Assembly (NCBI RefSeq): GCF_000215975.1
Contig: NC_015682.1
Location: 1 to 64,000, forward strand
Origin: Thermodesulfobacterium geofontis OPF15
Lineage (GTDB): Bacteria > Desulfobacterota > Thermodesulfobacteria > Thermodesulfobacteriales > Thermodesulfobacteriaceae
Reading direction: 5' to 3'
Length of the DNA stretch: 64,000 bases
Shown here: positions 1 through 64,000 of the stretch, in pieces
Position numbering within the stretch: position 1 is the stretch's first letter
How the letters are laid out: each line of letters opens with the position of its first letter
The notes under the pieces: model-generated
Told to the model about the DNA's origin: nothing
Databases searched by the model: none
What the model saw: only the letters and a program-made list of their open reading frames with translations
Position numbers and translations under genes: made by a program

Positions 1-33
1 TAAAAAATTTTTAGGATAACTTTAATTTTATCT

Positions 34-1380
34 ATGGGTCTATCTATGAGTCCTAATTGGGAAAGGATTAAAGGAAGATTTAAAGAGCTTTTGCCGGAAA
101 CGATTTTTAGAGTCTGGTTTTCCTCTCTAAATGGGGATATTTTAGAGGATAGTTTAATTATAGAGGTTCCTAATGAATTTACTAAAACTTGGCTACAAGA
201 AAATTATAAAAATGTTATTAATCAAGTTTTGAGGGAATTTGGTCTTAAAGATATTAAATTTTTGGTGAATGAAAAAAAGAGCCCAGAACAATTAATTATT
301 CCTTACAATCCGATTCAGGTTGTTGGAAGAAGGCTTTCTCCTAAATATACTTTTGAAGATTTTGTCGTAGGAAAATGTAATGAATTTGCTTATAATGTTT
401 GCTATCAGATAGCTGAAGAAAGACCCAAAGGTTATTTGGTTTATCTTTATGGTGATTTTGGATTAGGGAAAACTCATTTAACACAGGCTGTAGGAAATGT
501 TTTAATTTCTAAGGGATCTGAGAGGGTCTATTATTTAACTGCTCAGGATTTTCTTAATTATATGATGAAGTATTTGCGCTCTGGAATGGTTGAGGATTTT
601 AAAGAAAAGATAAAAAATGGATGTGATATTCTTTTATTAGAGGAAATACACTTTTTATCTGGAAAGGAATATACTCAAAATGAACTTGCCTTTCTTTTAG
701 ATTATCTTCTTGATCAAGGAAAAACAGTAATTTTTACTTCTTTGAAACTTCCTCAGGAGCTTCAAAAAATAGAAAATTCTTTAAGATCAAGGCTTTCTTC
801 TGGATTATTAATAAGGCTTAATAGTCCTGATTTTGCAACCAGAAAAAAAATTATAAGACATAAGGCAAAAAAACAGGGATACAATTTTCCTTATGAGGTA
901 GTTGAATACTTAGCTCGTCAGATAAGAGGAGATGTGAGACAGCTTGAAAGTGCTGTACTTGGTTTAATTGCCCGCTCAAGCTTACTTAAAGAACCTATCA
1001 ATCTTTCCTTAGCAAAAGAATTAGTAGAGGAAATCGGAATAAAAGAAAGCTCTAATCAGGTAGAAATGATAATTGAGACGGTATGTAGATTTTTTGGGGT
1101 GCCAAGAGAGGATATTTTTTCTTCTTCCAGAAAAAAAGAATTAACCCTTGTAAGACAAGTAACTATTTATTTTTTGAGGAACTTATTAAACAAGTCTTTA
1201 AAAGAAATATCATCTCTTTTCAAAAAGGAACATTCTACAGTTATTTATAATCTTAAAACCTTTGAAAATAAATTAAAAAGGGATTTGGGTTTAAAAGTAA
1301 AGGTAGATTATCTCTTTAAGGAAATTTCAAAAGAGTTGTCTCAGGAAGAACTTGAAATAAAATATGAACTAAATGAATGA
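34..1380 (+). CDS. dnaA: Chromosomal replication initiator protein DnaA
   Basis: Initiator ATPase that binds oriC and opens it for helicase loading. The 448-residue protein has a short N-terminal interaction domain, an AAA+ core with Walker A GDFGLGKT near residue 140, a sensor-2-like VRQLE segment near 305, and a C-terminal helix-turn-helix with EHSTVIYN, matching the family DHTTV signature. The Walker B region reads LLLEEIHFL, where most DnaA proteins have DDIQF, so the acidic pair is Glu-Glu; this is a visible oddity. ATG at 34 and at 46 are both possible starts; TTTAAT at 21-26 ends 7 bases before the first. The usual dnaN neighbour is absent: the next gene is a flavoprotein overlapping by 8 bases. 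I saw no cluster of DnaA boxes nearby. Confidence 0.93.
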   Translation: MGLSMSPNWERIKGRFKELLPETIFRVWFSSLNGDILEDSLIIEVPNEFTKTWLQENYKNVINQVLREFGLKDIKFLVNEKKSPEQLIIPYNPIQVVGRRLSPKYTFEDFVVGKCNEFAYNVCYQIAEERPKGYLVYLYGDFGLGKTHLTQAVGNVLISKGSERVYYLTAQDFLNYMMKYLRSGMVEDFKEKIKNGCDILLLEEIHFLSGKEYTQNELAFLLDYLLDQGKTVIFTSLKLPQELQKIENSLRSRLSSGLLIRLNSPDFATRKKIIRHKAKKQGYNFPYEVVEYLARQIRGDVRQLESAVLGLIARSSLLKEPINLSLAKELVEEIGIKESSNQVEMIIETVCRFFGVPREDIFSSSRKKELTLVRQVTIYFLRNLLNKSLKEISSLFKKEHSTVIYNLKTFENKLKRDLGLKVKVDYLFKEISKELSQEELEIKYELNE

Positions 1381-2758
1381 GCTTTTTCCTTCTAAATTTT
1401 TAAAAGCCTTAGAAAATCTCTTAGGAAAAGAAAGGCTCTTAAAAGAAAAAGAAGATCTTTTTAGTTATTCCTATGATTCTTCTTCTTTAATTAGACTGCC
1501 TTCTGCTGTTGCTTTACCAGAAAGGAAAGAGGAAGTAATTGAAATTTTAAGACTTGCTCAAGAATATAAAGTTCCTATTGTTCCAAGGGGAGCAGGAACT
1601 GCAACTACAGGAAGTCCTTTAGCGCATAAAGGGGGATTAGTAATTTGTTTTTCAAGAATGGATAGAATACTTGAATTCAATGAGGAAGAAAGGATTGTAA
1701 GAGTTGAGCCAGGGGTTTTAAATGGAGAGCTTAAAAAATTTTTAAAAAAATATGGCTTTTTTTATCCTCCAGATCCTTCAAGTTATGAATTTTCAACTAT
1801 AGGAGGAAATGTAGCAACTGGTGCAGGAGGGCCAAGGGGATTAAAATATGGAACTACCAAAGATTATGTACTTGCCTTAGAAGTAGTTCTTCCTGGAGGA
1901 AAGGTTTTAAAAACTGGTCCCTCAACTTTAAAATGCGTAGTTCCCTATAATTTGACTTCTCTTTTTGTTGGTTCTGAAGGAACCTTAGGAGTATTTACAG
2001 AAATTGTTTTAAAAGTAATTCCTCTTCCTCAAAAGCGAATTCTTTTTGTTTCAGCTCATGAAAGAGAGGAAGAACCTTTGGAGATAATTACAGAAATTCT
2101 TAGGAAAAAATTAACTCCTGCTTGTGCTGAATTTATTGATAAAACAACAATTTTAGCTCTTTCTAAAAGCAAAGGAAGTTTACCAATTTTTGAGAATAAA
2201 AATTTTTCATCTCTTTTATATTTAGAACTTGATGGAGAGGGAGAAATTCTTGAAAAAGAAAAAGTTTTAATAGAAAGATTTTATAAAGATTTAGGAATTT
2301 CCTTTGAAAAGGCTGAAGATGAAAGTGATATTGAAAACCTATGGGAAATAAGAAGAACTATTTCCCCTTCTTTGAAAGTTCTTGGTAAAAAAAGATTTGC
2401 TGAGGATGTGGTTGTACCAAGGAGATTTATGAAGGATCTTCTTTTTAAAATAAGAAAATTGGAAAAGGATTGGGGACTTTATATTTGTTGTTTTGGTCAT
2501 GCAGGGGATGGGAATTTTCATGTAAATATACTTTTTGATTCGGAAAATGAAGAATCTGCTATAAAGGTGAGAGAGAACGTTTTAAAAGAGGTTATAGAGC
2601 TTTCTGGAACTATTTCAGGGGAGCATGGAATAGGTTATATAAAAAGGGGCTTTGTCAATTGGGAGCTTAGTCCTTTACAGATTGAAATAATGAAAAAACT
2701 CAAAAAAGTTTTTGATCCAGAGGGGATACTTAATCCACAAGTAAAAATTCCAGATTAA
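1373..2758 (+). CDS. FAD-linked oxidase, GlcD family (glycolate or D-lactate dehydrogenase-like)
   Basis: Cytoplasmic flavoprotein that oxidises a 2-hydroxy acid such as glycolate or D-lactate. The 461-residue sequence has the VAO/PCMH FAD-binding domain at the N-terminus (VPRGAGTATTGSPLA near 75, PPDPSS and TIGGNVATGAGG near 135-155) and the FAD oxidase C-terminal domain with GHAGDGNFHVNIL near 380 and SGEHGIG near 420. These are diagnostic of the GlcD/LldD-like family. The start overlaps the end of dnaA by 8 bases, so the two are probably co-transcribed. No GlcE or iron-sulfur GlcF partner is adjacent, so the physiological substrate and electron acceptor cannot be assigned from here. Confidence 0.88.
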   Translation: MNELFPSKFLKALENLLGKERLLKEKEDLFSYSYDSSSLIRLPSAVALPERKEEVIEILRLAQEYKVPIVPRGAGTATTGSPLAHKGGLVICFSRMDRILEFNEEERIVRVEPGVLNGELKKFLKKYGFFYPPDPSSYEFSTIGGNVATGAGGPRGLKYGTTKDYVLALEVVLPGGKVLKTGPSTLKCVVPYNLTSLFVGSEGTLGVFTEIVLKVIPLPQKRILFVSAHEREEEPLEIITEILRKKLTPACAEFIDKTTILALSKSKGSLPIFENKNFSSLLYLELDGEGEILEKEKVLIERFYKDLGISFEKAEDESDIENLWEIRRTISPSLKVLGKKRFAEDVVVPRRFMKDLLFKIRKLEKDWGLYICCFGHAGDGNFHVNILFDSENEESAIKVRENVLKEVIELSGTISGEHGIGYIKRGFVNWELSPLQIEIMKKLKKVFDPEGILNPQVKIPD

Positions 2759-2772
2759 TATAGCTTTAACTT

Positions 2773-3528
2773 ATGACCCTTTATAATAAATTGAAAAGAC
2801 TAATTGGAAGGGCTCTTTTTCATTATGAAATGTTAAAAGATAAAGATTATGTAATTATAGCTCTTTCAGGGGGAGAAGATAGTTTAGTATTGGCTTATTT
2901 TTTAAAGGATTGGCAAAAGAAAATGAGAATTGATTGTAAATTTTTAGCTGTTCATTTAGATATGGGATTTCCAAAGGATGAAAATAAATATCAAGAGGGG
3001 GTAAAAGAACTTGAAGAATTTTGTAAATCCTTAGAGATTGATTTTTATTTTTCCAAAACTGATTGTGGAATTCAAGCTATAGAGGCTTTTGAAAAAGATA
3101 TAAGTGCTCCTTGTTTTGTTTGCTCCTGGCATAGAAGAAAATATTTATTTAAATTAGCTCAAGAAAGGGGGGCTAATAAACTTGCCTTTGGGCATCATTT
3201 GGATGATGCAATTATAACTTTTTTTATAAACATGTTTTATCATGGAGAACTCTCTACTATTCTTCCTCTCCAAGAAATGTTTAAAGGGAAGCTCTATATT
3301 ATAAGACCCTTAATTCTTGTGGAAAAGGATTTAATTTCTCGCTTTGTAAAGAAAATGAATTGGAAAGTGCTTGAAAATCCCTGTCCTTTTTCTAAGGAGA
3401 CAAAGAGAAAAGAAATAGAAAATCTTTTAAATACTTGCATCTATCCTTTAAATCCCAAAATTAAAAGAAACATAGCTACTGCTATTTTTAATCCTAAAAT
3501 CGAATATTTACCCCGCAAAGTCTGGTAA
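2773..3528 (+). CDS. TtcA/TilS-family PP-loop ATPase, probable tRNA 2-thiocytidine-type thiolase
   Basis: Adenylates a tRNA base to allow sulfur insertion. The 251-residue protein carries the PP-loop SGGEDS near residue 33 (usual TtcA form SGGKDS, so K is replaced by E), the CxxC pair CFVC near 116, and FGHHLDDAIITFFINMFYHG near 137-156, close to the TtcA consensus for this segment. A third Cys in NPCPFS near 206 matches the third ligand of the 4Fe-4S cluster known in TtcA. Length is somewhat below E. coli TtcA. It follows the flavoprotein gene by 14 bases. TtcA is the best fit; another member of the TtcA/TtuA group is possible. Confidence 0.8.
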   Translation: MTLYNKLKRLIGRALFHYEMLKDKDYVIIALSGGEDSLVLAYFLKDWQKKMRIDCKFLAVHLDMGFPKDENKYQEGVKELEEFCKSLEIDFYFSKTDCGIQAIEAFEKDISAPCFVCSWHRRKYLFKLAQERGANKLAFGHHLDDAIITFFINMFYHGELSTILPLQEMFKGKLYIIRPLILVEKDLISRFVKKMNWKVLENPCPFSKETKRKEIENLLNTCIYPLNPKIKRNIATAIFNPKIEYLPRKVW

Positions 3529-3604
3529 CCCTTTTCGCACTTACGAAGTGAGATAAATTAGAATTATTTTATGTTTTCGCACTTGCGAAGTGAGAAAAGG
3601 GAGG
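3527..3604. repeat. Two-copy hairpin repeat forming a larger imperfect palindrome between convergent genes
   Basis: Two near-identical 21-base direct copies lie at 3532-3552 and 3574-3594, differing only in the 3-base centre (ACG versus GCG). Each is itself a hairpin with CACTT and AAGTG arms. The outer arms, CCCTTTTCGCACTT at 3529-3542 and AAGTGAGAAAAGGG near 3589-3601, also pair with one mismatch, so the whole spacer could fold as one long stem. It separates the ends of the ttcA-like and transglycosylase genes and may act as a two-way terminator, or be a copy of a dispersed repeat. Confidence 0.7.
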
Positions 3605-3606
3605 GG

Positions 3607-4191
3607 TTATTTGAAAAGGTTGTAGTAATAGAGGACGGTTCGTACGTAGTTTTGAGTTTCTGAATAAGGGGGGATACCTTTATAAAGTCTTACCTTTTCA
3701 GGACCTGCATTATAAGCAGCAAGAGCAAGTTCTAAATCTCTAAATTCCTCAAGAAGTTTTTTTAAGTATAAAGCTCCACCTTTTAAGCTTTCTAAAGGAT
3801 CGAAAGGATTACTTACTCCTACAAGTTCTGCGGTAGTAGGCATAAGCTGCATAAGACCAAGAGCACCTTTGGGGGAGACAGCCTTTGGATTGAAAGAAGA
3901 TTCTACTTTTGCGATAGCTTTAAGTAAAGCTGGATCTAAAGAATAAGCTTGAGCAACTTCATTAAACCATCTTTCATCTATATTATAATAACTTGAAGAA
4001 AATCCTGTTTTAGAAATAAATTTTCTTGGCTCTTTTACATAAACTTGACATATTTTTTCTGGAAAAACACCTTTAAAATTGGTAAAAATTACTTCCCCTG
4101 TTTGAGGATCTTCACATTTATAAATATCAGCATAAGCTTTAGAAAAACCTAAAATTAATAAAAAGATCAAAAGCTTTAAGATTTTGCTCAT
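3607..4191 (-). CDS. Secreted lytic transglycosylase (SLT domain) with DUF4124-like N-terminus
   Basis: Cleaves the glycan strands of peptidoglycan in the periplasm. From ATG 4191 the protein begins MSKILKLLIFLLILGFSKAYA, a clear signal peptide, followed by a DUF4124-like stretch (ADIYKCEDPQTGEVIFTN) and a C-terminal SLT domain with catalytic Glu in AKVESSFNP, then GALGLMQLMP and ALAAYNAGP. The frame can be extended upstream to a TTG at 4230, but that TTG is the first half of a TTGACA -35 box, so I prefer 4191; this also places the signal peptide at the true N-terminus. It is divergent from mscS and monocistronic. Confidence 0.88.
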   Translation of the reverse strand: MSKILKLLIFLLILGFSKAYADIYKCEDPQTGEVIFTNFKGVFPEKICQVYVKEPRKFISKTGFSSSYYNIDERWFNEVAQAYSLDPALLKAIAKVESSFNPKAVSPKGALGLMQLMPTTAELVGVSNPFDPLESLKGGALYLKKLLEEFRDLELALAAYNAGPEKVRLYKGIPPYSETQNYVRTVLYYYNLFK

Positions 4192-4202
4192 ATTATCAAG
4201 AA

Positions 4203-4230
4203 TTATTATAAATTTTCTATTTTTTGTCAA
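4203..4230 (-). promoter_or_regulatory. Sigma-70-like promoter of the lytic transglycosylase gene
   Basis: On the minus strand TTGACA (4230-4225) is followed after 16 bases by TAATAA (4208-4203). The ATG at 4191 lies 11 bases beyond, so the transcript would have a leader of only a few bases and no Shine-Dalgarno. Confidence 0.6.
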
Positions 4231-4252
4231 GGCTTACTTTATTATATTTAAT

Positions 4253-4280
4253 TTGACTTTTCGGCAAAAATCTATATAAT
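4253..4280 (+). promoter_or_regulatory. Sigma-70-like promoter of mscS
   Basis: TTGACT (4253-4258), a 16-base spacer and a perfect TATAAT (4275-4280). The expected start of transcription is about 4287 and the ATG is at 4292, so the leader would be about 5 bases, with no Shine-Dalgarno. Confidence 0.75.
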
Positions 4281-4291
4281 ATTAAACATTA

Positions 4292-5320
4292 ATGCTTAAA
4301 ACCTATCTATATCCTATTTTTGTTTTTATCATCTCTATATTTACTGGCTTTGTTATTAGGCTAATTTTTAAAAATAGGATTTCCTATTTTAATCAGAAAT
4401 TTAATTTAGGACTTTCTTTTAAAACAATAGTATTTTTTTCAAACATTTGCTTTTTTTGGATTATTTTACTTGGTATTTATCTTTCTATTTCCATAGTTGA
4501 GTTTCCTGCAAAATTTCAGCAAATAATTAATTCTATAAATAAACTTTTAATCATTCTTTTTATAATTACCTTAGCTTGGGTTTCTGCAAAGATTGTTGTA
4601 AGTTTTCTTAATTTTTACATGAGAGAAAAAACTGAGCTTCCTCCAAAAGTTTCTATTATTGAGATAATTATAAAAATTGTAATCCTTTTTATAGGTTTTA
4701 TTTTAATTTTAGACACTTTACACATAAATATTACTCCTTTTATAACTTCCTTAGGGATTGCAGGTTTAGCAGTGGGATTAGCTTTGCAGGATACTTTAAG
4801 TAACTTTTTTGCAGGGCTTCATATTTTAATGACTAAACAAATAAAACCAGGAGATTATATTTCTATTGAGGGAGGATTTGAAGGATTTGTAGAAGATATT
4901 ACTTGGAGAAATACTACCATAAAAACAGTTTCTAATAACTTAGTAATTATTCCTAATTCTAAAATTGCTTCTTCAATTGTAACTAATTACTTTCTTCCTG
5001 ATAAGGGTTTAACTGTGCCTGTTCAGGTGGGAGTAAGCTATGATAGTGATTTAGAAAAGGTTGAAAGAATAACTCTTGAGGTAGCAAAAGAAGTAATGAA
5101 AGAGGTTCCAGGAGGAGTTCCTGATTTTGAACCCTTTATAAGATATCATACCTTTGGAGAATTTAGCATTAATTTTACAGTAGTTTTGAGGGTTCAAAGT
5201 TATACAGATAGATATCCTGTAATTCACGAATTCGTGAAAAGACTTCATAAAAGATATAAAGAGGAAGGGATTGAAATTCCATTTCCTATAAGAACAGTTT
5301 ATCTAAAACATAAAAATTAA
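4292..5320 (+). CDS. MscS-type small-conductance mechanosensitive channel
   Basis: Inner-membrane channel that releases solutes on hypo-osmotic shock. The 342-residue protein has about four hydrophobic segments in the first 165 residues, the last being the pore helix with Gly/Ala-rich SLGIAGLAVGLALQDTLSNF near 152-172, followed by the cytoplasmic beta domain (IKPGDYISIEG, VEDITWRNTTIKT, VIIPNSKI) and a C-terminal domain. These are the standard MscS family marks. The ATG sits just after a good promoter, and the gene is transcribed alone, divergent from the transglycosylase gene. Confidence 0.9.
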   Translation: MLKTYLYPIFVFIISIFTGFVIRLIFKNRISYFNQKFNLGLSFKTIVFFSNICFFWIILLGIYLSISIVEFPAKFQQIINSINKLLIILFIITLAWVSAKIVVSFLNFYMREKTELPPKVSIIEIIIKIVILFIGFILILDTLHINITPFITSLGIAGLAVGLALQDTLSNFFAGLHILMTKQIKPGDYISIEGGFEGFVEDITWRNTTIKTVSNNLVIIPNSKIASSIVTNYFLPDKGLTVPVQVGVSYDSDLEKVERITLEVAKEVMKEVPGGVPDFEPFIRYHTFGEFSINFTVVLRVQSYTDRYPVIHEFVKRLHKRYKEEGIEIPFPIRTVYLKHKN

Positions 5321-5351
5321 AATTTGGTCTCAAAATGTTGAACCTTTTAAG

Positions 5352-5379
5352 TTTACTTTTAAAAAATTATGCGTAATAT
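5352..5379 (+). promoter_or_regulatory. Probable promoter of the minor pilin operon
   Basis: TTTACT (5352-5357), 16 bases, TAATAT (5374-5379), then 7 bases to the ATG at 5387. The -35 match is partial, but the geometry equals that of other promoters here and supports the 5387 start with a leaderless transcript. Confidence 0.45.
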
Positions 5380-5386
5380 TAATATT

Positions 5387-5863
5387 ATGGGAGTAAAGTG
5401 TAAGGGTTTTAGCCTTATTGAATTTTTCATAGTTATAGCAATACTTGCTATTTTAGCAAGTATAGGTTTTCCTTCTATTCAAAAACTTTATAGAGTTTAT
5501 AAATTTAATCAATATGCCTTTGAACTTGAAAATACAGTAAAATGGGCAAAGATTACTGCTATGGAAAGAAGTTCTAATATTTCTATTTGTTTAAATGGAA
5601 ATGAAATAAGAGTTTATGATGAAGGAACTAAAAGGAGCCCTTCTTGTTCTGGAAATTTATTAAGAATTATGAAAATAAATGATACCTGGATCACTCCTAG
5701 TATTTCGGTTGCTTTAAGTCAATCTGGTCTTATGTTTGATCCAAGAGGATTAACTATTTATGGTGGTAATGTTTGTATTACAGATGGTGAGAGATACTTT
5801 AAAGCAGTATTACAAAGTGATAGAGGAGCTATAGGGATTAAGAGTGGAAGTGGAAGATGTTAA
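5387..5863 (+). CDS. Type IV pilin-like protein, FimT/GspH class
   Basis: Minor pseudopilin that would prime or cap a type IV pilus. From ATG 5387 the protein begins MGVKCKG followed by FSLIEFFIVIAILAILASIG: a short basic leader, the Gly cleavage site, Phe and Glu at +5, then the hydrophobic helix, as PilD cleaves. The remaining roughly 130 residues match the FimT/GspH size, with Cys pairs likely to form disulfides. A further in-frame ATG at 5369 exists, but the shorter leader is more typical and a promoter fits the 5387 start. It is the first of four pilin-like genes that overlap or nearly touch. Confidence 0.82.
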   Translation: MGVKCKGFSLIEFFIVIAILAILASIGFPSIQKLYRVYKFNQYAFELENTVKWAKITAMERSSNISICLNGNEIRVYDEGTKRSPSCSGNLLRIMKINDTWITPSISVALSQSGLMFDPRGLTIYGGNVCITDGERYFKAVLQSDRGAIGIKSGSGRC

Positions 5864-6195
5864 AAATTAAAGGATTTACTTTAATTGAGGCACTTATTGC
5901 TATATTAATTACTGCTATCTTAGCAGTAATTATTGCAGGACTTCTTACAAGCTTTGCTTTTAAAACCTCAGATAGAGTAATTCTTTCTTGCTTAGTAGAG
6001 GGAGCTTCTTCTGGAATTTCTGCTTGTAAAGGTGGGAATAGTATAAATTCTATTAATTGCGGAGGTTATACAGTTCAAATAGAAATAAATGGCAATTGTA
6101 ATCCTCCCTCCAGAAACTGTTCGGAAATTACAGCAACTGCTACGGTGAAGGGATTAAGTTTTTCTTTAACTGATAAAGTTTGCAATTTTGATTAA
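5857..6195 (+). CDS. Type IV pilus minor pilin, PilV/PilI-like
   Basis: Short 112-residue prepilin with leader MLKIKG, cleavage before FTLIEALIAILITAILAVIIAG, and Glu at position 5 of the mature form. The C-terminal part is small with several Cys residues (SCLVEGAS, SACKGG, NCGGY). It overlaps the end of the preceding pilin gene by 7 bases and the following one. Position and size suggest a PilV-type minor pilin, but the globular part is too short to assign further. Confidence 0.75.
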   Translation: MLKIKGFTLIEALIAILITAILAVIIAGLLTSFAFKTSDRVILSCLVEGASSGISACKGGNSINSINCGGYTVQIEINGNCNPPSRNCSEITATATVKGLSFSLTDKVCNFD

Positions 6196-6202
6196 ATTTA
6201 AA

Positions 6203-7081
6203 ATGAGTTATTTTATTAAAAAACAAAAAGGTTTTACTATAATAGAGGTTTTAGTAGTAATAGTTCTTTGTGCAATTATTATAATGGCTGCTCTTGGGCT
6301 TTATTTTGCCTCAGATAAAATTTTTAAGCAAACAAGACCCATTTCTGATGTTCTTGAAGAAATGAGAAGTGCTATAGCAACCTTAGATTTTGTTTTCTCA
6401 AGGTGGGGAGTGGGGGTTCCTTGTTATAACAATAATTGTACCATAGGAACTAATATAGCCGCTTGTACAAGTTATCCTCCCTCTGATCCACTTTGTATAA
6501 ATTGCAATAGCGGGGATTTTATTTCAGGATGTAGTGATATAGAATTTTATGCAAATCTTGAAGGATATGGGTTTGTGGTTAGTGTTAATGGAACTCAGGC
6601 AAATCTTATAAGTTGTAGACTTTCTACAGATGAGAATGATAATTATTATTATATTTGGCAAGGAGAAAAAATAGTAAACTACAATGGTTCAGGATCTCCT
6701 CCTATATATCAACTTTTAGGATTAAATCCTAATAATCAAGACTGTATAAATTTTACAGGAGATTCTAATGCTCAAGTTAATGCTTTAGTTAATGGAACCG
6801 GCAACTACACACTTCAGCCAGGAGATATGATAACAAGAGTGCTTTATAAAGTAAGGTTGTATGTAGATTATGACTCCGATGATAAAGGATATTGGCTTTA
6901 TATTAAAAAATTTGATATGGGAAGAGGAACAACTTATACAACAAAGCTTGGAAGAGTAAAAGATTCAAATTCTTTCAAAGTTTATGGAGAGAGAAGAGCT
7001 ATAAAAGTGGAAGTTGAGTTTCAGAGCCAATCTAAGCCAGAAAAAACTTTAAAAATAATAAGATACTTTGCCCGTTTATAG
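6203..7081 (+). CDS. Type IV pilus minor pilin, PilW-like
   Basis: About 292 residues from ATG 6203, with leader MSYFIKKQKG, cleavage before FTIIEVLVVIVLCAIIIMAALG, and Glu at +5. The large Cys-rich globular domain and place between PilV-like and PilX-like genes fit PilW. The frame is open from a TTG at 6188, inside the preceding gene; I chose the ATG because it gives a more usual leader, although neither has a visible Shine-Dalgarno. Function, by family, is assembly or priming of the pilus fibre. Confidence 0.75.
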   Translation: MSYFIKKQKGFTIIEVLVVIVLCAIIIMAALGLYFASDKIFKQTRPISDVLEEMRSAIATLDFVFSRWGVGVPCYNNNCTIGTNIAACTSYPPSDPLCINCNSGDFISGCSDIEFYANLEGYGFVVSVNGTQANLISCRLSTDENDNYYYIWQGEKIVNYNGSGSPPIYQLLGLNPNNQDCINFTGDSNAQVNALVNGTGNYTLQPGDMITRVLYKVRLYVDYDSDDKGYWLYIKKFDMGRGTTYTTKLGRVKDSNSFKVYGERRAIKVEVEFQSQSKPEKTLKIIRYFARL

Positions 7082-7090
7082 GGGGTAACT

Positions 7091-8587
7091 ATGAAGAAAA
7101 AAGAAAAAGGCTTTGCCCTAATAACTGTTTTAGTTTTCTTTTTGGTTTTATTAATCTTAGGTGTAGGAGGAGCAATTATTACTCAAATGGGATATTTTTC
7201 TATAGCTTCAGAGGCTAAATATAGTGTTGCAGAAAAAAATGCAAATAAAGGGTTAATGAAAGCTTTAGAAAATGGGAATTGTAGTAATGATACCTCCGAA
7301 GGTATTTTTGGCGGATATAGAGTAGTTGCTGTAAAAGACGATGGATACAATTATTGTTTTGTTTGGTCAGAAGGAAGATATTTGGGGGCAAAGGTTGTAA
7401 AAACTACTATTTTTTCTTTAAAGGCTTCAAACTGGGGCGGAACCATGTTTAGAAATTTAAATAATTTATCCTTGGGGGGAAGTCCTGGAGGAGGAAATGC
7501 TGCTATTATAGGATATGATAGTCCGGAAAACAATTGTACTGACCCTAATTCCTGTATAGCTTCTGCTCTTGTAACAGGAAACCGGATTGATCCAGGAAAT
7601 ATTGTAATTGCTTGTAATACTAACCCAAATAACCTTGGGAGAGGTCTTGTTTCAACTGTGGATCCCTATGTATATGACCCTAATTTATACAATAAAGATT
7701 TAACTTCTCAACTTTTTAATGCAGAAAATAGGGATCAACTACTTCAAAGTTTAAGCGATAATTTTAAGGTGGATTTTGAAAATGGAATGCCTAAAGGATT
7801 GGTAGATCCTGAAATTAAATTAAATGTAAATAGTTGCACTGCTTCGGGTAATACTATAACCTGTGGATCAGGAAGCAATGCAGATGTTTTTACTTGGAAC
7901 CCTACAAAAGGAGCATATAGATACAATAAAGACAATAATTATTATTCAAAGATAGACTTTGGACAAAATGCTCAAATAACTTTCATGGGTAAGTTTGAAG
8001 GAGGAGGTTATATAGCAGGCGGTAATATAAGTTTTGATAAAAAGGCCAATGTTAATGCTACTTCACCTCTTGTTTTAGTTGCAAGAAATCAAATTTCTCT
8101 TAGTAAGAACCAAATAAATATTTCTAATACCTTTATGTTTGCAAAAAATTATAGTATTACTGCTAATAATTTAACTGTAAATGGTGGGATAATTTATAAT
8201 GGAGGAGAAAATGGCATGTTAACTATAAACTTACAAAGTGGCTCCCAGCTTGGTACACAGGACCTTCCTGTTCTTATAATATCTGATAATCAAATTAGTA
8301 TAAGTGGAAGTGGAAATCCAGATATTTGGGGATTAATATTTGCAACTCAAAATAATACTTATTTAAATACTGGTAACGGAGATTTTAAGATCCATGGAGC
8401 AATAATCAGTAATTCTTTAACCGGTAATAATATAGACCTAACAGGTAATTTTGAAATCCGTTTTAACTTTGCAACTTTAACAAAACTTGCTAAATTTTTA
8501 GGAAATTACAATCTTCTTAAAACACCTGTATGCGGAACAAGTAGGCCAAAAAATCTTTTTACTCTTTTCACTATAAGAACTTATTAA
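7091..8587 (+). CDS. PilX N-terminal domain protein with a beta-helix-like C-terminal region
   Basis: The 498-residue protein starts MKKKEKGFALITVLVFFLVLLILGVGG, a PilX-type N-terminus where the residue at +5 is not Glu (FALIT). The C-terminal 350 residues are rich in Asn, Gly, Ser and Ile, with repeated short strands (for example ISLSKNQINIS, NNLTVNGGIIYNGG, NQISISGSGN, GDFKIHGAIISN), which suggests a right-handed beta-helix or adhesin-like fold. This makes it a candidate pilus-tip or surface-binding protein. GGGGG lies just upstream of its ATG. Its last 4 bases overlap the end of the convergent prepilin peptidase gene. Confidence 0.7.
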   Translation: MKKKEKGFALITVLVFFLVLLILGVGGAIITQMGYFSIASEAKYSVAEKNANKGLMKALENGNCSNDTSEGIFGGYRVVAVKDDGYNYCFVWSEGRYLGAKVVKTTIFSLKASNWGGTMFRNLNNLSLGGSPGGGNAAIIGYDSPENNCTDPNSCIASALVTGNRIDPGNIVIACNTNPNNLGRGLVSTVDPYVYDPNLYNKDLTSQLFNAENRDQLLQSLSDNFKVDFENGMPKGLVDPEIKLNVNSCTASGNTITCGSGSNADVFTWNPTKGAYRYNKDNNYYSKIDFGQNAQITFMGKFEGGGYIAGGNISFDKKANVNATSPLVLVARNQISLSKNQINISNTFMFAKNYSITANNLTVNGGIIYNGGENGMLTINLQSGSQLGTQDLPVLIISDNQISISGSGNPDIWGLIFATQNNTYLNTGNGDFKIHGAIISNSLTGNNIDLTGNFEIRFNFATLTKLAKFLGNYNLLKTPVCGTSRPKNLFTLFTIRTY

Positions 8588-9345
8588 TAAGCAAAAAGAT
8601 AGATAAGGCTTGCTAAGGCTAAAAAAGGACCAAAAGGAATTTCTGTCTTTAAATTTAGCTCCTTTGATATCCCTTTAAATCTATAAAAAAGATATACCCC
8701 TAAAAAGGCTAAAATTCCTGTAAAAGAGGCTAAAACCAAAATCCAGTAAAAACTTTTGTATCCTAAGAAAGCTCCTATTCCTCCCATAAGCTTAAAATCT
8801 CCCATACCCATTCCGTCTCTTTTAGAAAATTGATAATATATCTCATTTATTAAAAAAAGAAGTCCAATCCCTGAAAGGGAAGATAAAAGACTTTCCCCAA
8901 AATTAAGCAAAGGATTAAAATTTATTAAAGAAAAAATTAAGCCTCCCAAAATAAGCCCAAAACTTAAAAAATCAGGAATTTCTTTTATCCTTAAATCTAT
9001 AAAGGTGATCGGAATAAGGAAAACTACAAAATAGGAAAAACAAAGAAAGGTGCCCCATCCATAGAGAAACTTAAATTTTAGATAAACTAAAAGTAAAAAA
9101 ACTGCAGTTAAAATTTCTACTAAGGGATAAATAATAGAAATAGGAGCTTTACAATAAGCACATTTTCCTTTTAAAATGAGATAGGATAAAAGCGGGATAT
9201 TATGATACCATTTGAGGGTCTTTCCGCAATAGGGGCAAAAAGAAAATAAAGGCTTTTTAATAGATAAACCTTTGCTCCACTTATAAATTACTACATTTAA
9301 AAAACTACCTATGCAAAGACCAAAAACAAAAATAATAAATTTCAT
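8584..9345 (-). CDS. pilD: Prepilin peptidase / N-methyltransferase PilD
   Basis: Inner-membrane aspartate protease that cleaves and N-methylates the type IV prepilins encoded opposite it. The 253-residue protein has GSFLNVVIYKW at residues 12-22, the paired zinc-binding CPYC and CAYC motifs near 38 and 63 needed for methylation, and the catalytic Asp sites in IDLRIKEIPD near 116-125 and GMGDFKLMGG near 180. About eight hydrophobic segments are visible. It is the last gene of the lptF-to-pilD minus-strand operon, 15 bases after pilZ. Confidence 0.92.
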   Translation of the reverse strand: MKFIIFVFGLCIGSFLNVVIYKWSKGLSIKKPLFSFCPYCGKTLKWYHNIPLLSYLILKGKCAYCKAPISIIYPLVEILTAVFLLLVYLKFKFLYGWGTFLCFSYFVVFLIPITFIDLRIKEIPDFLSFGLILGGLIFSLINFNPLLNFGESLLSSLSGIGLLFLINEIYYQFSKRDGMGMGDFKLMGGIGAFLGYKSFYWILVLASFTGILAFLGVYLFYRFKGISKELNLKTEIPFGPFLALASLIYLFAY

Positions 9346-9360
9346 TTCAGATCTTTTAAG

Positions 9361-9765
9361 TTATTCCTCTATTTTTTCTTCTGTAAAAGTTTTTTCTGAA
9401 ACTTCTTCTTTTCCAATTTCTTTAAGAGCGGTTTGATAGGCTTTTTTAGCTTCTTCTATATAAAGAAGTGCCTTTAAATAATAGTTCCATACAGGACGCA
9501 TATTTTTATCTATATCAATTATTTCTATACCAAGCCCAGGGTTTTCAGGAGTACCGTGATGGACAACTACTCCATAAATAGGCACAACCCCAATATCTGG
9601 TATTTCTACTTCAAAATAAACGAGTTTTTCAATGGGAATTTTCTTATCCGTTTTTATAAAACATCCTTTGTAGGAAATATTTTGAACTTCATAAGGCTTA
9701 TCTTCCTCAGGGAAAAAGGCGCGAAGCTTAGTTAAACATCTTGGATATCTTCTAAGGTCTATCAT
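9361..9765 (-). CDS. PilZ domain protein, probable cyclic-di-GMP effector
   Basis: The 134-residue protein is one PilZ domain: an N-terminal RRYPR motif followed by NISYKGCFIKT, matching the RxxxR and (D/N)xSxxG cyclic-di-GMP binding motifs, and a C-terminal acidic tail (KTFTEEKIEE). By family it would bind cyclic-di-GMP and pass the signal to surface functions. Its start overlaps the end of the NAD(P)HX repair gene by 14 bases, and prepilin peptidase follows, so a role in pilus or motility control is plausible but not shown. Confidence 0.82.
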   Translation of the reverse strand: MIDLRRYPRCLTKLRAFFPEEDKPYEVQNISYKGCFIKTDKKIPIEKLVYFEVEIPDIGVVPIYGVVVHHGTPENPGLGIEIIDIDKNMRPVWNYYLKALLYIEEAKKAYQTALKEIGKEEVSEKTFTEEKIEE

Positions 9766-11320
9766 CGCTTAGCTCCTTTAAAATTTTTGGTATAGTTTTT
9801 GCTACATCTGTAGCGGTATAGCCAAAAGGTCCTAAATTTTTGCTCAAATATCTTCCTGCGGATCCATGTAAATAAACTGCAAGAGAGGTTGCTATGAAGG
9901 GTTCATATTTTTGTGCTATAAAAGCTCCTATAAGACCTGATAAAATATCTCCCTGACCTCCTTGAGAAAGACCAGGTTCATCTATAGAAGATATACCACA
10001 TCTTCCATCAGGAGAATATATAATACTGTGAGGTCCCTTTAAAACCACTATAGAATCTGTTATCTCAGAAAGTTTTTTAGCAGAACCTAAACGATCTTTC
10101 ATAATTTCCTCTTTAGGAATTTTTAAAAGTCTTACTGCTTCTCCAGGATGGGGGGTTAAAATTTTAGGTGCCCTATAATTTTTTAAAATTTCAGGATTTT
10201 CTGAAAGATGAGTTAAGGCATCAGCATCAATAACTAAGGGGATGTTTAACTCAGATATTAATTCAAAAAGGAGTTTTTTAATTTCTTCACTCAATCCTAA
10301 TCCAGGACCTATAACTAATACACTTTTATTTTTAGCTAATTCTAAGAGGTCTTTCAAATTTTTATAAGATATTTCACCTTTATCATTTTCTTCAAAGCCT
10401 GCAGTTAAAATTTCAGGAATTAAGGAACAATATATGTTTTGAAGAGTTTTAGTAGAAGCAAGAGTTACAAGTCCTGCACCACCTTTTAAACTACCAAGGG
10501 CACAAAGAGCTCCTGCTCCACTTTTCCCTCTACTTCCTGCTAAAATAAGCACATGCCCAAAGGTTCCTTTATGGGTATAACCTTTTCTTGGTTTTAAAAC
10601 CTTTTTAGCCCAATTAAAATCTAAATATTCTCTTTGAGGAGCCTTTTCTTCAATAATTTTTTTTGGGAAACCAATAGGCACAATTTCAAGCTTTCCTGTA
10701 TACTCTTTTCCAGGATAAAAAAAATGCCCTACCTTAGGAAGTTCAAAAGTTACTGTTAAATCAGCCTTTACTGCAGTTCCTAAGATTTGTCCAGTCTCAG
10801 AACATACTCCAGAAGGTATATCAACTGCCACAACTTTGGCTTCTTTTTTTATTTTATAAGCATTTATCTCCTCTATTATTTCCTTAAAAAATCCCTCTAT
10901 TACTCTTTTAAGACCTGTGCCAAAAATAGCATCTACAATAATTTGAGGAGAATAAAAATAAAGTAAATCTTTAAAAGCAAAAATATTTTCAGGTTTTTCT
11001 AAAGAAAAATTTAGTTTTTCAAGAATTTTTAAATTAGTTAGAGCTTCTCCTTTATATTTTTCTTTATCACTAAGTAAAGCTACTTTCACTTCATAGTCTT
11101 TATCCCAAAGATAACGGGCACAAACCATTCCATCTCCACCATTATTCCCCGGTCCACAAACAATTAAAACCTTCTTATATCTTTCTAAGGGGAAATAATT
11201 TAGAATATTTTCTGCTACTCCTAAACCAGCTCTTTCCATTAAAATCTCTGCAGGAATACCAAGAAAATTAATTACAAATTTATCAAGTTCCTTCATTTCA
11301 GAACCAGTGACAACTTTCAT
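9752..11320 (-). CDS. nnr: Bifunctional NAD(P)H-hydrate epimerase / ADP-dependent dehydratase
   Basis: Repairs damaged NADHX and NADPHX. The 522-residue length is normal for the fused form. The N-terminal YjeF_N epimerase domain has VCGPGNNGGDGMVCARYL near 50-68 and VDIPSGV near 150; the C-terminal carbohydrate-kinase-like dehydratase domain has LAGSRGKSGAGALCALGSLKGGAGLV near 255-280, VIDADAL, LTPHPGE and GGQGDILSGLIGAF near 460. It sits between acpS and pilZ in the operon; an acpS-nnr pairing is common in bacteria. Confidence 0.92.
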   Translation of the reverse strand: MKVVTGSEMKELDKFVINFLGIPAEILMERAGLGVAENILNYFPLERYKKVLIVCGPGNNGGDGMVCARYLWDKDYEVKVALLSDKEKYKGEALTNLKILEKLNFSLEKPENIFAFKDLLYFYSPQIIVDAIFGTGLKRVIEGFFKEIIEEINAYKIKKEAKVVAVDIPSGVCSETGQILGTAVKADLTVTFELPKVGHFFYPGKEYTGKLEIVPIGFPKKIIEEKAPQREYLDFNWAKKVLKPRKGYTHKGTFGHVLILAGSRGKSGAGALCALGSLKGGAGLVTLASTKTLQNIYCSLIPEILTAGFEENDKGEISYKNLKDLLELAKNKSVLVIGPGLGLSEEIKKLLFELISELNIPLVIDADALTHLSENPEILKNYRAPKILTPHPGEAVRLLKIPKEEIMKDRLGSAKKLSEITDSIVVLKGPHSIIYSPDGRCGISSIDEPGLSQGGQGDILSGLIGAFIAQKYEPFIATSLAVYLHGSAGRYLSKNLGPFGYTATDVAKTIPKILKELSDDRP

Positions 11321-11346
11321 GATGGCTTTTTTGTAATACTTAGCTT

Positions 11347-11733
11347 TTATTTTAATTTTCCTAAAATTACAACTATACTTATAGTATATTCATTTTCATG
11401 AGATAGGGCAAGTAAGATTTTTTTACCACCTCTTTTTTTAAATATTTCTTCGGCTTTACCTTTAAGTTCTAAAAAAGGGGTTCCTTTCTCAAAATCTCTT
11501 TTTAAAATTATTTCTTTAAAAGAAAAGGGGCTATATCCACCTACAGCTTTAAAAAAAGCCTCTTTTGAGGCAAAAGAAGATGCGAGATGAAAGGCAGTGT
11601 TTTTTCTTTTAAGAGAATATTCTATTTCTTCTTCTGAGAATATTTTTCTTAGAAATCTTTCTCCATATTGATTAAGCAATCTTTGAATTCTTGGAATATA
11701 AACTAAGTCGATTCCTATTCCTATTAGATCCAT
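11347..11733 (-). CDS. acpS: Holo-[acyl-carrier-protein] synthase AcpS
   Basis: Transfers phosphopantetheine from CoA to the Ser of acyl carrier protein, which is encoded two genes upstream. The 128-residue protein has the magnesium-binding GIGIDLVYIPRI at the N-terminus and the SKEAFFKAVGG motif near residue 57, both standard for AcpS. It overlaps rpiB by 10 bases. Confidence 0.92.
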   Translation of the reverse strand: MDLIGIGIDLVYIPRIQRLLNQYGERFLRKIFSEEEIEYSLKRKNTAFHLASSFASKEAFFKAVGGYSPFSFKEIILKRDFEKGTPFLELKGKAEEIFKKRGGKKILLALSHENEYTISIVVILGKLK

Positions 11734-12179
11734 TTATTTTTAGCAAGTTCTTCTATAAGATTAATTCTTCTTTCGTGTCTTCCTCCTTCAAAGGGTGTTT
11801 CTAAAAAGGTTTTTACAATTTCTATTGCCATAACTTCACCTATGAGTCTTCCTCCAAGAACAAGGATATTTGCGTTGTTGTGAAGTCTTGCCATTTTAGC
11901 AGAAAAAGGTTCATGGCAAAGGGCTGCTCTTATCCCAGGAAATCTATTAGCAAAGATACTCATCCCAATCCCTGTTCCACAAATAAGAATTCCTAAGTCA
12001 GCTTCTTTATTAAGAATTTTTTCTACAGCCTTTGCTCCATATTCAGGATAATCTACAGATTCAGGAGAAAAACAACCTACATCTATAACTTCATAATTTT
12101 CTTTTTTTAAAAATTCTTTTATTTTTTCTTTAAGGAAATAGCCTGCGTGATCTGAGGCTATTACTATTGATTTTCCCAT
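11724..12179 (-). CDS. rpiB: Ribose-5-phosphate isomerase B
   Basis: Interconverts ribose 5-phosphate and ribulose 5-phosphate. The 151-residue protein has [13 protein letters not shown] at the N-terminus, the catalytic CGTGIGMSI near 68-76, and the substrate-binding [28 protein letters not shown] stretch (positions about 84-111, key His and Asn residues). RpiB and LacA/B families are alike, but the lone gene and length favour RpiB. It overlaps the end of fabF by 16 bases. Confidence 0.92.
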
Positions 12180-13405
12180 TTTTTAAAAACCAAACAGGCA
12201 TTATTACCACCAAAACCAAAGGCATTAGAAAGGGCTATTTTAATATCTGCACGACGGGCATAATTAGGAACATAATCAAGATCACATTCTGGATCAGGAT
12301 TTTCTAAATTTATAGTTGGGGGAACTATTCCTTCATAAAGGGCAAGAACAGTTATTACTGCTTCTAAACCACCTGCTCCTCCAAGTAAATGCCCAGTCAT
12401 TGATTTAGTTGAAGAAACCATTAATTTATAAGCATGTTCCTTAAAAACACTCTTTATAGCCCTTGTCTCAGCTACATCATTGAGAGGGGTACTTGTTCCA
12501 TGAGCATTTATATAATCTACTTGAGAAGGTTCAATACCTGCATCTTGAAGAGCTAATTCTATACATTTTGCAGCACCTTCACCATTAGGGGGTGGGGCTG
12601 TCATATGATAGGCATCTGAATTAAAACCATATCCAATTAATTCTGCATATATTTTAGCCCCTCTTTTTTGAGCATGTTCCAAATCTTCTAAAATCAATAT
12701 TCCACAACCTTCTGCTACTACAAAACCATCTCTTTGGGCATCAAAGGGGCGAGATGCTTTTTCAGGTTCTTCATTTCTTGTAGATAAAGCTTTCATAACC
12801 GAAAATCCAGCTATACAAAGGGGAGTTATAACACTTTCTGTTCCTCCACAAATCATCACTTTTGCTTTGCCTTCTCTTATTATTCTAAAAGCTTCTCCTA
12901 TAGCATGATTCCCAGCTGCACAAGCAGTACATACTGCACTATTGGGACCTTTTGCCCCAAATAAAATAGCTACCTGACCAGCAGCCATATTAGGAATAAT
13001 CATGGGTATAAAAAAGGGGCTAACTCTTTTATAACCTTTTTCATCAAAAACTCTTGTATAATGTTCAATAAGTCCAACCCCTCCCATTCCAACACCTATA
13101 ATAACTCCAACCTCATCTCCAAGATCTTTTAAAGGTAACTTTGCATCTTCTAATGCCATTCTTGCTCCTGCTATAGCATATTGGATAAAAGTATCTATAC
13201 GAGAAACAAGTTTAGCAGGCATAAATTCTTCAGGCTTGAAATTCTTTACCTCACCTGCAATTTGACTTGGTAAAGTTGAGGCATCAAACTTGGTAATTTT
13301 CCCTATCCCTGATTTACCGGCTTTAATATTTTTCCAAGTTTCCTCAACACCTATTCCAAGAGGAGTTACTGCACCAAGACCTGTTACAACTACTCTTCTT
13401 TTCAC
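12164..13405 (-). CDS. fabF: 3-oxoacyl-[acyl-carrier-protein] synthase II
   Basis: Condensing enzyme that extends acyl-ACP with malonyl-ACP. The 413-residue protein shows the catalytic triad: Cys in [11 protein letters not shown] near 165, His in [11 protein letters not shown] near 304, and His in [12 protein letters not shown] near 340, with [11 protein letters not shown] at the C-terminus. It follows acpP by 15 bases, the classical acpP-fabF order. Only fabF, acpP, acpS and, elsewhere in the window, fabZ are seen; the rest of the fatty acid genes are outside. Confidence 0.95.
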
Positions 13406-13420
13406 AACTTTACTCCTAAA

Positions 13421-13660
13421 TTATTGTTCCCCTGTTTTGGCTTTTATATATTCTATAACATCCTTAACTGTTCTTAATTTTTCAGCTTCTTCATCAGGAA
13501 CCTCCATTCCAAAAGCCTCTTCCATAGCCATAACAAGTTCAACAAGATCAAGAGAATCCGCTCCTAAATCATCTACAAATGATGCTTCAGGTTTAATCTG
13601 ATCTTTTGAAAGATTTAATTTTTGAGAAATAATCTCAATAACTTTTTCCTCTACTGACAT
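13421..13660 (-). CDS. acpP: Acyl carrier protein
   Basis: Small acidic carrier of acyl chains for fatty acid and lipid A synthesis. The phosphopantetheine site is the Ser in [15 protein letters not shown]. The start is fixed at ATG 13660 ([11 protein letters not shown]), 79 residues, because a perfect AGGAGG lies 6 bases upstream; the frame stays open to 13678 but that would bury the Shine-Dalgarno inside the gene. It precedes fabF in the operon. Confidence 0.95.
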
Positions 13661-13666
13661 AGATAA

Positions 13667-13672
13667 CCTCCT
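13667..13672 (-). promoter_or_regulatory. Ribosome binding site of acpP
   Basis: AGGAGG on the minus strand, 6 bases from ATG 13660, decides the acpP start over the longer open frame. Confidence 0.85.
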
Positions 13673-13698
13673 TGCCAAAAATTTTTTTTCCTACTTTT

Positions 13699-14760
13699 TT
13701 ACCAGATTTTCTTAAAAAAACAAGTGAAAAAACTAATAAATACCAAAAAAGATAATAAAATTCCTGCAACAAATATACCTTTCCTTAAAAGGGTTTGTAA
13801 AAATAAATAGGAAGTCAATAGGATAAAATACCAAATTAACCCTTTTAAAAAGGGACTTATTACTTGAGAAGGTGTATAATTTTTAACAAAAACCATCGTT
13901 GGAAAAAACCCTAAAAAAAGAGGTAAAAAAAGATAAATCACCTTTAAAAATATTTCTGCAACTTCTTCTTTATAGGGTCTATTAACCATTTTTAAAAATT
14001 TATATCTTTCAAATAGCTCCTTCAGAGACAAAAATTTTAAAGGCTTTTCTACCATTACTAAAGTTTCTGGCTTTATAGAAAGGTTAGCGGATAAATTTTT
14101 AAAAAACTCAGGAGAAAAATTTTTATTTTCTTCTTGAGTAATAACTTCTTTTAGAATCCATTTTTCAGATTTATAAAATCCCTCCTTAGCCCATATAATT
14201 TTTTTTAACTCTTCTTTATTTATGAAAACAAGAAGTATATCTTGTAAATATTCACCTTTTGGTTCTAAAGGCTTAGCTATAAGATAAAAATCAGGACCTC
14301 TAATAAAAATTTGTTCATTAAATACTAAATATTGTTCTCTTTTCTCAGCTATCTTATAATCCCAAGTATAAAGACTCATAAAAGCTGCTTTAGGAAAAAG
14401 GATGCTTATTGCTAATCCAAACAATAAAGAAAAAAGAAAAATTCCCTTTCCTGTGAGAGTTATTAGTTCTTTTTTTGAAAATCCAAGGGATAAAAAACCA
14501 AGTAATTCCCCTGTTCTTGTCAACCAAAGAAATAAAATTATTCCTGATAATCCACAAGCAAAGGGAAAAAATTCATATAAATTGGCTAAGGATTTCCAAA
14601 AAATATAAGTCAAAAAAAGGTAAAAAGGTTTTTTAAAAGATAAAAACTCTCCCAATTTTTCAAAAAAATCAACTAAAAAATAAAAGGAAGAAAAAATAAA
14701 CAATAAAAGTAAATTTATCTTTATAAGGTCAACTAAAAGGTATCTTTTATAAATCTTCAT
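13699..14760 (-). CDS. lptG: LptG/LptF-family lipopolysaccharide export permease (second copy)
   Basis: Inner-membrane permease of the YjgP/YjgQ family, part of the LptB2FG transporter that extracts lipopolysaccharide. The 353-residue protein has about three hydrophobic segments before residue 120, a periplasmic jellyroll-like middle region (FNEQIFIRGPDFYLIAKPLE near 145-165) and three more at the C-terminus, the family topology. It overlaps the preceding lptF-like gene by 4 bases (ATGA). Which of the two is F and which is G is assigned only by order. Confidence 0.8.
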   Translation of the reverse strand: MKIYKRYLLVDLIKINLLLLFIFSSFYFLVDFFEKLGEFLSFKKPFYLFLTYIFWKSLANLYEFFPFACGLSGIILFLWLTRTGELLGFLSLGFSKKELITLTGKGIFLFSLLFGLAISILFPKAAFMSLYTWDYKIAEKREQYLVFNEQIFIRGPDFYLIAKPLEPKGEYLQDILLVFINKEELKKIIWAKEGFYKSEKWILKEVITQEENKNFSPEFFKNLSANLSIKPETLVMVEKPLKFLSLKELFERYKFLKMVNRPYKEEVAEIFLKVIYLFLPLFLGFFPTMVFVKNYTPSQVISPFLKGLIWYFILLTSYLFLQTLLRKGIFVAGILLSFLVFISFFTCFFKKIW

Positions 14761-15857
14761 AAATATAGCTCTCTTTTTCTTTTTAATCCCACATATTGAA
14801 AAACAAGCGAAATACTAATTAAAAAATAAAATATAACAAAACTCCACAAAGGAAAAATTTTCCCATTTTCTCCTAAGGAAGAAAAAAAATTATAAAAAAT
14901 AAAAAATATCAGAAAGGCTGCAATTCCTATAAAAAAGAGCAAAAATCTATAAGAGGTTTTAAGATAAATACTAAGAAAAAAAGCTTGAAAAGCTAAAAAT
15001 AAAACTGAGAGAGGAAAAAAAAATCTTTGATAATATTCATTAAAATATTTAAAATAGCTTGAAGTTCCTGGTTTAAGTTTCTCTATTTCTTCTTTTAATT
15101 CTGTAAAACTTTTTTCTCCTCTTTTGAAATAAAGCTTTTCTTCTTCAAAGGTTTTTGTATTTAGTTTAAATTTATAATCTCCAAATTTTAAAACCTCTAT
15201 ATTATTTTGAGGATCTCTAAAAATTCCCCATCCCTTAATTAAAATAAATATATTCTCTTTGGGAGAATAACTTCCTTCTTGAGCAATGAAAAAACCTTTT
15301 TTACCTTCTTTTTCTCTTTTTAGAAGAAATATATTCTTAAAATAATGGGCTTTATCTTTTAAATCTGATTTTCTCACATAAAGGTAATAATCTTTTCCTA
15401 AGGCTATAGGTCTTTTTTCGGGAAAAGATTTTTCTGCTTGAGCTTTAACAAGTTCTATCTGAATCTCCTTTACCCTTCTTTTAGACCAAGGAGAAAGAAA
15501 AAAATGGGCTAAAAAGGTTATTATTAAACTAATTAAAGAAAAAATAAGAAGAGGTTTCATAAAGTCTTCTAAGGAAAAACCTAAAGAACAAAAGGCAAGT
15601 ACTTCTCTTTCATATTTTAGCCTATGAATAGCAAAAAGAACTCCCATAAAGACTGATAAACTATAAATAAAAGATAGAAGCTGAAAAAAGACAAGGATAA
15701 AAAGTTGAAAGATCACATTAAAAGGTGGATTAAAATTTAAAAAATCTTGCAATTTGATTATTCCTTGAACAAGAGTTATAATAGCACTAAATATTAAAAA
15801 AAAAGAAAAAGTATAAAAAGTATATTCTCTAAGATGATATTTCCAGAAAATTTTCAT
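14757..15857 (-). CDS. lptF: LptF/LptG-family lipopolysaccharide export permease (first copy)
   Basis: The 366-residue partner permease, with the same six-segment topology and a central periplasmic domain (RPIALGKDYYLYVRKSDLK near 150-168). It is the first gene of the minus-strand operon that continues through fatty acid genes to pilD. On the minus strand TTCAAA-16-TAAAAT ends 7 bases before the ATG, so this operon may also have a leaderless start, though the -35 match is weak. LptB, LptC and LptA are not in the window. Confidence 0.8.
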   Translation of the reverse strand: MKIFWKYHLREYTFYTFSFFLIFSAIITLVQGIIKLQDFLNFNPPFNVIFQLFILVFFQLLSFIYSLSVFMGVLFAIHRLKYEREVLAFCSLGFSLEDFMKPLLIFSLISLIITFLAHFFLSPWSKRRVKEIQIELVKAQAEKSFPEKRPIALGKDYYLYVRKSDLKDKAHYFKNIFLLKREKEGKKGFFIAQEGSYSPKENIFILIKGWGIFRDPQNNIEVLKFGDYKFKLNTKTFEEEKLYFKRGEKSFTELKEEIEKLKPGTSSYFKYFNEYYQRFFFPLSVLFLAFQAFFLSIYLKTSYRFLLFFIGIAAFLIFFIFYNFFSSLGENGKIFPLWSFVIFYFLISISLVFQYVGLKRKRELYL

Positions 15858-15901
15858 CTAAATAATTTTAAATTCTTTTTAATAAATTTGAAGAAACCTT
15901 A

Positions 15902-17068
15902 ATGAAAAAAGTAAATTTGGGATTATACCTTCATGTGCCCTTTTGTTTAAAAAAATGTCCCTATTGTGATTTTTATTCTATTGAGACAAAGGTTACAAAA
16001 TATTTAGAAAATAAATTTTTAAAAGCTTTAAAGGAAGAATTAAAACTTTTAAAAAACTTTTTAGAAGAAAGATTTGAAATAAAAGCTCTTTCTTTTATCA
16101 CCTTTTATGCAGGTGGTGGAACTCCTTCTCTTCTTTCCCCTTATTTTTATGAAGACCTTTTCAATTTTTTAACCAAGAATTTTAATTTTTCTCCCAAAGA
16201 ATTAACCTTAGAGGCAAATCCTGAAACACTTACTTTAGAAAAGACAAAAGCTTTTTATGAAGTAGGGTTTAATCGTATAAGCTTAGGAGTACAAAGTTTT
16301 TCTTCAAGGGGGCTAAAATTTTTGGGAAGACTCCATACTCAAAAAAATATTTTTAAAGCCTTAGGATTTATTAAAAAAAGTGGTTTTAAAAATTTTTCTT
16401 TAGATTTTATATTTGGATGGAAAGGACAAGGAGAAAAAACCCTTAAAAGGGAAATATTAAAAGCCTTAAAATTTAATCCTCCCCATTTGTCTTTTTATGA
16501 ATTAACCTTAGAAAAGGGAACACCCTTTTATCAAATTTTTAAAGGGGAAAAATATTGGATAAAGGACGAAAAGTTAATGAATCTTTATAAAACAATTGAG
16601 GAAATTTTAGAAAAAAACGGATATGAAAGATATGAAATTTCCAATTATGCTATACCTAATTATGAATGTAAACACAATCTTCTTTATTGGAAACTTAAAC
16701 CTTACTTAGGATTAGGTCCCTCTGCTACCTCAAGAGTAGAAAATCTAAGATGGGAAAATCCAAGGAATTTAAATTATTATTTAAATTCCCTTTTAAAAGA
16801 AAAAAAACTTCCCTTAAAAATAATTGAAAATCTTAATTCTTATGAATTAGCAAAGGAATATATATTTATGGGATTAAGATTAAAAGAAGGTATAAGTTTA
16901 AAAGAATTAAAAAGAAAATATAATTATTATCTGCCAAAAAATGCTTTAGATACTTTGATAAGAGAAAACTTAATAAAAGAAGAAAAGGAAAGAATATCTT
17001 TAACCTTTAAAGGAAAACTTCTTCATAATCAAGTGGTTTATTATTTATGGGAAAAGCTATGCAGTTAG
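15902..17068 (+). CDS. hemW: HemW-like radical SAM protein (coproporphyrinogen III oxidase-like)
   Basis: The 388-residue protein begins LGLYLHVPFCLKKCPYCDFYS, with the CxxxCxxC radical SAM cluster motif and the extra Cys context typical of HemW, then GGGTPSLL near 75, EANPETL near 105, GVQSF near 130 and YEISNYA near 245. HemW is a heme chaperone for respiratory enzymes; the related HemN is a true oxidase. The lack of the HemN-specific N-terminal extension favours HemW. It overlaps the next gene by 22 bases. Confidence 0.85.
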   Translation: MKKVNLGLYLHVPFCLKKCPYCDFYSIETKVTKYLENKFLKALKEELKLLKNFLEERFEIKALSFITFYAGGGTPSLLSPYFYEDLFNFLTKNFNFSPKELTLEANPETLTLEKTKAFYEVGFNRISLGVQSFSSRGLKFLGRLHTQKNIFKALGFIKKSGFKNFSLDFIFGWKGQGEKTLKREILKALKFNPPHLSFYELTLEKGTPFYQIFKGEKYWIKDEKLMNLYKTIEEILEKNGYERYEISNYAIPNYECKHNLLYWKLKPYLGLGPSATSRVENLRWENPRNLNYYLNSLLKEKKLPLKIIENLNSYELAKEYIFMGLRLKEGISLKELKRKYNYYLPKNALDTLIRENLIKEEKERISLTFKGKLLHNQVVYYLWEKLCS

Positions 17069-17787
17069 TTCCTACTCCTTTTTTAGAAGGCTCTATAATT
17101 GTTTATCAGCCTGAAAGGGGTTTTAGATTTGGTATAGATTCTATTTTATTAGCCTATTTTTTAAATTTAAAACCAAAGGATATAGTTTTAGAAGTTGGAG
17201 CAGGCTCTGGTATTATTTCACTTATCGCTTTAAAGAGATTTTCTCATGCAAAAATTTTTGCCTTAGAGCTTGAAACACTTTATATAGAATGCCTTAAGAG
17301 AAATGTTCTTGAAAATAAATTGCAAGAAAGGCTATTTGTAATTAAAGGAGATATAAGAAATCCACCTTTTAAACCTGGTAATTTTGATGTAGTTTTTTCT
17401 AATCCTCCCTATTTCAAAAGTGAAGCTGGAAGAAAAAGTCCTTATGAAATTGAAAATATTACAAGAAGAGATATAGAGTGTGATCTTAATGAATTTTTAA
17501 AAAAGGTAAACTATCTTTTAAAAAATAGGGGTAAATTTTATTTAGTTTTTACAGCTCTAAGACTTGCAGAATTAGTATATCTTCTTAAAAACCACAGACT
17601 TGAGCCAAAGCTTTTAAGATTGGTTTATTCCTATCCTGGTTCGGAGGCAAAACTTGTTCTTTTATGCGCAGTTAAAGAAGCTAAGGAAGAGATAAGAATT
17701 CTTCCACCTCTTTATATTTATGAATCACGTAAAGGTGATTATACCGAAGAGGTAAAAAATTTTCTAAAAAGAATTGATAAGAATTAA
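17047..17787 (+). CDS. TrmN6-like methyltransferase (tRNA1 adenine-N6 family)
   Basis: SAM-dependent methyltransferase. The 246-residue protein has FRFGIDSILLAYF near 26-38, motif I LEVGAGSGIISLIAL near 49-63, and the amino-methylating motif IV SNPPYF near 113, the set seen in tRNA1(Val) A37-N6 methyltransferase TrmN6/YfiC. Two ATG codons, 17047 and 17059, both lie inside the end of hemW and neither has a clear Shine-Dalgarno. The substrate base is inferred from family only; HemK-like activity on protein Gln is less likely. Confidence 0.78.
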   Translation: MGKAMQLVPTPFLEGSIIVYQPERGFRFGIDSILLAYFLNLKPKDIVLEVGAGSGIISLIALKRFSHAKIFALELETLYIECLKRNVLENKLQERLFVIKGDIRNPPFKPGNFDVVFSNPPYFKSEAGRKSPYEIENITRRDIECDLNEFLKKVNYLLKNRGKFYLVFTALRLAELVYLLKNHRLEPKLLRLVYSYPGSEAKLVLLCAVKEAKEEIRILPPLYIYESRKGDYTEEVKNFLKRIDKN

Positions 17788-17802
17788 AAAGTGTCTTAAA
17801 AT
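17774..17802 (+). promoter_or_regulatory. Sigma-70-like promoter of the AmrS-like gene
   Basis: TTGATA (17774-17779), 17 bases, TAAAAT (17797-17802), then 8 bases to ATG 17811. The -35 lies inside the end of the methyltransferase gene. No Shine-Dalgarno is visible. Confidence 0.55.
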
Positions 17803-17810
17803 AATCAAAT

Positions 17811-18827
17811 ATGAGAGAAGCTCTTTTATATGAACGTTTGGAAGATAAAAAGGTAAAGTGCAATTTATGTAATCATCATTGTGTTATCTATCCCAATCAT
17901 ACAGGGATTTGTGGAGTTAGAAAAAATGAAGAAGGAGTTCTTTTTTCCTTAGTTTATGGAAAGATAATTGCAGAACATTTAGATCCTATAGAAAAAAAAC
18001 CGCTTTATCATTTTTTACCAGGCTCATGGAGCTATTCTATAGCAACTGTAGGGTGTAATTTTCGCTGTAGTTTTTGTCAAAATTTTGAAATTTCTCAATA
18101 TCCTCATATTTATGGAGGCATTCCTGGAAAATTAACCTCACCAAAAGATATTGTAAAAATAGCTAAAGCACAAAGGGCAAAAAGTATTTCCTATACTTAC
18201 ACAGAACCTACTATCTTTTTTGAATTTGCCTATGATTGTGCCAAATTAGCAGAAAATGAAGGATTAAAAAATGTTTTTGTTTCTAATGGTTATATGACAA
18301 AAGAAGCTATAGACTATATTAAACCCTATCTTCATGGAATAAATGTAGATTTAAAGGCTTTTAGAGAGGAATTTTATAAAAAGTTTTGTAAAGCTAAACT
18401 GCAGCCTGTTTTAGATAATTTAAAATATTTAAAAAGCCAAGGTATATGGGTAGAAATTACTACTCTTATTATTCCGGAAGAAAATGATGATCCAGCTGAA
18501 TTAAGGGAACTTGCGAATTTTATAAAAACTGAGCTCGGTCCTGATGTTCCCTGGCATATTTCTCGCTTTTTTCCCCATTATCAACTCTTAGATAAACCTT
18601 ATACTCCTGAAGAAACTTTATTAAAAGCCTATTATATTGGAAAAGAAGTTGGACTTTATTATATCTATATAGGAAATGTTCCTGGGAATCAATATGAAAA
18701 TACCTATTGTCCAAAATGTAATCATTTGATTATTGAAAGATATGGTTTTAGAGTTTTAAAGATAGATCTTAAACCTGATCTAACCTGTCCCAACTGCGGT
18801 TTCTTTATTAATGGAGTGTGGAGTTAA
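17811..18827 (+). CDS. amrS: AmmeMemoRadiSam system radical SAM enzyme (AmrS-like)
   Basis: Radical SAM protein related to pyruvate formate-lyase activating enzymes. The 338-residue protein has an N-terminal zinc-like Cys region (KCNLCNHHCVIYPNHTGICGVR near 19-40), a GCNFRCSFCQNFEISQ cluster motif near 82-97, and C-terminal CPKCNHLIIERYGF with CPNCGFFINGVWS, all typical of the AmmeMemoRadiSam radical SAM member. The usual Memo and AMMECR1 partners are not next to it. Its final 48 bases overlap the convergent rlmN gene. The chemical reaction of this family is not established. Confidence 0.85.
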   Translation: MREALLYERLEDKKVKCNLCNHHCVIYPNHTGICGVRKNEEGVLFSLVYGKIIAEHLDPIEKKPLYHFLPGSWSYSIATVGCNFRCSFCQNFEISQYPHIYGGIPGKLTSPKDIVKIAKAQRAKSISYTYTEPTIFFEFAYDCAKLAENEGLKNVFVSNGYMTKEAIDYIKPYLHGINVDLKAFREEFYKKFCKAKLQPVLDNLKYLKSQGIWVEITTLIIPEENDDPAELRELANFIKTELGPDVPWHISRFFPHYQLLDKPYTPEETLLKAYYIGKEVGLYYIYIGNVPGNQYENTYCPKCNHLIIERYGFRVLKIDLKPDLTCPNCGFFINGVWS

Positions 18828-19868
18828 AGATTTTAAAATTTTTGCACCCAGCTGTCCACAAGCAGCATCAATACCAAGACCTTTACTTTTTCTTACAGTA
18901 GTTAATATTCCCCTTGAAAGAAGATATTTTTGAAATCTTTCTACCACTTCTTGAGAAGGTCTTTCAAAAGGAATTTCAGGGTGAGGATTGAAAGGAATAA
19001 GATTCACTTTAAAAGGATATCCCTTTAAAAGATCCGCTAATTTTTTTGCAGACTCCAAACTATCATTTACATCTTTTATTATTACGTATTCTATAGTAGT
19101 TCTACTATTTTTAATGCGAGGGAATTTTTTACAAGCTAAAATAAGCTCTTCAACAGAATATTTTTTAGCTATAGGGATAAGTTCTCTTCTAATTTCATCT
19201 GTAGGAGCATGAAGAGATATTGCCAGGGCAGTAGAAAACTCCTTAGCAAGAATTTCCATTTCTTTTAAAAGCCCTACAGTTGAAACAGTAAGTCTTTTTC
19301 TGGAATAATTAAATCCCTTAGGATGAGCAAGTATTTTTAGAGCTTTTATAAGATTTTTCAAATTTAAAAGCGGTTCCCCCATCCCCATAAAAACTATATT
19401 TCTTAAAGGAAGCTCTTCTTCTTTTTCTTTTAAATACCTTCTTGCAATAACCACTTGAGAAATTATTTCATAAACTTCTAAATTTCTTTTAAAACCAATT
19501 TTCCCTGTAACACAAAACTTACAACCTATGGGACATCCTACTTGAGTTGAAACACAAAGAGTATAATGATCTTTTTCTGGAATTATAACTGTTTCAATTA
19601 GATTATTGTCTTTTAGTTTTAAAGCAAATTTAACTGTTCCATCTATATCTTCTTCTTTATCAACTATTTCTGGAAGTTCAAGAGAAAAATTTTCAGAAAG
19701 TTTTGTTCTTAGGCTCTTTGGAAGATCTGTCATTTCTTCAAAAGTTATAGCATTTTTACAAGTAATCCAATGAAAAATCTGCTCTCCTCTATAGGAAGGT
19801 TCTCCAATGATTTCCATTAAATTTTTTAATTCTTCTAATTGATAATTTCTTAAATTTGGTTTATTCAT
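18780..19868 (-). CDS. rlmN: Dual-specificity RNA methyltransferase RlmN
   Basis: Radical SAM enzyme methylating C2 of A2503 in 23S rRNA and A37 in some tRNAs. The 362-residue protein has GCPIGCKFCVTGKIGFKRNL near 109-128 with the cluster Cys residues, GMGEPLLNLKNL near 161, and the catalytic Cys in GIDAACGQLGAKI near 330-342. It is the last gene of the fabZ-to-rlmN operon, 5 bases after serA. The overlap with the convergent radical SAM gene covers the last 16 codons of both. Confidence 0.93.
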   Translation of the reverse strand: MNKPNLRNYQLEELKNLMEIIGEPSYRGEQIFHWITCKNAITFEEMTDLPKSLRTKLSENFSLELPEIVDKEEDIDGTVKFALKLKDNNLIETVIIPEKDHYTLCVSTQVGCPIGCKFCVTGKIGFKRNLEVYEIISQVVIARRYLKEKEEELPLRNIVFMGMGEPLLNLKNLIKALKILAHPKGFNYSRKRLTVSTVGLLKEMEILAKEFSTALAISLHAPTDEIRRELIPIAKKYSVEELILACKKFPRIKNSRTTIEYVIIKDVNDSLESAKKLADLLKGYPFKVNLIPFNPHPEIPFERPSQEVVERFQKYLLSRGILTTVRKSKGLGIDAACGQLGAKILKSLTPHSINKETAVGTG

Positions 19869-19873
19869 AATTT

Positions 19874-21454
19874 TTAAAGTTCTAAAGGTTTTACTAAATA
19901 AACTGTGGTAAGCTCACTTAATTCCTTTAAAGCTTCTGTTGTGGGAGGTTGATCTAAACTAAGAAGTATTACATTTGTTTTTTTCATAGGGTCTTGCCCT
20001 ACATACATTCTTGAAATATTTAAATTGTGATTACCAAGAATAGTTCCTATTTTTCCTATTACCCCTGGTCTATCTTCATTAAAAATATAAAGCATATGTC
20101 CTTCTGGTAAAGCATCAAGTCTGAATCCATTAATTCTAACTATACGAGGTTCTTTTTTACCAAAAATAGTTCCTTCAACCACTGTATAACCTTCGGTATG
20201 TTTTACTTTAGCACTTATAAGAGAGGTAAAATCTTCTGAAATTTCTGTTTTAGATTCTATTATTTTTATATCCCTTTCCTTTGCTCTTATAAGGGCATTA
20301 ACATAATTTACATCTTCTTTTAAAAATGGAGAAAGAAGTCCTTTAACAAAAGCAAGAGTTATAGGTTTAACATCCAGCTGGGAGATTTCACCTTTGTAAG
20401 TAATCTCTACTTCTTGAATAGCTCCTTCTGCGATTTGGGCAGCAAGTAAACCGATTTTTTCTGCAAGAGTAAGTATAGGTGTAATGATTTTTAAAATTTC
20501 TGGAGGTAAAGAAGGAACATTTACTGCATTTCTTATTATTCCCTTAAGAAGGTAGTCAACTAATTGTTTTGCTATTTCTATAGCAACTGTTTTTTGAGCT
20601 TCTATAGTTGAAGCACCGAGATGGGGGGTTCCAATAAAATTTTCTAAGGAAAGTAAAGGGTGATTGGGATCTACTGGTTCTTTCTCAAAAACATCAAGAG
20701 CTGCTCCTGCAACTTTCCCTGAAACCATAGCCCTATAAAGTGCTTCCTCATCTATAATTCCTCCTCTTGCACAGTTTATAATGTACACCCCATCCTTCAT
20801 CATAGAAAAGGCTTTTTCATCTATAAGATGATAGGTCTCTTTAGTTAAGGGTGTATGAATAGTTATAAAGTCTGATCTTCTAAGTAATTCTTCTAAACTT
20901 ACAAGTTCTACTCCTTTTTTCTCTGCTGCTTCTGGAGAAACAAAGGGATCATAAGCTATTACTTTCATTTTCATTCCAAGGGCTCTATCTGCAACAATAC
21001 TTCCTATTCTTCCTAAACCAATAATTCCTAAGACTTTATTATTAAGTTCCACTCCTATAAATTTCTTTTTTTCCCATTTTCCTTCTTTTAGGGATGCTAC
21101 AGCCTGAGGAATTTTTCTTGCAATTGCAAAAATTAAAGCTAAGGTATGTTCAGCTGCAGATAGAGTATTTCCTCCTGGGACATTCATAACTACTATGCCT
21201 TTTTCGTTTGCAGCTTGTAAATCTACATTATCAAGACCTGTTCCTGCTCTTCCTATAACTTTTAAATTTTTTGCCCTTTCAATCACTTCTTTAGTTACTT
21301 TGGTTGAGCTTCTTATAATAAGTGCATCAAATTGAGGAATTATTTCTAATAATTCTTCATAAGGAAGACCTGGTTTATAAACAACTTCTAAGCCTGCATT
21401 TTTTAAAATTTCTATTCCTTCTTCTGAAATAGGATCTGAAATTAAAACTTTCAT
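19874..21454 (-). CDS. serA: D-3-phosphoglycerate dehydrogenase
   Basis: First step of serine synthesis. The 526-residue protein is the long form: substrate-binding RAGTGLDNVDL near 73, NAD-binding GIIGLGRIGSIVA near 143, the INCARGGIIDEEAL segment near 226, catalytic His in GTPHLGAST near 278, an intervening domain, and a C-terminal ACT domain (MLYIFNEDRPGVIGKIG near 456-472) that normally confers serine feedback inhibition. It follows the class V aminotransferase gene by 23 bases, giving a serine synthesis pair. Confidence 0.95.
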   Translation of the reverse strand: MKVLISDPISEEGIEILKNAGLEVVYKPGLPYEELLEIIPQFDALIIRSSTKVTKEVIERAKNLKVIGRAGTGLDNVDLQAANEKGIVVMNVPGGNTLSAAEHTLALIFAIARKIPQAVASLKEGKWEKKKFIGVELNNKVLGIIGLGRIGSIVADRALGMKMKVIAYDPFVSPEAAEKKGVELVSLEELLRRSDFITIHTPLTKETYHLIDEKAFSMMKDGVYIINCARGGIIDEEALYRAMVSGKVAGAALDVFEKEPVDPNHPLLSLENFIGTPHLGASTIEAQKTVAIEIAKQLVDYLLKGIIRNAVNVPSLPPEILKIITPILTLAEKIGLLAAQIAEGAIQEVEITYKGEISQLDVKPITLAFVKGLLSPFLKEDVNYVNALIRAKERDIKIIESKTEISEDFTSLISAKVKHTEGYTVVEGTIFGKKEPRIVRINGFRLDALPEGHMLYIFNEDRPGVIGKIGTILGNHNLNISRMYVGQDPMKKTNVILLSLDQPPTTEALKELSELTTVYLVKPLEL

Positions 21455-21477
21455 TCCCCACTCCTTTTGAAAATTTT

Positions 21478-22641
21478 TTATAAATATTCTTCCTTTATAT
21501 AATTTAAAATTACTTCTTCAGCAGATTTTATTCCTTTACCAAGAGGGACTTTATAACCAAAAAGGTTCAACCCCATCTCTAAAGCTGAAAGAGCTATTAA
21601 AAGATCAAAAAGAGACTGATTACCCATATGGGTAATTCTTAAAATTTTTCCCTTGAGATGATCTTGTCCTCCTGCAAAAACAACTCCCAATTTACTTCTT
21701 AAAAATTTTAAAAGTTCTCCTGTATTTAGTCCATTTGGAGTCTTAATAACTGTAAGAGATTCAGAAGGAACTTCAGGAAAAATTTCTAAATTAAGTGCTG
21801 ATACTGCTTTTCTACAAGCAAGGGAAAGGATTTGATAGTGTTTAAATAATTTTTCAAGTCCTATTTCTTTTATGCGTTTAAGCATTTTTCTTAATCCTAT
21901 GAGTAAACTTACAGCAGGAGTGAAAGCTGTAGTATTTTTTTCATAAGCCTTTTTTTCCCTTTGAAGATCAAAATAATATTTAGGAAGTCTTGATTTTTTA
22001 GCCATATCTTGGGCTTTATCTGAAAAAGCGATAAAAGACAAACCAGGAGGTAAACTTAAGGCTTTTTGAGAACCTGTAATCACTACATCAAGCCCCCATT
22101 TATCCATTGGAAGGTCATAAACTCCAAGAGCAGAAATAGCATCAACTACAATTACTGCAGGGGTATCTTTAACAATTTCTGCAATTTCTTTTATAGGATG
22201 TTTAACCCCTGTTGAGGTTTCACAAGCTTGTATTAAAACCCCTTTTATATCTTTTTTAGTTTTTAAAATCTTTTCTACCTCCTCAGGTTTAACAGCTTTC
22301 CCCCAAGGAACTTCTATTACTATCGGATCTAAATTATAGGTTTGAGAAAGTTCCAACCATCTTTGTCCAAATTTTCCACCAACTACTATAATTACTTTGT
22401 CTTGTGGAGAAAAGAGATTAACAATAGCTGATTCCATAGCACCTGTTCCTGAAGAGGCAAAAAAATAAATTTCTTTTTTGGTTTGAAAAAGATATTTTAG
22501 ATCTTCTCTAATTTCTTTTAAAATTTCTGAAAATTCTGGCAATCTATGATGGGTAATAGGTTGAGCCATAGATAAAAGTACATCTTCTGCTACAGGAACT
22601 GGACCTGGGGTAAAAAGATACCTTTTGTTTAAAAATTCCAC
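21478..22641 (-). CDS. Class V aminotransferase, phosphoserine / serine-pyruvate type
   Basis: PLP enzyme of the alanine-glyoxylate / serine-pyruvate aminotransferase family, 387 residues. It has FTPGPVPV at residues 10-17, TSTGVKHPIKEI near 140, and the PLP-lysine in GSQKALSLPPGL near 190. The start is GTG at 22641, with GAGGAGG 5 bases upstream. Because serA follows directly and no SerC is seen, it may serve as the phosphoserine aminotransferase, an inference from position. Confidence 0.82.
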   Translation of the reverse strand: MEFLNKRYLFTPGPVPVAEDVLLSMAQPITHHRLPEFSEILKEIREDLKYLFQTKKEIYFFASSGTGAMESAIVNLFSPQDKVIIVVGGKFGQRWLELSQTYNLDPIVIEVPWGKAVKPEEVEKILKTKKDIKGVLIQACETSTGVKHPIKEIAEIVKDTPAVIVVDAISALGVYDLPMDKWGLDVVITGSQKALSLPPGLSFIAFSDKAQDMAKKSRLPKYYFDLQREKKAYEKNTTAFTPAVSLLIGLRKMLKRIKEIGLEKLFKHYQILSLACRKAVSALNLEIFPEVPSESLTVIKTPNGLNTGELLKFLRSKLGVVFAGGQDHLKGKILRITHMGNQSLFDLLIALSALEMGLNLFGYKVPLGKGIKSAEEVILNYIKEEYL

Positions 22642-22659
22642 TTTATCCTCCTCTAATAA

Positions 22660-23130
22660 CTAAATTTCTATATCCAAAATTTCAAAATTTTTTATCCCTG
22701 AGGGTGTATTTACTTGAACTTCGTCTCCTATCTCTTTTCCTATTAAAGACCTTGCTAAAGGAGAATATACAGAAATACTACCATTTGCTGGATCTGCCTC
22801 ATAGGGACCAACGATTCTATAAGTAATCACTTCTTCAGTATCCAAATTTAATAATTTTACTTTAACTCCAAACTGAACTTTATCTGGAACTTTAGTAAGA
22901 GCTGGTATTATTTCTGCATTAGCTAAAATTCCTGATAATTCTTGTATTCTACCTTCTATATAGGCTTGTCTTTCTTTTGCTGCTTCATATTCAGCATTTT
23001 CTGAAATATCTCCGTGAGCCCTTGCTTCTTCTATAGCTTTTACCACATTTCTTCTTTCAACTTTGATAAGATATTCAAGCTCTTTTTTAATCTTTTCTAT
23101 ACCCTCTGGAGTAAAAGGTATTTTGTTCAT
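22660..23130 (-). CDS. greA: Transcription elongation factor GreA
   Basis: Rescues stalled RNA polymerase by stimulating transcript cleavage. The 156-residue protein has the N-terminal coiled coil (GIEKIKKELEYLIKVER, then DISENAEYEAAKERQ with the acidic tip) and the C-terminal FKBP-like domain ending SPLARSLIGKEIGDEVQV. Length is typical. It lies 25 bases after the AICAR transformylase gene. Confidence 0.95.
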   Translation of the reverse strand: MNKIPFTPEGIEKIKKELEYLIKVERRNVVKAIEEARAHGDISENAEYEAAKERQAYIEGRIQELSGILANAEIIPALTKVPDKVQFGVKVKLLNLDTEEVITYRIVGPYEADPANGSISVYSPLARSLIGKEIGDEVQVNTPSGIKNFEILDIEI

Positions 23131-23155
23131 AGGAAACCCCTTTTACATGTTTTAA

Positions 23156-24448
23156 TCAATGCCTAAATGCTCTTTGTCCAGTAAACATCATAGCTATAGG
23201 AGGATTATATTCATTACAGGCTTGAATTACTTCCCAATCTCTTACAGAACCTCCTGGTTGTAAAATAGCTGTAATACCATGCTTTGCTGCTACATCTACA
23301 GAATCTCTAAAAGGTAAAAATCCATCTGAAATCATAACTGCACCTATAAGACCTGCCTTTTTTTCTTTAGTTTCTTCATCAATTTCCTCTTTTTGAGCTT
23401 TAGGTCTTAGACCTTTTTCTATTTCTAATTCTAATTGTTTATAGGGTATTTTATATTTTTCATAGCAGAGAAGATCAGCATATTTGGTATAAGCTTTAAA
23501 AATAGCTATTTCAGTACAGCCAACCCTATCTTGTTCCCCTGTTCCTATACTTACTGTACATTCATTTTTAACAAATAATACTGAATTAGAAGTAACACCC
23601 ATCTCAACAGCCCAACCAAAAATCATATCTTTAATTTCTCTTTCATCAGGTTCTCTAAGACATCTATATTCTATTCCATCTTTTATAGCTACTGCAGGAA
23701 GCAGATCTTCCTTTTTTCTAATTTTATTTAGTTGAGAAACCTGAACAATTATACCCCCATCAATAAGACTTTTAAATTCAATTACTCTATATTTGGCATA
23801 TTCTTCTAATTTATCCAATTTTTTAATTCTTATAATTCTTAAAGATTTTCTTTTCTTTAAAATTTCTATAGTTCCTTCTTCATATTCAGGTGCAGCCAAG
23901 ACTTCAAAATATTGTTCTGCTATAGCGGATGCACAAGCCTTATCAACAGGTCTATTTAAAGCTATTGCTCCACCAAAAGCAGCTATTCTATCCGCCTTAT
24001 ATGCTTTTAAAAAAGCTTCCTCTATTGTAGTTCCGTAGGCTACTCCAGAAGGATTATTATGTTTTACAATCACACAAGCTGGTTTTTCAGTTAAATATCT
24101 TAAAATATTGAGTGCATTATCTATATCAGTAAGATTAATTTTACTTGGATGTTTGCCAAATTGAATAAAATCACTTTCTTTTAAACTGGAAATTAACCCA
24201 AGCCCAGGCTTAATAAATTCACACTCTCCTAAAATTAAGTTACCTGCAACTAATTCATAAAGTGCAGCTTCTTGATCCGGATTTTCTCCATATCTTAAAC
24301 CTTTTTTTTCAAATACACCAGGTTCTATTTCAACTTCCCATCTTTTCTTTTTATAGATAAGAGTTTGGTCTCCAAAAGTAATTCTTAATTCTGAAGGAAA
24401 GGGGTCTTCTACAATCGTTCTATACATTTTTTTTAGATCTTCAGCCAT
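23156..24448 (-). CDS. AICAR transformylase, stand-alone PurH transformylase domain
   Basis: Formylates AICAR with 10-formyl-tetrahydrofolate in the second last step of purine synthesis. The 430-residue protein has LRYGENPDQEAALYEL near 50, the KHNNPSGVAYG active site near 128, an AAFGGAIALNRPVD segment near 155, and SDGFLPFRDSVDVAAKHGITAILQPGGSVRD near 370-400 (AICARFT_IMPCHas family). The N-terminal IMP cyclohydrolase domain of normal bifunctional PurH (over 500 residues) is absent, so a separate cyclohydrolase must exist. A perfect AGGAGG precedes the ATG by 7 bases. Confidence 0.85.
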   Translation of the reverse strand: MAEDLKKMYRTIVEDPFPSELRITFGDQTLIYKKKRWEVEIEPGVFEKKGLRYGENPDQEAALYELVAGNLILGECEFIKPGLGLISSLKESDFIQFGKHPSKINLTDIDNALNILRYLTEKPACVIVKHNNPSGVAYGTTIEEAFLKAYKADRIAAFGGAIALNRPVDKACASAIAEQYFEVLAAPEYEEGTIEILKKRKSLRIIRIKKLDKLEEYAKYRVIEFKSLIDGGIIVQVSQLNKIRKKEDLLPAVAIKDGIEYRCLREPDEREIKDMIFGWAVEMGVTSNSVLFVKNECTVSIGTGEQDRVGCTEIAIFKAYTKYADLLCYEKYKIPYKQLELEIEKGLRPKAQKEEIDEETKEKKAGLIGAVMISDGFLPFRDSVDVAAKHGITAILQPGGSVRDWEVIQACNEYNPPIAMMFTGQRAFRH

Positions 24449-24485
24449 AAGTAAACCTCCTACAATTTTTAAAAATTCAATATGC

Positions 24486-25634
24486 TTAACCCCTTTTAAG
24501 AGACAAGATATACTTTATCATATCTTCAGCAATCCTCCAACTAGCTCCAGGAGAACCAATTAGCTTTTTTATAGTAGAAAGTTCTTTTTTGATCTCTGTT
24601 CTTGCTTTTTCATTCTCTATAAGCTCTTTTATTTTGTGAGTAATAACACCAATTTTATCTTTTTCTTTTATAACTTCTGGATATATTTCCTTTTGTAAAA
24701 TTAAATTAGCAAGACTGATATAAGGAACTTTAATTAATTTTTTAGCAATAAAATACATCCAAGAAGGTAAAGAATAAGTAACTATAGCAGGGGTTTCAAG
24801 AAGTGCAGCCTCTAAAGTAATAGTTCCTGAGGCAAGAAGAGCCACTGTAGAATATTTTAAAACTTCATATTGAGTATTTTCTATAACTTTAATTTGAGAC
24901 CTTGCTTTATCCCACAAAAAAGAATCTTTAAGACCTGGAGCTTTAACCATTATTCCTTGAATATGAGGATTTATTTTTTTTAGGTTCTCAAAAATTTTTA
25001 AAAACATGGGTATATGACGACTTATTTCTCTTTCTCTACTACCGGGAAAGAAACTTACTAAAGGTTTAGATTTATTAAATTGATATATTTCATAAAAAAA
25101 CCTTTCTGAAAGATTAGTTTTTATTAAATCCAAAATGGGATGTCCTAAATAAACAGTAGAAATACCATAAGAAGAAAAAAATTCCTTTTCAAAAGGAAGA
25201 AGTACATATAATCTATCTACATATTTTCTTAAAATATGAACCCTTTTTTTATTCCAAGCCCATGCCTGAGGAGCTATATAATATATTACGGGATATCCTA
25301 ATTTTTTAGCTAATTTGGCAATCTTTAAATTGAAACCTGGGAAATCTACTAATATTATTACATCTACCCTTCTTTTTCTTAAAAATTCTTCAATTTTTTT
25401 ATAGACAAACCAATATTTTTTAAGCTCAGAAAAACTTGGTAACCCTACCAAAGCAAGTGATTCAGCAGGAAATAATATCTCAATACCAAGACTTCTCATC
25501 TTAGGTCCACCTATTCCAACAAATTGAAAAGCTGAATTTAGATCTTTTATTCTCTTAATTAGTAAATATCCATAGATATCTCCAGAAATCTCACCTGTAA
25601 TTATTAAAACCCGAGGGGAGGTTTGATAAATCAT
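24486..25634 (-). CDS. lpxB: Lipid-A-disaccharide synthase
   Basis: Joins lipid X and UDP-diacylglucosamine to form the lipid A disaccharide. The 382-residue GT19 protein has TGEISGDIYGYLLI at residues 13-26, GIGGPKMRSLGIEILFP near 38-54, YYIAPQAWAWNKKR near 116, and FFPGSREREISRH near 192-204. It overlaps the oxidoreductase gene by 4 bases (ATGA). Confidence 0.93.
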   Translation of the reverse strand: MIYQTSPRVLIITGEISGDIYGYLLIKRIKDLNSAFQFVGIGGPKMRSLGIEILFPAESLALVGLPSFSELKKYWFVYKKIEEFLRKRRVDVIILVDFPGFNLKIAKLAKKLGYPVIYYIAPQAWAWNKKRVHILRKYVDRLYVLLPFEKEFFSSYGISTVYLGHPILDLIKTNLSERFFYEIYQFNKSKPLVSFFPGSREREISRHIPMFLKIFENLKKINPHIQGIMVKAPGLKDSFLWDKARSQIKVIENTQYEVLKYSTVALLASGTITLEAALLETPAIVTYSLPSWMYFIAKKLIKVPYISLANLILQKEIYPEVIKEKDKIGVITHKIKELIENEKARTEIKKELSTIKKLIGSPGASWRIAEDMIKYILSLKRG

Positions 25635-26587
25635 AGATATTTTTTTAAATTATTTTCTACTTGCTTTTTTATTTGAAAGGCAAGCTCAAGCGATTTTAAG
25701 GCAGATTCTCCTGTCACCTTAACTTTCTCTCCATTGGTTATACATTTAATAAAAGATTCAAGTTCTTCTTTTAAAGGATCACTCTCTGGAAAAGATTTTT
25801 TATCTAATTTATATTCTCTTTTTTGAAGATCAACTCTAACCTCTAAATAGCTTTTTTCTATTGTATCTACTACATAATAGGCACCTTTAGAAAATACTCT
25901 AAATTTTCTTTGTCTATTAAGCGAAACTCTACTTGCAGTAAAATTACAGGTGGTTCCATCTTCAAAAACTATTCTTGCATTTACAATATCTGGTAAGGGG
26001 GTAAAAAGTGGAGCCCCTACAGCATGAATAAACTCAATTTTTTTATAGTTTTTTAAAAGTAAAGCTAAATCAAGATCGTGTATCATAAGATCTAAAATTA
26101 CGTCTATATCAAGATTTCTTTCTGTAAAAGAAGATAATCTGTGAGCCTCTATAAAGAGAGGATTTTTTACATTTTGCAAAAGCTTTTTGACAGGTTCTTG
26201 AAATCTTTCAATATAACCCACTTGGAGAGGAAGATTTTTTTTGATTGAAATTTCAACAAGCTCTTCTGCTAAACTTAATTCATGAGCAAGAGGTTTTTCT
26301 AAAAAAACAGCCTTACCTGCAAATAAAAAATCTTTAGCAATTTCATAATGAGTAATGGTTGGAGTTACTATGCTTACTGCATCAACAAAGGGAATAACCT
26401 CTTTATAATTAGTAAAAGTTTTTACAGAGCTTCCTTTTTCTTTTAATAAATCAAGAGTTTCTTTAATTCTTTCTGGATTTATATCTACTATAGCAAAAAG
26501 CTCTGCGGATGGAATTTCAGTAAATTTTTTAGCATGAAATTTCCCTAAATGTCCTACCCCTATAACTGCTACCTTTACTTTACCCAT
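25631..26587 (-). CDS. Gfo/Idh/MocA-family oxidoreductase in the lpx cluster
   Basis: NAD(P)-dependent sugar oxidoreductase, 318 residues. Rossmann motif VIGVGHLGKFHA at 8-19, conserved EKPLA near 96-100 that holds the catalytic Lys, and a His-containing DLMIHDLDLALLL near 166. It sits between lpxI and lpxB with a 4-base overlap. In some bacteria a family member, GnnA, oxidises UDP-GlcNAc for 3-amino lipid A, but its GnnB aminotransferase partner is not next to it here, so the substrate is left open; a link to nucleotide sugar or lipid A modification is inferred from context. Confidence 0.8.
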   Translation of the reverse strand: MGKVKVAVIGVGHLGKFHAKKFTEIPSAELFAIVDINPERIKETLDLLKEKGSSVKTFTNYKEVIPFVDAVSIVTPTITHYEIAKDFLFAGKAVFLEKPLAHELSLAEELVEISIKKNLPLQVGYIERFQEPVKKLLQNVKNPLFIEAHRLSSFTERNLDIDVILDLMIHDLDLALLLKNYKKIEFIHAVGAPLFTPLPDIVNARIVFEDGTTCNFTASRVSLNRQRKFRVFSKGAYYVVDTIEKSYLEVRVDLQKREYKLDKKSFPESDPLKEELESFIKCITNGEKVKVTGESALKSLELAFQIKKQVENNLKKYL

Positions 26588-26589
26588 TT

Positions 26590-27414
26590 TTATTCTTCTT
26601 TACTTTTGTATCCAACTATAGAAATATTGTTTTTATCAGCTAATTTGATAGCAGACTCTTTTTGTAAAAAAAATGTTTTTCCTGCTTCTAAAGCTAAAAC
26701 CTTAGCTTGTGCTTTAATAAGTGTTTCTATAGTTTTTAACCCAACTACTGGTAGGTCCATTCTTAAGTCCTGAATAGGTTTAGCTACTTTTATAACTACA
26801 GTATCTTTTCTAAGTTTACCAGCTCTTAAAATTGTTGCATCTGTCCCTTCCATAGCTTCTATAGCAACTGTCATTTTATTTTTTACTACTACACATTGTC
26901 CTATGTCCAAAGAACCAATTATTTTAGCAATTTTAAATCCATATTCTATATCTTCCCATTCTTCTTTTGTAGGAACTCTTTTAGTAAATATTCCTTCAGT
27001 AGTCAGAAACTCTTGTAAAAATTCTGAAGGACCCTTTATTATAAATCCTTCATTTTCTAATTCTTCTATAACTCCTTTTAAAATTGAATTATCCTCTTTA
27101 ATTTTGAGCTTTCTCCATAAAGCTAAAGCTCTAAAATCTGGAATACCAACTTTTAAAGCTTGACTTTTATCTATTTTCCCTAAAAACACAAGCTTTTTGA
27201 CTCCATTTTCTTTAAAAATTTCAATAAGTTTTCCAAATTGACCAATGGAAATTTTAAAAATCTGAGGAGTAAATTTTTTTAATTTTTCCTTTTGATCATT
27301 AGAAAAACAAACAGCAATAATTTCATAATTTTTATCTTTTAAACTCTGAGCTAAAATAATGGGAAATTCACCTTCTCCTGCAATTAAGCCTATTTTATTA
27401 TCTTCTAAATCCAT
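26590..27414 (-). CDS. lpxI: UDP-2,3-diacylglucosamine pyrophosphatase LpxI
   Basis: Hydrolyses UDP-diacylglucosamine to lipid X, replacing LpxH in some Gram-negatives. The 274-residue protein (formerly DUF1009) has GLIAGEGEFPIILAQSLK at residues 9-26, an SIGQFGKLIEIFK region near 57, DIGQCVVVKN near 173, EGTDATILRAGKL near 192, and DLRMDLPVVGLKTIETL near 218-234, all family marks. It lies between lpxA and the oxidoreductase gene with spacings of 6 and 2 bases. Confidence 0.9.
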   Translation of the reverse strand: MDLEDNKIGLIAGEGEFPIILAQSLKDKNYEIIAVCFSNDQKEKLKKFTPQIFKISIGQFGKLIEIFKENGVKKLVFLGKIDKSQALKVGIPDFRALALWRKLKIKEDNSILKGVIEELENEGFIIKGPSEFLQEFLTTEGIFTKRVPTKEEWEDIEYGFKIAKIIGSLDIGQCVVVKNKMTVAIEAMEGTDATILRAGKLRKDTVVIKVAKPIQDLRMDLPVVGLKTIETLIKAQAKVLALEAGKTFFLQKESAIKLADKNNISIVGYKSKEE

Positions 27415-27420
27415 AAATAA

Positions 27421-28230
27421 CTAAAATGCCTCTTCTCCTTCAAAGGGCTTTCTTCTCATTATACCCTGTTTTGAGGGTTTTTCCAAAAATAGAATAAGTC
27501 TTTCTATAACTGGATCCTCACCAAATATATCTCTTAATTCTGTAATTATTTCTTTAATGGTTGAAGGAGCATCTAAAAAATAACCAATAGCTTGAGAAAT
27601 CTTTCTGATATCTTCTTTTGTAAAACCTGCTCTTCTTAATCCTATAAGATTTATCCCTTGTATCTTTGCAGGAATACCAAAAACCTTCACATAGGGAGGA
27701 ACGTCTTTATCTACACCACTCATAGCACCAATAAAAGCATAAGCTCCTATTTTACAAAACTGATGAACTGCTGAAAAACCTCCCATAACTACTTTTTCCT
27801 CTACTCTTACATGCCCTCCTAAGGTAGCATTATTTGCCATAATTACATGATCTCCTATTTTACAATCATGAGCTACATGGACATAACTCATAAGTAAACA
27901 GTTATTTCCTATATAAGTAATCCCATCATCAAAAGCAGTTCCTCTATGAATAGTTACAAATTCTCTAATTATATTATGATCCCCTATCTCCACCCTTGTT
28001 TCTTCCCCTTTATAACTAATATGTTGAGGAGGTGTCCCGATTACAGTAAAAGGACCTATTTGATTGTATTTCCCTATTTTGGTATTACTTTCAATATAAG
28101 AATGAGCCTTAATAATTGTTCCTTTCCCTATATAAACTTTTGGTCCTATATATACATTGGGACCTATTTCTACATCATCTTCTATTTCAGCCGAAGGATC
28201 TATATAAGCTGTAGGTGAAATCTTATTCAT
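27421..28230 (-). CDS. lpxA: UDP-N-acetylglucosamine acyltransferase LpxA
   Basis: First committed step of lipid A synthesis. The 269-residue protein is a left-handed beta-helix of hexapeptide repeats (AYIDPSAEIEDDVEIGPNV onward), with the catalytic His in YVHVAHDCKIGDHVIMAN near 115-132, HRGTAFD near 95, and the C-terminal helical LIGLRRAGFTKEDI near 195. Four-base overlap with fabZ, the usual fabZ-lpxA order. Confidence 0.95.
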   Translation of the reverse strand: MNKISPTAYIDPSAEIEDDVEIGPNVYIGPKVYIGKGTIIKAHSYIESNTKIGKYNQIGPFTVIGTPPQHISYKGEETRVEIGDHNIIREFVTIHRGTAFDDGITYIGNNCLLMSYVHVAHDCKIGDHVIMANNATLGGHVRVEEKVVMGGFSAVHQFCKIGAYAFIGAMSGVDKDVPPYVKVFGIPAKIQGINLIGLRRAGFTKEDIRKISQAIGYFLDAPSTIKEIITELRDIFGEDPVIERLILFLEKPSKQGIMRRKPFEGEEAF

Positions 28231-28685
28231 TTGTTTTTCTCCTTATTTAAAATTCCTGCTGTAATTTCTGCTTCTGCTACTATTTTTTCATTAACCTTAG
28301 CAATAATTGCAGTTTTAATTATGTTCCCTTTTCTTCTAAAGCCTTGAACTTCAATAATAAGTGTATCTCCAGGATAAACAGGTTGTCTAAACCTTGCCCT
28401 ATCAATCCCTGCAAGAACAAAAAGCTTTCCTTTATATTCTGGAAATAGAGCCATAAGTCCTACTCCTGCAGCCTGAGCCATAGTTTCTAAAATTAAAACT
28501 CCTGGCATAATAGGATTTTCTGGAAAATGCCCTATAAAATAAGGCTCATTAATAGTAACATTTTTAATTGCTTTAACATATTCCTTTTCTGCATTTATCT
28601 CTACAACTTTATCAATCATTAAAAAGGGATATCTATGAGGTAAAAGCTCAAAAATCTCTTTTATGGTTATCTCACCTTCTCCCAT
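28227..28685 (-). CDS. fabZ: 3-hydroxyacyl-[acyl-carrier-protein] dehydratase FabZ
   Basis: Dehydrates 3-hydroxyacyl-ACP in fatty acid synthesis. The 152-residue hotdog-fold protein has the active-site His in LLPHRYPFLMID near 15-26 and the Glu helix in GHFPENPIMPGVLILETMAQAAG near 52-74. GGGAGG lies 9 bases before the ATG. It heads the long operon of lipid A, purine, serine and rlmN genes. Confidence 0.95.
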   Translation of the reverse strand: MGEGEITIKEIFELLPHRYPFLMIDKVVEINAEKEYVKAIKNVTINEPYFIGHFPENPIMPGVLILETMAQAAGVGLMALFPEYKGKLFVLAGIDRARFRQPVYPGDTLIIEVQGFRRKGNIIKTAIIAKVNEKIVAEAEITAGILNKEKNK

Positions 28686-28722
28686 TTTTAACTACCTCCC
28701 AATTTTTATCTTATTAGGTTAT

Positions 28723-28750
28723 CCTATAATATCATAAAATTTTTATACAA
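28723..28750 (-). promoter_or_regulatory. Possible promoter of the fabZ-lpx operon
   Basis: On the minus strand TTGTAT (28750-28745), 16 bases, TATAGG (28728-28723). Unlike the leaderless heads, this operon would have a leader of about 30 bases containing a Shine-Dalgarno. Confidence 0.4.
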
Positions 28751-28766
28751 AAAGAGAAGTTTTTTA

Positions 28767-28794
28767 TTGAAAAATTGAATTTTATTGGTAATTT
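28767..28794 (+). promoter_or_regulatory. Possible promoter of the siroheme decarboxylase-like gene
   Basis: TTGAAA (28767-28772), 16 bases, TAATTT (28789-28794), then 7 bases to ATG 28802. It is the weakest of the leaderless set because the spacer is AT-rich. Confidence 0.4.
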
Positions 28795-28801
28795 GGAAAC
28801 A

Positions 28802-29254
28802 ATGGATAATCTTAAAGAAAAAAAACTAAAGGAGCTTCTTAATTTTTTACAGAAGGATTTTCCTTTGGTTCCAGAACCATTCAAAATTTTAGCTAAAAAA
28901 TTTTCTCTTGAAGAGAAAGAAATTATAGAGTTTTTAAAAAATCTAAAAAAAAGAAAAATAATAAGACATTTTGGAGCAACTATAGATTCTTATAAACTGG
29001 GTTATATCACTTGTTTATGTGCCACAAGTTTACCTGAAGACAAAATAAAATTAGCTTATGAAATAGCAAAGTTTCCGGAAATAACCCATGCTTATCTTAG
29101 AGAACATGAACTCAATTTCTGGTTTACAGTGGTTACAAAATCAGAAAGGGATTTAAAAGAATTTTGTAAAAATTTAGAGGAAAAATTTCAAATAAAAATA
29201 AAGCTTTTCCCAGCTATAAAAAAATTTAAAGTAAAAGCAGTTTTTGAAATTTAA
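28802..29254 (+). CDS. AsnC/Lrp-fold siroheme decarboxylase subunit (AhbA/AhbB/NirD-like)
   Basis: The 150-residue protein has an AsnC-like N-terminal helix-turn-helix (LLNFLQKDFPLVPEPFKILAKKFSLEEKEIIEFL) in which QKDFPLVPEPF is the family mark, then IIRHFGATIDSYKLGY near 58 and ITHAYLREHELNFWFTVVT near 92-110, matching the heme d1 / siroheme decarboxylase set. These enzymes decarboxylate siroheme on the alternative heme path of sulfate reducers and archaea. Only one of the two subunits is present here. I use ATG 28802, not the upstream TTG 28775, since the promoter lies between them. Confidence 0.8.
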   Translation: MDNLKEKKLKELLNFLQKDFPLVPEPFKILAKKFSLEEKEIIEFLKNLKKRKIIRHFGATIDSYKLGYITCLCATSLPEDKIKLAYEIAKFPEITHAYLREHELNFWFTVVTKSERDLKEFCKNLEEKFQIKIKLFPAIKKFKVKAVFEI

Positions 29255-29256
29255 TT

Positions 29257-30273
29257 TTATTGCATAGCTGCACCAGCCATAACTCCAAGAACAGTAATAG
29301 GTACCTGTTCCTCTACTCCTTTAGCAGCTCTATTAACACTCTTTAAAGTTTTTTTAGCTTCTGTATAAAGAGAATCATCTTTTAGTAGTTTCCCAAGAGT
29401 CCCTTGCCCACTTTCTATCTGAGCTGTTATCTTTCTTAAATCTTCAGAAATGGCTTTTAAATCTTTATAAAGTTTTTCATCTGTCATCAATTTACCAAGA
29501 GTCCCTTCTCCTCTTTCAAGTCTCTTAGAGACACTTTCTAAATTAGCTACGGTTTGTTTTAAGCTTTTATACAATTCTTCATCTTTGACCAGTTTCCCAA
29601 GAGTCCCTTGCCCACTTTCTATCTGAGCTGAAACTTTTTTCAAATTCTCCGCAGTTGCAGTTAAATCTTTATAAAGCCTATCATCACTTATAAGTTTACT
29701 TAAAGTACCCTGCCCTTTTTCTATTCTTTCTGCAATATTTTTAAAACTTTGGGAAGCATCTCTAATATTTGCCACTAAAATTTTTAAATTTTCTTTTCCT
29801 TCCTTAGTACCGATTAATTCTTTTAATCCCTCTACAGTAGGACCTATACTTGCTAAAATTTCATCAACAGAAATTGCACTTTCTGTATAAGCTATCATGG
29901 AACCAGGTTGTAGATAGACCTTAGAGTATCCAGGTTTAATATCTATAAATTTATCTCCTAATACACCATAGGTTCTTATAGCTGCAGTTGCATCTTCCTG
30001 AATCTTATAACCTTTATAAATTAAAAGCTCCACCTTTGCTTTTCCTTCGGGGGTTAATTCAATCTTTCCTACCCTTCCAATAGGAATCCCTGCCATTTCT
30101 ATTTTTGCTCCCTTTGTAAGCCCGGAAATGTTATCAAATACTGCATAAATTTTGTAAACATCCTTTGGAGTAAAGGCTTCTTCACCAAGCTTAAAAGTAA
30201 GATATAAAAGGGCTACAATTCCTATAAATACAAATATACCAACTTTTATTTCTGTTCCTCCTTTTATAGCCAT
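29257..30273 (-). CDS. mlaD: MlaD-family MCE lipid-binding protein with 34-residue C-terminal repeats
   Basis: Periplasmic, membrane-anchored substrate binding part of a phospholipid transporter. The 338-residue protein has an N-terminal anchor (VGIFVFIGIVALLYLTFKLG), an MCE domain (NISGLTKGAKIEMAGIPIGRVGKI near 47-70, then GVLGDKFIDIKPG), and four tandem 34-residue repeats at about residues 183-320, each with a core like GQGTLGKL followed by an acidic residue, LY and K/T. It is the last gene of the ilvD-mlaE-mlaF-mlaD operon. The repeats probably form a coiled coil. Confidence 0.88.
   Translation of the reverse strand: MAIKGGTEIKVGIFVFIGIVALLYLTFKLGEEAFTPKDVYKIYAVFDNISGLTKGAKIEMAGIPIGRVGKIELTPEGKAKVELLIYKGYKIQEDATAAIRTYGVLGDKFIDIKPGYSKVYLQPGSMIAYTESAISVDEILASIGPTVEGLKELIGTKEGKENLKILVANIRDASQSFKNIAERIEKGQGTLSKLISDDRLYKDLTATAENLKKVSAQIESGQGTLGKLVKDEELYKSLKQTVANLESVSKRLERGEGTLGKLMTDEKLYKDLKAISEDLRKITAQIESGQGTLGKLLKDDSLYTEAKKTLKSVNRAAKGVEEQVPITVLGVMAGAAMQ
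29387..29630. repeat. Exact 40-base direct repeat inside mlaD
   Basis: The 40 bases at 29387-29426 recur without change at 29591-29630, 204 bases away, equal to two 34-codon protein repeats. Identity including third codon positions points to recent duplication or gene conversion inside the repeat domain. Confidence 0.9.
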
Positions 30274-30297
30274 TTTTAAATCCCCTCCTTTTTATTT

Positions 30298-31026
30298 TTA
30301 TACTAAAGCACTTTCTATAAATTTTTTAACAAATTCATTTGTAGAAGTTTTTATTTCTTCAGGGGTCCCTACTTCTATAATAACTCCTTGATGTAAAAAG
30401 GCAATATAGTCTGCAAATTTAAAAGCAAGATTTAGGTCATGGCTTACTATTACACAGGTAAGATTATATTTTTCTTTAAGATTTTTGATTAACTCCAAGA
30501 TTGAAACTTGTAAAATTGGATCAAGTCCTGTTGTTGGTTCATCAAAAAGCACTACCTGTGGTCTAAGGGCAAGGGTTCTTGCAAGGGCTGCTCTCTTTTT
30601 CATTCCTCCAGAAAGCTCAGAAGGATATTTATCTTTGGCAGATAGTAAATCTACTGCTGATAGAAGTTCTTCTGCTGTTTTTTCCATTTCAGATTTAGGC
30701 ATTTTAAAATGCTCTTTTAAAGGAAACATCACATTTTCTTTTACAGTCATAGAATCAAAAAGTGCACCTTCTTGGAATAAAAATCCAATTTTTCTTCTTA
30801 TTTTCTGTAATTCCTTTTCGGAAAGTTTAGTAATATCTTTATTTTCAAACCATATTTCACCACTATCAGGTTTTAAAAGTCCAACTATATGTTTTAAAAG
30901 TACACTTTTACCTGTTCCACTTTGTCCCATTATAAAAGTAACTTTTCCTTCAGGAATAGATAAATTAACTCCTCTCAGAACTTCAAGTCCGTTAAAACTC
31001 TTTTTGAGTTCTTTTATAGTAATCAT
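30298..31026 (-). CDS. mlaF: MlaF-type ABC transporter ATPase
   Basis: ATPase of the Mla-type phospholipid transporter. The 242-residue protein has Walker A GQSGTGKSVLLKHI near 34-47, Q-loop FLFQEGALFDSMTV near 87-100, the signature LSGGMKKRAALARTLA near 140-155, and Walker B VVLFDEPTTGLDP. The MKKR in the signature and the EGALFDS loop are typical of the Mla/Ttg2A group. It follows mlaE and precedes mlaD. Confidence 0.93.
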   Translation of the reverse strand: MITIKELKKSFNGLEVLRGVNLSIPEGKVTFIMGQSGTGKSVLLKHIVGLLKPDSGEIWFENKDITKLSEKELQKIRRKIGFLFQEGALFDSMTVKENVMFPLKEHFKMPKSEMEKTAEELLSAVDLLSAKDKYPSELSGGMKKRAALARTLALRPQVVLFDEPTTGLDPILQVSILELIKNLKEKYNLTCVIVSHDLNLAFKFADYIAFLHQGVIIEVGTPEEIKTSTNEFVKKFIESALV

Positions 31027-31031
31027 ATTTA

Positions 31032-31799
31032 TTAAAAGAAAAGAGTAGTTAATATATAATCGGAAACCAAAATCCCTACTGTGGAAATAACCACAGCTTC
31101 AGTAGTTGCTCTACCTACACCTTCTGCTCCTCCAGAAGCATAATATCCTTTATATCCACAAACTGTCACTAAAAAGGCACCAAAAAAAATAGACTTAACA
31201 ATTCCACTCATAATGTCTTTTAATTCTACCATATCTACCATTCTTGCTGTTAAAAGCCCAGGATCAATATGGAGTAAAAATGTTCCTACTACATAACCTC
31301 CTGCAATACCCACAAAATCTGAAATAGCTGTTAAAAGGGGTAAAACTATTATAGCAGCCCATAGTCTTGGACTCATAAGATATTGAATTGGGTTAATAGC
31401 CATAATTTTAAGCGCATCAATTTGTTCAGTTATTCTCATACTTCCTAATTCAGCAGAAATAGCTGAACCTGCTCTTGCAATGACAACTACTGCGGTAAGA
31501 ACAGGTCCTAATTCTCTGGTAAGAGTTAAAGCAACTACACCTCCAAGAATACTTTGAGATCCTACCTTAGCTAAAGCTATATTCACTTGATAAGCAGTAA
31601 CCATTCCAGAAAAAAGAGAAGTCAAAATTACAACTAACCAAGATTTTACTCCAATAAATTCCATATGTTTTATAAGAAGTTTTATTCTATAAGGAGGGGA
31701 AAAAGAATAAATAAAACTTTTTAAAAAGAAAAGAAAAATTCCACCACAATCACTAAGAATTTTAAGAAAAGCTCTTCCTAAGAGAGAAAAAGGATTCAT
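31032..31799 (-). CDS. mlaE: MlaE-type ABC transporter permease
   Basis: Inner-membrane permease of the Mla phospholipid system. The 255-residue protein has the MlaE marks: [41 protein letters not shown] near 88-128, with the RAGSAI and Glu-rich coupling segment, plus about five hydrophobic helices. Its start overlaps the end of ilvD by 4 bases (ATGA). No MlaB or MlaC gene is in the window. Confidence 0.92.
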
Positions 31800-33451
31800 T
31801 CTAGGATAGCTCCTTTAGCTCCTGATTGTACCAAGGTATAATATTTTTTCAATATCCCTTTTAATTTTTTTTGCAAGGGTTTCCATTTTTTTCTTCTTCT
31901 TTCTAATTCTTCTTCTGAAACTTTTAAATCAAGTCTTCTTTGAGGAATATCTATCTCTATGATATCCCCATCTTCAACAAGTGCAATTGGACCTCCTTCT
32001 GCTGCCTCTGGTGAAACATGCCCAATGCAGGCTCCTTGTGTCCCACCACTAAATCTTCCATCAGTTATTAAAGCTACAGAATCACCTAATCCCATACCTA
32101 TGATTGCTGAAGTAGGAGAAAGCATCTCTCTCATTCCTGGTCCGCCTTTAGGCCCCTCGTATCTAATAACTACAACATCACCAGGTTTTATCTTTCCATC
32201 TAAAATAGCTTGGTAAGCTTCTTCCTCTGAATTGAAAACCTTTGCTTTTCCAGAATGTCTTAACATCTTCGGAACAATTGCACTTGTTTTTACTACTGCA
32301 CCTTCAGGTGCTAAACTCCCATAAAGTATAGCTATTCCTCCTTCTTTATGATAGGGATTTTCAACTGGTCTTATTACTTCATAATTAAGAACTTTTACCC
32401 CCTCAAGATTTTCTCTTAAAGTCTTTCCTGTAACAGTTTTTACATCAAGATTTATTATTCCTAATTTAGAGAGTTCTTTCATCACTGCTGGTATACCACC
32501 TGCAAAATGAAGATCCACAACTCCATGCTCTCCTGCAGGAATAAGTTTTGCAAGAACAGGTGTTTTTTTAGAAATTTCATCAAAAGTTTTTAAATTAATA
32601 TCTATTCCTGCTTCCTTAGCAATAGCTAAAAGATGAAGAACTGTATTTGTAGAACAACCTAAAGCCATATCAACAGCTATTGCGTTCTCAAAAGATTCTT
32701 TAGTAATCAATTTTTTTGGAGTAAGATTTTTTTTAACCAGCTCCATTATCTTCTTACCAGTTTCCTTAGCAAGTCTTATTCTATCAGCAAATACAGCTGG
32801 GATTGTACCATTACCAGGAAGAGCAAGCCCTATAGCTTCACAAAGACAATTCATAGAATTTGCTGTAAACATACCGGCACAGGAACCACATGTAGGACAA
32901 GCACAAGCTTCAAGTTCTCTTAATTCCTCTTCAGTCATTTCTTTGGCTTTAACCTTACCAATTCCTTCAAAAACAGAAATTAAATTAGCTCTTTTCCCTT
33001 TATAATTTCCTAAAAGCATTGGTCCACCAGCTATAATTATAGAAGGAATATTAAGTCTAAACATAGCCATAAGCATTCCAGGAGTGACTTTATCACAGCT
33101 TGTCACTAAAACCAAACCATCAAAAGCATGAGCCATGCTCATTATTTCTATAGAATCAGCAATTATTTCGCGACTGGGCAAAGAATATTTCATGCCTTCG
33201 TGATTCATAGCTATGCCATCACACACTCCAATAACGCCAAACTCTACAGGAACTCCTCCTTCCTCCCTAATTCCTGCTTTAACTGCAGATACAATTTGTC
33301 TTAAATGAATATGACCTGGAACTATCTCATTAAAAGAGTTAGCAATTCCAATAAGTGGTTTTTTTAGTTCTTCGTCAGTGAATCCAAGTGCTTTAAACAA
33401 AGACCTATGGGGGGCTCTCTCTAAACCCTTTTTAACTCTATCACTTCTCAT
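31796..33451 (-). CDS. ilvD: Dihydroxy-acid dehydratase
   Basis: Third common step of isoleucine and valine synthesis, with an iron-sulfur cluster. The 551-residue protein has [11 protein letters not shown] near 118-128, [20 protein letters not shown] near 184-203 and [20 protein letters not shown] near 470-489. The ATG has a good AAGGAGA 7 bases upstream and a strong promoter, and it heads the operon that continues into mlaEFD, an unexpected joining of amino acid and lipid transport genes. Confidence 0.95.
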
Positions 33452-33466
33452 AAAAAATCTCCTTAT

Positions 33467-33488
33467 TTTAAAATTAATTAATTTTAAA
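33467..33488. promoter_or_regulatory. Perfect 22-base AT-only palindrome overlapping the ilvD -10 box
   Basis: Half-site TTTAAAATTAA and its exact reverse complement meet at 33477/33478 with no spacer. The palindrome covers the -10 (33481-33486) and the expected transcription start of ilvD, so it could be an operator. In AT-rich DNA such symmetry also arises by chance. Confidence 0.4.
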
Positions 33489-33509
33489 TAAATGTAACCT
33501 TGCTGTCAA
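33481..33509 (-). promoter_or_regulatory. Sigma-70-like promoter of the ilvD-mla operon
   Basis: On the minus strand TTGACA (33509-33504), 17 bases, TAAAAT (33486-33481). The transcript would start near 33474, leaving a leader of about 22 bases with the Shine-Dalgarno AAGGAGA. Confidence 0.75.
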
Positions 33510-33564
33510 GAAAAATTGTATTAAATTTTTAAAAATCAGATATTAAATCAAGGAGGTAATCTTA

Positions 33565-33789
33565 ATGCTTAAAGATGAGGTTGAAAAAGCTTTATCAAAG
33601 GTTAGACCTTATTTACAAGCAGATGGAGGAGATGTAGAGTTAGTAGAAGTTACAGAAGATGGGGTAGTAAAGGTAAAATTAAAGGGTGCCTGTGGATCTT
33701 GTCCTATGGCTCTTATGACTCTTAAAATGGGAATTGAAAGATATCTTAAAAAGGAAATCCCTGAAGTAACTGAAGTAATAGCTGTTTAA
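33565..33789 (+). CDS. NifU C-terminal domain protein (iron-sulfur scaffold type)
   Basis: A 74-residue protein that is only the NfU domain: LQADGGDVELVEV at residues 17-29 and the CxxC in KGACGSCPMALMTLKMGIE near 40-58. By family it carries and transfers an iron-sulfur cluster. AAGGAGG precedes the ATG by about 7 bases. It precedes rpoZ by 61 bases and is divergent from ilvD, whose product needs an iron-sulfur cluster. Confidence 0.9.
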   Translation: MLKDEVEKALSKVRPYLQADGGDVELVEVTEDGVVKVKLKGACGSCPMALMTLKMGIERYLKKEIPEVTEVIAV

Positions 33790-33850
33790 TATTTTTAAAA
33801 TTAATTGGTTTTTAAAAAATAATTAATAAAATTAGTTGAGGTGATAAAAA

Positions 33851-34117
33851 ATGGCAAGAATCACAGTGGAAGATTGTCTTAAAAAAATACCAAGCAGATT
33901 TAGATTAATTCACTTAGTTATAGAAAGGGTAAAACAATTAAGAGAAGGGGCTCAACCTTTAATAGAATGTGATAATAAAGAAATCGTTACTGCTTTAAGG
34001 GAAATTGCTGCAGGATTAGTCACTCCAGAAAATATAAAGGAATTGAATAAAAAAGAAAAGGTTACCTCTCCTTATGAAATTTCTGAAATTTTAAAACAAA
34101 GAAGTTTAAATAAATAA
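33851..34117 (+). CDS. rpoZ: DNA-directed RNA polymerase omega subunit
   Basis: Small subunit that helps fold beta-prime. The 88-residue protein begins [22 protein letters not shown], with [32 protein letters not shown] near 24-55, the standard RpoZ set in which the Lys-Pro-X-Val part of other bacteria is replaced. GAGGTGA lies 6 bases before the ATG. It is followed by dnaJ after 1 base. Confidence 0.93.
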
Positions 34118-34118
34118 A

Positions 34119-35264
34119 ATGGTTTATAAAGATTATTATGCTATCCTTGGAGTCCCAAGAGATGCAACCCAAGAAGAAATAAAGCGTGCTTACAGAAGGC
34201 TTGCTCTAAAATATCATCCTGATAGAAATCCAGGAAATAAAGAAGCTGAAGAGAAATTTAAAGAAATTTCAGAAGCTTACGAAGTTCTTTCAGATCCAGA
34301 AAAAAGAGCAATCTATGATGCTTATGGCTATTCTGGACTAAGATCAACAGGTTATAGAGGATTTGAAGATATTTCCGATATTTTTAAAGCCTTTTCCGAT
34401 ATTTTTGAAGAATTTTTTGATTTCTCTTTTGAAGAAAAAGTTCATACCAGACCAAGAGACGGAGCTGATCTTTCTTATGAAATAGCTTTAGACTTAGAAG
34501 ATCTTTTCCAAGATAAGAAAGTAAAATTGGAGATTGAAAAATTTGAAGTATGTGATTTCTGTAAAGGATTAGGTTATGATCCAGAAAAAGGAGTTAAAAC
34601 TTGTGAAGTATGTAAAGGGACAGGAAGAGTTACTTATACAGAAGGTTTTTTTAGAATAAGTTATACCTGTCCAGATTGTAAAGGAAAAGGGAAAGCTTAT
34701 ATAGCACGTTGTGAAAAGTGTAAAGGTTCAGGAAAAGTTTGGAAGAAAAAAGAGCTTGAAGTTGTTATTCCTGCTGGTATAGAGGATGGAAGTATATTAA
34801 GAATACCAAAAGAGGGTGAACCAGGGCTTTTTGGTGGAAAACCAGGAGATCTATTTTTAAGAGTAAAGGTTAAACCTCATCGCTATTTTTATAGAGAAAA
34901 AAACGATATAATAGGACAATTAAAAATTAATTTCATATCTGCTATTTTGGGAGACAAAATAAAAATCCCATACTTTGGAGAGGAGTTAGAAATACAAATA
35001 CCTCCTGGGATACAACCAGGAGAGGAAATAATTATTGAAGGAAAGGGACTTCCTGACATAAAAACAGGTAAAAAGGGTAATTTAATTTTGAAAATTCAAA
35101 TAGAGATACCTAAAAAAATAAGTAAAGAAGGAGAAAAACTATTGAGGAAATTTGCTGAATTAGAAGGAATAAAAAATTCTGAGAACGAATTACTTTCGAA
35201 TTCAAAGGTTTCTAAAAATAAGAAAAACAAGTTTTGGGAAAAATTTATCTTTGGAAATAAATAA
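34119..35264 (+). CDS. dnaJ: Chaperone protein DnaJ
   Basis: Hsp40 co-chaperone that stimulates DnaK. The 381-residue protein has the J domain with [10 protein letters not shown] (HPD) near 31-40, four zinc CxxCxGxG motifs ([32 protein letters not shown], about 143-205), and the C-terminal substrate domain. The Gly/Phe linker is short and not very Gly-rich ([20 protein letters not shown]). Whether this is DnaJ or a second DnaJ such as CbpA is settled toward DnaJ by the zinc fingers. No dnaK or grpE is nearby. Confidence 0.93.
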
Positions 35265-35276
35265 GAGGTCCTCAAA

Positions 35277-35762
35277 ATGTCTCAATTTTCTCATCTCACA
35301 GAAAAGGGCGAACTTCATATGGTAGATGTAAGTGAAAAATTAGATACAGAAAGGGTTGCCATAGCAAAAGCAGAAGTAATTTTCCCAGAAGAAATTTATC
35401 CTCAAATTATTTCTCAAGATATTCCAAAGGGTGATTTTTTAGCTTGTGCTAAGGTAGCTGGCATACTTGCAGCTAAAAAAACACCTGAACTTATACCTCT
35501 TTGTCATCCTTTACCTATTACTAAAATCGATATAGAATTTAAATTTATTCCAGAAAAATTTGCTATAGAAGTCACAGGTAAAGTTAAAACTGTAGCTAAA
35601 ACCGGAGTTGAGATGGAAGCATTAATAGCTACCTCTATAGCAGCTTTAACTATTTATGATATGTGTAAGTCTTTACATAAAGGTATAAAAATTACAGATA
35701 TCCGTCTAATTTATAAGAGCGGGGGTAAGAGTGGGGAACTTATTTTAGAAGAAAAAGTTTAG
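35277..35762 (+). CDS. moaC: Cyclic pyranopterin monophosphate synthase MoaC
   Basis: Second enzyme of molybdopterin synthesis. The 161-residue protein has KKTPELIPLCHPLPITKIDIEF near 62-83 and TGVEMEALIATSIAALTIYDMCK near 110-132, with the catalytic Lys and His context. It begins with the MSQFSHLTEKGELHMVDVS start usual in the family. Other moa genes are not in the window. Confidence 0.95.
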   Translation: MSQFSHLTEKGELHMVDVSEKLDTERVAIAKAEVIFPEEIYPQIISQDIPKGDFLACAKVAGILAAKKTPELIPLCHPLPITKIDIEFKFIPEKFAIEVTGKVKTVAKTGVEMEALIATSIAALTIYDMCKSLHKGIKITDIRLIYKSGGKSGELILEEKV

Positions 35763-35771
35763 GAGGTATTT

Positions 35772-36134
35772 ATGGAAAAAGAAAAGCTTGAATTTTTTAA
35801 ACAATTACTTTTAAAAAGGAGAGAGGAAATTTTAAAGGAGGTTATGGAAACTAAAAAAGAATTGACAGAGATAGGAGAACCTCTTCCTGATGCCTTAGAT
35901 CAAGCAACAAGAGAAAGTAATCTTGCTTTTGAATTAAGGTTGAGAGATAGAGAGCAAAAACTTTTGAAGAAAATAGAAAAGGCTTTGAAAAAAATAGAAG
36001 AGGGAACTTATGGAATATGTGAAGCCTGTGGAACGGAAATAGATGAAAAAAGACTTATTGCTCGTCCTGAGGCTACTCTTTGTATTGATTGTAAGAGGGC
36101 ACAGGAGCGGATGGAAAGAATCAAGGGCGAATGA
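35772..36134 (+). CDS. DksA/TraR-family zinc finger protein
   Basis: Transcription factor that may bind in the secondary channel of RNA polymerase. The 120-residue protein has an N-terminal coiled coil (KLEFFKQLLLKRREEILKEVME) and a four-Cys zinc finger (CEACGTEID near 80 with CIDCKRAQE near 101), then a short C-terminal helix. The coiled-coil tip contains DALDQATRESN, which includes the Asp-Ala residues important in DksA. An AGGAGG motif precedes the ATG by about 5 bases. The gene overlaps uvrA by 4 bases. Confidence 0.85.
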   Translation: MEKEKLEFFKQLLLKRREEILKEVMETKKELTEIGEPLPDALDQATRESNLAFELRLRDREQKLLKKIEKALKKIEEGTYGICEACGTEIDEKRLIARPEATLCIDCKRAQERMERIKGE

Positions 36135-39100
36135 AATTTGTTGAAGTTATTAAGGTCTCCCAAAACAATCTTAAAGGCTTTGATTTAAGATTACCCTTTT
36201 ATAAGCTCATCGTAGTTACAGGAATCTCTGGTGCTGGTAAATCAAGTTTAGTTTTTGATACTCTTTATGCTGAAGGACAAAGAAGATATTTAGAAACCTT
36301 TTCTTCATATGTAAGACAATATTTTGAAAAACTCCCTAAACCAAAAGTTGAAGCCATAAATAATATCCCTCCAGCTCTTGCCTTTCCTCAAGGAAATTAT
36401 ATTAAAACCTCTCGTTCAACAGTAGCAACACTTACTGAAATAAGTCATTTTACTAAAATGCTTTACTATAAAGCAAGCATTCCAAAATGCCCAAAATGCA
36501 ATCAATATATCTACATTAAAGACCCTCACTTGATTGCTAAAGAAATTATCCAAAATTTTGAAAACATACCTATTTACTTAATTTCTCCCCAAAAAATAAA
36601 AACAGATTTCAATTATCTTAAAGAGGGGCTTCTTTCTGCAGGATTTAGTAGAATTCTTTGGGATGGTAAAGTATGTGAGCTTGAAGAAATAGAGAACCCC
36701 CCATCTGTTGAAGAAATAGAGGTAGTTATTTATAGGGTTAAACCCTCTGAAGAAGAACTTTCAGAAATTGCTCAAGCTATTGAGCTTGCCTTTAAACTTT
36801 CTGATTCCATAAAAGTGAAATCATTATATGGTGAAGAAGTTATTTACACTCGAGAATTAATATGTCCTACCTGTGGATTTAAAGTTCCCCAAAAAACTCC
36901 CAATCTTTTTTCTTTCAATACTTCACAGGGTGCTTGTCCTGAATGTAAAGGATTTGGGAATCTTTTAGTAGTTGATTTTAAAGCTTTAGTAAAACATCCT
37001 GAAAAATCAATAAAAGATGGAGCAATCCCCCTTCTTGATTATCCTTTTATGTTAGAGGTAAAAATTGATCTCACAGAGTTTTTAAAAAAGAAGGATATAG
37101 ATTTAAATTTACCTTTTGAAAGACTTCCTTCAGAAATAAAAAGAAAGATATTTTTTGGAGAAGGAGACTGGTATGGACTTAAAGAAGTTATAGATTGGCT
37201 TGAAAGTAAAAAATATAAGCCTCATATAAGAATACTTCTTTCAAAACTTAGAAGAGAAATAACTTGCCCTATATGTAAAGGAACCCGATTTAATCCACAA
37301 ACACTTATTTTTTATATTCAAGACTTAAATATAGGAGATTTTTACAACTTAGAAATATTACAAGCAAAAGAATTTATAAAGGATTTTCTTTCTAAAAATA
37401 AACTTCCAGCTGAAGAAAGACTTGCTAAGGAAATTTTAAAGAGGCTTTCTTATTTGGAAGAAGTTGGACTTTCCTATTTAACTTTAAACAGAGCAAGTAA
37501 AACCCTTTCTGGAGGAGAAGCAAGTAGATGCCTTTTAACAAGAGCTCTTTCTTCTAATTTAGTAGAAACCCTTTATCTTATTGATGAACCTACTACAGGA
37601 CTTCATCCCACTGATACTCAGAAAATACTTAAGTTTATGGAAAATCTGGTTTCTCAAAATAATACTGTAGTGGTAGTAGAACATGATCCAGAAATTATTA
37701 CTCAAGCTGATTTTTTAATAGATCTTGGTCCTGAAGGTGGAGAAAGAGGGGGTTATCTTCTTTATGCAGGAGCCCCAAAAGAAATATTTGAAAAGGACAC
37801 TCCCACTGCTTTAGCACTTAAATACTTAAGCTCTCCAAGAGAAACCCCATTTTATACTTCTGATTCTTATCCCAAAAAATTAAAAATAATAAAAGCTAAA
37901 AAACACAACCTAAAAGAAATATCAGTTTCTTTTCCTGTTAGAGCTATTACTTCTATAGTAGGAGTTTCTGGTTCTGGAAAATCAACCCTTCTTGAAGAAA
38001 TAATTTATAAAGGTATTACTGCCTATAAACAAAACTCAAGTTTTGATTCCTGTGAAGTTATTGAAGGTTATGAATATTTTTCTCAAGTTCTTTTTATTAC
38101 TCAGGAACCTTTAGCACGCTCTCCAAGAAGTATAGTTGCTACTTATATAGGAATTCTTCCTTATATTAGAAAACTTCTTGCAAGTACTCCTCTTGCTAAA
38201 AAATACGGATATACTGAAGCTTTTTTCTCTTTTAATTCTGAAATTTCACAATGTCCTGAATGTAAAGGACTTGGTTTTGAAGTAATAGAAATGCAATTTC
38301 TTTCAGATTTAATTGTTCCTTGTGAAGTGTGTAAAGGAAAAAGATATAGAGATGAGGTCCTTGAAATAAAATGGAAAGATAAAAATATTGCAGAAATACT
38401 TGAACTTACTGTAGATTCAGCTATTGAATTTTTTGGGAATCATCCTCTTATAAAAGAAAAATTAATTATATTGCAAAAACTTGGGCTTGGTTATTTAAAG
38501 TTAGGACAACCTCTTTCAACTCTTTCAGGAGGAGAAGCACAAAGATTAAAAATTGCAGAAATTTTATCTCAAATAAAGAGTGAAAAAGCACTTATTCTCC
38601 TTGATGAACCAACAGTAGGACTTCATTTAAAGGATATAGAAAAACTTATTTCATCTCTAAAATATCTTAAAGAAAAAGGGCATACTATAGTAGTAGTTGA
38701 ACATCACCCAGAAATAATACTTTCCTCAGACTGGATAATTGAATTGGGTCCTGAAGGTGGAGAAAAAGGAGGTTATCTTCTTTTTGAAGGACCTTTAAAA
38801 GAATTTTTAAATTTAAAAAATGAAAAAAGTAAAACTGCTTATTATTTAAAAGAATATTTAAATGGCTTAAAACTTAAAGAAAAGGCTGAGAAAGAAAAAA
38901 AATACAATTATGAAGATACTTATATAAAACTTAGAGGTGTAAGGCATCATAATCTCAAAAATATAGATGTAGATTTGCCCAGAGAAAAATTTATTGTAAT
39001 TACAGGAGTTTCTGGATCTGGAAAATCAACTCTTGCCTTTGATGTTATTTTCACTGAGGGACAAAGAAGATTTTTAGAAACTTTACCCGCCTATTTAAGA

Positions 39101-41401
39101 CAATTTTTAAAACTTTATGAAGAAATAGATTATGACCTTATTTCTGGTATCCCTCCTACAGTAGCTTTAGAACAGAAATCAGGAGAATTGTCTCCCCGTT
39201 CTACAGTCGGTACCCTTACAGAAATATTGCCATATTTAAGACTTCTCTATTCAAAGATAAGTAAAACCTATTGCCCAAGATGTAATTCCCAACTAATACC
39301 TCGTTCAGAAGAGGAACTTCTTGATTTTGCTAAAAAACTTTTTAAAGAAGAAAATCTTGAAAATGTTGAGATTACCTTTCTTGCACCTTTAGTAAAACAT
39401 CGTAAAGGAATTTATAGAAATCTTTTTGAAAAACTTTTAAACTCTGGATATCATGAGGTAAGGATCGATTCAACTTTTCATAAACTCCCACCTATACCCT
39501 CTTTATCAAGATATAAAGAACATACAATTGAAGCTGTAATTGGTAAAAGTTATTTTAAAAAAACTAAAAATTTTGAAGAGCTATTTTTAAAAACTTTAAA
39601 GGAGGGTAAAGGAGAAGCTTTACTTTTGGTAAATTCTAAGGAATTTCTTTTTAGTAAGAAGAGAGCTTGTGTAAAATGCGGAATTAGCCTTCCTGAACCT
39701 GATCCCTTACTTTTTGCTTTTAATTCGAAAATCGGAGCTTGTCCTTACTGCCAAGGTCTTGGAAAAATAGAAGATAGTGTCTGTCCTCTATGTAAAGGGA
39801 GTAGGTATAAAGACGAAGTCTTTTATTATAAAATAAATGGACTTTCCCTTCCTGAATTTTGTGAGCTTAGTATTGAAAAAGCAATTGAATTTTTAAAAGG
39901 GCTTAAACTTGAAGGTAAAGAAAAAATTTTAGCTGAAGGACTTATTTCTGAAATAATATCCAGGCTTGAATATTTAGTTGAACTTGGTGTAGGATATTTA
40001 ACCCTCGGAAGATCAGCAGATACCCTATCTTCTGGAGAAGCTAAAAGAGTAAGAATATCAGCTGAAATAGGAAGCAATCTTACAGGAGTTGCCTATATTC
40101 TTGATGAACCAACAATTGGACTTCATCCCAAAGATAATGCTAAACTAATAAAAGTTTTAAAATCTTTAAGAGATAAGGGAAATACCATAATTGTAGTTGA
40201 GCATGATGAAGAAACTATTCTTTCTGCTGATTATGTTGTAGATCTCGGTCCAGGAGGAGGAAAAAAGGGAGGAGAGGTTGTTTTTATAGGAACTCCTTCT
40301 GAACTTCTCAGAAATGAAATTTCAGAAACTGCAAAAGCTCTTAGAGATATAAATAGAAAACAGCTAAAAAGTTTTAAAAGAAAACCCTCTAAGTTTATTT
40401 TTTTGGAAGGAGCTCATTTAAGAAATCTTAAAAATATAGATGTATCTATTCCTTTAAATGCACTAACAGTTGTAGTAGGAGTTTCTGGTTCTGGAAAATC
40501 AACTTTAATATGTGACCTCCTTTATGAAAATTTAAAAACACTTTTAGGCACAAAAACAAAAAATAAAGCAAATTTAGATTTATGGGGAATTAAAAATATA
40601 AAAGGATTTGAAAATATAAAAAGAGTCTATTTAGTTGATCATTCTCCAATTGGAAATACACCAAGATCTACTCCGGCAACTTATATAAATGTTTTCACTA
40701 ATATTAGAGAAGTTTTTGCAAATACTCCTTTAGCAAGACAAAGGGGCTATAAAGAAGGCAGATTTTCTTTTAATACAGAAGAAGGACAATGCCCTCACTG
40801 TAAAGGGCAAGGATATCTTAAAGTGGAAATCAAATTTTTACCAGAGGTATACCAGGTTTGTGAATATTGTGAAGGCAAAAGATATAATCCAGAAACCCTT
40901 GAAGTCTATTTTAAAGGAAAAAATATTTCTGAAGTTTTGAGTATGGATTTTTCTGAAGCAAGGGAATTTTTTAAACACTTCTCTTCTATTTATCAAAAGC
41001 TTGACACTGTATGTAAAATTGGTCTTGATTATTTGAGCCTTGGTCAACCAAGTCCTTCTCTCTCTGGTGGAGAAGCTCAAAGAATAAAACTTGCTAAGGA
41101 ATTTGTCAAATCTTCAAAAGGAGGGTCTCTTTTTATTTTAGATGAACCTACTACAGGGCTTCATATAAATGATGTAGAAAAATTAGTAAATGTATTACAA
41201 GGACTTATTAATAAAGGACATACAGTTATTGTAATAGAACATAATCTTGAACTTATTAAATGGGCAGATTGGATAATTGAACTTGGTCCAGAAGGTGGGG
41301 AAAAGGGAGGTTACCTTCTTTTTGAAGGCTCTATTGAAGAATTTTTAAAAACTAATACTATTACTTCAGAGATATTAAGGAATTACTTGAATATTAAGTA
41401 A
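36131..41401 (+). CDS. uvrA: Double-length excinuclease UvrA: two complete UvrA units in one chain
   Basis: DNA damage recognition ATPase of nucleotide excision repair. The usual UvrA is about 940 residues; this one is 1756 with four ABC modules. Walker A motifs lie at about residues 31, 611, 959 and 1450 and the signature Leu-Ser-Gly/Ser-Gly-Glu at about 459, 798, 1299 and 1644, each with Walker B and [22 protein letters not shown] context. Half one runs to about residue 905, half two from about 925. Both halves keep the UvrB-binding region and zinc-finger Cys pairs (CPKC, CPTC, CPECKG; CPRC, CVKC, CPYCQG). The third signature is LSSGE instead of LSGGE. Chlamydial UvrA is known to be double-length, so this form has precedent. 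It ends the rpoZ-dnaJ-moaC-dksA operon; a 4-base overlap with the DksA gene implies coupling. Confidence 0.92.
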
Positions 41402-41408
41402 CTTATTT

Positions 41409-41436
41409 TTGTATTTTTTAATTTTTATGGTATAGT
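41409..41436 (+). promoter_or_regulatory. Sigma-70-like promoter of the CBS-homocysteine-secG region
   Basis: TTGTAT (41409-41414), 16 bases, TATAGT (41431-41436), 32 bases before ATG 41469. The transcript would have a leader of about 26 bases with GGGAGA, 9 bases from the ATG. Confidence 0.5.
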
Positions 41437-41468
41437 TTTTTCAAAAAACAAATAGGGAGATTAACCCT

Positions 41469-42062
41469 ATGAAGGTTAAGAATTGGATGATTACAGAAGT
41501 AATAACAGCCTCTCCAGAAGATACAGTGGAAGATGCAATACAACTAATGAGAAGATTTTCTATTAGACATCTTCCAATTGTAGAAAATGGAAAATTAGTA
41601 GGACTTGTAACCGAAAGCAATTTAAGAGCTTATCTTTCATCTGAAAAATTACAACTTCCTTTAAAAGAAATTATGATCTTAAATCCTATTACTATAGATC
41701 CTGAAACTTCAATTGATGAAGCAGCAAGAATTATATATAAATATAAAATCGGAGGACTTCCAGTTATTACAGAAGGTAAATTAGTAGGAATTATTACCAT
41801 TACTGATATTTTAGAGGCTTTTATTGAATTGATGGGACTTCTTAAATCTTCTTCTCGTTTGGATGTAATTCCCAAAAAGGATAATTTAGATGAAGTTCTT
41901 GAAATAATAAGAAAGGGTGGAGGAAAAATAATTTCTATTGGAATGGATGTCAATTTAAATGGAGAAAAGGTATACTTTATAAGACTCGAAAAGATAGCTC
42001 TTGATAAAATAGCTTCAGATTTAGAAACCTTAGGACATAAGGTTGTATCCTTAGTTGAATAG
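41469..42062 (+). CDS. Protein with two CBS domains, partner of the DUF39 gene
   Basis: The 197-residue protein has a pair of CBS domains: MITEVITASPEDTVEDAIQLMRRFSIRHLPIV near 7-38, and ILNPITIDPETSIDEAARIIYKYKIGGLPVI near 71-101, then a C-terminal tail of about 80 residues (SRLDVIPKKDNLDEVLEIIRKGGGK) that resembles an ACT-like domain. By family it would bind an adenosyl ligand such as AMP, ATP or SAM and act as a regulator. The next gene is a DUF39 protein, in which CBS domains are often fused at the C-terminus. Confidence 0.82.
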   Translation: MKVKNWMITEVITASPEDTVEDAIQLMRRFSIRHLPIVENGKLVGLVTESNLRAYLSSEKLQLPLKEIMILNPITIDPETSIDEAARIIYKYKIGGLPVITEGKLVGIITITDILEAFIELMGLLKSSSRLDVIPKKDNLDEVLEIIRKGGGKIISIGMDVNLNGEKVYFIRLEKIALDKIASDLETLGHKVVSLVE

Positions 42063-42072
42063 GAGATTTAAG

Positions 42073-43263
42073 ATGAATAATGAATTTAAAGTAAAAAGAA
42101 GTATAGAGGAGATAAATAAAAAAATTGAAAAGGGTGAAGTAGTAGTATTGACTGCAGAAGAATTTTCTAAACTTGTAAAAGAGGTAGGACCAGTTCAAGC
42201 AGCTAAGGAAGTTGATGTAGTTACTACTGGAACATTTTCTCCTATGTGTTCTTCAGGTGCTTTCATTAATTTTGGACACACTATCCCCACTATTAAAGCC
42301 TATAGAGTATGGCTAAATGATGTTCCTGCTTACGGAGGACTTGCTGCTGTTGATCTCTATATAGGTGCAACTGAACCAAGAGAAGATGATCCACTTAATA
42401 AAGTTTTTCCTGGACAATTTCTTTATGGTGGTGGTCATGTAATTCATGATTTAGTAGCTGGGAAAAAAATATATTTAAGAGCTCTTGGATATGGAACTCA
42501 TTGTTATCCAAGAAGAACTTATGAAGTAGAAATAACTATCCATGATTTAAAAAATGCAATATTATGTAATCCAAGAAATGCTTATCAAAATTATAATTGT
42601 GCAATAAACCTCTCAGATAAGATTTTATATACCTATATGGGGGTTTTAAAACCTAATCTTGGAAATGCTAATTATGCTACTGCAGGAGTTCTTTCTCCTT
42701 TACTTAAAGATCCTTACTTAAAAACTATAGGTATAGGAACGAGAATATTTCTTGGGGGAGCAAAGGGATATGTAATCTGGTGTGGAACTCAACATAATAT
42801 GGATGTAAAAAGAACTCCCAAAGGAGCACCTATTCAACCAGCAGCGACTTTAATGGTTATAGGTAATTTAAAAGAGATGAGTCCTGAATGGCTGGTTGGA
42901 ACAAGTCATATAGGTTATGGATGTTCCTTAGCTGTAGGATTAGGAATTCCCATACCTATTTTAAATGAACAAGTGGCTGAATGGGCAGGGCTTTCTGATG
43001 AGGATCTCTTTACTCAAGTAATAGACTATTCTTACGATTATCCTAATGGAATAAAAAGAAATTATGGAATTGTAAGTTATGCAGAATTAAAAAGTGGAAA
43101 AATAAATATTTTAGGAAACGAGGTCCCAACTTATCCTATATCAAGCTTTTTTAAAGCAAGAAAAATTGCAGAGATACTCAAAAACTGGATCAGAAACGGA
43201 GAAATGTTTTTAACTGAACCTGTAGAGAGTTTACCTGGAGCAAAACTTTTTCCTATGAGATAA
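42073..43263 (+). CDS. DUF39 homocysteine biosynthesis protein
   Basis: The 396-residue protein from ATG 42073 has VVTTGTFSPMCSSGAFINFGH near 53-73 (with the Cys important in the family), VYIGATEPRE-like LYIGATEPREDDP, GYGTHCYPRRTYEVEITIHDLKNA near 147-170, NPRNAYQNYNCAINLSDK, and GVLKPNLGNANYATAGVLSPLLKDPYLKTIGIGTRIFLGGAKGY. DUF39 proteins of methanogens and anaerobes make homocysteine from aspartate semialdehyde and a sulfur donor. The start uses AGGAG 7 bases upstream; an in-frame TTG at 42055 is inside the CBS gene. The CBS domain usually fused to it is the separate preceding gene here, and no ferredoxin/NIL partner follows. Confidence 0.82.
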   Translation: MNNEFKVKRSIEEINKKIEKGEVVVLTAEEFSKLVKEVGPVQAAKEVDVVTTGTFSPMCSSGAFINFGHTIPTIKAYRVWLNDVPAYGGLAAVDLYIGATEPREDDPLNKVFPGQFLYGGGHVIHDLVAGKKIYLRALGYGTHCYPRRTYEVEITIHDLKNAILCNPRNAYQNYNCAINLSDKILYTYMGVLKPNLGNANYATAGVLSPLLKDPYLKTIGIGTRIFLGGAKGYVIWCGTQHNMDVKRTPKGAPIQPAATLMVIGNLKEMSPEWLVGTSHIGYGCSLAVGLGIPIPILNEQVAEWAGLSDEDLFTQVIDYSYDYPNGIKRNYGIVSYAELKSGKINILGNEVPTYPISSFFKARKIAEILKNWIRNGEMFLTEPVESLPGAKLFPMR

Positions 43264-43279
43264 TCTTGGGAGGAAAAAA

Positions 43280-43633
43280 ATGGAAACCTTTTTAATTGTG
43301 ACACAGATAATTTTAGCTATTCTTATTATTCTTATAGTTTTAATAAATGTAACCAAGGGTTCTGAATATGGAGCAGTCTTTAGAGGTGCAGAAGCAATTT
43401 TTGGTGGTGCAGGACCTACTAATTTCTTAAATAAAGTTACTATGATTCTTGTTTTACTTTTTTTCTTAAATTCCATCCTTCTTACCAAAGTTTTTACAGA
43501 AAAGCATAAACCTTTGATGTTAAAAACCGGGATTCCTCAGTCTCCGGTTTCCAATGAAACTTTCCCCCCCACCCCTCCTTCTATACCTATACCTCCAAAG
43601 GAACCTTTAAAGTTTCCAGAAAGTACTAAATAA
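43280..43633 (+). CDS. secG: Preprotein translocase subunit SecG
   Basis: Small inner-membrane subunit of the SecYEG channel. The 117-residue protein has two membrane helices (IVTQIILAILIILIVLINV and FLNKVTMILVLLFFLNSILL) separated by a Gly-rich GAVFRGAEAIFGGAGPTNFL loop, the SecG layout, and a proline-rich tail (PPTPPSIPIPPKEP). GGGAGG is 6 bases before the ATG. It opens the run of dxr, rseP and tsaB. Confidence 0.9.
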   Translation: METFLIVTQIILAILIILIVLINVTKGSEYGAVFRGAEAIFGGAGPTNFLNKVTMILVLLFFLNSILLTKVFTEKHKPLMLKTGIPQSPVSNETFPPTPPSIPIPPKEPLKFPESTK

Positions 43634-43645
43634 ATCCATCTCAGA

Positions 43646-44806
43646 ATGAAAAACTTAGTAATCTTTGGAGCTACAGGATCCATAGGAAAAGCAACTATAA
43701 AATATATCAAAAACCAACCTCATAGATTTAGAATTATAGGACTTACAGCGAAATCAAAAATTGAAGAACTTCAAAAACTTTCAGAAACTTTTAAAGTACC
43801 TTATATAGTCGTAGAAAGGGAAGAAGATGCAAAATTTTTGAATTCCTCTTTAAGTTACAAAGCAAAAGTATTATGGGGAGACGAAGGATTAAAAGAACTT
43901 GCTTCTTTAGATTCTGTAGATACAGTAGTTATAGGAATCTCAGGAATAAAAGCTCTTATTCCTACCTATTATGCTTTAAAATCAGGAAAAAGGGTAGCTA
44001 TAGCGAATAAGGAATGTATTATCTCTGTAGGAAATCTTTTAAAGGAGGTTGCTCAAGAAAATAAAGCTGAACTCATTCCTGTAGACAGTGAACATTCTGC
44101 TTTTTTTCAATTATTACAAAAAGAGAAAAAAACATATGTAGAAAAACTTATTCTTACTGCTTCAGGAGGACCTTTTTATAAAACTCCATTAAAGGATTTT
44201 TGTAAAATAACACCCGAAAAAGCTATATCTCATCCTGTATGGAAAATGGGTAAAAAAATTTCTGTTGATTCAGCAACTTTAATGAATAAAGGTTTTGAAG
44301 TACTTGAAGCTATGGTATTATTTGATTTTCCTTTAGATAAAATTGAAGTAGTTATTCATCCTCAAGGATTAGTCCATGGTATAGTTAAACTTATAGATGG
44401 TTGTTATTTAATGCATGTAAGTCCTGCTGATATGAAAATTGCTATAGCTTATGCTTTAAATTATCCAGAAAGAACTGAAGTACCAGTAGAAAATCTTGAT
44501 CTTACGAAAGCAAAACTTATTTTTAAAAAGCCAAGTTTTAAAAAATTCCCTTGCCTAAAACTCGCTTATGAAGTAGGAAAACTTGGAGGAGCTTATCCTT
44601 TAATATTAGAAGCTGCAGATGAAGTAGTAGTTTCTGCTTTTCTTTCTTACAAAATTAGTTTTGATAAAATTCCGTATTTTCTTGAAAAAACCTTAAATGA
44701 ATTTAAAATACCCTCTATTAATTTTAAAAATATTTATGAGGTTTTAGAGCTTCATAAAAGGGTTTGTGAATTTACTGAAAATCTTATTGAGGGTGTAAAT
44801 AGATGA
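43646..44806 (+). CDS. dxr: 1-deoxy-D-xylulose 5-phosphate reductoisomerase
   Basis: Second step of the MEP isoprenoid pathway. The 386-residue protein has NADPH-binding IFGATGSIGKATIKYI at 5-20, LIPVDSEHSAFFQLL near 145, TASGGPFYKTP near 174, WKMGKKISVDSATLMNKGFEVLEA near 197-220 and ALNYPER near 273. Length is normal. It precedes rseP with a 4-base overlap, the common dxr-rseP pairing. Confidence 0.96.
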   Translation: MKNLVIFGATGSIGKATIKYIKNQPHRFRIIGLTAKSKIEELQKLSETFKVPYIVVEREEDAKFLNSSLSYKAKVLWGDEGLKELASLDSVDTVVIGISGIKALIPTYYALKSGKRVAIANKECIISVGNLLKEVAQENKAELIPVDSEHSAFFQLLQKEKKTYVEKLILTASGGPFYKTPLKDFCKITPEKAISHPVWKMGKKISVDSATLMNKGFEVLEAMVLFDFPLDKIEVVIHPQGLVHGIVKLIDGCYLMHVSPADMKIAIAYALNYPERTEVPVENLDLTKAKLIFKKPSFKKFPCLKLAYEVGKLGGAYPLILEAADEVVVSAFLSYKISFDKIPYFLEKTLNEFKIPSINFKNIYEVLELHKRVCEFTENLIEGVNR

Positions 44807-45882
44807 TCACTTTAATTACTGCTATTTTAGTAATAGGTGTTCTTATTTTTGTTCACGAATTAGGACATTTCTTAGCTGCTAAATTAATAGGTGTGAGGGT
44901 TGAAATTTTTTCCTTAGGCTTTGGACCTCGTCTTATTGGATTTAGAACTGAAGAAACAGAATATAGGCTTTCTCTTATACCCTTAGGAGGTTATGTTAAA
45001 CTTTATGGAGAACATCAGGAGCATCTTTCTCTTTTAGAAAACCCTGAAAAAGCCTTTGCTTTTAAATCGCCTCTACAAAAAGCTATTGTAGTAATTGCAG
45101 GACCTTTAGCTAATTTTATCTTAGCCATCTTTATTTTTTGGTTTCTTTTTGCAACTATAGGTACTTATATAGTGCCTGCTAAAATTGGTGAGGTATTGCC
45201 TAACTCTCCAGCTGAAAAAGTGGGACTAAAACCTGGAGATGAGATATTAGAAATAAATGGAAAGAAAGTTAAATCCTTTCAAGAACTTGTATTTTTTTTA
45301 AGAACTAAAGAACCCCCCAATTTAATCACTTTAAAAATAAGAAGAAATGATCAAATTTTTGAAGTAAAAATTGAACCAGAACTTAAAGAGGACTATAATA
45401 TTTTTGGCAAAAAAACCAAAATTCCTGTAATAGGAATTAAATCCTCTGAAGAAATAATTCACCAAAAACATGATCTAATTTCTGCTTTTAATTTAGCTAT
45501 TGAAAAGGTAATAGAACTTACAGGTCTTATTTTTGTAGCTATTTATAAACTTTTTACAGGAGAAATGCCTTTTTCAACCCTTGGAGGACCTATTACTATT
45601 GGAAAAATGGCAGGAGAAACTGCAAAAATGGGAATATCCTATTTATTCTCATTTACAGCTGTTCTTTCTGTAAATTTAGGTGTAATAAATATATTACCTC
45701 TCCCTATGCTTGATGGAGGACATCTCGTTCTTTTTGGAATTGAGGCTATTAGAAGAAAACCCCTTTCTCTAAAAACTCAAGAACTTATTTTTAAAATTGG
45801 TCTTGTTTTGATTATTGCCCTTAGCATAGCAGTTTTTTATAATGATATTTTAAAGCTTTTAAAAGAATGGAATCTCCCCTAA
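44803..45882 (+). CDS. rseP: Site-2 intramembrane zinc protease RseP
   Basis: Inner-membrane protease cutting membrane-bound regulators. The 359-residue protein has the HEXXH zinc site in FVHELGHFLAAK near 16-27, a FGPRLIGF segment, a PDZ domain (AEKVGLKPGDEILEINGKKV near 137-156), and the C-terminal NILPLPMLDGGHLVLF metal-ligand helix near 297-312. Its end overlaps tsaB by 16 bases. Confidence 0.94.
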   Translation: MITLITAILVIGVLIFVHELGHFLAAKLIGVRVEIFSLGFGPRLIGFRTEETEYRLSLIPLGGYVKLYGEHQEHLSLLENPEKAFAFKSPLQKAIVVIAGPLANFILAIFIFWFLFATIGTYIVPAKIGEVLPNSPAEKVGLKPGDEILEINGKKVKSFQELVFFLRTKEPPNLITLKIRRNDQIFEVKIEPELKEDYNIFGKKTKIPVIGIKSSEEIIHQKHDLISAFNLAIEKVIELTGLIFVAIYKLFTGEMPFSTLGGPITIGKMAGETAKMGISYLFSFTAVLSVNLGVINILPLPMLDGGHLVLFGIEAIRRKPLSLKTQELIFKIGLVLIIALSIAVFYNDILKLLKEWNLP

Positions 45883-46568
45883 TTCTTGCTATTGAAACCT
45901 CTGGAAAAACTGGAGGAATAGCCCTTTTTAGGGAAATTATTTTAGGTGAATTAACCTTACTTTCTAAGGAATCCTATTCAAATATCATTTTTAAAAGCCT
46001 TCCCTTTCTCGAAAAGAATTTAAACTTTTCTTTAAAGGATTTAGATTATTATGCTATAGATATAGGACCAGGAAGTTTTACAGGATTGAGGATTGGACTT
46101 TCTATATTAAAAGGACTGAATTTGGTTTATCCCAAACCTGTTATTCCTGTTTCAAGTTTAGAAGTTTTAACAGTTAATTTTCTCAATTATCCTGGAAATA
46201 TAGTTAGTCTTGTTGATGCCTATAGTAAAGAGATATTTTTTGCTTCTTATAAATGGGAAAATTTTTATTTAAAAACCATTATTGCACCTATGTGTATACC
46301 TTTAAAAGATTTACCTCTTTATATAAATACTCCCTCTTTATTTTTAAGTGAAACCTTAGAAAAATGGAGAGATTTTCTTAAAAGTAGTTTAGAAAATTTT
46401 TTACTTGAACCACCCTTTTCTCCTAATTTAAGTGCTGGTTTAGTAGCTAAGTTAGCTTATATTAAATTAAAGCAAGGGATAGTGAAATTAAAGTCTGCTG
46501 AATCTCTTTTACCCCTTTATTTGAAACCTTCTGAAGCTGAAAGAAAAAGGGGTTTAAAGATAACATGA
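45867..46568 (+). CDS. tsaB: tRNA threonylcarbamoyladenosine biosynthesis protein TsaB
   Basis: Partner of TsaD in making t6A37 of tRNA. The 233-residue protein has LAIETSGKTGGIALF near 7-21, AIDIGPGSFTGLRIGLSILKGL near 63-84 (the diagnostic IGPGSFTG) and VDAYSKEIFFASY near 117. Starts 16 bases before the end of rseP; ATGA overlap with the following permease gene. Confidence 0.92.
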   Translation: MESPLILAIETSGKTGGIALFREIILGELTLLSKESYSNIIFKSLPFLEKNLNFSLKDLDYYAIDIGPGSFTGLRIGLSILKGLNLVYPKPVIPVSSLEVLTVNFLNYPGNIVSLVDAYSKEIFFASYKWENFYLKTIIAPMCIPLKDLPLYINTPSLFLSETLEKWRDFLKSSLENFLLEPPFSPNLSAGLVAKLAYIKLKQGIVKLKSAESLLPLYLKPSEAERKRGLKIT

Positions 46569-47548
46569 TAACCTTTCTTTTAAAAAGATTTTTAACCCTT
46601 ATAATTACACTTTTAGGAATAACTATAATCAGTTTTTCTATTATCCATCTTGCTCCTGGAGGTCCACTAAGTCCTTTAACTGAGTTCAATCCTAAAATTA
46701 CACCTGAATATAGAGAAAAATTAGTAAAAATGTATGGACTTGATAAACCTCTTTATATACAGTATTTAAACTGGTTAAAGGGGATTGTAAAGCTTGATTT
46801 TGGAAAATCCTTTTCTTTAGATCAAAGACCTGTTTGGGATAAAATAAAAGAAAGACTTCCTATAACTATTTTTATAAATGCTTTATCCTTAATTTTAATT
46901 CTTTTATTTAGTATTCCTTTAGGTGTTTATTCTGCTGTAAAAGCAGGAAGTACCTTTGATAGAATAACTACCATTATAACTTTTATAGGGTATGCCATGC
47001 CAAGTTTTTGGTTAGCTATAGTATTAATGATGATTTTTGGAGTAAAACTTCAGTTACTTCCCATTTCAGGACTTCATTCAACTATTGATTATGATGAAAT
47101 GAGCCTTTTACAAAAAGTCTTTGATTGGGCTAAACATCTTATTTGTCCTTTATTTGTAGCTACTTTTGGTGGAATGGCTGGAGTTTTAAGGTATGTAAGA
47201 AATTCAACTTATGAAGTTTTAAAATCAGATTTTATTCTTTTTGCCAGAGCTAAAGGTCTTCCTGAAAAGGTAATAATTTATAAACATGCTTTAAGAAATG
47301 CTCTTTTGCCCCTTATAACTATTTTAGGACTTTCTCTTCCTGGCTTAATTGGAGGAAGTGTTATATTTGAAACCATTTTTGGTATTCCAGGAGTTGGACA
47401 ACTAATGTGGCAAGCGGTTATGGCAAGAGATTATCCTGTAATTATGGCTAATCTATTTTTAATCTCCCTTCTTACCCTTCTTGGGAATTTTCTTGCAGAT
47501 ATAGGTTATGCCCTTGCTGATCCAAGAATAAGATTGGAAAGCAAATGA
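46565..47548 (+). CDS. Dipeptide/oligopeptide ABC permease, DppB/OppB family
   Basis: The 327-residue inner-membrane protein has six hydrophobic helices, an N-terminal IISFSIIHLAPGGPLSP (family start), KLDFGKSF near 79, the cytoplasmic coupling loop FARAKGLPEKVIIYKHALRNALLPLITI near 225-252, and GVGQLMWQAVMARDYPVIMANL near 278-299. These are typical of DppB. No solute binding protein or ATPase gene lies nearby, so the substrate is unknown. It overlaps tsaB and the next gene by 4 bases. Confidence 0.88.
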   Translation: MITFLLKRFLTLIITLLGITIISFSIIHLAPGGPLSPLTEFNPKITPEYREKLVKMYGLDKPLYIQYLNWLKGIVKLDFGKSFSLDQRPVWDKIKERLPITIFINALSLILILLFSIPLGVYSAVKAGSTFDRITTIITFIGYAMPSFWLAIVLMMIFGVKLQLLPISGLHSTIDYDEMSLLQKVFDWAKHLICPLFVATFGGMAGVLRYVRNSTYEVLKSDFILFARAKGLPEKVIIYKHALRNALLPLITILGLSLPGLIGGSVIFETIFGIPGVGQLMWQAVMARDYPVIMANLFLISLLTLLGNFLADIGYALADPRIRLESK

Positions 47549-48378
47549 AAGAAGTTTTCAAGGAACTTATAAAACATAAAATAGGCTTTGCTTCTTTAAT
47601 AGTAATTTCAATTTTAGTAATTCTTGCTCTATTTGCTCCTTATATCTCTCCCTATGACCCTTTTGAAATAAATGTTAATAAAATTCTTCTTCCTCCATCT
47701 TTTAAACATCCATTGGGAACAGACTTACTTGGAAGAGATGTTTTAAGTCGAATGATTTATGCTTCAAGAATTTCTTTAGAAGTGAGTCTTGTTGCGGTAG
47801 GAATTTCTATTGGAATAGGAGTTTTTTTAGGTTCTCTTGCTGGTTATTTAGGAGGATTGGTAGATCAGATTATATCTCGCTTTATAGATATAATGCTTTG
47901 TTTTCCAACTATATTTCTAATTTTGGCAGTAATTGCTTATTTAGAGCCTTCTATTTTAACTATAATGATTGTAATTGGAGCTACAAGCTGGATGGGAATA
48001 GCAAGACTTATCAGAGCAGAAATAATGTCTTTAAAAGAAAGGGATTTTGTTCTAATAGCTAAGGTTTATGGAGCAGGAACTTTTAGAATTATATTTAAAC
48101 ATCTTCTTCCCAATGCCTTACCACCTATTATGGTTTCAGCTTCCTTAGGATTGGGACAGGCTATTCTTATTGAATCTGCTTTGTCTTTTTTAGGAATAGG
48201 GGTTCAACCGCCAATCCCTTCTTGGGGTAATATTTTAATAGAAGGAAAAGAAGCTCTAGAGGTTGCTTGGTGGTTATCTATTTTCCCGGGGCTTGCAATT
48301 TTAATTACTATACTTGCTTTTACTTTATTAGGAGAGACTTTACAGGAAATCTTAAATCCTAAAAGGGAGAGAAAGTAA
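47545..48378 (+). CDS. Dipeptide/oligopeptide ABC permease, DppC/OppC family
   Basis: The 277-residue partner permease has the OppC N-terminal helix, APYISPYDPFEIN near 31-43, HPLGTDLLGRDVLSRMIYASRISLEV near 54-79, the coupling loop KVYGAGTFRIIFKHLLPNALPPIMV near 172-196, and SFLGIGVQPPIPSWGNIL near 214-231. It ends 4 bases before the tRNA gene on the other strand. ATPases and a binding protein would have to be supplied from outside the window. Confidence 0.88.
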   Translation: MKEVFKELIKHKIGFASLIVISILVILALFAPYISPYDPFEINVNKILLPPSFKHPLGTDLLGRDVLSRMIYASRISLEVSLVAVGISIGIGVFLGSLAGYLGGLVDQIISRFIDIMLCFPTIFLILAVIAYLEPSILTIMIVIGATSWMGIARLIRAEIMSLKERDFVLIAKVYGAGTFRIIFKHLLPNALPPIMVSASLGLGQAILIESALSFLGIGVQPPIPSWGNILIEGKEALEVAWWLSIFPGLAILITILAFTLLGETLQEILNPKRERK

Positions 48379-48382
48379 TTTA

Positions 48383-48469
48383 TGGTGCCGAGGGCGGGAC
48401 TCGAACCCGCACGGACTTACGTCCACTAGCCCCTCAAGCCAGCGCGTCTTCCAATTCCGCCACCTCGGC
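48383..48469 (-). tRNA. tRNA-Leu (GAG)
   Basis: 87-base gene on the minus strand with the CCA end encoded (48385-48383). The acceptor GCCGAGG pairs with CCTCGGC. The D arm is GCGGAATTGGAAGACGCG-like, the anticodon stem CTGGC/GCTAG holds loop TTGAGGG with anticodon GAG, and the long variable arm GGAC-GTAA-GTCC marks a class II tRNA, followed by a GCGGG/CCCGC T stem with TTCGAGT loop. It decodes CUC and CUU Leu codons. Confidence 0.96.
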
Positions 48470-48479
48470 TTTAAGTTTT

Positions 48480-48507
48480 AATATATTCTCAATTTTTTCT
48501 TTGTCAA
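48480..48507 (-). promoter_or_regulatory. Sigma-70-like promoter of tRNA-Leu
   Basis: On the minus strand TTGACA (48507-48502), 16 bases, TATATT (48485-48480), about 10 bases before the mature 5' end at 48469. Confidence 0.65.
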
Positions 48508-48517
48508 GATAACTATT

Positions 48518-49997
48518 TTATTTACTTTTTATAGCTAATAAACCCAAAATAAAAAGAGTTATTATAATAAACCCTTTGGCTACAATTATATTCCAGGTAA
48601 TATTTTGAAAATGCTGAGGCAATTTCATTAAAATCCAAAAGTAAAAAAGAATTCCTATAAAAATTAAGGAAGTTCCATAAAAAACATAAACCAATAGTTT
48701 GGGAATTTTTAAAAAGGTATCTCTAATTAGTTCTTTATAAAAATTATCTACCCCAAATAACCAAACAAAAACTAATATTTCTATAAAGGCAAAAAGGATC
48801 AGAAATACTGCTCCTGCCCAAAAATCTAACTCATCAAGAAAACCAGGAACAAAAGCAGAAAGAAAGGCACCAAAGGCTACCATAACTATAGAAAGATTAA
48901 CAGCTAAATGGTGAGATATTTCTAATTCATCTTCAAAAAATGCAACTAATGGCTGAATAAGAGCTAAAGATGAAGTAAAAGCTGCAATAAAAAGCAAAAA
49001 AAACCATATAAAAGAAAAAATATACCCAAAGGGTAAAATAGCTAAAATAGCTGGCATACTCATAAAACCAAGTCTAAAGGTCCCTTCTTGAGCAAGTTGA
49101 GGAATAGAGGAGGCTCCAAAAATAGCAAAAGCTGCAGGAATAGCAATAGAAGCACCTATTCCTATTTCTGCCAATTCATTTAATAAAGCTGTATAAATCC
49201 CTACTTTCACTACATCTTCATTCTTTTTTACATAGCTTGCATAAGTAGCTATAGCACCCATAGCTAAGGAAAGGGTAAAAAATATCTGACCAGAAGCTTC
49301 TACCCAAACTTGAGGATCAGTCAATTTTGAAAAATCAGGTTTAAATATAAAATAAAGCCCCTCAACTCCTTTCCAATTATTTATAGAAAGTGAAACTATG
49401 GATAAGAAAATACCCATTAAAAAGAGTAAAGGCAATCCAATTTTAGCTGTAAATTCAATTCCCTTAACCACTCCCCTTTTTAAAACATACCAATTAAGCA
49501 CTAAAGTTATTAAAAGAAAAAAGATAGCTAAAAGAGAAGGTTGAGTATATTCTTTATAGAATTTTAAAAAGGGTATTAATGCAAGATTAGGATCAGTGTA
49601 TTCAATAGATTGGGGAAGTTTTTTAAAAAGGGATAAAAAGGCAAATCCGAGAGTCCAAGATTCTATATATATGTAATAACAAACGATAAGAAAGGGAATA
49701 GACACACCTAAACTACCTATTATTCTTGGTAAAGAATTTTGATTAAAAAACACCCCCATTATCCCAACCATAGAACCGTGTCCTTTTGAACCTGCATACC
49801 TTCCTATAACCCATTCTAAAATCATAAGCGGAAGTCCTAACAAAAAAAGGGAAATAAAATAGGGAACCATAAAGGCTCCCCCCTCCATATAATGCAACCT
49901 TAGAAGGAAATCTTAAGATATTTCCAAGCCCTATAGCATTACCTGCAGCTGCTAAAATAAGACCAATTTTAGTTGCCCAAGTTTCTCTTTTTCTCAT
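48518..49997 (-). pseudogene. Sodium-dependent transporter (NSS/SNF family), frameshifted at a G6 tract
   Basis: Sodium symporter for amino acids or similar solutes. The first part, from ATG 49997, reads [26 protein letters not shown] then ILRFPSK, the diagnostic NSS N-terminus with the sodium site, then loses frame at a run of six G (plus-strand C6 at 49878-49883). The second frame continues [31 protein letters not shown] and about ten further membrane segments to 48518. Removing one G joins the parts into an unbroken protein of about 492 residues, near the usual size. Promoter and the rest of the gene are intact. It could be a true pseudogene, a phase-variable gene, a slippage-decoded gene or a sequencing error. 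Confidence 0.85.
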
Positions 49998-50007
49998 AAT
50001 CCTAAAA

Positions 50008-50036
50008 TTAATAGTCCTTTAAATTACATTTGTCAA
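50008..50036 (-). promoter_or_regulatory. Sigma-70-like promoter of the NSS transporter gene
   Basis: On the minus strand TTGACA (50036-50031), 17 bases, TATTAA (50013-50008), then 10 bases to ATG 49997. A consensus promoter has been kept although the frame is broken. Confidence 0.7.
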
Positions 50037-50095
50037 TAATTTTTGTTTTTATTTTGATATAGCAAATTTTTAAAAAAGAAATATATTTAAATTAT

Positions 50096-50983
50096 ATGGA
50101 AAGCGTTGTAATTGATGGTGTAACCATATATCTTTCTCATCCTGATGAATTAAACATTCCTCTTTATCCAAGGGATGAAATCATTGAACAAATACTTGCT
50201 TGCTGGCTTGTTTTAGATGAAAAAGACCTTCCTCTTACACCTCGTCTTGTTGGTAAACCTGGAGTGGGTAAAACAACCCTTGCTTATGCAGCTGCAAAAA
50301 GGCTAAATAAAGAGGTCTATATTTTCCAAGCAACTGTTGATACAAGACCAGAAGACCTCATTATAACTCCTGTTATTTCAGAAGATAAAAAGATAAGGTA
50401 TGTAGCAAGCCCTATTGTTACTGCTATGATAAAAGGTGGAGTAGCTATTATTGATGAAGCAAATAGAATGAGCGAAAAATCTTGGGCTTCACTTGCTCCT
50501 CTTCTTGATGCTAGAAGATATGTAGAATCTATTATTGCAGGAATAAAAATAAAGGCTCATCCAGATTTTAGACTCTGTGTTACTATGAATGAAGATGCTT
50601 CAACTTTTGAATTACCTGAATATATTCACTCAAGACTGCAACCTCAAATTTTTATAGATTTTCCTTCCTATGAAGAAGAAAAGGCTATTCTAAAAACTAA
50701 TTTACCTTGGGCTGATGAAGGACTTCTTGATTATATAGTCAGGTTTTTACAAATGGCTCACGAATATGGAGAACTTTATAGTGTAAGAGATGGGGTAAAT
50801 ATAGGACGTTATGTCCTTAAAAAAATTAAATTCTCAAATAAATCTTCTAAGGATTTAACAAATCTTTTACCACTTCTTAAAGAGGCTATTTCAGTAATTC
50901 TTGGTCCTCAAGCTTTAATATATCTAAAAGAACTTTTGGAAAATAAGAAACCAACTAAGCCTCTGTTGCGTCCCTTAGATTAA
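50096..50983 (+). CDS. MoxR-family AAA+ ATPase
   Basis: The 295-residue protein has Walker A VGKPGVGKTTLAYAAAKRL near 58-76, Walker B GVAIIDEANRMSEKSWASLAPLLDARRYVE near 119-148 (with the Glu in DEAN), sensor-1-like MNEDASTFELPEYIHSRLQPQIFID near 172-196. MoxR ATPases usually help mature or remodel a partner, commonly with a VWA protein. Here no VWA gene is present; the next gene is a 612-residue protein 8 bases downstream. I could not find a convincing promoter in the AT-rich 98-base gap before it. Confidence 0.85.
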   Translation: MESVVIDGVTIYLSHPDELNIPLYPRDEIIEQILACWLVLDEKDLPLTPRLVGKPGVGKTTLAYAAAKRLNKEVYIFQATVDTRPEDLIITPVISEDKKIRYVASPIVTAMIKGGVAIIDEANRMSEKSWASLAPLLDARRYVESIIAGIKIKAHPDFRLCVTMNEDASTFELPEYIHSRLQPQIFIDFPSYEEEKAILKTNLPWADEGLLDYIVRFLQMAHEYGELYSVRDGVNIGRYVLKKIKFSNKSSKDLTNLLPLLKEAISVILGPQALIYLKELLENKKPTKPLLRPLD

Positions 50984-50990
50984 TCCAAAT

Positions 50991-52829
50991 ATGCTTAAAA
51001 TTGAAAAAAATTTTAAAAATAGAACCTCAATTTTATATTTTCTGCCTTTTTTCCCAAGTAATCTTGAAATTACTCAAAATATTATAAAACTTTTAGCTGA
51101 AGTTAAACCCTCTGCTATAGCAATTACACTTCCATTTTTTATAAAAGATAAATGGTTACTTGCTGTAAAAAGCCTTCCTACTATTTCTGTTCTTTCCCTT
51201 ACTTATAAAACAAAAGAAAACGAGTATCTAATTGTAGAACCTTTATGCCCTTTGGTTGAGGCAACAAGATATGCTATTTTTTCTGGTGTTCCTATTTTTT
51301 TTATAGATTTTCCAAAGGAAGCACAAGAAGAAGATTTAGCTAATTTTACTCCTCTACCTACCTATCTAATTAAAGATTTAGAATTTACTAAATATGTAGA
51401 TTTAACCCTTTCCTTTTTTGAAGAGCATTTAACAGAAAGAGAAAAATACATTGCAGAAAAAATTCTTGAAATTTCTCAAAAATACGACTCTATGGCTATT
51501 ATTTTACCTTTTTATCAAGTAAAGGGAGTAATAAGAGCTCTTGAGAGAGCTTCAGGTTTGCTTTATCTTCCTAAAAATATACCTAAGGAAATAGAAATTT
51601 ATACTTTAAATTTAAAAAGCTTAAGAGAAATTCTTTCTGAGCCAGGATATTTTCAATCTACCTATGAAAAAAATAGGAAAAATTTAATAGAAAATAAAAA
51701 TTTTGTTCTTGATAGAATTACTTTATATGAAGAAATTTTTGAAAAGGTAAGACAAAAATATTTTAAAGAAACAGGAACAGAACTCTCTCCTAAGGATCTC
51801 CAGGTTTTTGGACAATTTTTAAGAAATCTTCTTTTAATAAAAGGTCAGTATGTTCCTGATCTTTATACATTAATTTTAGCAGTAAGAGGAATAGGAGGAG
51901 ATGAATTTGCTTTCTGGTTTTGGGAGATTGCAACTTTCTATGAATTTCAAAAAGAAGAGCTTTCCCCCTTCCCTATTATAAATCTCTCTCCTGAAGATTT
52001 AAGACTTCCTTCTAAAAGACTAAGAATTTCAAGAAAAATAAAAAGCATAAGAAGTAGCTTAAATTTCTTACAAAAATTTACTACAAGAGAAGAAAGAAAA
52101 ATTTTTAAAAAAGGTTTTACTGGAAAGGTTATTTGTTCTTTTCCTCCAGAGGATGTAGTAGTTGAAACTTTTGGAAAAAAGGTGATGGAAAAAGGACTTA
52201 AGGTTATTACAGAAAATTTAAGAAAAATTGAACCTTTTACAACTTCATTAAAAGATGGTTTGGATATAAGGGAAACAATAAGAAAATGGTTTCTTGATGA
52301 GACTCCTTATGTAAAAGAAGAACCTCAAGCCCATGCAAAAGCAGGTTCAGTAGTAATAATTTTCGAAGAAGATCCTGACCCATTAACAGGAAAGGAAAGG
52401 TATCCTTGGAATTTTACCTGGCATGGAGAGCATCATCAAGAATCGGATATGGCCTTTTATTCTACAGATCCAAAAGAAAACGTAGTAGGTCCTGGTATTG
52501 CTAAAGCTAAATATGGGGGTTTCATGCTCACTTATCCTCCTATGAGAGTATATGATATATGGGAAGACCCCTATTTTGATATAGCAACTAATAAAGCTGA
52601 AAGACTTCTTTTAGCTGGTATAGATTATAGTTTAGAAAAATATATAATTTATGTAGCTAAAAAACCTCCCAGTAACCTTGCAAAAAAATTTGCCTCTCTT
52701 CAAGGTAAAAAAGTAATTTTTTTACCTATTGGTTCATTTTCTAAAAATTTTCTTGAAAAAATAAGGGTATTTCATGTTCTTGAAGGACATCATGTAAGAA
52801 AATATGCCCATAAATATATCAAAAAATAA
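50991..52829 (+). CDS. Unrecognised 612-residue protein paired with MoxR
   Basis: I do not recognise this protein. Its N-terminal 120 residues (LYFLPFFPSNLEITQNIIKL, AIAITLPFF) loosely recall the DUF5682-type segment of MoxR-associated proteins, but without its usual motif. Residues about 150-440 are charged and helical, with TFTTREERK and KRLRISRKIKSIR basic patches. The C-terminal third has a striking motif cluster: YPWNFTWHGEHHQESD near 480-495, FYSTDPKENVVGPGIAKAKYGGFM near 497-520, and YPPMRVYDIWEDPYFDIATN near 524-543, with closely spaced His and Glu residues that could bind a metal. It ends 49 bases before a sigma-54 activator gene. Context suggests a MoxR-remodelled partner. No signal peptide or membrane helix is evident. 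Confidence 0.5.
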   Translation: MLKIEKNFKNRTSILYFLPFFPSNLEITQNIIKLLAEVKPSAIAITLPFFIKDKWLLAVKSLPTISVLSLTYKTKENEYLIVEPLCPLVEATRYAIFSGVPIFFIDFPKEAQEEDLANFTPLPTYLIKDLEFTKYVDLTLSFFEEHLTEREKYIAEKILEISQKYDSMAIILPFYQVKGVIRALERASGLLYLPKNIPKEIEIYTLNLKSLREILSEPGYFQSTYEKNRKNLIENKNFVLDRITLYEEIFEKVRQKYFKETGTELSPKDLQVFGQFLRNLLLIKGQYVPDLYTLILAVRGIGGDEFAFWFWEIATFYEFQKEELSPFPIINLSPEDLRLPSKRLRISRKIKSIRSSLNFLQKFTTREERKIFKKGFTGKVICSFPPEDVVVETFGKKVMEKGLKVITENLRKIEPFTTSLKDGLDIRETIRKWFLDETPYVKEEPQAHAKAGSVVIIFEEDPDPLTGKERYPWNFTWHGEHHQESDMAFYSTDPKENVVGPGIAKAKYGGFMLTYPPMRVYDIWEDPYFDIATNKAERLLLAGIDYSLEKYIIYVAKKPPSNLAKKFASLQGKKVIFLPIGSFSKNFLEKIRVFHVLEGHHVRKYAHKYIKK

Positions 52830-52841
52830 ATAATCAAAAAT

Positions 52842-52871
52842 TTGACATATCTGTCAAAATTGTGATATAAT
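52842..52871 (+). promoter_or_regulatory. Promoter of the flagellar sigma-54 activator, with a palindromic operator over its -35
   Basis: TTGACA (52842-52847), 18 bases, TATAAT (52866-52871), with TGA before the TATAAT as an extended -10. The -35 is half of a perfect interrupted palindrome, TTGACATATCTGTCAA (52842-52857), so repressor or autoregulator binding is possible. The TATAAT ends 7 bases before ATG 52879, so the transcript should be leaderless. Confidence 0.7.
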
Positions 52872-52878
52872 TCTAAAT

Positions 52879-53865
52879 ATGTTTCTTTTAGAGACCCGAA
52901 ATCCGCAAATGAAAAAAATTTATGAATTAGCAAAAAAAGTAGCTCCTTCTTCAAGTACAGTTCTTATTCTTGGAGAATCAGGCACAGGAAAAGAAGTCTT
53001 AGCAAAATATATTCATTTTTGTAGTAAAAGAAAAGGTCCTTTTGTTCCTATAAATTGTGCTGCTATCCCAGAGGATCTTTTAGAAGCTGAACTTTTTGGA
53101 TATGAAAAGGGAGCTTTTACAGGAGCAATAAAAAGTAAACCAGGTAAATTTGAGCTTGCCAACCAAGGAACTATTTTTCTTGATGAAATAGGAGATTTAA
53201 GCCCTAAACTTCAAGCTAAACTTTTAAGAGTAATTCAAGAAAAACAAGTAGAAAGATTAGGTGGAGATAGAGCTATTAAGATTGAAGTAAGAATTCTTGC
53301 TGCAACTAATAAAGATTTGGAAAAGGAGGTTAAAGAAGGGAAATTTAAAGAAGATCTCTTTTTTAGATTAAATGTAATTCCTATAAGGCTCCCTCCTCTA
53401 AGAGAAAGGAAAGAAGATATCCCTTTATTAGTAAATTTTTTTTTGAAAAGATTATGTGAAAGAGAAGGAATAGAAGAAAAAACTATTACTCCTGAAGCCT
53501 TAGAAACTCTTATGAATTATCATTGGCCAGGAAATATAAGAGAATTGGAAAATTTAATAGAAAGATTAGTGATACTCTCAGAAAATAATGTTATCGGAGT
53601 TGAAGATCTTTCTATGTCCTCGTTAGATTTAAAATTTGCTGTAAGAGATGAGTTAATTGAAAAAAAAGAGGTAGAGCTAAAATATACACTTCCTGAAATA
53701 CCTGAAGAAGGAATTGAATTAAACAAACTTTTAAGGGAAATAGAAATATATTATCTAAAAAAATCTCTTGAAATATCAAAGGGAATCAAAACTAAAGCAG
53801 CTAAATTACTAGGATTAAACCGCACAACCTTTATAGAAAAACTTAAAAAATATAATTTGGTATAA
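52879..53865 (+). CDS. Sigma-54-dependent transcriptional activator without receiver domain
   Basis: The 328-residue protein is a bare AAA+ activator: Walker A GESGTGKEVLAKYIH near 33-47, the sigma-54 contact loop EKGAFTGA near 74-83, Walker B GTIFLDEIGD near 98-107, an arginine-finger segment DLFFRLNVIPIRLPPLRERKEDI near 165-187, and a Fis-type helix-turn-helix at the C-terminus (TKAAKLLGLNRTTFIEKLKKY). There is no N-terminal regulatory domain. It precedes the flagellar operon and may be the master activator of flagellar genes, as in FlrA/FleQ systems. Starts with a leaderless promoter. Confidence 0.85.
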   Translation: MFLLETRNPQMKKIYELAKKVAPSSSTVLILGESGTGKEVLAKYIHFCSKRKGPFVPINCAAIPEDLLEAELFGYEKGAFTGAIKSKPGKFELANQGTIFLDEIGDLSPKLQAKLLRVIQEKQVERLGGDRAIKIEVRILAATNKDLEKEVKEGKFKEDLFFRLNVIPIRLPPLRERKEDIPLLVNFFLKRLCEREGIEEKTITPEALETLMNYHWPGNIRELENLIERLVILSENNVIGVEDLSMSSLDLKFAVRDELIEKKEVELKYTLPEIPEEGIELNKLLREIEIYYLKKSLEISKGIKTKAAKLLGLNRTTFIEKLKKYNLV

Positions 53866-53887
53866 TTTTTGATAATTTATTGAGCAA

Positions 53888-55759
53888 ATGAAAAAATTAA
53901 AATCTTCTTTTATGGCTTTCTTAATCCTTTTAAGTTTTTTATCTATTTTTATTTTCTTTTCTATTTCAATTTCTGAAAGCCCAAAAGATTTGGGTATTAT
54001 TTTATTTTCTTATAATAAAACCGAAGAAAAAGAAGCTCAATTAAAAAAAGCTGAAGAAACTATACAAAAAATAAAGACTGCCTTTAATCAAAAACTTTAC
54101 GAAAAGGTCACGGATCTTTTAAAAGAACTACCCCCTGATTTTTCCCTTACTCCTGAAGAAAATTTAATTATTTCTGAAAGTTTTCTTAGGTCTGGTTTTC
54201 CAGAAAGGGCTTCTGAATTCTCTGAAAAAGTTATTTCAGTAAAAACTGGAACTCATGAAGCCTGCTTAGCAAATTTAATAAATATAAAAGCCTATATAAT
54301 AAGAGGTGAATATAAAACTGCCAAAAAAAATTTGGAAGATTTTTTAAATTCTTATTGTGATGAAGGTTTAAAAAAGGAAGCCAAAGTTCTCCTTTATTTT
54401 ATCAAAGAACTTCCTGCAGAAGAAATTAAAAAATTAGATAAAAATCTAATTATAAAAAATTTTGGAGAAATTTATAAACTTAGAGGGATTTATTTCATAA
54501 AAAAAGGAGAACTTAAAAAAGCTGAAGATGATTTTTTTACTTTTATAAATGTATATGGAACTTATAAGGAAGCCCCAGAAGTAATATATCAGTTAGCTGA
54601 AGCTTATTTAAAGAAAGACGAAGAAAAGGCAAAAATTTTTTATGAATTAATTATTACCAATTGGGATGGCACCAAAGAAGCCCTTTTTTCTAAATTTAGA
54701 CTCTATCAAATAGCTTATGAAAAGAGCTTAATTAAAGAACTTCTTCCTGAGAAAACTAAAGAGGATTTAATTTCGTTTGCTACTCTAATTAAAAGTAAAT
54801 ATCCTGAAGAAAAAATAGCTGAAGAAGCAAGCTTTATGATTGTTAAAGTTTCCTTTGAAGATAAAAACTATTTCTCAGCAAGAAAAGGTGCTATAGAATT
54901 TTTAAAAACCTATGAAAGAAGTCCATTAATTGATGTAGTCAAAACTTATTATTGTAAAAGTGTAAGCTCTCTTTTTGAAGAAAATTATGAAAAGAAAAAT
55001 CTTTCCTTAGTAACAAAACTGGAAGTAGAAGATAAGGATCTTTTTGAAAAAACTAAATGTGGAGAAGCTTATTATACATTGGGAGATATTTATTTTAACT
55101 ATAACCTTTACACTAAAGCTTCTTATTGTTTTATTAGAGCTTATGAACTAAATAATAAAGAGGAACTAATTCCTAAGATTTTGCTTAAATTAGGATTGTT
55201 AGCCTTGGAAGATAAAAACTTAGATCTATTTAATGATATTTTTAATTTTTTAGATAAAAGCAAATATAAAGACTCGATAAAAGATCCTTATTATTTTTAT
55301 TTAAAGGCTTTTTATGAAGGGCAAAAAAACTTAAGTAGTGGAGAATATTATTTAAATTTAGTTTTAAATTCAACTTTATCAGAAAAATTTAAAGAAAAAC
55401 TCTTAAAATATTTTCGTGACAGAGCTCTTTATTTAAAACAATATGGTAAAGCCTTAGCCTATACAAATAATCCCTTTTTTAAAGCTAAAGCCGATGATTA
55501 TGTCCTTTTACTTTTGGAAACTTTTAATACTGATAAAGTTGTTTTTGAAAATACTTTAAAATATGCTAAAGAAAAATTTCCCGATAATTTAAAAATAAAA
55601 TGGTTAGAAGCTTACTATTTAGAAAAAAAAGGAAATATTAAGATTTCTACAGAAATGTGGAAAGAGTTAACGAAAGGGAATTCTTTAGAAAGTGAACTTG
55701 CTAAAAGTTATGAAAAAATGAGAAATTTTGTAGAAAGAACTCATCAAACGGTATTTTAA
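53888..55759 (+). CDS. Large TPR-rich protein anchored in the membrane, between two sigma-54 activators
   Basis: The 623-residue protein has an N-terminal hydrophobic anchor or signal (FMAFLILLSFLSIFIFFSIS at about residues 9-28) and then a long helical domain with tetratricopeptide-like units, for example the segments ARYLIRGEYKTAKKNLEDFL-like stretch near 135-150, the YFIKKGELKKAEDDFFTFINVYG region near 200-225 and YTLGDIYFNYNLYTKASYCFIRAYELN near 395-421. I do not recognise a specific family. The position between two activators and the flagellar operon suggests a role in flagellar assembly, but this is not shown. Confidence 0.65.
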   Translation: MKKLKSSFMAFLILLSFLSIFIFFSISISESPKDLGIILFSYNKTEEKEAQLKKAEETIQKIKTAFNQKLYEKVTDLLKELPPDFSLTPEENLIISESFLRSGFPERASEFSEKVISVKTGTHEACLANLINIKAYIIRGEYKTAKKNLEDFLNSYCDEGLKKEAKVLLYFIKELPAEEIKKLDKNLIIKNFGEIYKLRGIYFIKKGELKKAEDDFFTFINVYGTYKEAPEVIYQLAEAYLKKDEEKAKIFYELIITNWDGTKEALFSKFRLYQIAYEKSLIKELLPEKTKEDLISFATLIKSKYPEEKIAEEASFMIVKVSFEDKNYFSARKGAIEFLKTYERSPLIDVVKTYYCKSVSSLFEENYEKKNLSLVTKLEVEDKDLFEKTKCGEAYYTLGDIYFNYNLYTKASYCFIRAYELNNKEELIPKILLKLGLLALEDKNLDLFNDIFNFLDKSKYKDSIKDPYYFYLKAFYEGQKNLSSGEYYLNLVLNSTLSEKFKEKLLKYFRDRALYLKQYGKALAYTNNPFFKAKADDYVLLLLETFNTDKVVFENTLKYAKEKFPDNLKIKWLEAYYLEKKGNIKISTEMWKELTKGNSLESELAKSYEKMRNFVERTHQTVF

Positions 55760-55769
55760 TATAATTAAT

Positions 55770-57095
55770 ATGAAGGGAAAAATATGTTTAACTGGAGATA
55801 GTTTAGAAGTAAAACTTCTTAGAGATTCTCTCTTAGAAAGGGGACTTGAAGTTTTATTTTTTAAAAAATCTGAATTTGATTTTCAAAAGATCCCCTCATC
55901 CATAGATGTAATGGTTTACGAACTTTCCTATGAAGAAACTAAAAATCCTTTGTTAGTAGATAATTTTTTTAAATTAGGATTAAAATCTATTGTTTTCTTA
56001 GCTGAAAGAGCAGATTTGGAAGATGCTATTGAATTTATTAAGAGAGGAGCTTATGATTTTAAGCTTCTTTCAACCCCTTTTGAAATTATGGAAAAAACTA
56101 TTTTATATGCCTTAGAAGAAAAAAAGATTTTCTGGCAAGATTCTGCTTTTATCACTAAAAATCCCTATATGCTTAAAATTCTTAAAAAATTAGAGGAGGT
56201 TGCTCAAAGCAAAGCTCCTATTCTTCTAGTAGGAGAAACAGGTACAGGAAAGGAACTCCTTTCTAAATATATTCACCAAAAAAGTCCCAGAAGATTTGGC
56301 CCTTTTATTGCTATAAACTGTGCAGCCCTACCAGAATCTCTTTTAGAGTCTGAACTTTTTGGTTATGAAAAAGGTGCATTTTCTGGGGCTAATTTTAGAA
56401 AAAAAGGAAAAATAGAGTTAGCAGATAAAGGAACCCTTTTATTAGACGAAATTACAGAAATGCACCCACATCTTCAAAGCAAACTTTTAAGAGTTCTTCA
56501 AGAAGAAGAGGTAGATCGTTTAGGTGGTTATCAACCTATAAAAGTAGATATAAGGCTAATTTCAACTACTAACAAAAATATCGAAAAAGAAGTTTCTGAA
56601 GGACGCTTTAGAAGCGATCTCTTTTATAGAATAAATGTTATTACTGTCAAAATTCCGTCATTAAGAGAAAGAAAGGAAGATATAGAGCTTTTAGCTTTTT
56701 ATTTTCTGGAAAAATTTTCCACTCTTTATCATAAAAATATAAATGGCTTTACAGAAAGAGCCCTTTCTTTTTTAAAAAATTATCACTTTCCCGGAAATGT
56801 GAGAGAATTAAAAAATATGATTGAACGTGCTGTTCTCACTTGCGAAGATAAATTAATAGACTTAGAAAATATTATAGATCCTTTTTCTCAAAACATACCT
56901 TCTTCTTATACAGGCACAAATTTTGCAAAAAATTCTATAGAAGTAAAACCGCTTTCAGAATTGGAGAGAGAAGCTATTTTAAAGGCTTTAGAAATATGTA
57001 AAGGAAACAGAACTAAAGCAGCAGAACTTTTAGGAATTACTGTTAGAACTTTAAGAAATAAGCTTAAACAATATGAAAGAGAAGGCTTGTTATAG
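55770..57095 (+). CDS. Sigma-54-dependent activator with a degenerate receiver-like domain (FleQ/FlrC type)
   Basis: The 441-residue protein has an N-terminal domain (about 1-115) with receiver-like shape but without the phosphorylatable Asp (VMVYELSY at that position), Thr and Lys of the active set, so it is probably not phosphorylated. The AAA+ core has Walker A GETGTGKELLSKYIH near 152, EKGAFSGANF near 196-205, where the sigma-54 contact loop is GAFSGA rather than GAFTGA, Walker B GTLLLDEITEM near 219, and RERKEDIELLAFYFL near 292. A Fis-type helix-turn-helix ends the protein (RTKAAELLGITVRTLRNKL). It lies directly before flgB, so it likely controls the flagellar operon. Confidence 0.85.
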   Translation: MKGKICLTGDSLEVKLLRDSLLERGLEVLFFKKSEFDFQKIPSSIDVMVYELSYEETKNPLLVDNFFKLGLKSIVFLAERADLEDAIEFIKRGAYDFKLLSTPFEIMEKTILYALEEKKIFWQDSAFITKNPYMLKILKKLEEVAQSKAPILLVGETGTGKELLSKYIHQKSPRRFGPFIAINCAALPESLLESELFGYEKGAFSGANFRKKGKIELADKGTLLLDEITEMHPHLQSKLLRVLQEEEVDRLGGYQPIKVDIRLISTTNKNIEKEVSEGRFRSDLFYRINVITVKIPSLRERKEDIELLAFYFLEKFSTLYHKNINGFTERALSFLKNYHFPGNVRELKNMIERAVLTCEDKLIDLENIIDPFSQNIPSSYTGTNFAKNSIEVKPLSELEREAILKALEICKGNRTKAAELLGITVRTLRNKLKQYEREGLL

Positions 57096-57109
57096 GGAGG
57101 TAAAATTCT

Positions 57110-57505
57110 ATGTTAGGTGTATTTGAAAGAACTTTCAATCTTGTAAAAACTGCTTTAAAGATAAGATCTTATAAACATTCTCTTCTTGCATCAAATATAG
57201 CTAATGTTGATACTCCTGGGTATAGAAGAAAAGATATTCCCTTTGAAAAAATTATTCAAAGTTATCTTTCTGAGAAAAACCGTCTCAAAACTACTCATCC
57301 TAAGCATTTTGATGGATCTTTTAAAAATATAAATAAACTTTTAAAAGCCTATGAAGAAGAAACTTTAGGGACTCCAAATAATGTTAATCTTGAAGAAGAA
57401 TTGGTTCAGCTTACAGAAAATCAAATGCTATACGAAGCCACACTACAAGCCCTTTCAAAAGAATTAGAAAGGTTGAAAGAAGCAATTACTGAAGGAGGTA
57501 GATAA
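57110..57505 (+). CDS. flgB: Flagellar basal-body rod protein FlgB
   Basis: Proximal rod subunit. The 131-residue protein has the N-terminal ASNIANVDTPGYRRKDIPF near 27-45 and a C-terminal NVNLEEELVQLTENQMLYEATLQALSKELE helix near 91-120, both typical. AGGGAGG precedes the ATG by about 10 bases. It opens the conserved flgB-flgC-fliE-fliF-fliG-fliH-fliI-fliJ order. Confidence 0.94.
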   Translation: MLGVFERTFNLVKTALKIRSYKHSLLASNIANVDTPGYRRKDIPFEKIIQSYLSEKNRLKTTHPKHFDGSFKNINKLLKAYEEETLGTPNNVNLEEELVQLTENQMLYEATLQALSKELERLKEAITEGGR

Positions 57506-57507
57506 AG

Positions 57508-57918
57508 ATGAACCTACTTAAAATATCACAAATAGTAGGTAGTGGACTTTTAGCTCAAAGAGTAAGATTAAATATTGCTGCCACAAATATTGCAAATTCC
57601 CAAGTAACAAGGACTTTAGAAGGAGGACCTTATAGAGCTAAAGTTGTAGTTTTAAAAGCTATCCCTATTTCAGAAAAGAATCCTGAACTTAAAGCTGTAA
57701 AAGTAGAAAAAATAGTTGATGATCCCTCTCCTTTTAAAGAGGTTTATGATCCTGGACATCCAGATGCTGATGAAAGAGGAATTGTGAAGTATCCCAATGT
57801 AGATGTAATTACTGAAATGGTTGAACTTTTATCTGCAGGAAGAGCTTATGAAGCAAATTTAACTGTTCTTTCCGCTACTAAAAGTATGACTCTAAGAACT
57901 TTAGATTTATTAAAATAA
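57508..57918 (+). CDS. flgC: Flagellar basal-body rod protein FlgC
   Basis: Proximal rod subunit. The 136-residue protein has RVRLNIAATNIANSQVTRTLEGGPYRAK near 19-46 and the C-terminal YPNVDVITEMVELLSAGRAYEANLTVLSATKSM near 95-127. GAAGGAGG lies 9 bases before the ATG, and flgB ends 2 bases before it. Confidence 0.94.
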   Translation: MNLLKISQIVGSGLLAQRVRLNIAATNIANSQVTRTLEGGPYRAKVVVLKAIPISEKNPELKAVKVEKIVDDPSPFKEVYDPGHPDADERGIVKYPNVDVITEMVELLSAGRAYEANLTVLSATKSMTLRTLDLLK

Positions 57919-57933
57919 AAAGAGAGGCTTAAA

Positions 57934-58227
57934 ATGAAAATTAATCTTAATCCAAATATTCAAATTAAAAATTTACAAAATCTTCAAAATAAAACTTTAG
58001 AAAACAAATTAGATTTTAAAAATTTTTTTCTTCAAAAAATAAAAGATATAGACACCTCTCAAAAGGAAGCTCAAAAAATGTTAGAAGCTCTGGCTAAAGG
58101 TGAAGATATAGATTTCTCAGAAGTTGCGCTTGCAATATCTAAGGCCGATTTAAATTTTAAACTTCTTCTTAGGATAAGAAATAAAGTTTTAGAAGCTTAT
58201 CAAGAAATTATGAGAATGCAGATCTAA
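57934..58227 (+). CDS. fliE: Flagellar hook-basal body complex protein FliE
   Basis: Connects the MS ring to the rod. The 97-residue protein has DFKNFFLQKIKDIDTSQKEAQKMLEALAKGE near 27-57 and SEVALAISKADLNFKLLLRIRNKVLEAYQEIMRMQI at the end, standard for FliE. Confidence 0.92.
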   Translation: MKINLNPNIQIKNLQNLQNKTLENKLDFKNFFLQKIKDIDTSQKEAQKMLEALAKGEDIDFSEVALAISKADLNFKLLLRIRNKVLEAYQEIMRMQI

Positions 58228-58258
58228 AATTTTAAAAACAATTTTATAGGAGAAGTTC

Positions 58259-59803
58259 ATGGATTTAAGAAAAATTCCTGATCAACTAATAGATTTTTGG
58301 AAAAGATTAGATAAAAGGCAGAAAATACTTTTAATAGGTGGATCAATTGGAATTACTTTGCTTTTAATACTAAGTATTTGGTTATATAATCAGGCTAATT
58401 GGGGACTTCTTTATAGAGGTCTTGATGAACAGACAACTGGACAAATTGTGCAATACCTTAAGGAACAAAAAATTCCTTATAAAGTAGAAATGGATGGAAG
58501 TATTTATGTACCAAAGGATAAAGTTCCTGAGATAAGAATGGAAATAGCAAGTAAAGGGTTGATTGGAGGAGGTGGTCCTGGATTTGAACTATTTGATAAG
58601 GAAAAAATGGGGCTCACAGAGTTTCAAGAAAAAGTAACTTATCAAAGAGCTCTAGAAGGAGAGCTTGCAAGAACCATTATGGGAATAAAAGGAATAAAAT
58701 CTGCAAGAGTTCATCTTGCTTTACCTAAGGAAACTTTATTTATAGAGGAGGAAAAGCCTCCTAAGGCTTCAGTATTAATAGAACTTAAACCTGGTTATCA
58801 ACTCACTTCCTCTCAAATAAAAGGTATTGTTAATTTAGTTAGTGGAGCTGTGCCAAAACTTGATCCAAAAAATGTAGCTGTTATAGATGCTAATACTGGA
58901 AAAAGTCTTTATACTCCTTCAGAAGAGGAAGAATTACCAGTTACTAAGCTTGCTTATAAAGAAAAAATAGAAAAGCAATTAAAAGATAAAATAGAAGAAA
59001 TACTTTCAGGAGCTTTAGGATATGGAAAGGCTATAGCTCAAGTATGGGTAGATATTTCCTTTGATAAAGAAAACATTGCAGAAGAAATTTATGATCCTGA
59101 AGGAACAGCAATAGTTTCTGAAGAAACAGAGGAAGAACAAAAAATAAGTAAAATACCAGATGAAGGTGGAGAAGCTGGTGTTAAAGGAACTCTCCTTAAG
59201 AAAATGGAAGCCACTTCACCTCAACCCCAAGGAGAGACATATTCTAAAAAAAGAATTCTCAAAAATTACGAAGTTAGTAAAAAGGTTAGAAATCTTGAAA
59301 TTTCACCTGGAAGTATTAAAAAAATAAGTGTAGCTGTTTTGGTTGATAAAAGTGTTTTAGGAGAAAATGCTACTGCAAAACTTGCCTGGATTGAAGAATT
59401 GGTGAAGGGTGCTATAGGATATAATCCTGACAGAGGAGATGAAGTGAAAATACAAACAGAAGAATTTGCTAAAATCCCTATGCCAAAACCTAGTATAATA
59501 GATTATGTATCTCAGTTTTATAAACCTCTTTTATTAATTGGTGCTTTAATTTTGTTATATCTTTTTGTTATTAGACCTCTTATTAAAGCTCTTACGCCAA
59601 AACCTGTTCCTGTAGAAGCACCACCTGCCCGTCCTAGTATACCAACCCCTCCTGAGGAAGAAGAATTAGCTCCTTTACCTCAAGAGATTGCCTTAGGAAT
59701 TATAAAAAGTCAACCAGAAAGAGCTGCTATGCTTGTTAAAAAGTGGCTTTTAGAAGAAACATTAGAAGAAAGGAAAAAAGCTCTATCTGAGGCTGGATAT
59801 TAA
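58259..59803 (+). CDS. fliF: Flagellar MS-ring protein FliF
   Basis: Forms the membrane ring on which the basal body is built. The 514-residue protein has two membrane helices, LLIGGSIGITLLLILSIWLY near 24-43 and PLLLIGALILLYLFVIRPLI near 423-442, a YscJ/FliF periplasmic domain with ALEGELARTIMGIKGIKSARVHLALPKE near 131-158, and a C-terminal cytoplasmic tail that binds FliG. AGGAGA is 6 bases before the ATG. Confidence 0.95.
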   Translation: MDLRKIPDQLIDFWKRLDKRQKILLIGGSIGITLLLILSIWLYNQANWGLLYRGLDEQTTGQIVQYLKEQKIPYKVEMDGSIYVPKDKVPEIRMEIASKGLIGGGGPGFELFDKEKMGLTEFQEKVTYQRALEGELARTIMGIKGIKSARVHLALPKETLFIEEEKPPKASVLIELKPGYQLTSSQIKGIVNLVSGAVPKLDPKNVAVIDANTGKSLYTPSEEEELPVTKLAYKEKIEKQLKDKIEEILSGALGYGKAIAQVWVDISFDKENIAEEIYDPEGTAIVSEETEEEQKISKIPDEGGEAGVKGTLLKKMEATSPQPQGETYSKKRILKNYEVSKKVRNLEISPGSIKKISVAVLVDKSVLGENATAKLAWIEELVKGAIGYNPDRGDEVKIQTEEFAKIPMPKPSIIDYVSQFYKPLLLIGALILLYLFVIRPLIKALTPKPVPVEAPPARPSIPTPPEEEELAPLPQEIALGIIKSQPERAAMLVKKWLLEETLEERKKALSEAGY

Positions 59804-59805
59804 AA

Positions 59806-60816
59806 ATGGCTAAAATAGATCCTAATAAATTAACTGGACCACAAAAAGCAGCTATTTTTCTTATGTTAATGGGCGAAGAATTTACTTCCGAAGTATATAA
59901 ATATTTAGATGAAGAGGATATTAAAAGAATAGGAATTGAAATGGCTAAAATTGAATATATACCTGCTGAAGCAGTTAAAAAGGTTTTAGAGGAAGCCAAT
60001 ATAGAAGTAAGAGAAGTTCTGGGAAACATCAATGTTTCTCCAGAGGAATTTTTGAAACAAAGTTTATTAAAAGCTTATGGAGAAAAAGGTAAAGAACTTT
60101 ATGAAGAAATTAAAAAAGAAATTGGACCTGAAATTTTTAAAAAGTTAAGAAAACTTGATCCTAAAACTATTGCAAGCTTTCTTGCTAATGAACACCCTCA
60201 AACTATAGCTATTATCTTAGTTCATCTTGATCCCTATCTATCTGGACAGGTTTTACAACTTCTCCCAGAAAGGATAAGAGGAGATGTACTTTTGAGAATT
60301 GCTCTTTTAGATAAAATTGATCCTGAAATTGTAAAAGAAATAAGTGATTCTTTAGAAGCTGAATTACAAAGTGTTGGAGGTGTATTAGGTAAAAAAATTG
60401 GAGGACCTGAAAAGGCTGCAGAAATCTTAGCACATGCCGGAAGAACTTTAGAAGATGAACTCCTAACTGAAATTGAGGATGAAAATCCCGCTTTAGCTGA
60501 AGAAATAAGAAAACACCTCTTTACCTTCGAAGACTTTCTTAAAGTTGATGATTTTGCAATACAAACTCTCCTTAGAGAAATCTCAACTGATGATTTGAAA
60601 TTAGCTCTAAAGGGTGCCTCACCTCAAGTAAAGGAAAAATTCTTCAGAAATATGAGTAAACGTGCTGCTGACTTACTTAAAGAAGAATTAGAATTAATGC
60701 CTCCTGTTAGAATTACAGAAGTTGAAAAGGCTCAGCAAAATATTATAAGAACTGCCAAAAAATTAGAACAAGAAGGAAAAATAGTTCTTACCAGAGGAGA
60801 AGAGGAATTTGTCTAA
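59806..60816 (+). CDS. fliG: Flagellar motor switch protein FliG
   Basis: Switch complex subunit that meets the stator. The 336-residue protein has GPQKAAIFLMLMGEEFTSEVYKYL near 10-33, LANEHPQTIAIILVHLDP near 122-139, the middle-domain VGGVLGKKIGGPEKAAEILAHAGRTLEDELL near 183-213 and the C-terminal charged-ridge helix FRNMSKRAADLLKEELELMPPVRITEVEKAQQNI near 285-318. Starts 2 bases after fliF, overlaps fliH by 8 bases. Confidence 0.95.
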   Translation: MAKIDPNKLTGPQKAAIFLMLMGEEFTSEVYKYLDEEDIKRIGIEMAKIEYIPAEAVKKVLEEANIEVREVLGNINVSPEEFLKQSLLKAYGEKGKELYEEIKKEIGPEIFKKLRKLDPKTIASFLANEHPQTIAIILVHLDPYLSGQVLQLLPERIRGDVLLRIALLDKIDPEIVKEISDSLEAELQSVGGVLGKKIGGPEKAAEILAHAGRTLEDELLTEIEDENPALAEEIRKHLFTFEDFLKVDDFAIQTLLREISTDDLKLALKGASPQVKEKFFRNMSKRAADLLKEELELMPPVRITEVEKAQQNIIRTAKKLEQEGKIVLTRGEEEFV

Positions 60817-61513
60817 AATTCTAAAAACTAAGAAAAAGCTTGAGGTTTCAATTATTAAACCTGATTTAGTTCCTACAGAAAATGAAACCTTTCAGTCTCT
60901 CTTTGAAGTAAATTTAAAAGTTAGTTCTAAAGAAAAAAATAAAACTAAAGAAGAAGGATTTGAAAAGGGTTATAAAGAAGGATTTAACAAGGGTTATCTT
61001 GAAGGATATAAAATGGGGCATAAAGAAGGATTCGAAAAGGGAAAAAAGGAAGCTGAAGAAAAATATAAAAATTTAGCAATAAAATTAGAAGGGGAATTTC
61101 AAGAAAAAATTAAAATAGTAGAAACCTTTTTAAAAAATATAGAAAAAGAAACCCGAGAATTGATTATAAATATGGATAAAGAAATTTTAAACTTAGCTTT
61201 AGATATAGCTAATAAAATAACTTTAAAAGAAGTTAAGACAGATCCTGAAATTCCACTAAGAATAATAAAAGAAGCTTTAAATTACATTGCTGAAGGGACA
61301 GAATTAAATATTAAGGTAAATCCTGAAGAATACAGCTTTTTAGAAAAAAATTTGTCAAAACATATACCTCCTTCTCAAAAAATTAAATTAATCCCTGATG
61401 AATCGATTTCTAAGGGAGGAGTATTTATTGAAACTTCCTTAGGGGTTATTGATGCAACTTTTGAAAAGAGATGGAAAAAACTTTTAGATAGTCTTTTTAA
61501 AGATGAAGGTTAA
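60809..61513 (+). CDS. fliH: Flagellar assembly protein FliH
   Basis: Regulates the FliI ATPase of the export apparatus. The 234-residue protein has a disordered basic start, a long series of Gly-rich repeats (EEGFEKGYKEGFNKGYLEGYKMGHKEGFEKGKKEAEEKYK near 52-90, the FliH/YscL GxxxG helix) and a C-terminal domain ending KGGVFIETSLGVIDATFEKRWKKLLDSL. It starts with TTG at 60809, 3 bases after an AGAGG motif, since no upstream ATG fits. Overlaps fliI by 11 bases. Confidence 0.9.
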   Translation: MSKILKTKKKLEVSIIKPDLVPTENETFQSLFEVNLKVSSKEKNKTKEEGFEKGYKEGFNKGYLEGYKMGHKEGFEKGKKEAEEKYKNLAIKLEGEFQEKIKIVETFLKNIEKETRELIINMDKEILNLALDIANKITLKEVKTDPEIPLRIIKEALNYIAEGTELNIKVNPEEYSFLEKNLSKHIPPSQKIKLIPDESISKGGVFIETSLGVIDATFEKRWKKLLDSLFKDEG

Positions 61514-62819
61514 AAATTTAGAAGAATACAAAAAAGAGATTTCGCAAATAATTCCTTTTGAAATTTATGGATACGTTACTAAACTCATTGGCTTAACCAT
61601 TGAAAGTACTGGACCGTTTTTAAAAGTAGGGGATCTTTGTAAAATTGAGGGGCAAAGTACAAATTTAATTGCAGAAGTTATAGGTTTTAAAGATAATAAG
61701 CTTTTGCTAACAGCTTTGGGTGATATAAAGGGAATTGAAGTTGGGGCAAAGGTCTTTCCTATAGGTTCTTCTTATGCGCCTGTAGGAGAAGATTTTCTTG
61801 GAAGAATAGTAAATGCTTTAGGAGAACCTTTAGATAATAAGAGAAAGCCTAAAATTTCGGATTTTTATCCCCTTTATGGAGAACCTTTAAAACCTTTAGA
61901 AAGAGCTCCGATAAAAGAAATTTTAGATGTAGGGATAAAAGCTATTAATGCACTTTTAACTATAGGAAGAGGACAAAGGGTAGCTATAATGGCAGGTTCT
62001 GGAGTAGGAAAAAGTACCCTTCTTGGAATGATAGCAAGATATACCAGTGCAGATGTAAATGTTATTGCTTTAATAGGAGAAAGAGGAAGAGAAGTGAGAG
62101 AATTTATAGAGAGAGATTTAAAAGAAGATGGGTTAAAAAAATCAGTTGTTGTAGTAGCAACCTCTGACGAAGCCCCATCAATAAGAATAAGAGCTGCCTA
62201 TTATGCTACTTCTCTTGCTGAATATTTTAGAGATAAAGGATATAAAGTGCTTCTTCTTATGGATTCTTTAACCAGGTTTTGTATGGCAGGAAGAGAAATA
62301 GGTCTTGCTTCTGGAGAACCTCCTACAGCTCGTGGATATACTCCCTCTGTATTTGCAATACTTCCTAAGCTTTTAGAAAGAGCCGGTCCAAAAATCGGTG
62401 CAGGTGATATTACTGGAATATATAATGTTTTGGTAGAAGGGGATGATTTTAATGACCCCATAGCTGATTCAGTGAGAAGTATAGTAGATGGACATATTGT
62501 ACTTTCAAGAGACCTGGCTCATGAGGGACACTATCCTCCTATTGATATTCTTGCAAGTATAAGCAGAGTAATGAGAGACATCGTCCCGAAGGAACATTTA
62601 GATTTAGCTTATCAAACTATAGCAATTTTAGCTACTTATAAAAAAGCCGAAGATCTTATTAATATAGGAGCTTATGTTAAAGGTTCCAATCCAGATATAG
62701 ACAGAGCTATTTCTTTAATAGGTGATCTAAAAAATTTTCTAAAACAACCAGTAGAAGAAAAATATTCTTTGGAAGATTCAGTTAACTTATTAAAAGAAAT
62801 TATTAATAAAAAATTATGA
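61503..62819 (+). CDS. fliI: Flagellum-specific ATPase FliI
   Basis: F1-like ATPase that unfolds export substrates. The 438-residue protein has Walker A GSGVGKSTLLGMIARYT near 164-180, LIGERGREVREFIERDL near 188, DSLTRF near 252, and the C-terminal family mark YKKAEDLINIGAYVKGSNPDIDRAI near 380-404. Overlaps fliH by 11 bases and fliJ by 4. Confidence 0.95.
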   Translation: MKVKNLEEYKKEISQIIPFEIYGYVTKLIGLTIESTGPFLKVGDLCKIEGQSTNLIAEVIGFKDNKLLLTALGDIKGIEVGAKVFPIGSSYAPVGEDFLGRIVNALGEPLDNKRKPKISDFYPLYGEPLKPLERAPIKEILDVGIKAINALLTIGRGQRVAIMAGSGVGKSTLLGMIARYTSADVNVIALIGERGREVREFIERDLKEDGLKKSVVVVATSDEAPSIRIRAAYYATSLAEYFRDKGYKVLLLMDSLTRFCMAGREIGLASGEPPTARGYTPSVFAILPKLLERAGPKIGAGDITGIYNVLVEGDDFNDPIADSVRSIVDGHIVLSRDLAHEGHYPPIDILASISRVMRDIVPKEHLDLAYQTIAILATYKKAEDLINIGAYVKGSNPDIDRAISLIGDLKNFLKQPVEEKYSLEDSVNLLKEIINKKL

Positions 62820-63256
62820 AAAAAAAATTAAAAATTTTAAAACTTTTGACTTGGTATAAAGGCCTTCAGGAGGAACAAGCTAAAATAAGAGTTATAAATT
62901 GCCGAATAAACCTTGAAAAACTATTACAAGAAAAAGAAACTATTATTTCTCTTAGAAAGAATTATTACGATTCCTTAGAAAAAAAATGTGTTTTTACTGC
63001 TGAAGAATTTAAATATAAATTGTTTCAAATAGAAAAAAATAAAGAATTTGAAAACTTATTAAATAAAAAGATTGATATGCAAAATGAAGAATTAAAAACC
63101 CTTCTCAAACTTTTAGAAAAAATTTATAAAGAGCGAAAATTAATGGAGAACGTAAAAAATAAGGTCAAACATATATGGGATTTAGAAAATATTAAAAGAT
63201 TTTATAAAGAGATGGACGATTTAGTTCTTCTAAGAAGAGGAAGAGATTATGTATAG
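62816..63256 (+). CDS. fliJ: Flagellar export chaperone FliJ
   Basis: Small coiled-coil protein that links export ATPase and gate. The 146-residue sequence is almost wholly charged heptad-like helix, for example ILKLLTWYKGLQEEQAKIR near 7-25, and it ends with a hydrophobic DLVLLRRGRDYV. No specific motif is diagnostic; the assignment rests on size, coiled coil and place after fliI. Confidence 0.85.
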   Translation: MKKKLKILKLLTWYKGLQEEQAKIRVINCRINLEKLLQEKETIISLRKNYYDSLEKKCVFTAEEFKYKLFQIEKNKEFENLLNKKIDMQNEELKTLLKLLEKIYKERKLMENVKNKVKHIWDLENIKRFYKEMDDLVLLRRGRDYV

Positions 63257-63809
63257 GTTTTTTAGATTTAAAATAAATTTTAAGTTGAGAACTAAAAATC
63301 TTTTTTGGTTTCTAATGGTTTTAGGTATAACTAAATTTATATTAGTAACAGCTTTAATTTTTTCAGAAGTAAGTAGGGTTTCTGCAAAAGAGGGACCTAC
63401 TGTTACAGGATGTCCTCCTGAATTTTTTGAAGTCCTTGATTTAGAGAAAGCTAAACTCTCCGAGAAGGCTAAAGAAATAGAAATAAGAGAAAAAGAGTTA
63501 GAATTAATGGAAAAAAGGATTCGTGAACAAATGATAGCTTTAAAAGATTTAGAAGCTACTATAGACCAAAAACTCAATAAACTTGAAGCTATACAAGATG
63601 AAAGAACTAAACTTTTAGCCAGAGCTATATCTGAAATGAGAGCAGGAAAGGCTGCTGAAATTTTAATAAATATGGATAAAGATATGGCTGTAAAAATATT
63701 AAGTCAATTAAAAAGTCAACAAATAGCAAGTATTTTAAGTGCTATGCCTCCAGATAAAGCTGCTAATCTTTCTGCAGCTCTTTCTGGTTATCCTCCAAAG
63801 GAGTATTAG
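63249..63809 (+). CDS. MotE-like / flagellar MgtE N-domain protein
   Basis: The 186-residue protein has an N-terminal membrane anchor (LFWFLMVLGITKFILVTALIF near 18-38), a coiled coil (EKAKLSEKAKEIEIREKELELMEKRI) and a C-terminal MgtE-N-like domain, RAISEMRAGKAAEILINMDKDMAVKILSQLKSQQIASILSAMPPDKAANLSAAL near 126-179. MotE family proteins of this layout take part in motility, beside MotAB or the export ATPase complex. It starts 8 bases before the end of fliJ. Its last 47 bases overlap tatC on the other strand. Confidence 0.8.
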   Translation: MYRFFRFKINFKLRTKNLFWFLMVLGITKFILVTALIFSEVSRVSAKEGPTVTGCPPEFFEVLDLEKAKLSEKAKEIEIREKELELMEKRIREQMIALKDLEATIDQKLNKLEAIQDERTKLLARAISEMRAGKAAEILINMDKDMAVKILSQLKSQQIASILSAMPPDKAANLSAALSGYPPKEY

Positions 63810-64000
63810 AAGTATTTAAAGTAGTCTCTGATTTTTGAATAAGCTTACTTAAAAATAAACCAAGTTCAAATAATATATATAAAGGAATAGCAAGAAGAGA
63901 CATATTGAAGGCATCTGGAGTAGGTGTAACTAAAGCTGCAATAACTACTATTATAAAAAATATTTCTTTTCTATAACTACCAAGTTTTGAAGGATTAATA
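63763..64000 (-). CDS. tatC: Sec-independent translocase protein TatC, C-terminal part only
   Basis: The minus strand from the window edge stays open to a stop at 63763-63765. The 78 codons read in frame give EIFFIIVVIAALVTPTPDAFNM then LLAIPLYILFELGLFLSKL, the last two helices of TatC, with the T-P-x-P-D turn before the final helix, and a short hydrophilic tail. TatC is the core receptor of twin-arginine export of folded proteins. The rest of the gene lies beyond the right edge. It overlaps the 3' end of the motE-like gene by 47 bases. Confidence 0.88.
   Translation of the reverse strand, partial: INPSKLGSYRKEIFFIIVVIAALVTPTPDAFNMSLLAIPLYILFELGLFLSKLIQKSETTLNTSNTPLEDNQKELQKD

Follow-up and report, generated by a model that had tools for sequence, protein, structure and literature searches.

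The window analysed here is the first 64 kb (64,000 nucleotides) of the complete 1.63 Mb genome of Thermodesulfobacterium geofontis OPF15, the near relatives of which are other Thermodesulfobacterium species. Two genes were predicted in it as a module of their own: a MoxR ATPase, followed after 8 bases by a 612-residue protein of no recognised family. Both open reading frames are present (Table 1). The tight spacing stands, the gap itself being 7 bases (50984-50990). The pair is also separate from its neighbours, as had been proposed, with a transporter gene on the opposite strand upstream and a promoter-like site 3' of the 612-aa gene. As this perfect sigma-70-like match precedes the downstream neighbour, it would start the next operon and thereby set it apart from the pair, which probably forms a transcription unit by itself. 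Downstream, a gene for a sigma-54 regulator is followed by genes for a TPR protein, a further regulator and a protein of the flagellar rod type. No Rfam match was obtained.

Table 1. Coordinates of the gene pair and its parts within the window
Feature	Position	Strand	Basis
MoxR-type AAA+ ATPase, 295 aa	50096..50983	+	ORF; Pfam and PDB sequence matches
612-aa partner: DUF5682/TraB-like N half and C half without a family	50991..52829	+	ORF; profile comparison
Partner residues 13-302, DUF5682-homologous region	51027..51896	+	Profile alignment; TraB/TIKI-like fold in AF2 model
Partner residues 373-612, where conservation in the family is highest	52107..52826	+	47 invariant positions; no family match
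Sigma-70-like promoter, perfect TTGACA-18-TATAAT, TG before the -10 (extended)	52842..52871	+	Consensus match only

The upstream transporter, an SNF-type sodium symporter (48518-49997, minus strand), is interrupted by a frameshift close to a C run (about 49878-49883), which may reflect genuine gene decay or an error in sequencing; its intact counterpart is a single 497-aa open reading frame in relatives such as L003.

The ATPase and the VWA cofactor

The ATPase matched the Pfam families AAA_5 (1.2e-19) and AAA_3 (2.7e-09), both above the cut-off, and NorQ, CbbQ and midasin chains in the PDB. Its motifs are a Walker A (GKPGVGKTT), a Walker B (IIDE), sensor-1 N165, SR180 (arginine-finger-like) and VRDG. 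The key residues are intact and are invariant across 17 relatives. The protein therefore has the full MoxR AAA+ core, in which Walker A/B, sensor and arginine-finger residues are combined with an AAA_3/AAA_5 match.

A BLASTP comparison with YehL aligned nothing beyond short segments. Profile scores rose from 80.8 for YehL to 97.8 for the CbbQ/GvpN/NorQ-like (CGN-like) set and 98.8 for the MRP-type set, the MRP and CGN-like labels having been assigned by us from sequence motifs. In the tree the MoxR clade of the ATPase is separate from YehL, with a weak deep branching order (59/8). On these sequence comparisons, the ATPase is assigned outside the YehL subfamily.

MoxR ATPases are thought to act through VWA cofactors. 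The cofactor is usually encoded near the ATPase (PMC3893208); none is encoded near this pair. The original prediction that a VWA partner is absent was extended to the complete 1.63 Mb genome, in which the Pfam models VWA_CoxE, VWA_2, VWA and VWA_3 gave no match; in a control, each of these models matched in 7 to 12 of 14 genomes. Profiles of the YehP-type VWA and YehQ-type SWIM proteins matched nothing near any copy of the pair. Because no VWA protein was detected in the complete genome, the MoxR ATPase here appears to have a non-VWA partner; a very divergent VWA protein may have been missed by the models.

The two halves of the partner

Searched on its own, the 612-aa protein gave no Pfam match, no PDB match and only a sub-threshold NCBIfam TraB match. 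PF18934 (DUF5682) was matched by 15 of its 32 homologues (E ≤ 0.1; best 5.4e-10), and when 99 genomes were searched for DUF5682, only homologues of the partner gene were returned. With hhalign, the region aligned to seven YehM-type proteins was limited to residues 13-302 (96.5%, E 9.9e-10); with a larger alignment the value was 97.1%. Residues ~13-302 are thus identified, from profile comparison, as homologous to DUF5682 (E. coli YehM). The earlier description of the protein as being of no recognised family consequently fails for the N-terminal ~300 residues and holds for the C half, for which HMM-HMM comparison gave no match.

The AF2 model of the partner is best in the DUF5682-homologous region and poor beyond residue 340. 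Foldseek returned a single significant match for this model, a TraB-family protein in a viral library (E 1.1e-4), and a PDB fold search with the full model gave no match at E ≤ 0.001. The N half is tentatively predicted to have a TraB/TIKI-type fold, which would relate it to the TraB/TIKI/EreA-ChaN superfamily.

The catalytic residues of the TIKI family are 2His/2Glu (PMC6254334). Among 26 relatives outside the genus, H22 is kept in 24, E46 in 25 and H176 in 25, and from their motif positions these residues may correspond to the TIKI/TraB catalytic set. Together with the DUF5682 homology and the TraB-family structural match, this retention would suit a TraB/TIKI-superfamily hydrolase that is switched on by MoxR, with the Thermodesulfobacterium copies as a degenerate side branch. 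Against this, all six aligned Thermodesulfobacterium sequences lack the His/Glu/His residues (position 22 is P/S, 46 is T/V and 176 is Q/F; in the window protein P22, T46 and Q176), while the MoxR ATPase and the C half are still strongly conserved: identity between the window protein and its outside-genus relatives is 53% in the C half and 25% in the N half. Two of the three residues are gone in a second lineage (L066) too, and of the 2His/2Glu residues the second Glu was not seen. The extra conserved C half is a further difference from the superfamily. We consider the hydrolase reading unlikely.

A DUF5682 protein on a Streptomyces plasmid (L088 5947-9720, 1257 aa) ends in an extra C-terminal stretch that resembles a VWA domain (VVDVSGSM motif); the protein reads like two yehLMPQ-type components fused in one.

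Invariant positions of the family alignment number 47 in residues 373-612 and 8 in residues 1-235. The predicted conservation of the C-terminal cluster HGEHHQESD was confirmed in 32 homologues, with full invariance at positions 479, 480, 484, 485 and 486 and near-invariance at 481 and 483, but not at 478 and 482. The C half was matched by none of the libraries or profiles compared, and a PDB sequence search with family profiles gave no convincing match. Several candidates were rejected for it. A hidden VWA domain was dismissed as far as the poor model allows (hhalign 0.1-0.9% to the YehP-type VWA), as were a counterpart of the YehM C-terminus (hhalign probability 0.1) and a SWIM or MoxR counterpart (no match in profile comparison). 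When the C half was modelled by itself with AF2 from 12 sequences, the pLDDT was 46.7; as no confident model was obtained, the C half could still be a known fold. The conserved residues E480, H481, E484, D486 and H595 would allow a metal to be held. It is tentatively suggested that the C half is an undescribed catalytic domain, perhaps dependent on a metal at these residues and activated by a dedicated MoxR ring, which would make the pair a VWA-independent MoxR class in at least two phyla.

The nearest described arrangement is E. coli yehL-yehM-yehP-yehQ, encoding MoxR, DUF5682, VWA and SWIM proteins, with relatives that include DUF5691/DUF4132; no functional study of it was found in the literature searched. 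A DUF5682 gene adjoins MoxR in E. coli, where yehL-yehM is already such a pair, and elsewhere. The order of a MoxR gene and a closely spaced DUF5682 gene, and the homologous N-terminal ~300 residues, are common to both systems and would be expected if the present pair were an ordinary yehLMPQ-type system minus its VWA and SWIM genes. That origin is improbable, since the MoxR ATPase is not YehL-like in BLASTP, profile score or clade and YehM contains nothing that corresponds to the C half.

Co-occurrence across genomes

Both genes are present in 62 of 395 genomes of the phylum, and an intact member of the pair was found alone in none of the 395. A first survey covered 198 genomes: the partner and an orthologous MoxR gene were found in exactly the same 36, and a divergent MoxR gene in one more. 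Many families are represented among the carriers. Counted by eye on the coordinates, ten of the 62 genomes have the two genes on separate contigs or over 5 kb from each other (G023, G005, G009, G042, G047, G078, G083, G153, G200 and G362); some of these ten are draft assemblies. A partner without an adjacent MoxR gene was rejected as a solo gene, as MoxR is encoded elsewhere in each such genome. The genes were thus separated in several lineages that nevertheless retain the two of them. In the 32 adjacent loci measured the order is MoxR then partner, often overlapping, and no recurrent third gene clearly belonging to the unit was seen across the loci. The same pair occurs outside the phylum on the Neochlamydia plasmid pS13. 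The genomes are not independent, and pairing statistics drawn from them are inflated by shared ancestry. The prediction of a two-gene module is strongly supported by this co-occurrence, the separated loci included; what co-occurrence shows is functional linkage, not contact.

Divergent MoxR genes in G131 and G354 each lie beside a divergent partner gene (L089 8052-11307 and L106 2-3151, respectively). These form a second subfamily, with partners of 782 and about 738 aa in which the C-terminal part has no clear match to the conserved C-domain. In G360 and G392 only decayed partner fragments were found (L104 3517-4316 and L105 4367-5332), and no MoxR gene, an apparent co-loss.

MoxR is a core of described conflict systems, the MoxR-vWA ternary systems (PMC7159879), and the pair is likewise MoxR-centred. 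A conflict or anti-phage module in this style might also account for the patchy distribution (C-domain match in 64 of 395 genomes), the plasmid copy in Neochlamydia and two copies on IMG/VR contigs, one of them beside a phage integrase. This role is nevertheless doubtful: matches in PADLOC reflect generic AAA+ similarity only, the pair is present as a single copy with synteny conserved within the genus, it has no VWA protein, no third component alongside and no repeated neighbours, and 50,697 phage records gave 0 matches. In the IMG/VR contig with the integrase (L102 368-4583) the pair is directly upstream of this phage-type gene, perhaps in the host flank of a provirus.

Proposed module and its significance

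The best explanation, to which we give a probability of roughly 0.6, is that the two genes form one module: a MoxR ring with an obligate partner, a DUF5682-like protein that carries a new C-terminal domain and takes the place of the VWA cofactor. RavA-ViaA, NorQ-NorD and CbbQ-CbbO are organized similarly, as a MoxR-type AAA+ ATPase with one dedicated partner encoded alongside; unlike theirs, the partner here has no recognisable VWA domain. The MoxR hexamer would bind the 612-aa protein and use ATP to remodel it, or to remodel a client protein through it, so that the partner would fill the adaptor or effector role that ViaA, NorD and CbbO have for other MoxR ATPases. We infer a division of labour between the halves of the partner: in Thermodesulfobacterium the N half, with its putative active-site residues gone, is probably an adaptor or scaffold, and the C half probably bears an essential activity or the contact with MoxR or the client.

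The MoxR-DUF5682 core is already known from yehLMPQ; what differs here is the MoxR subfamily, the lack of VWA and SWIM genes and the C half of the partner. This is a second context in which the DUF5682/YehM family is linked to MoxR, and it involves a different MoxR clade; the pair also provides a conserved C-terminal domain without a family for testing. A co-inherited MoxR pair in a small complete genome with no detectable VWA protein would be a minimal system in which to ask what function MoxR has on its own.
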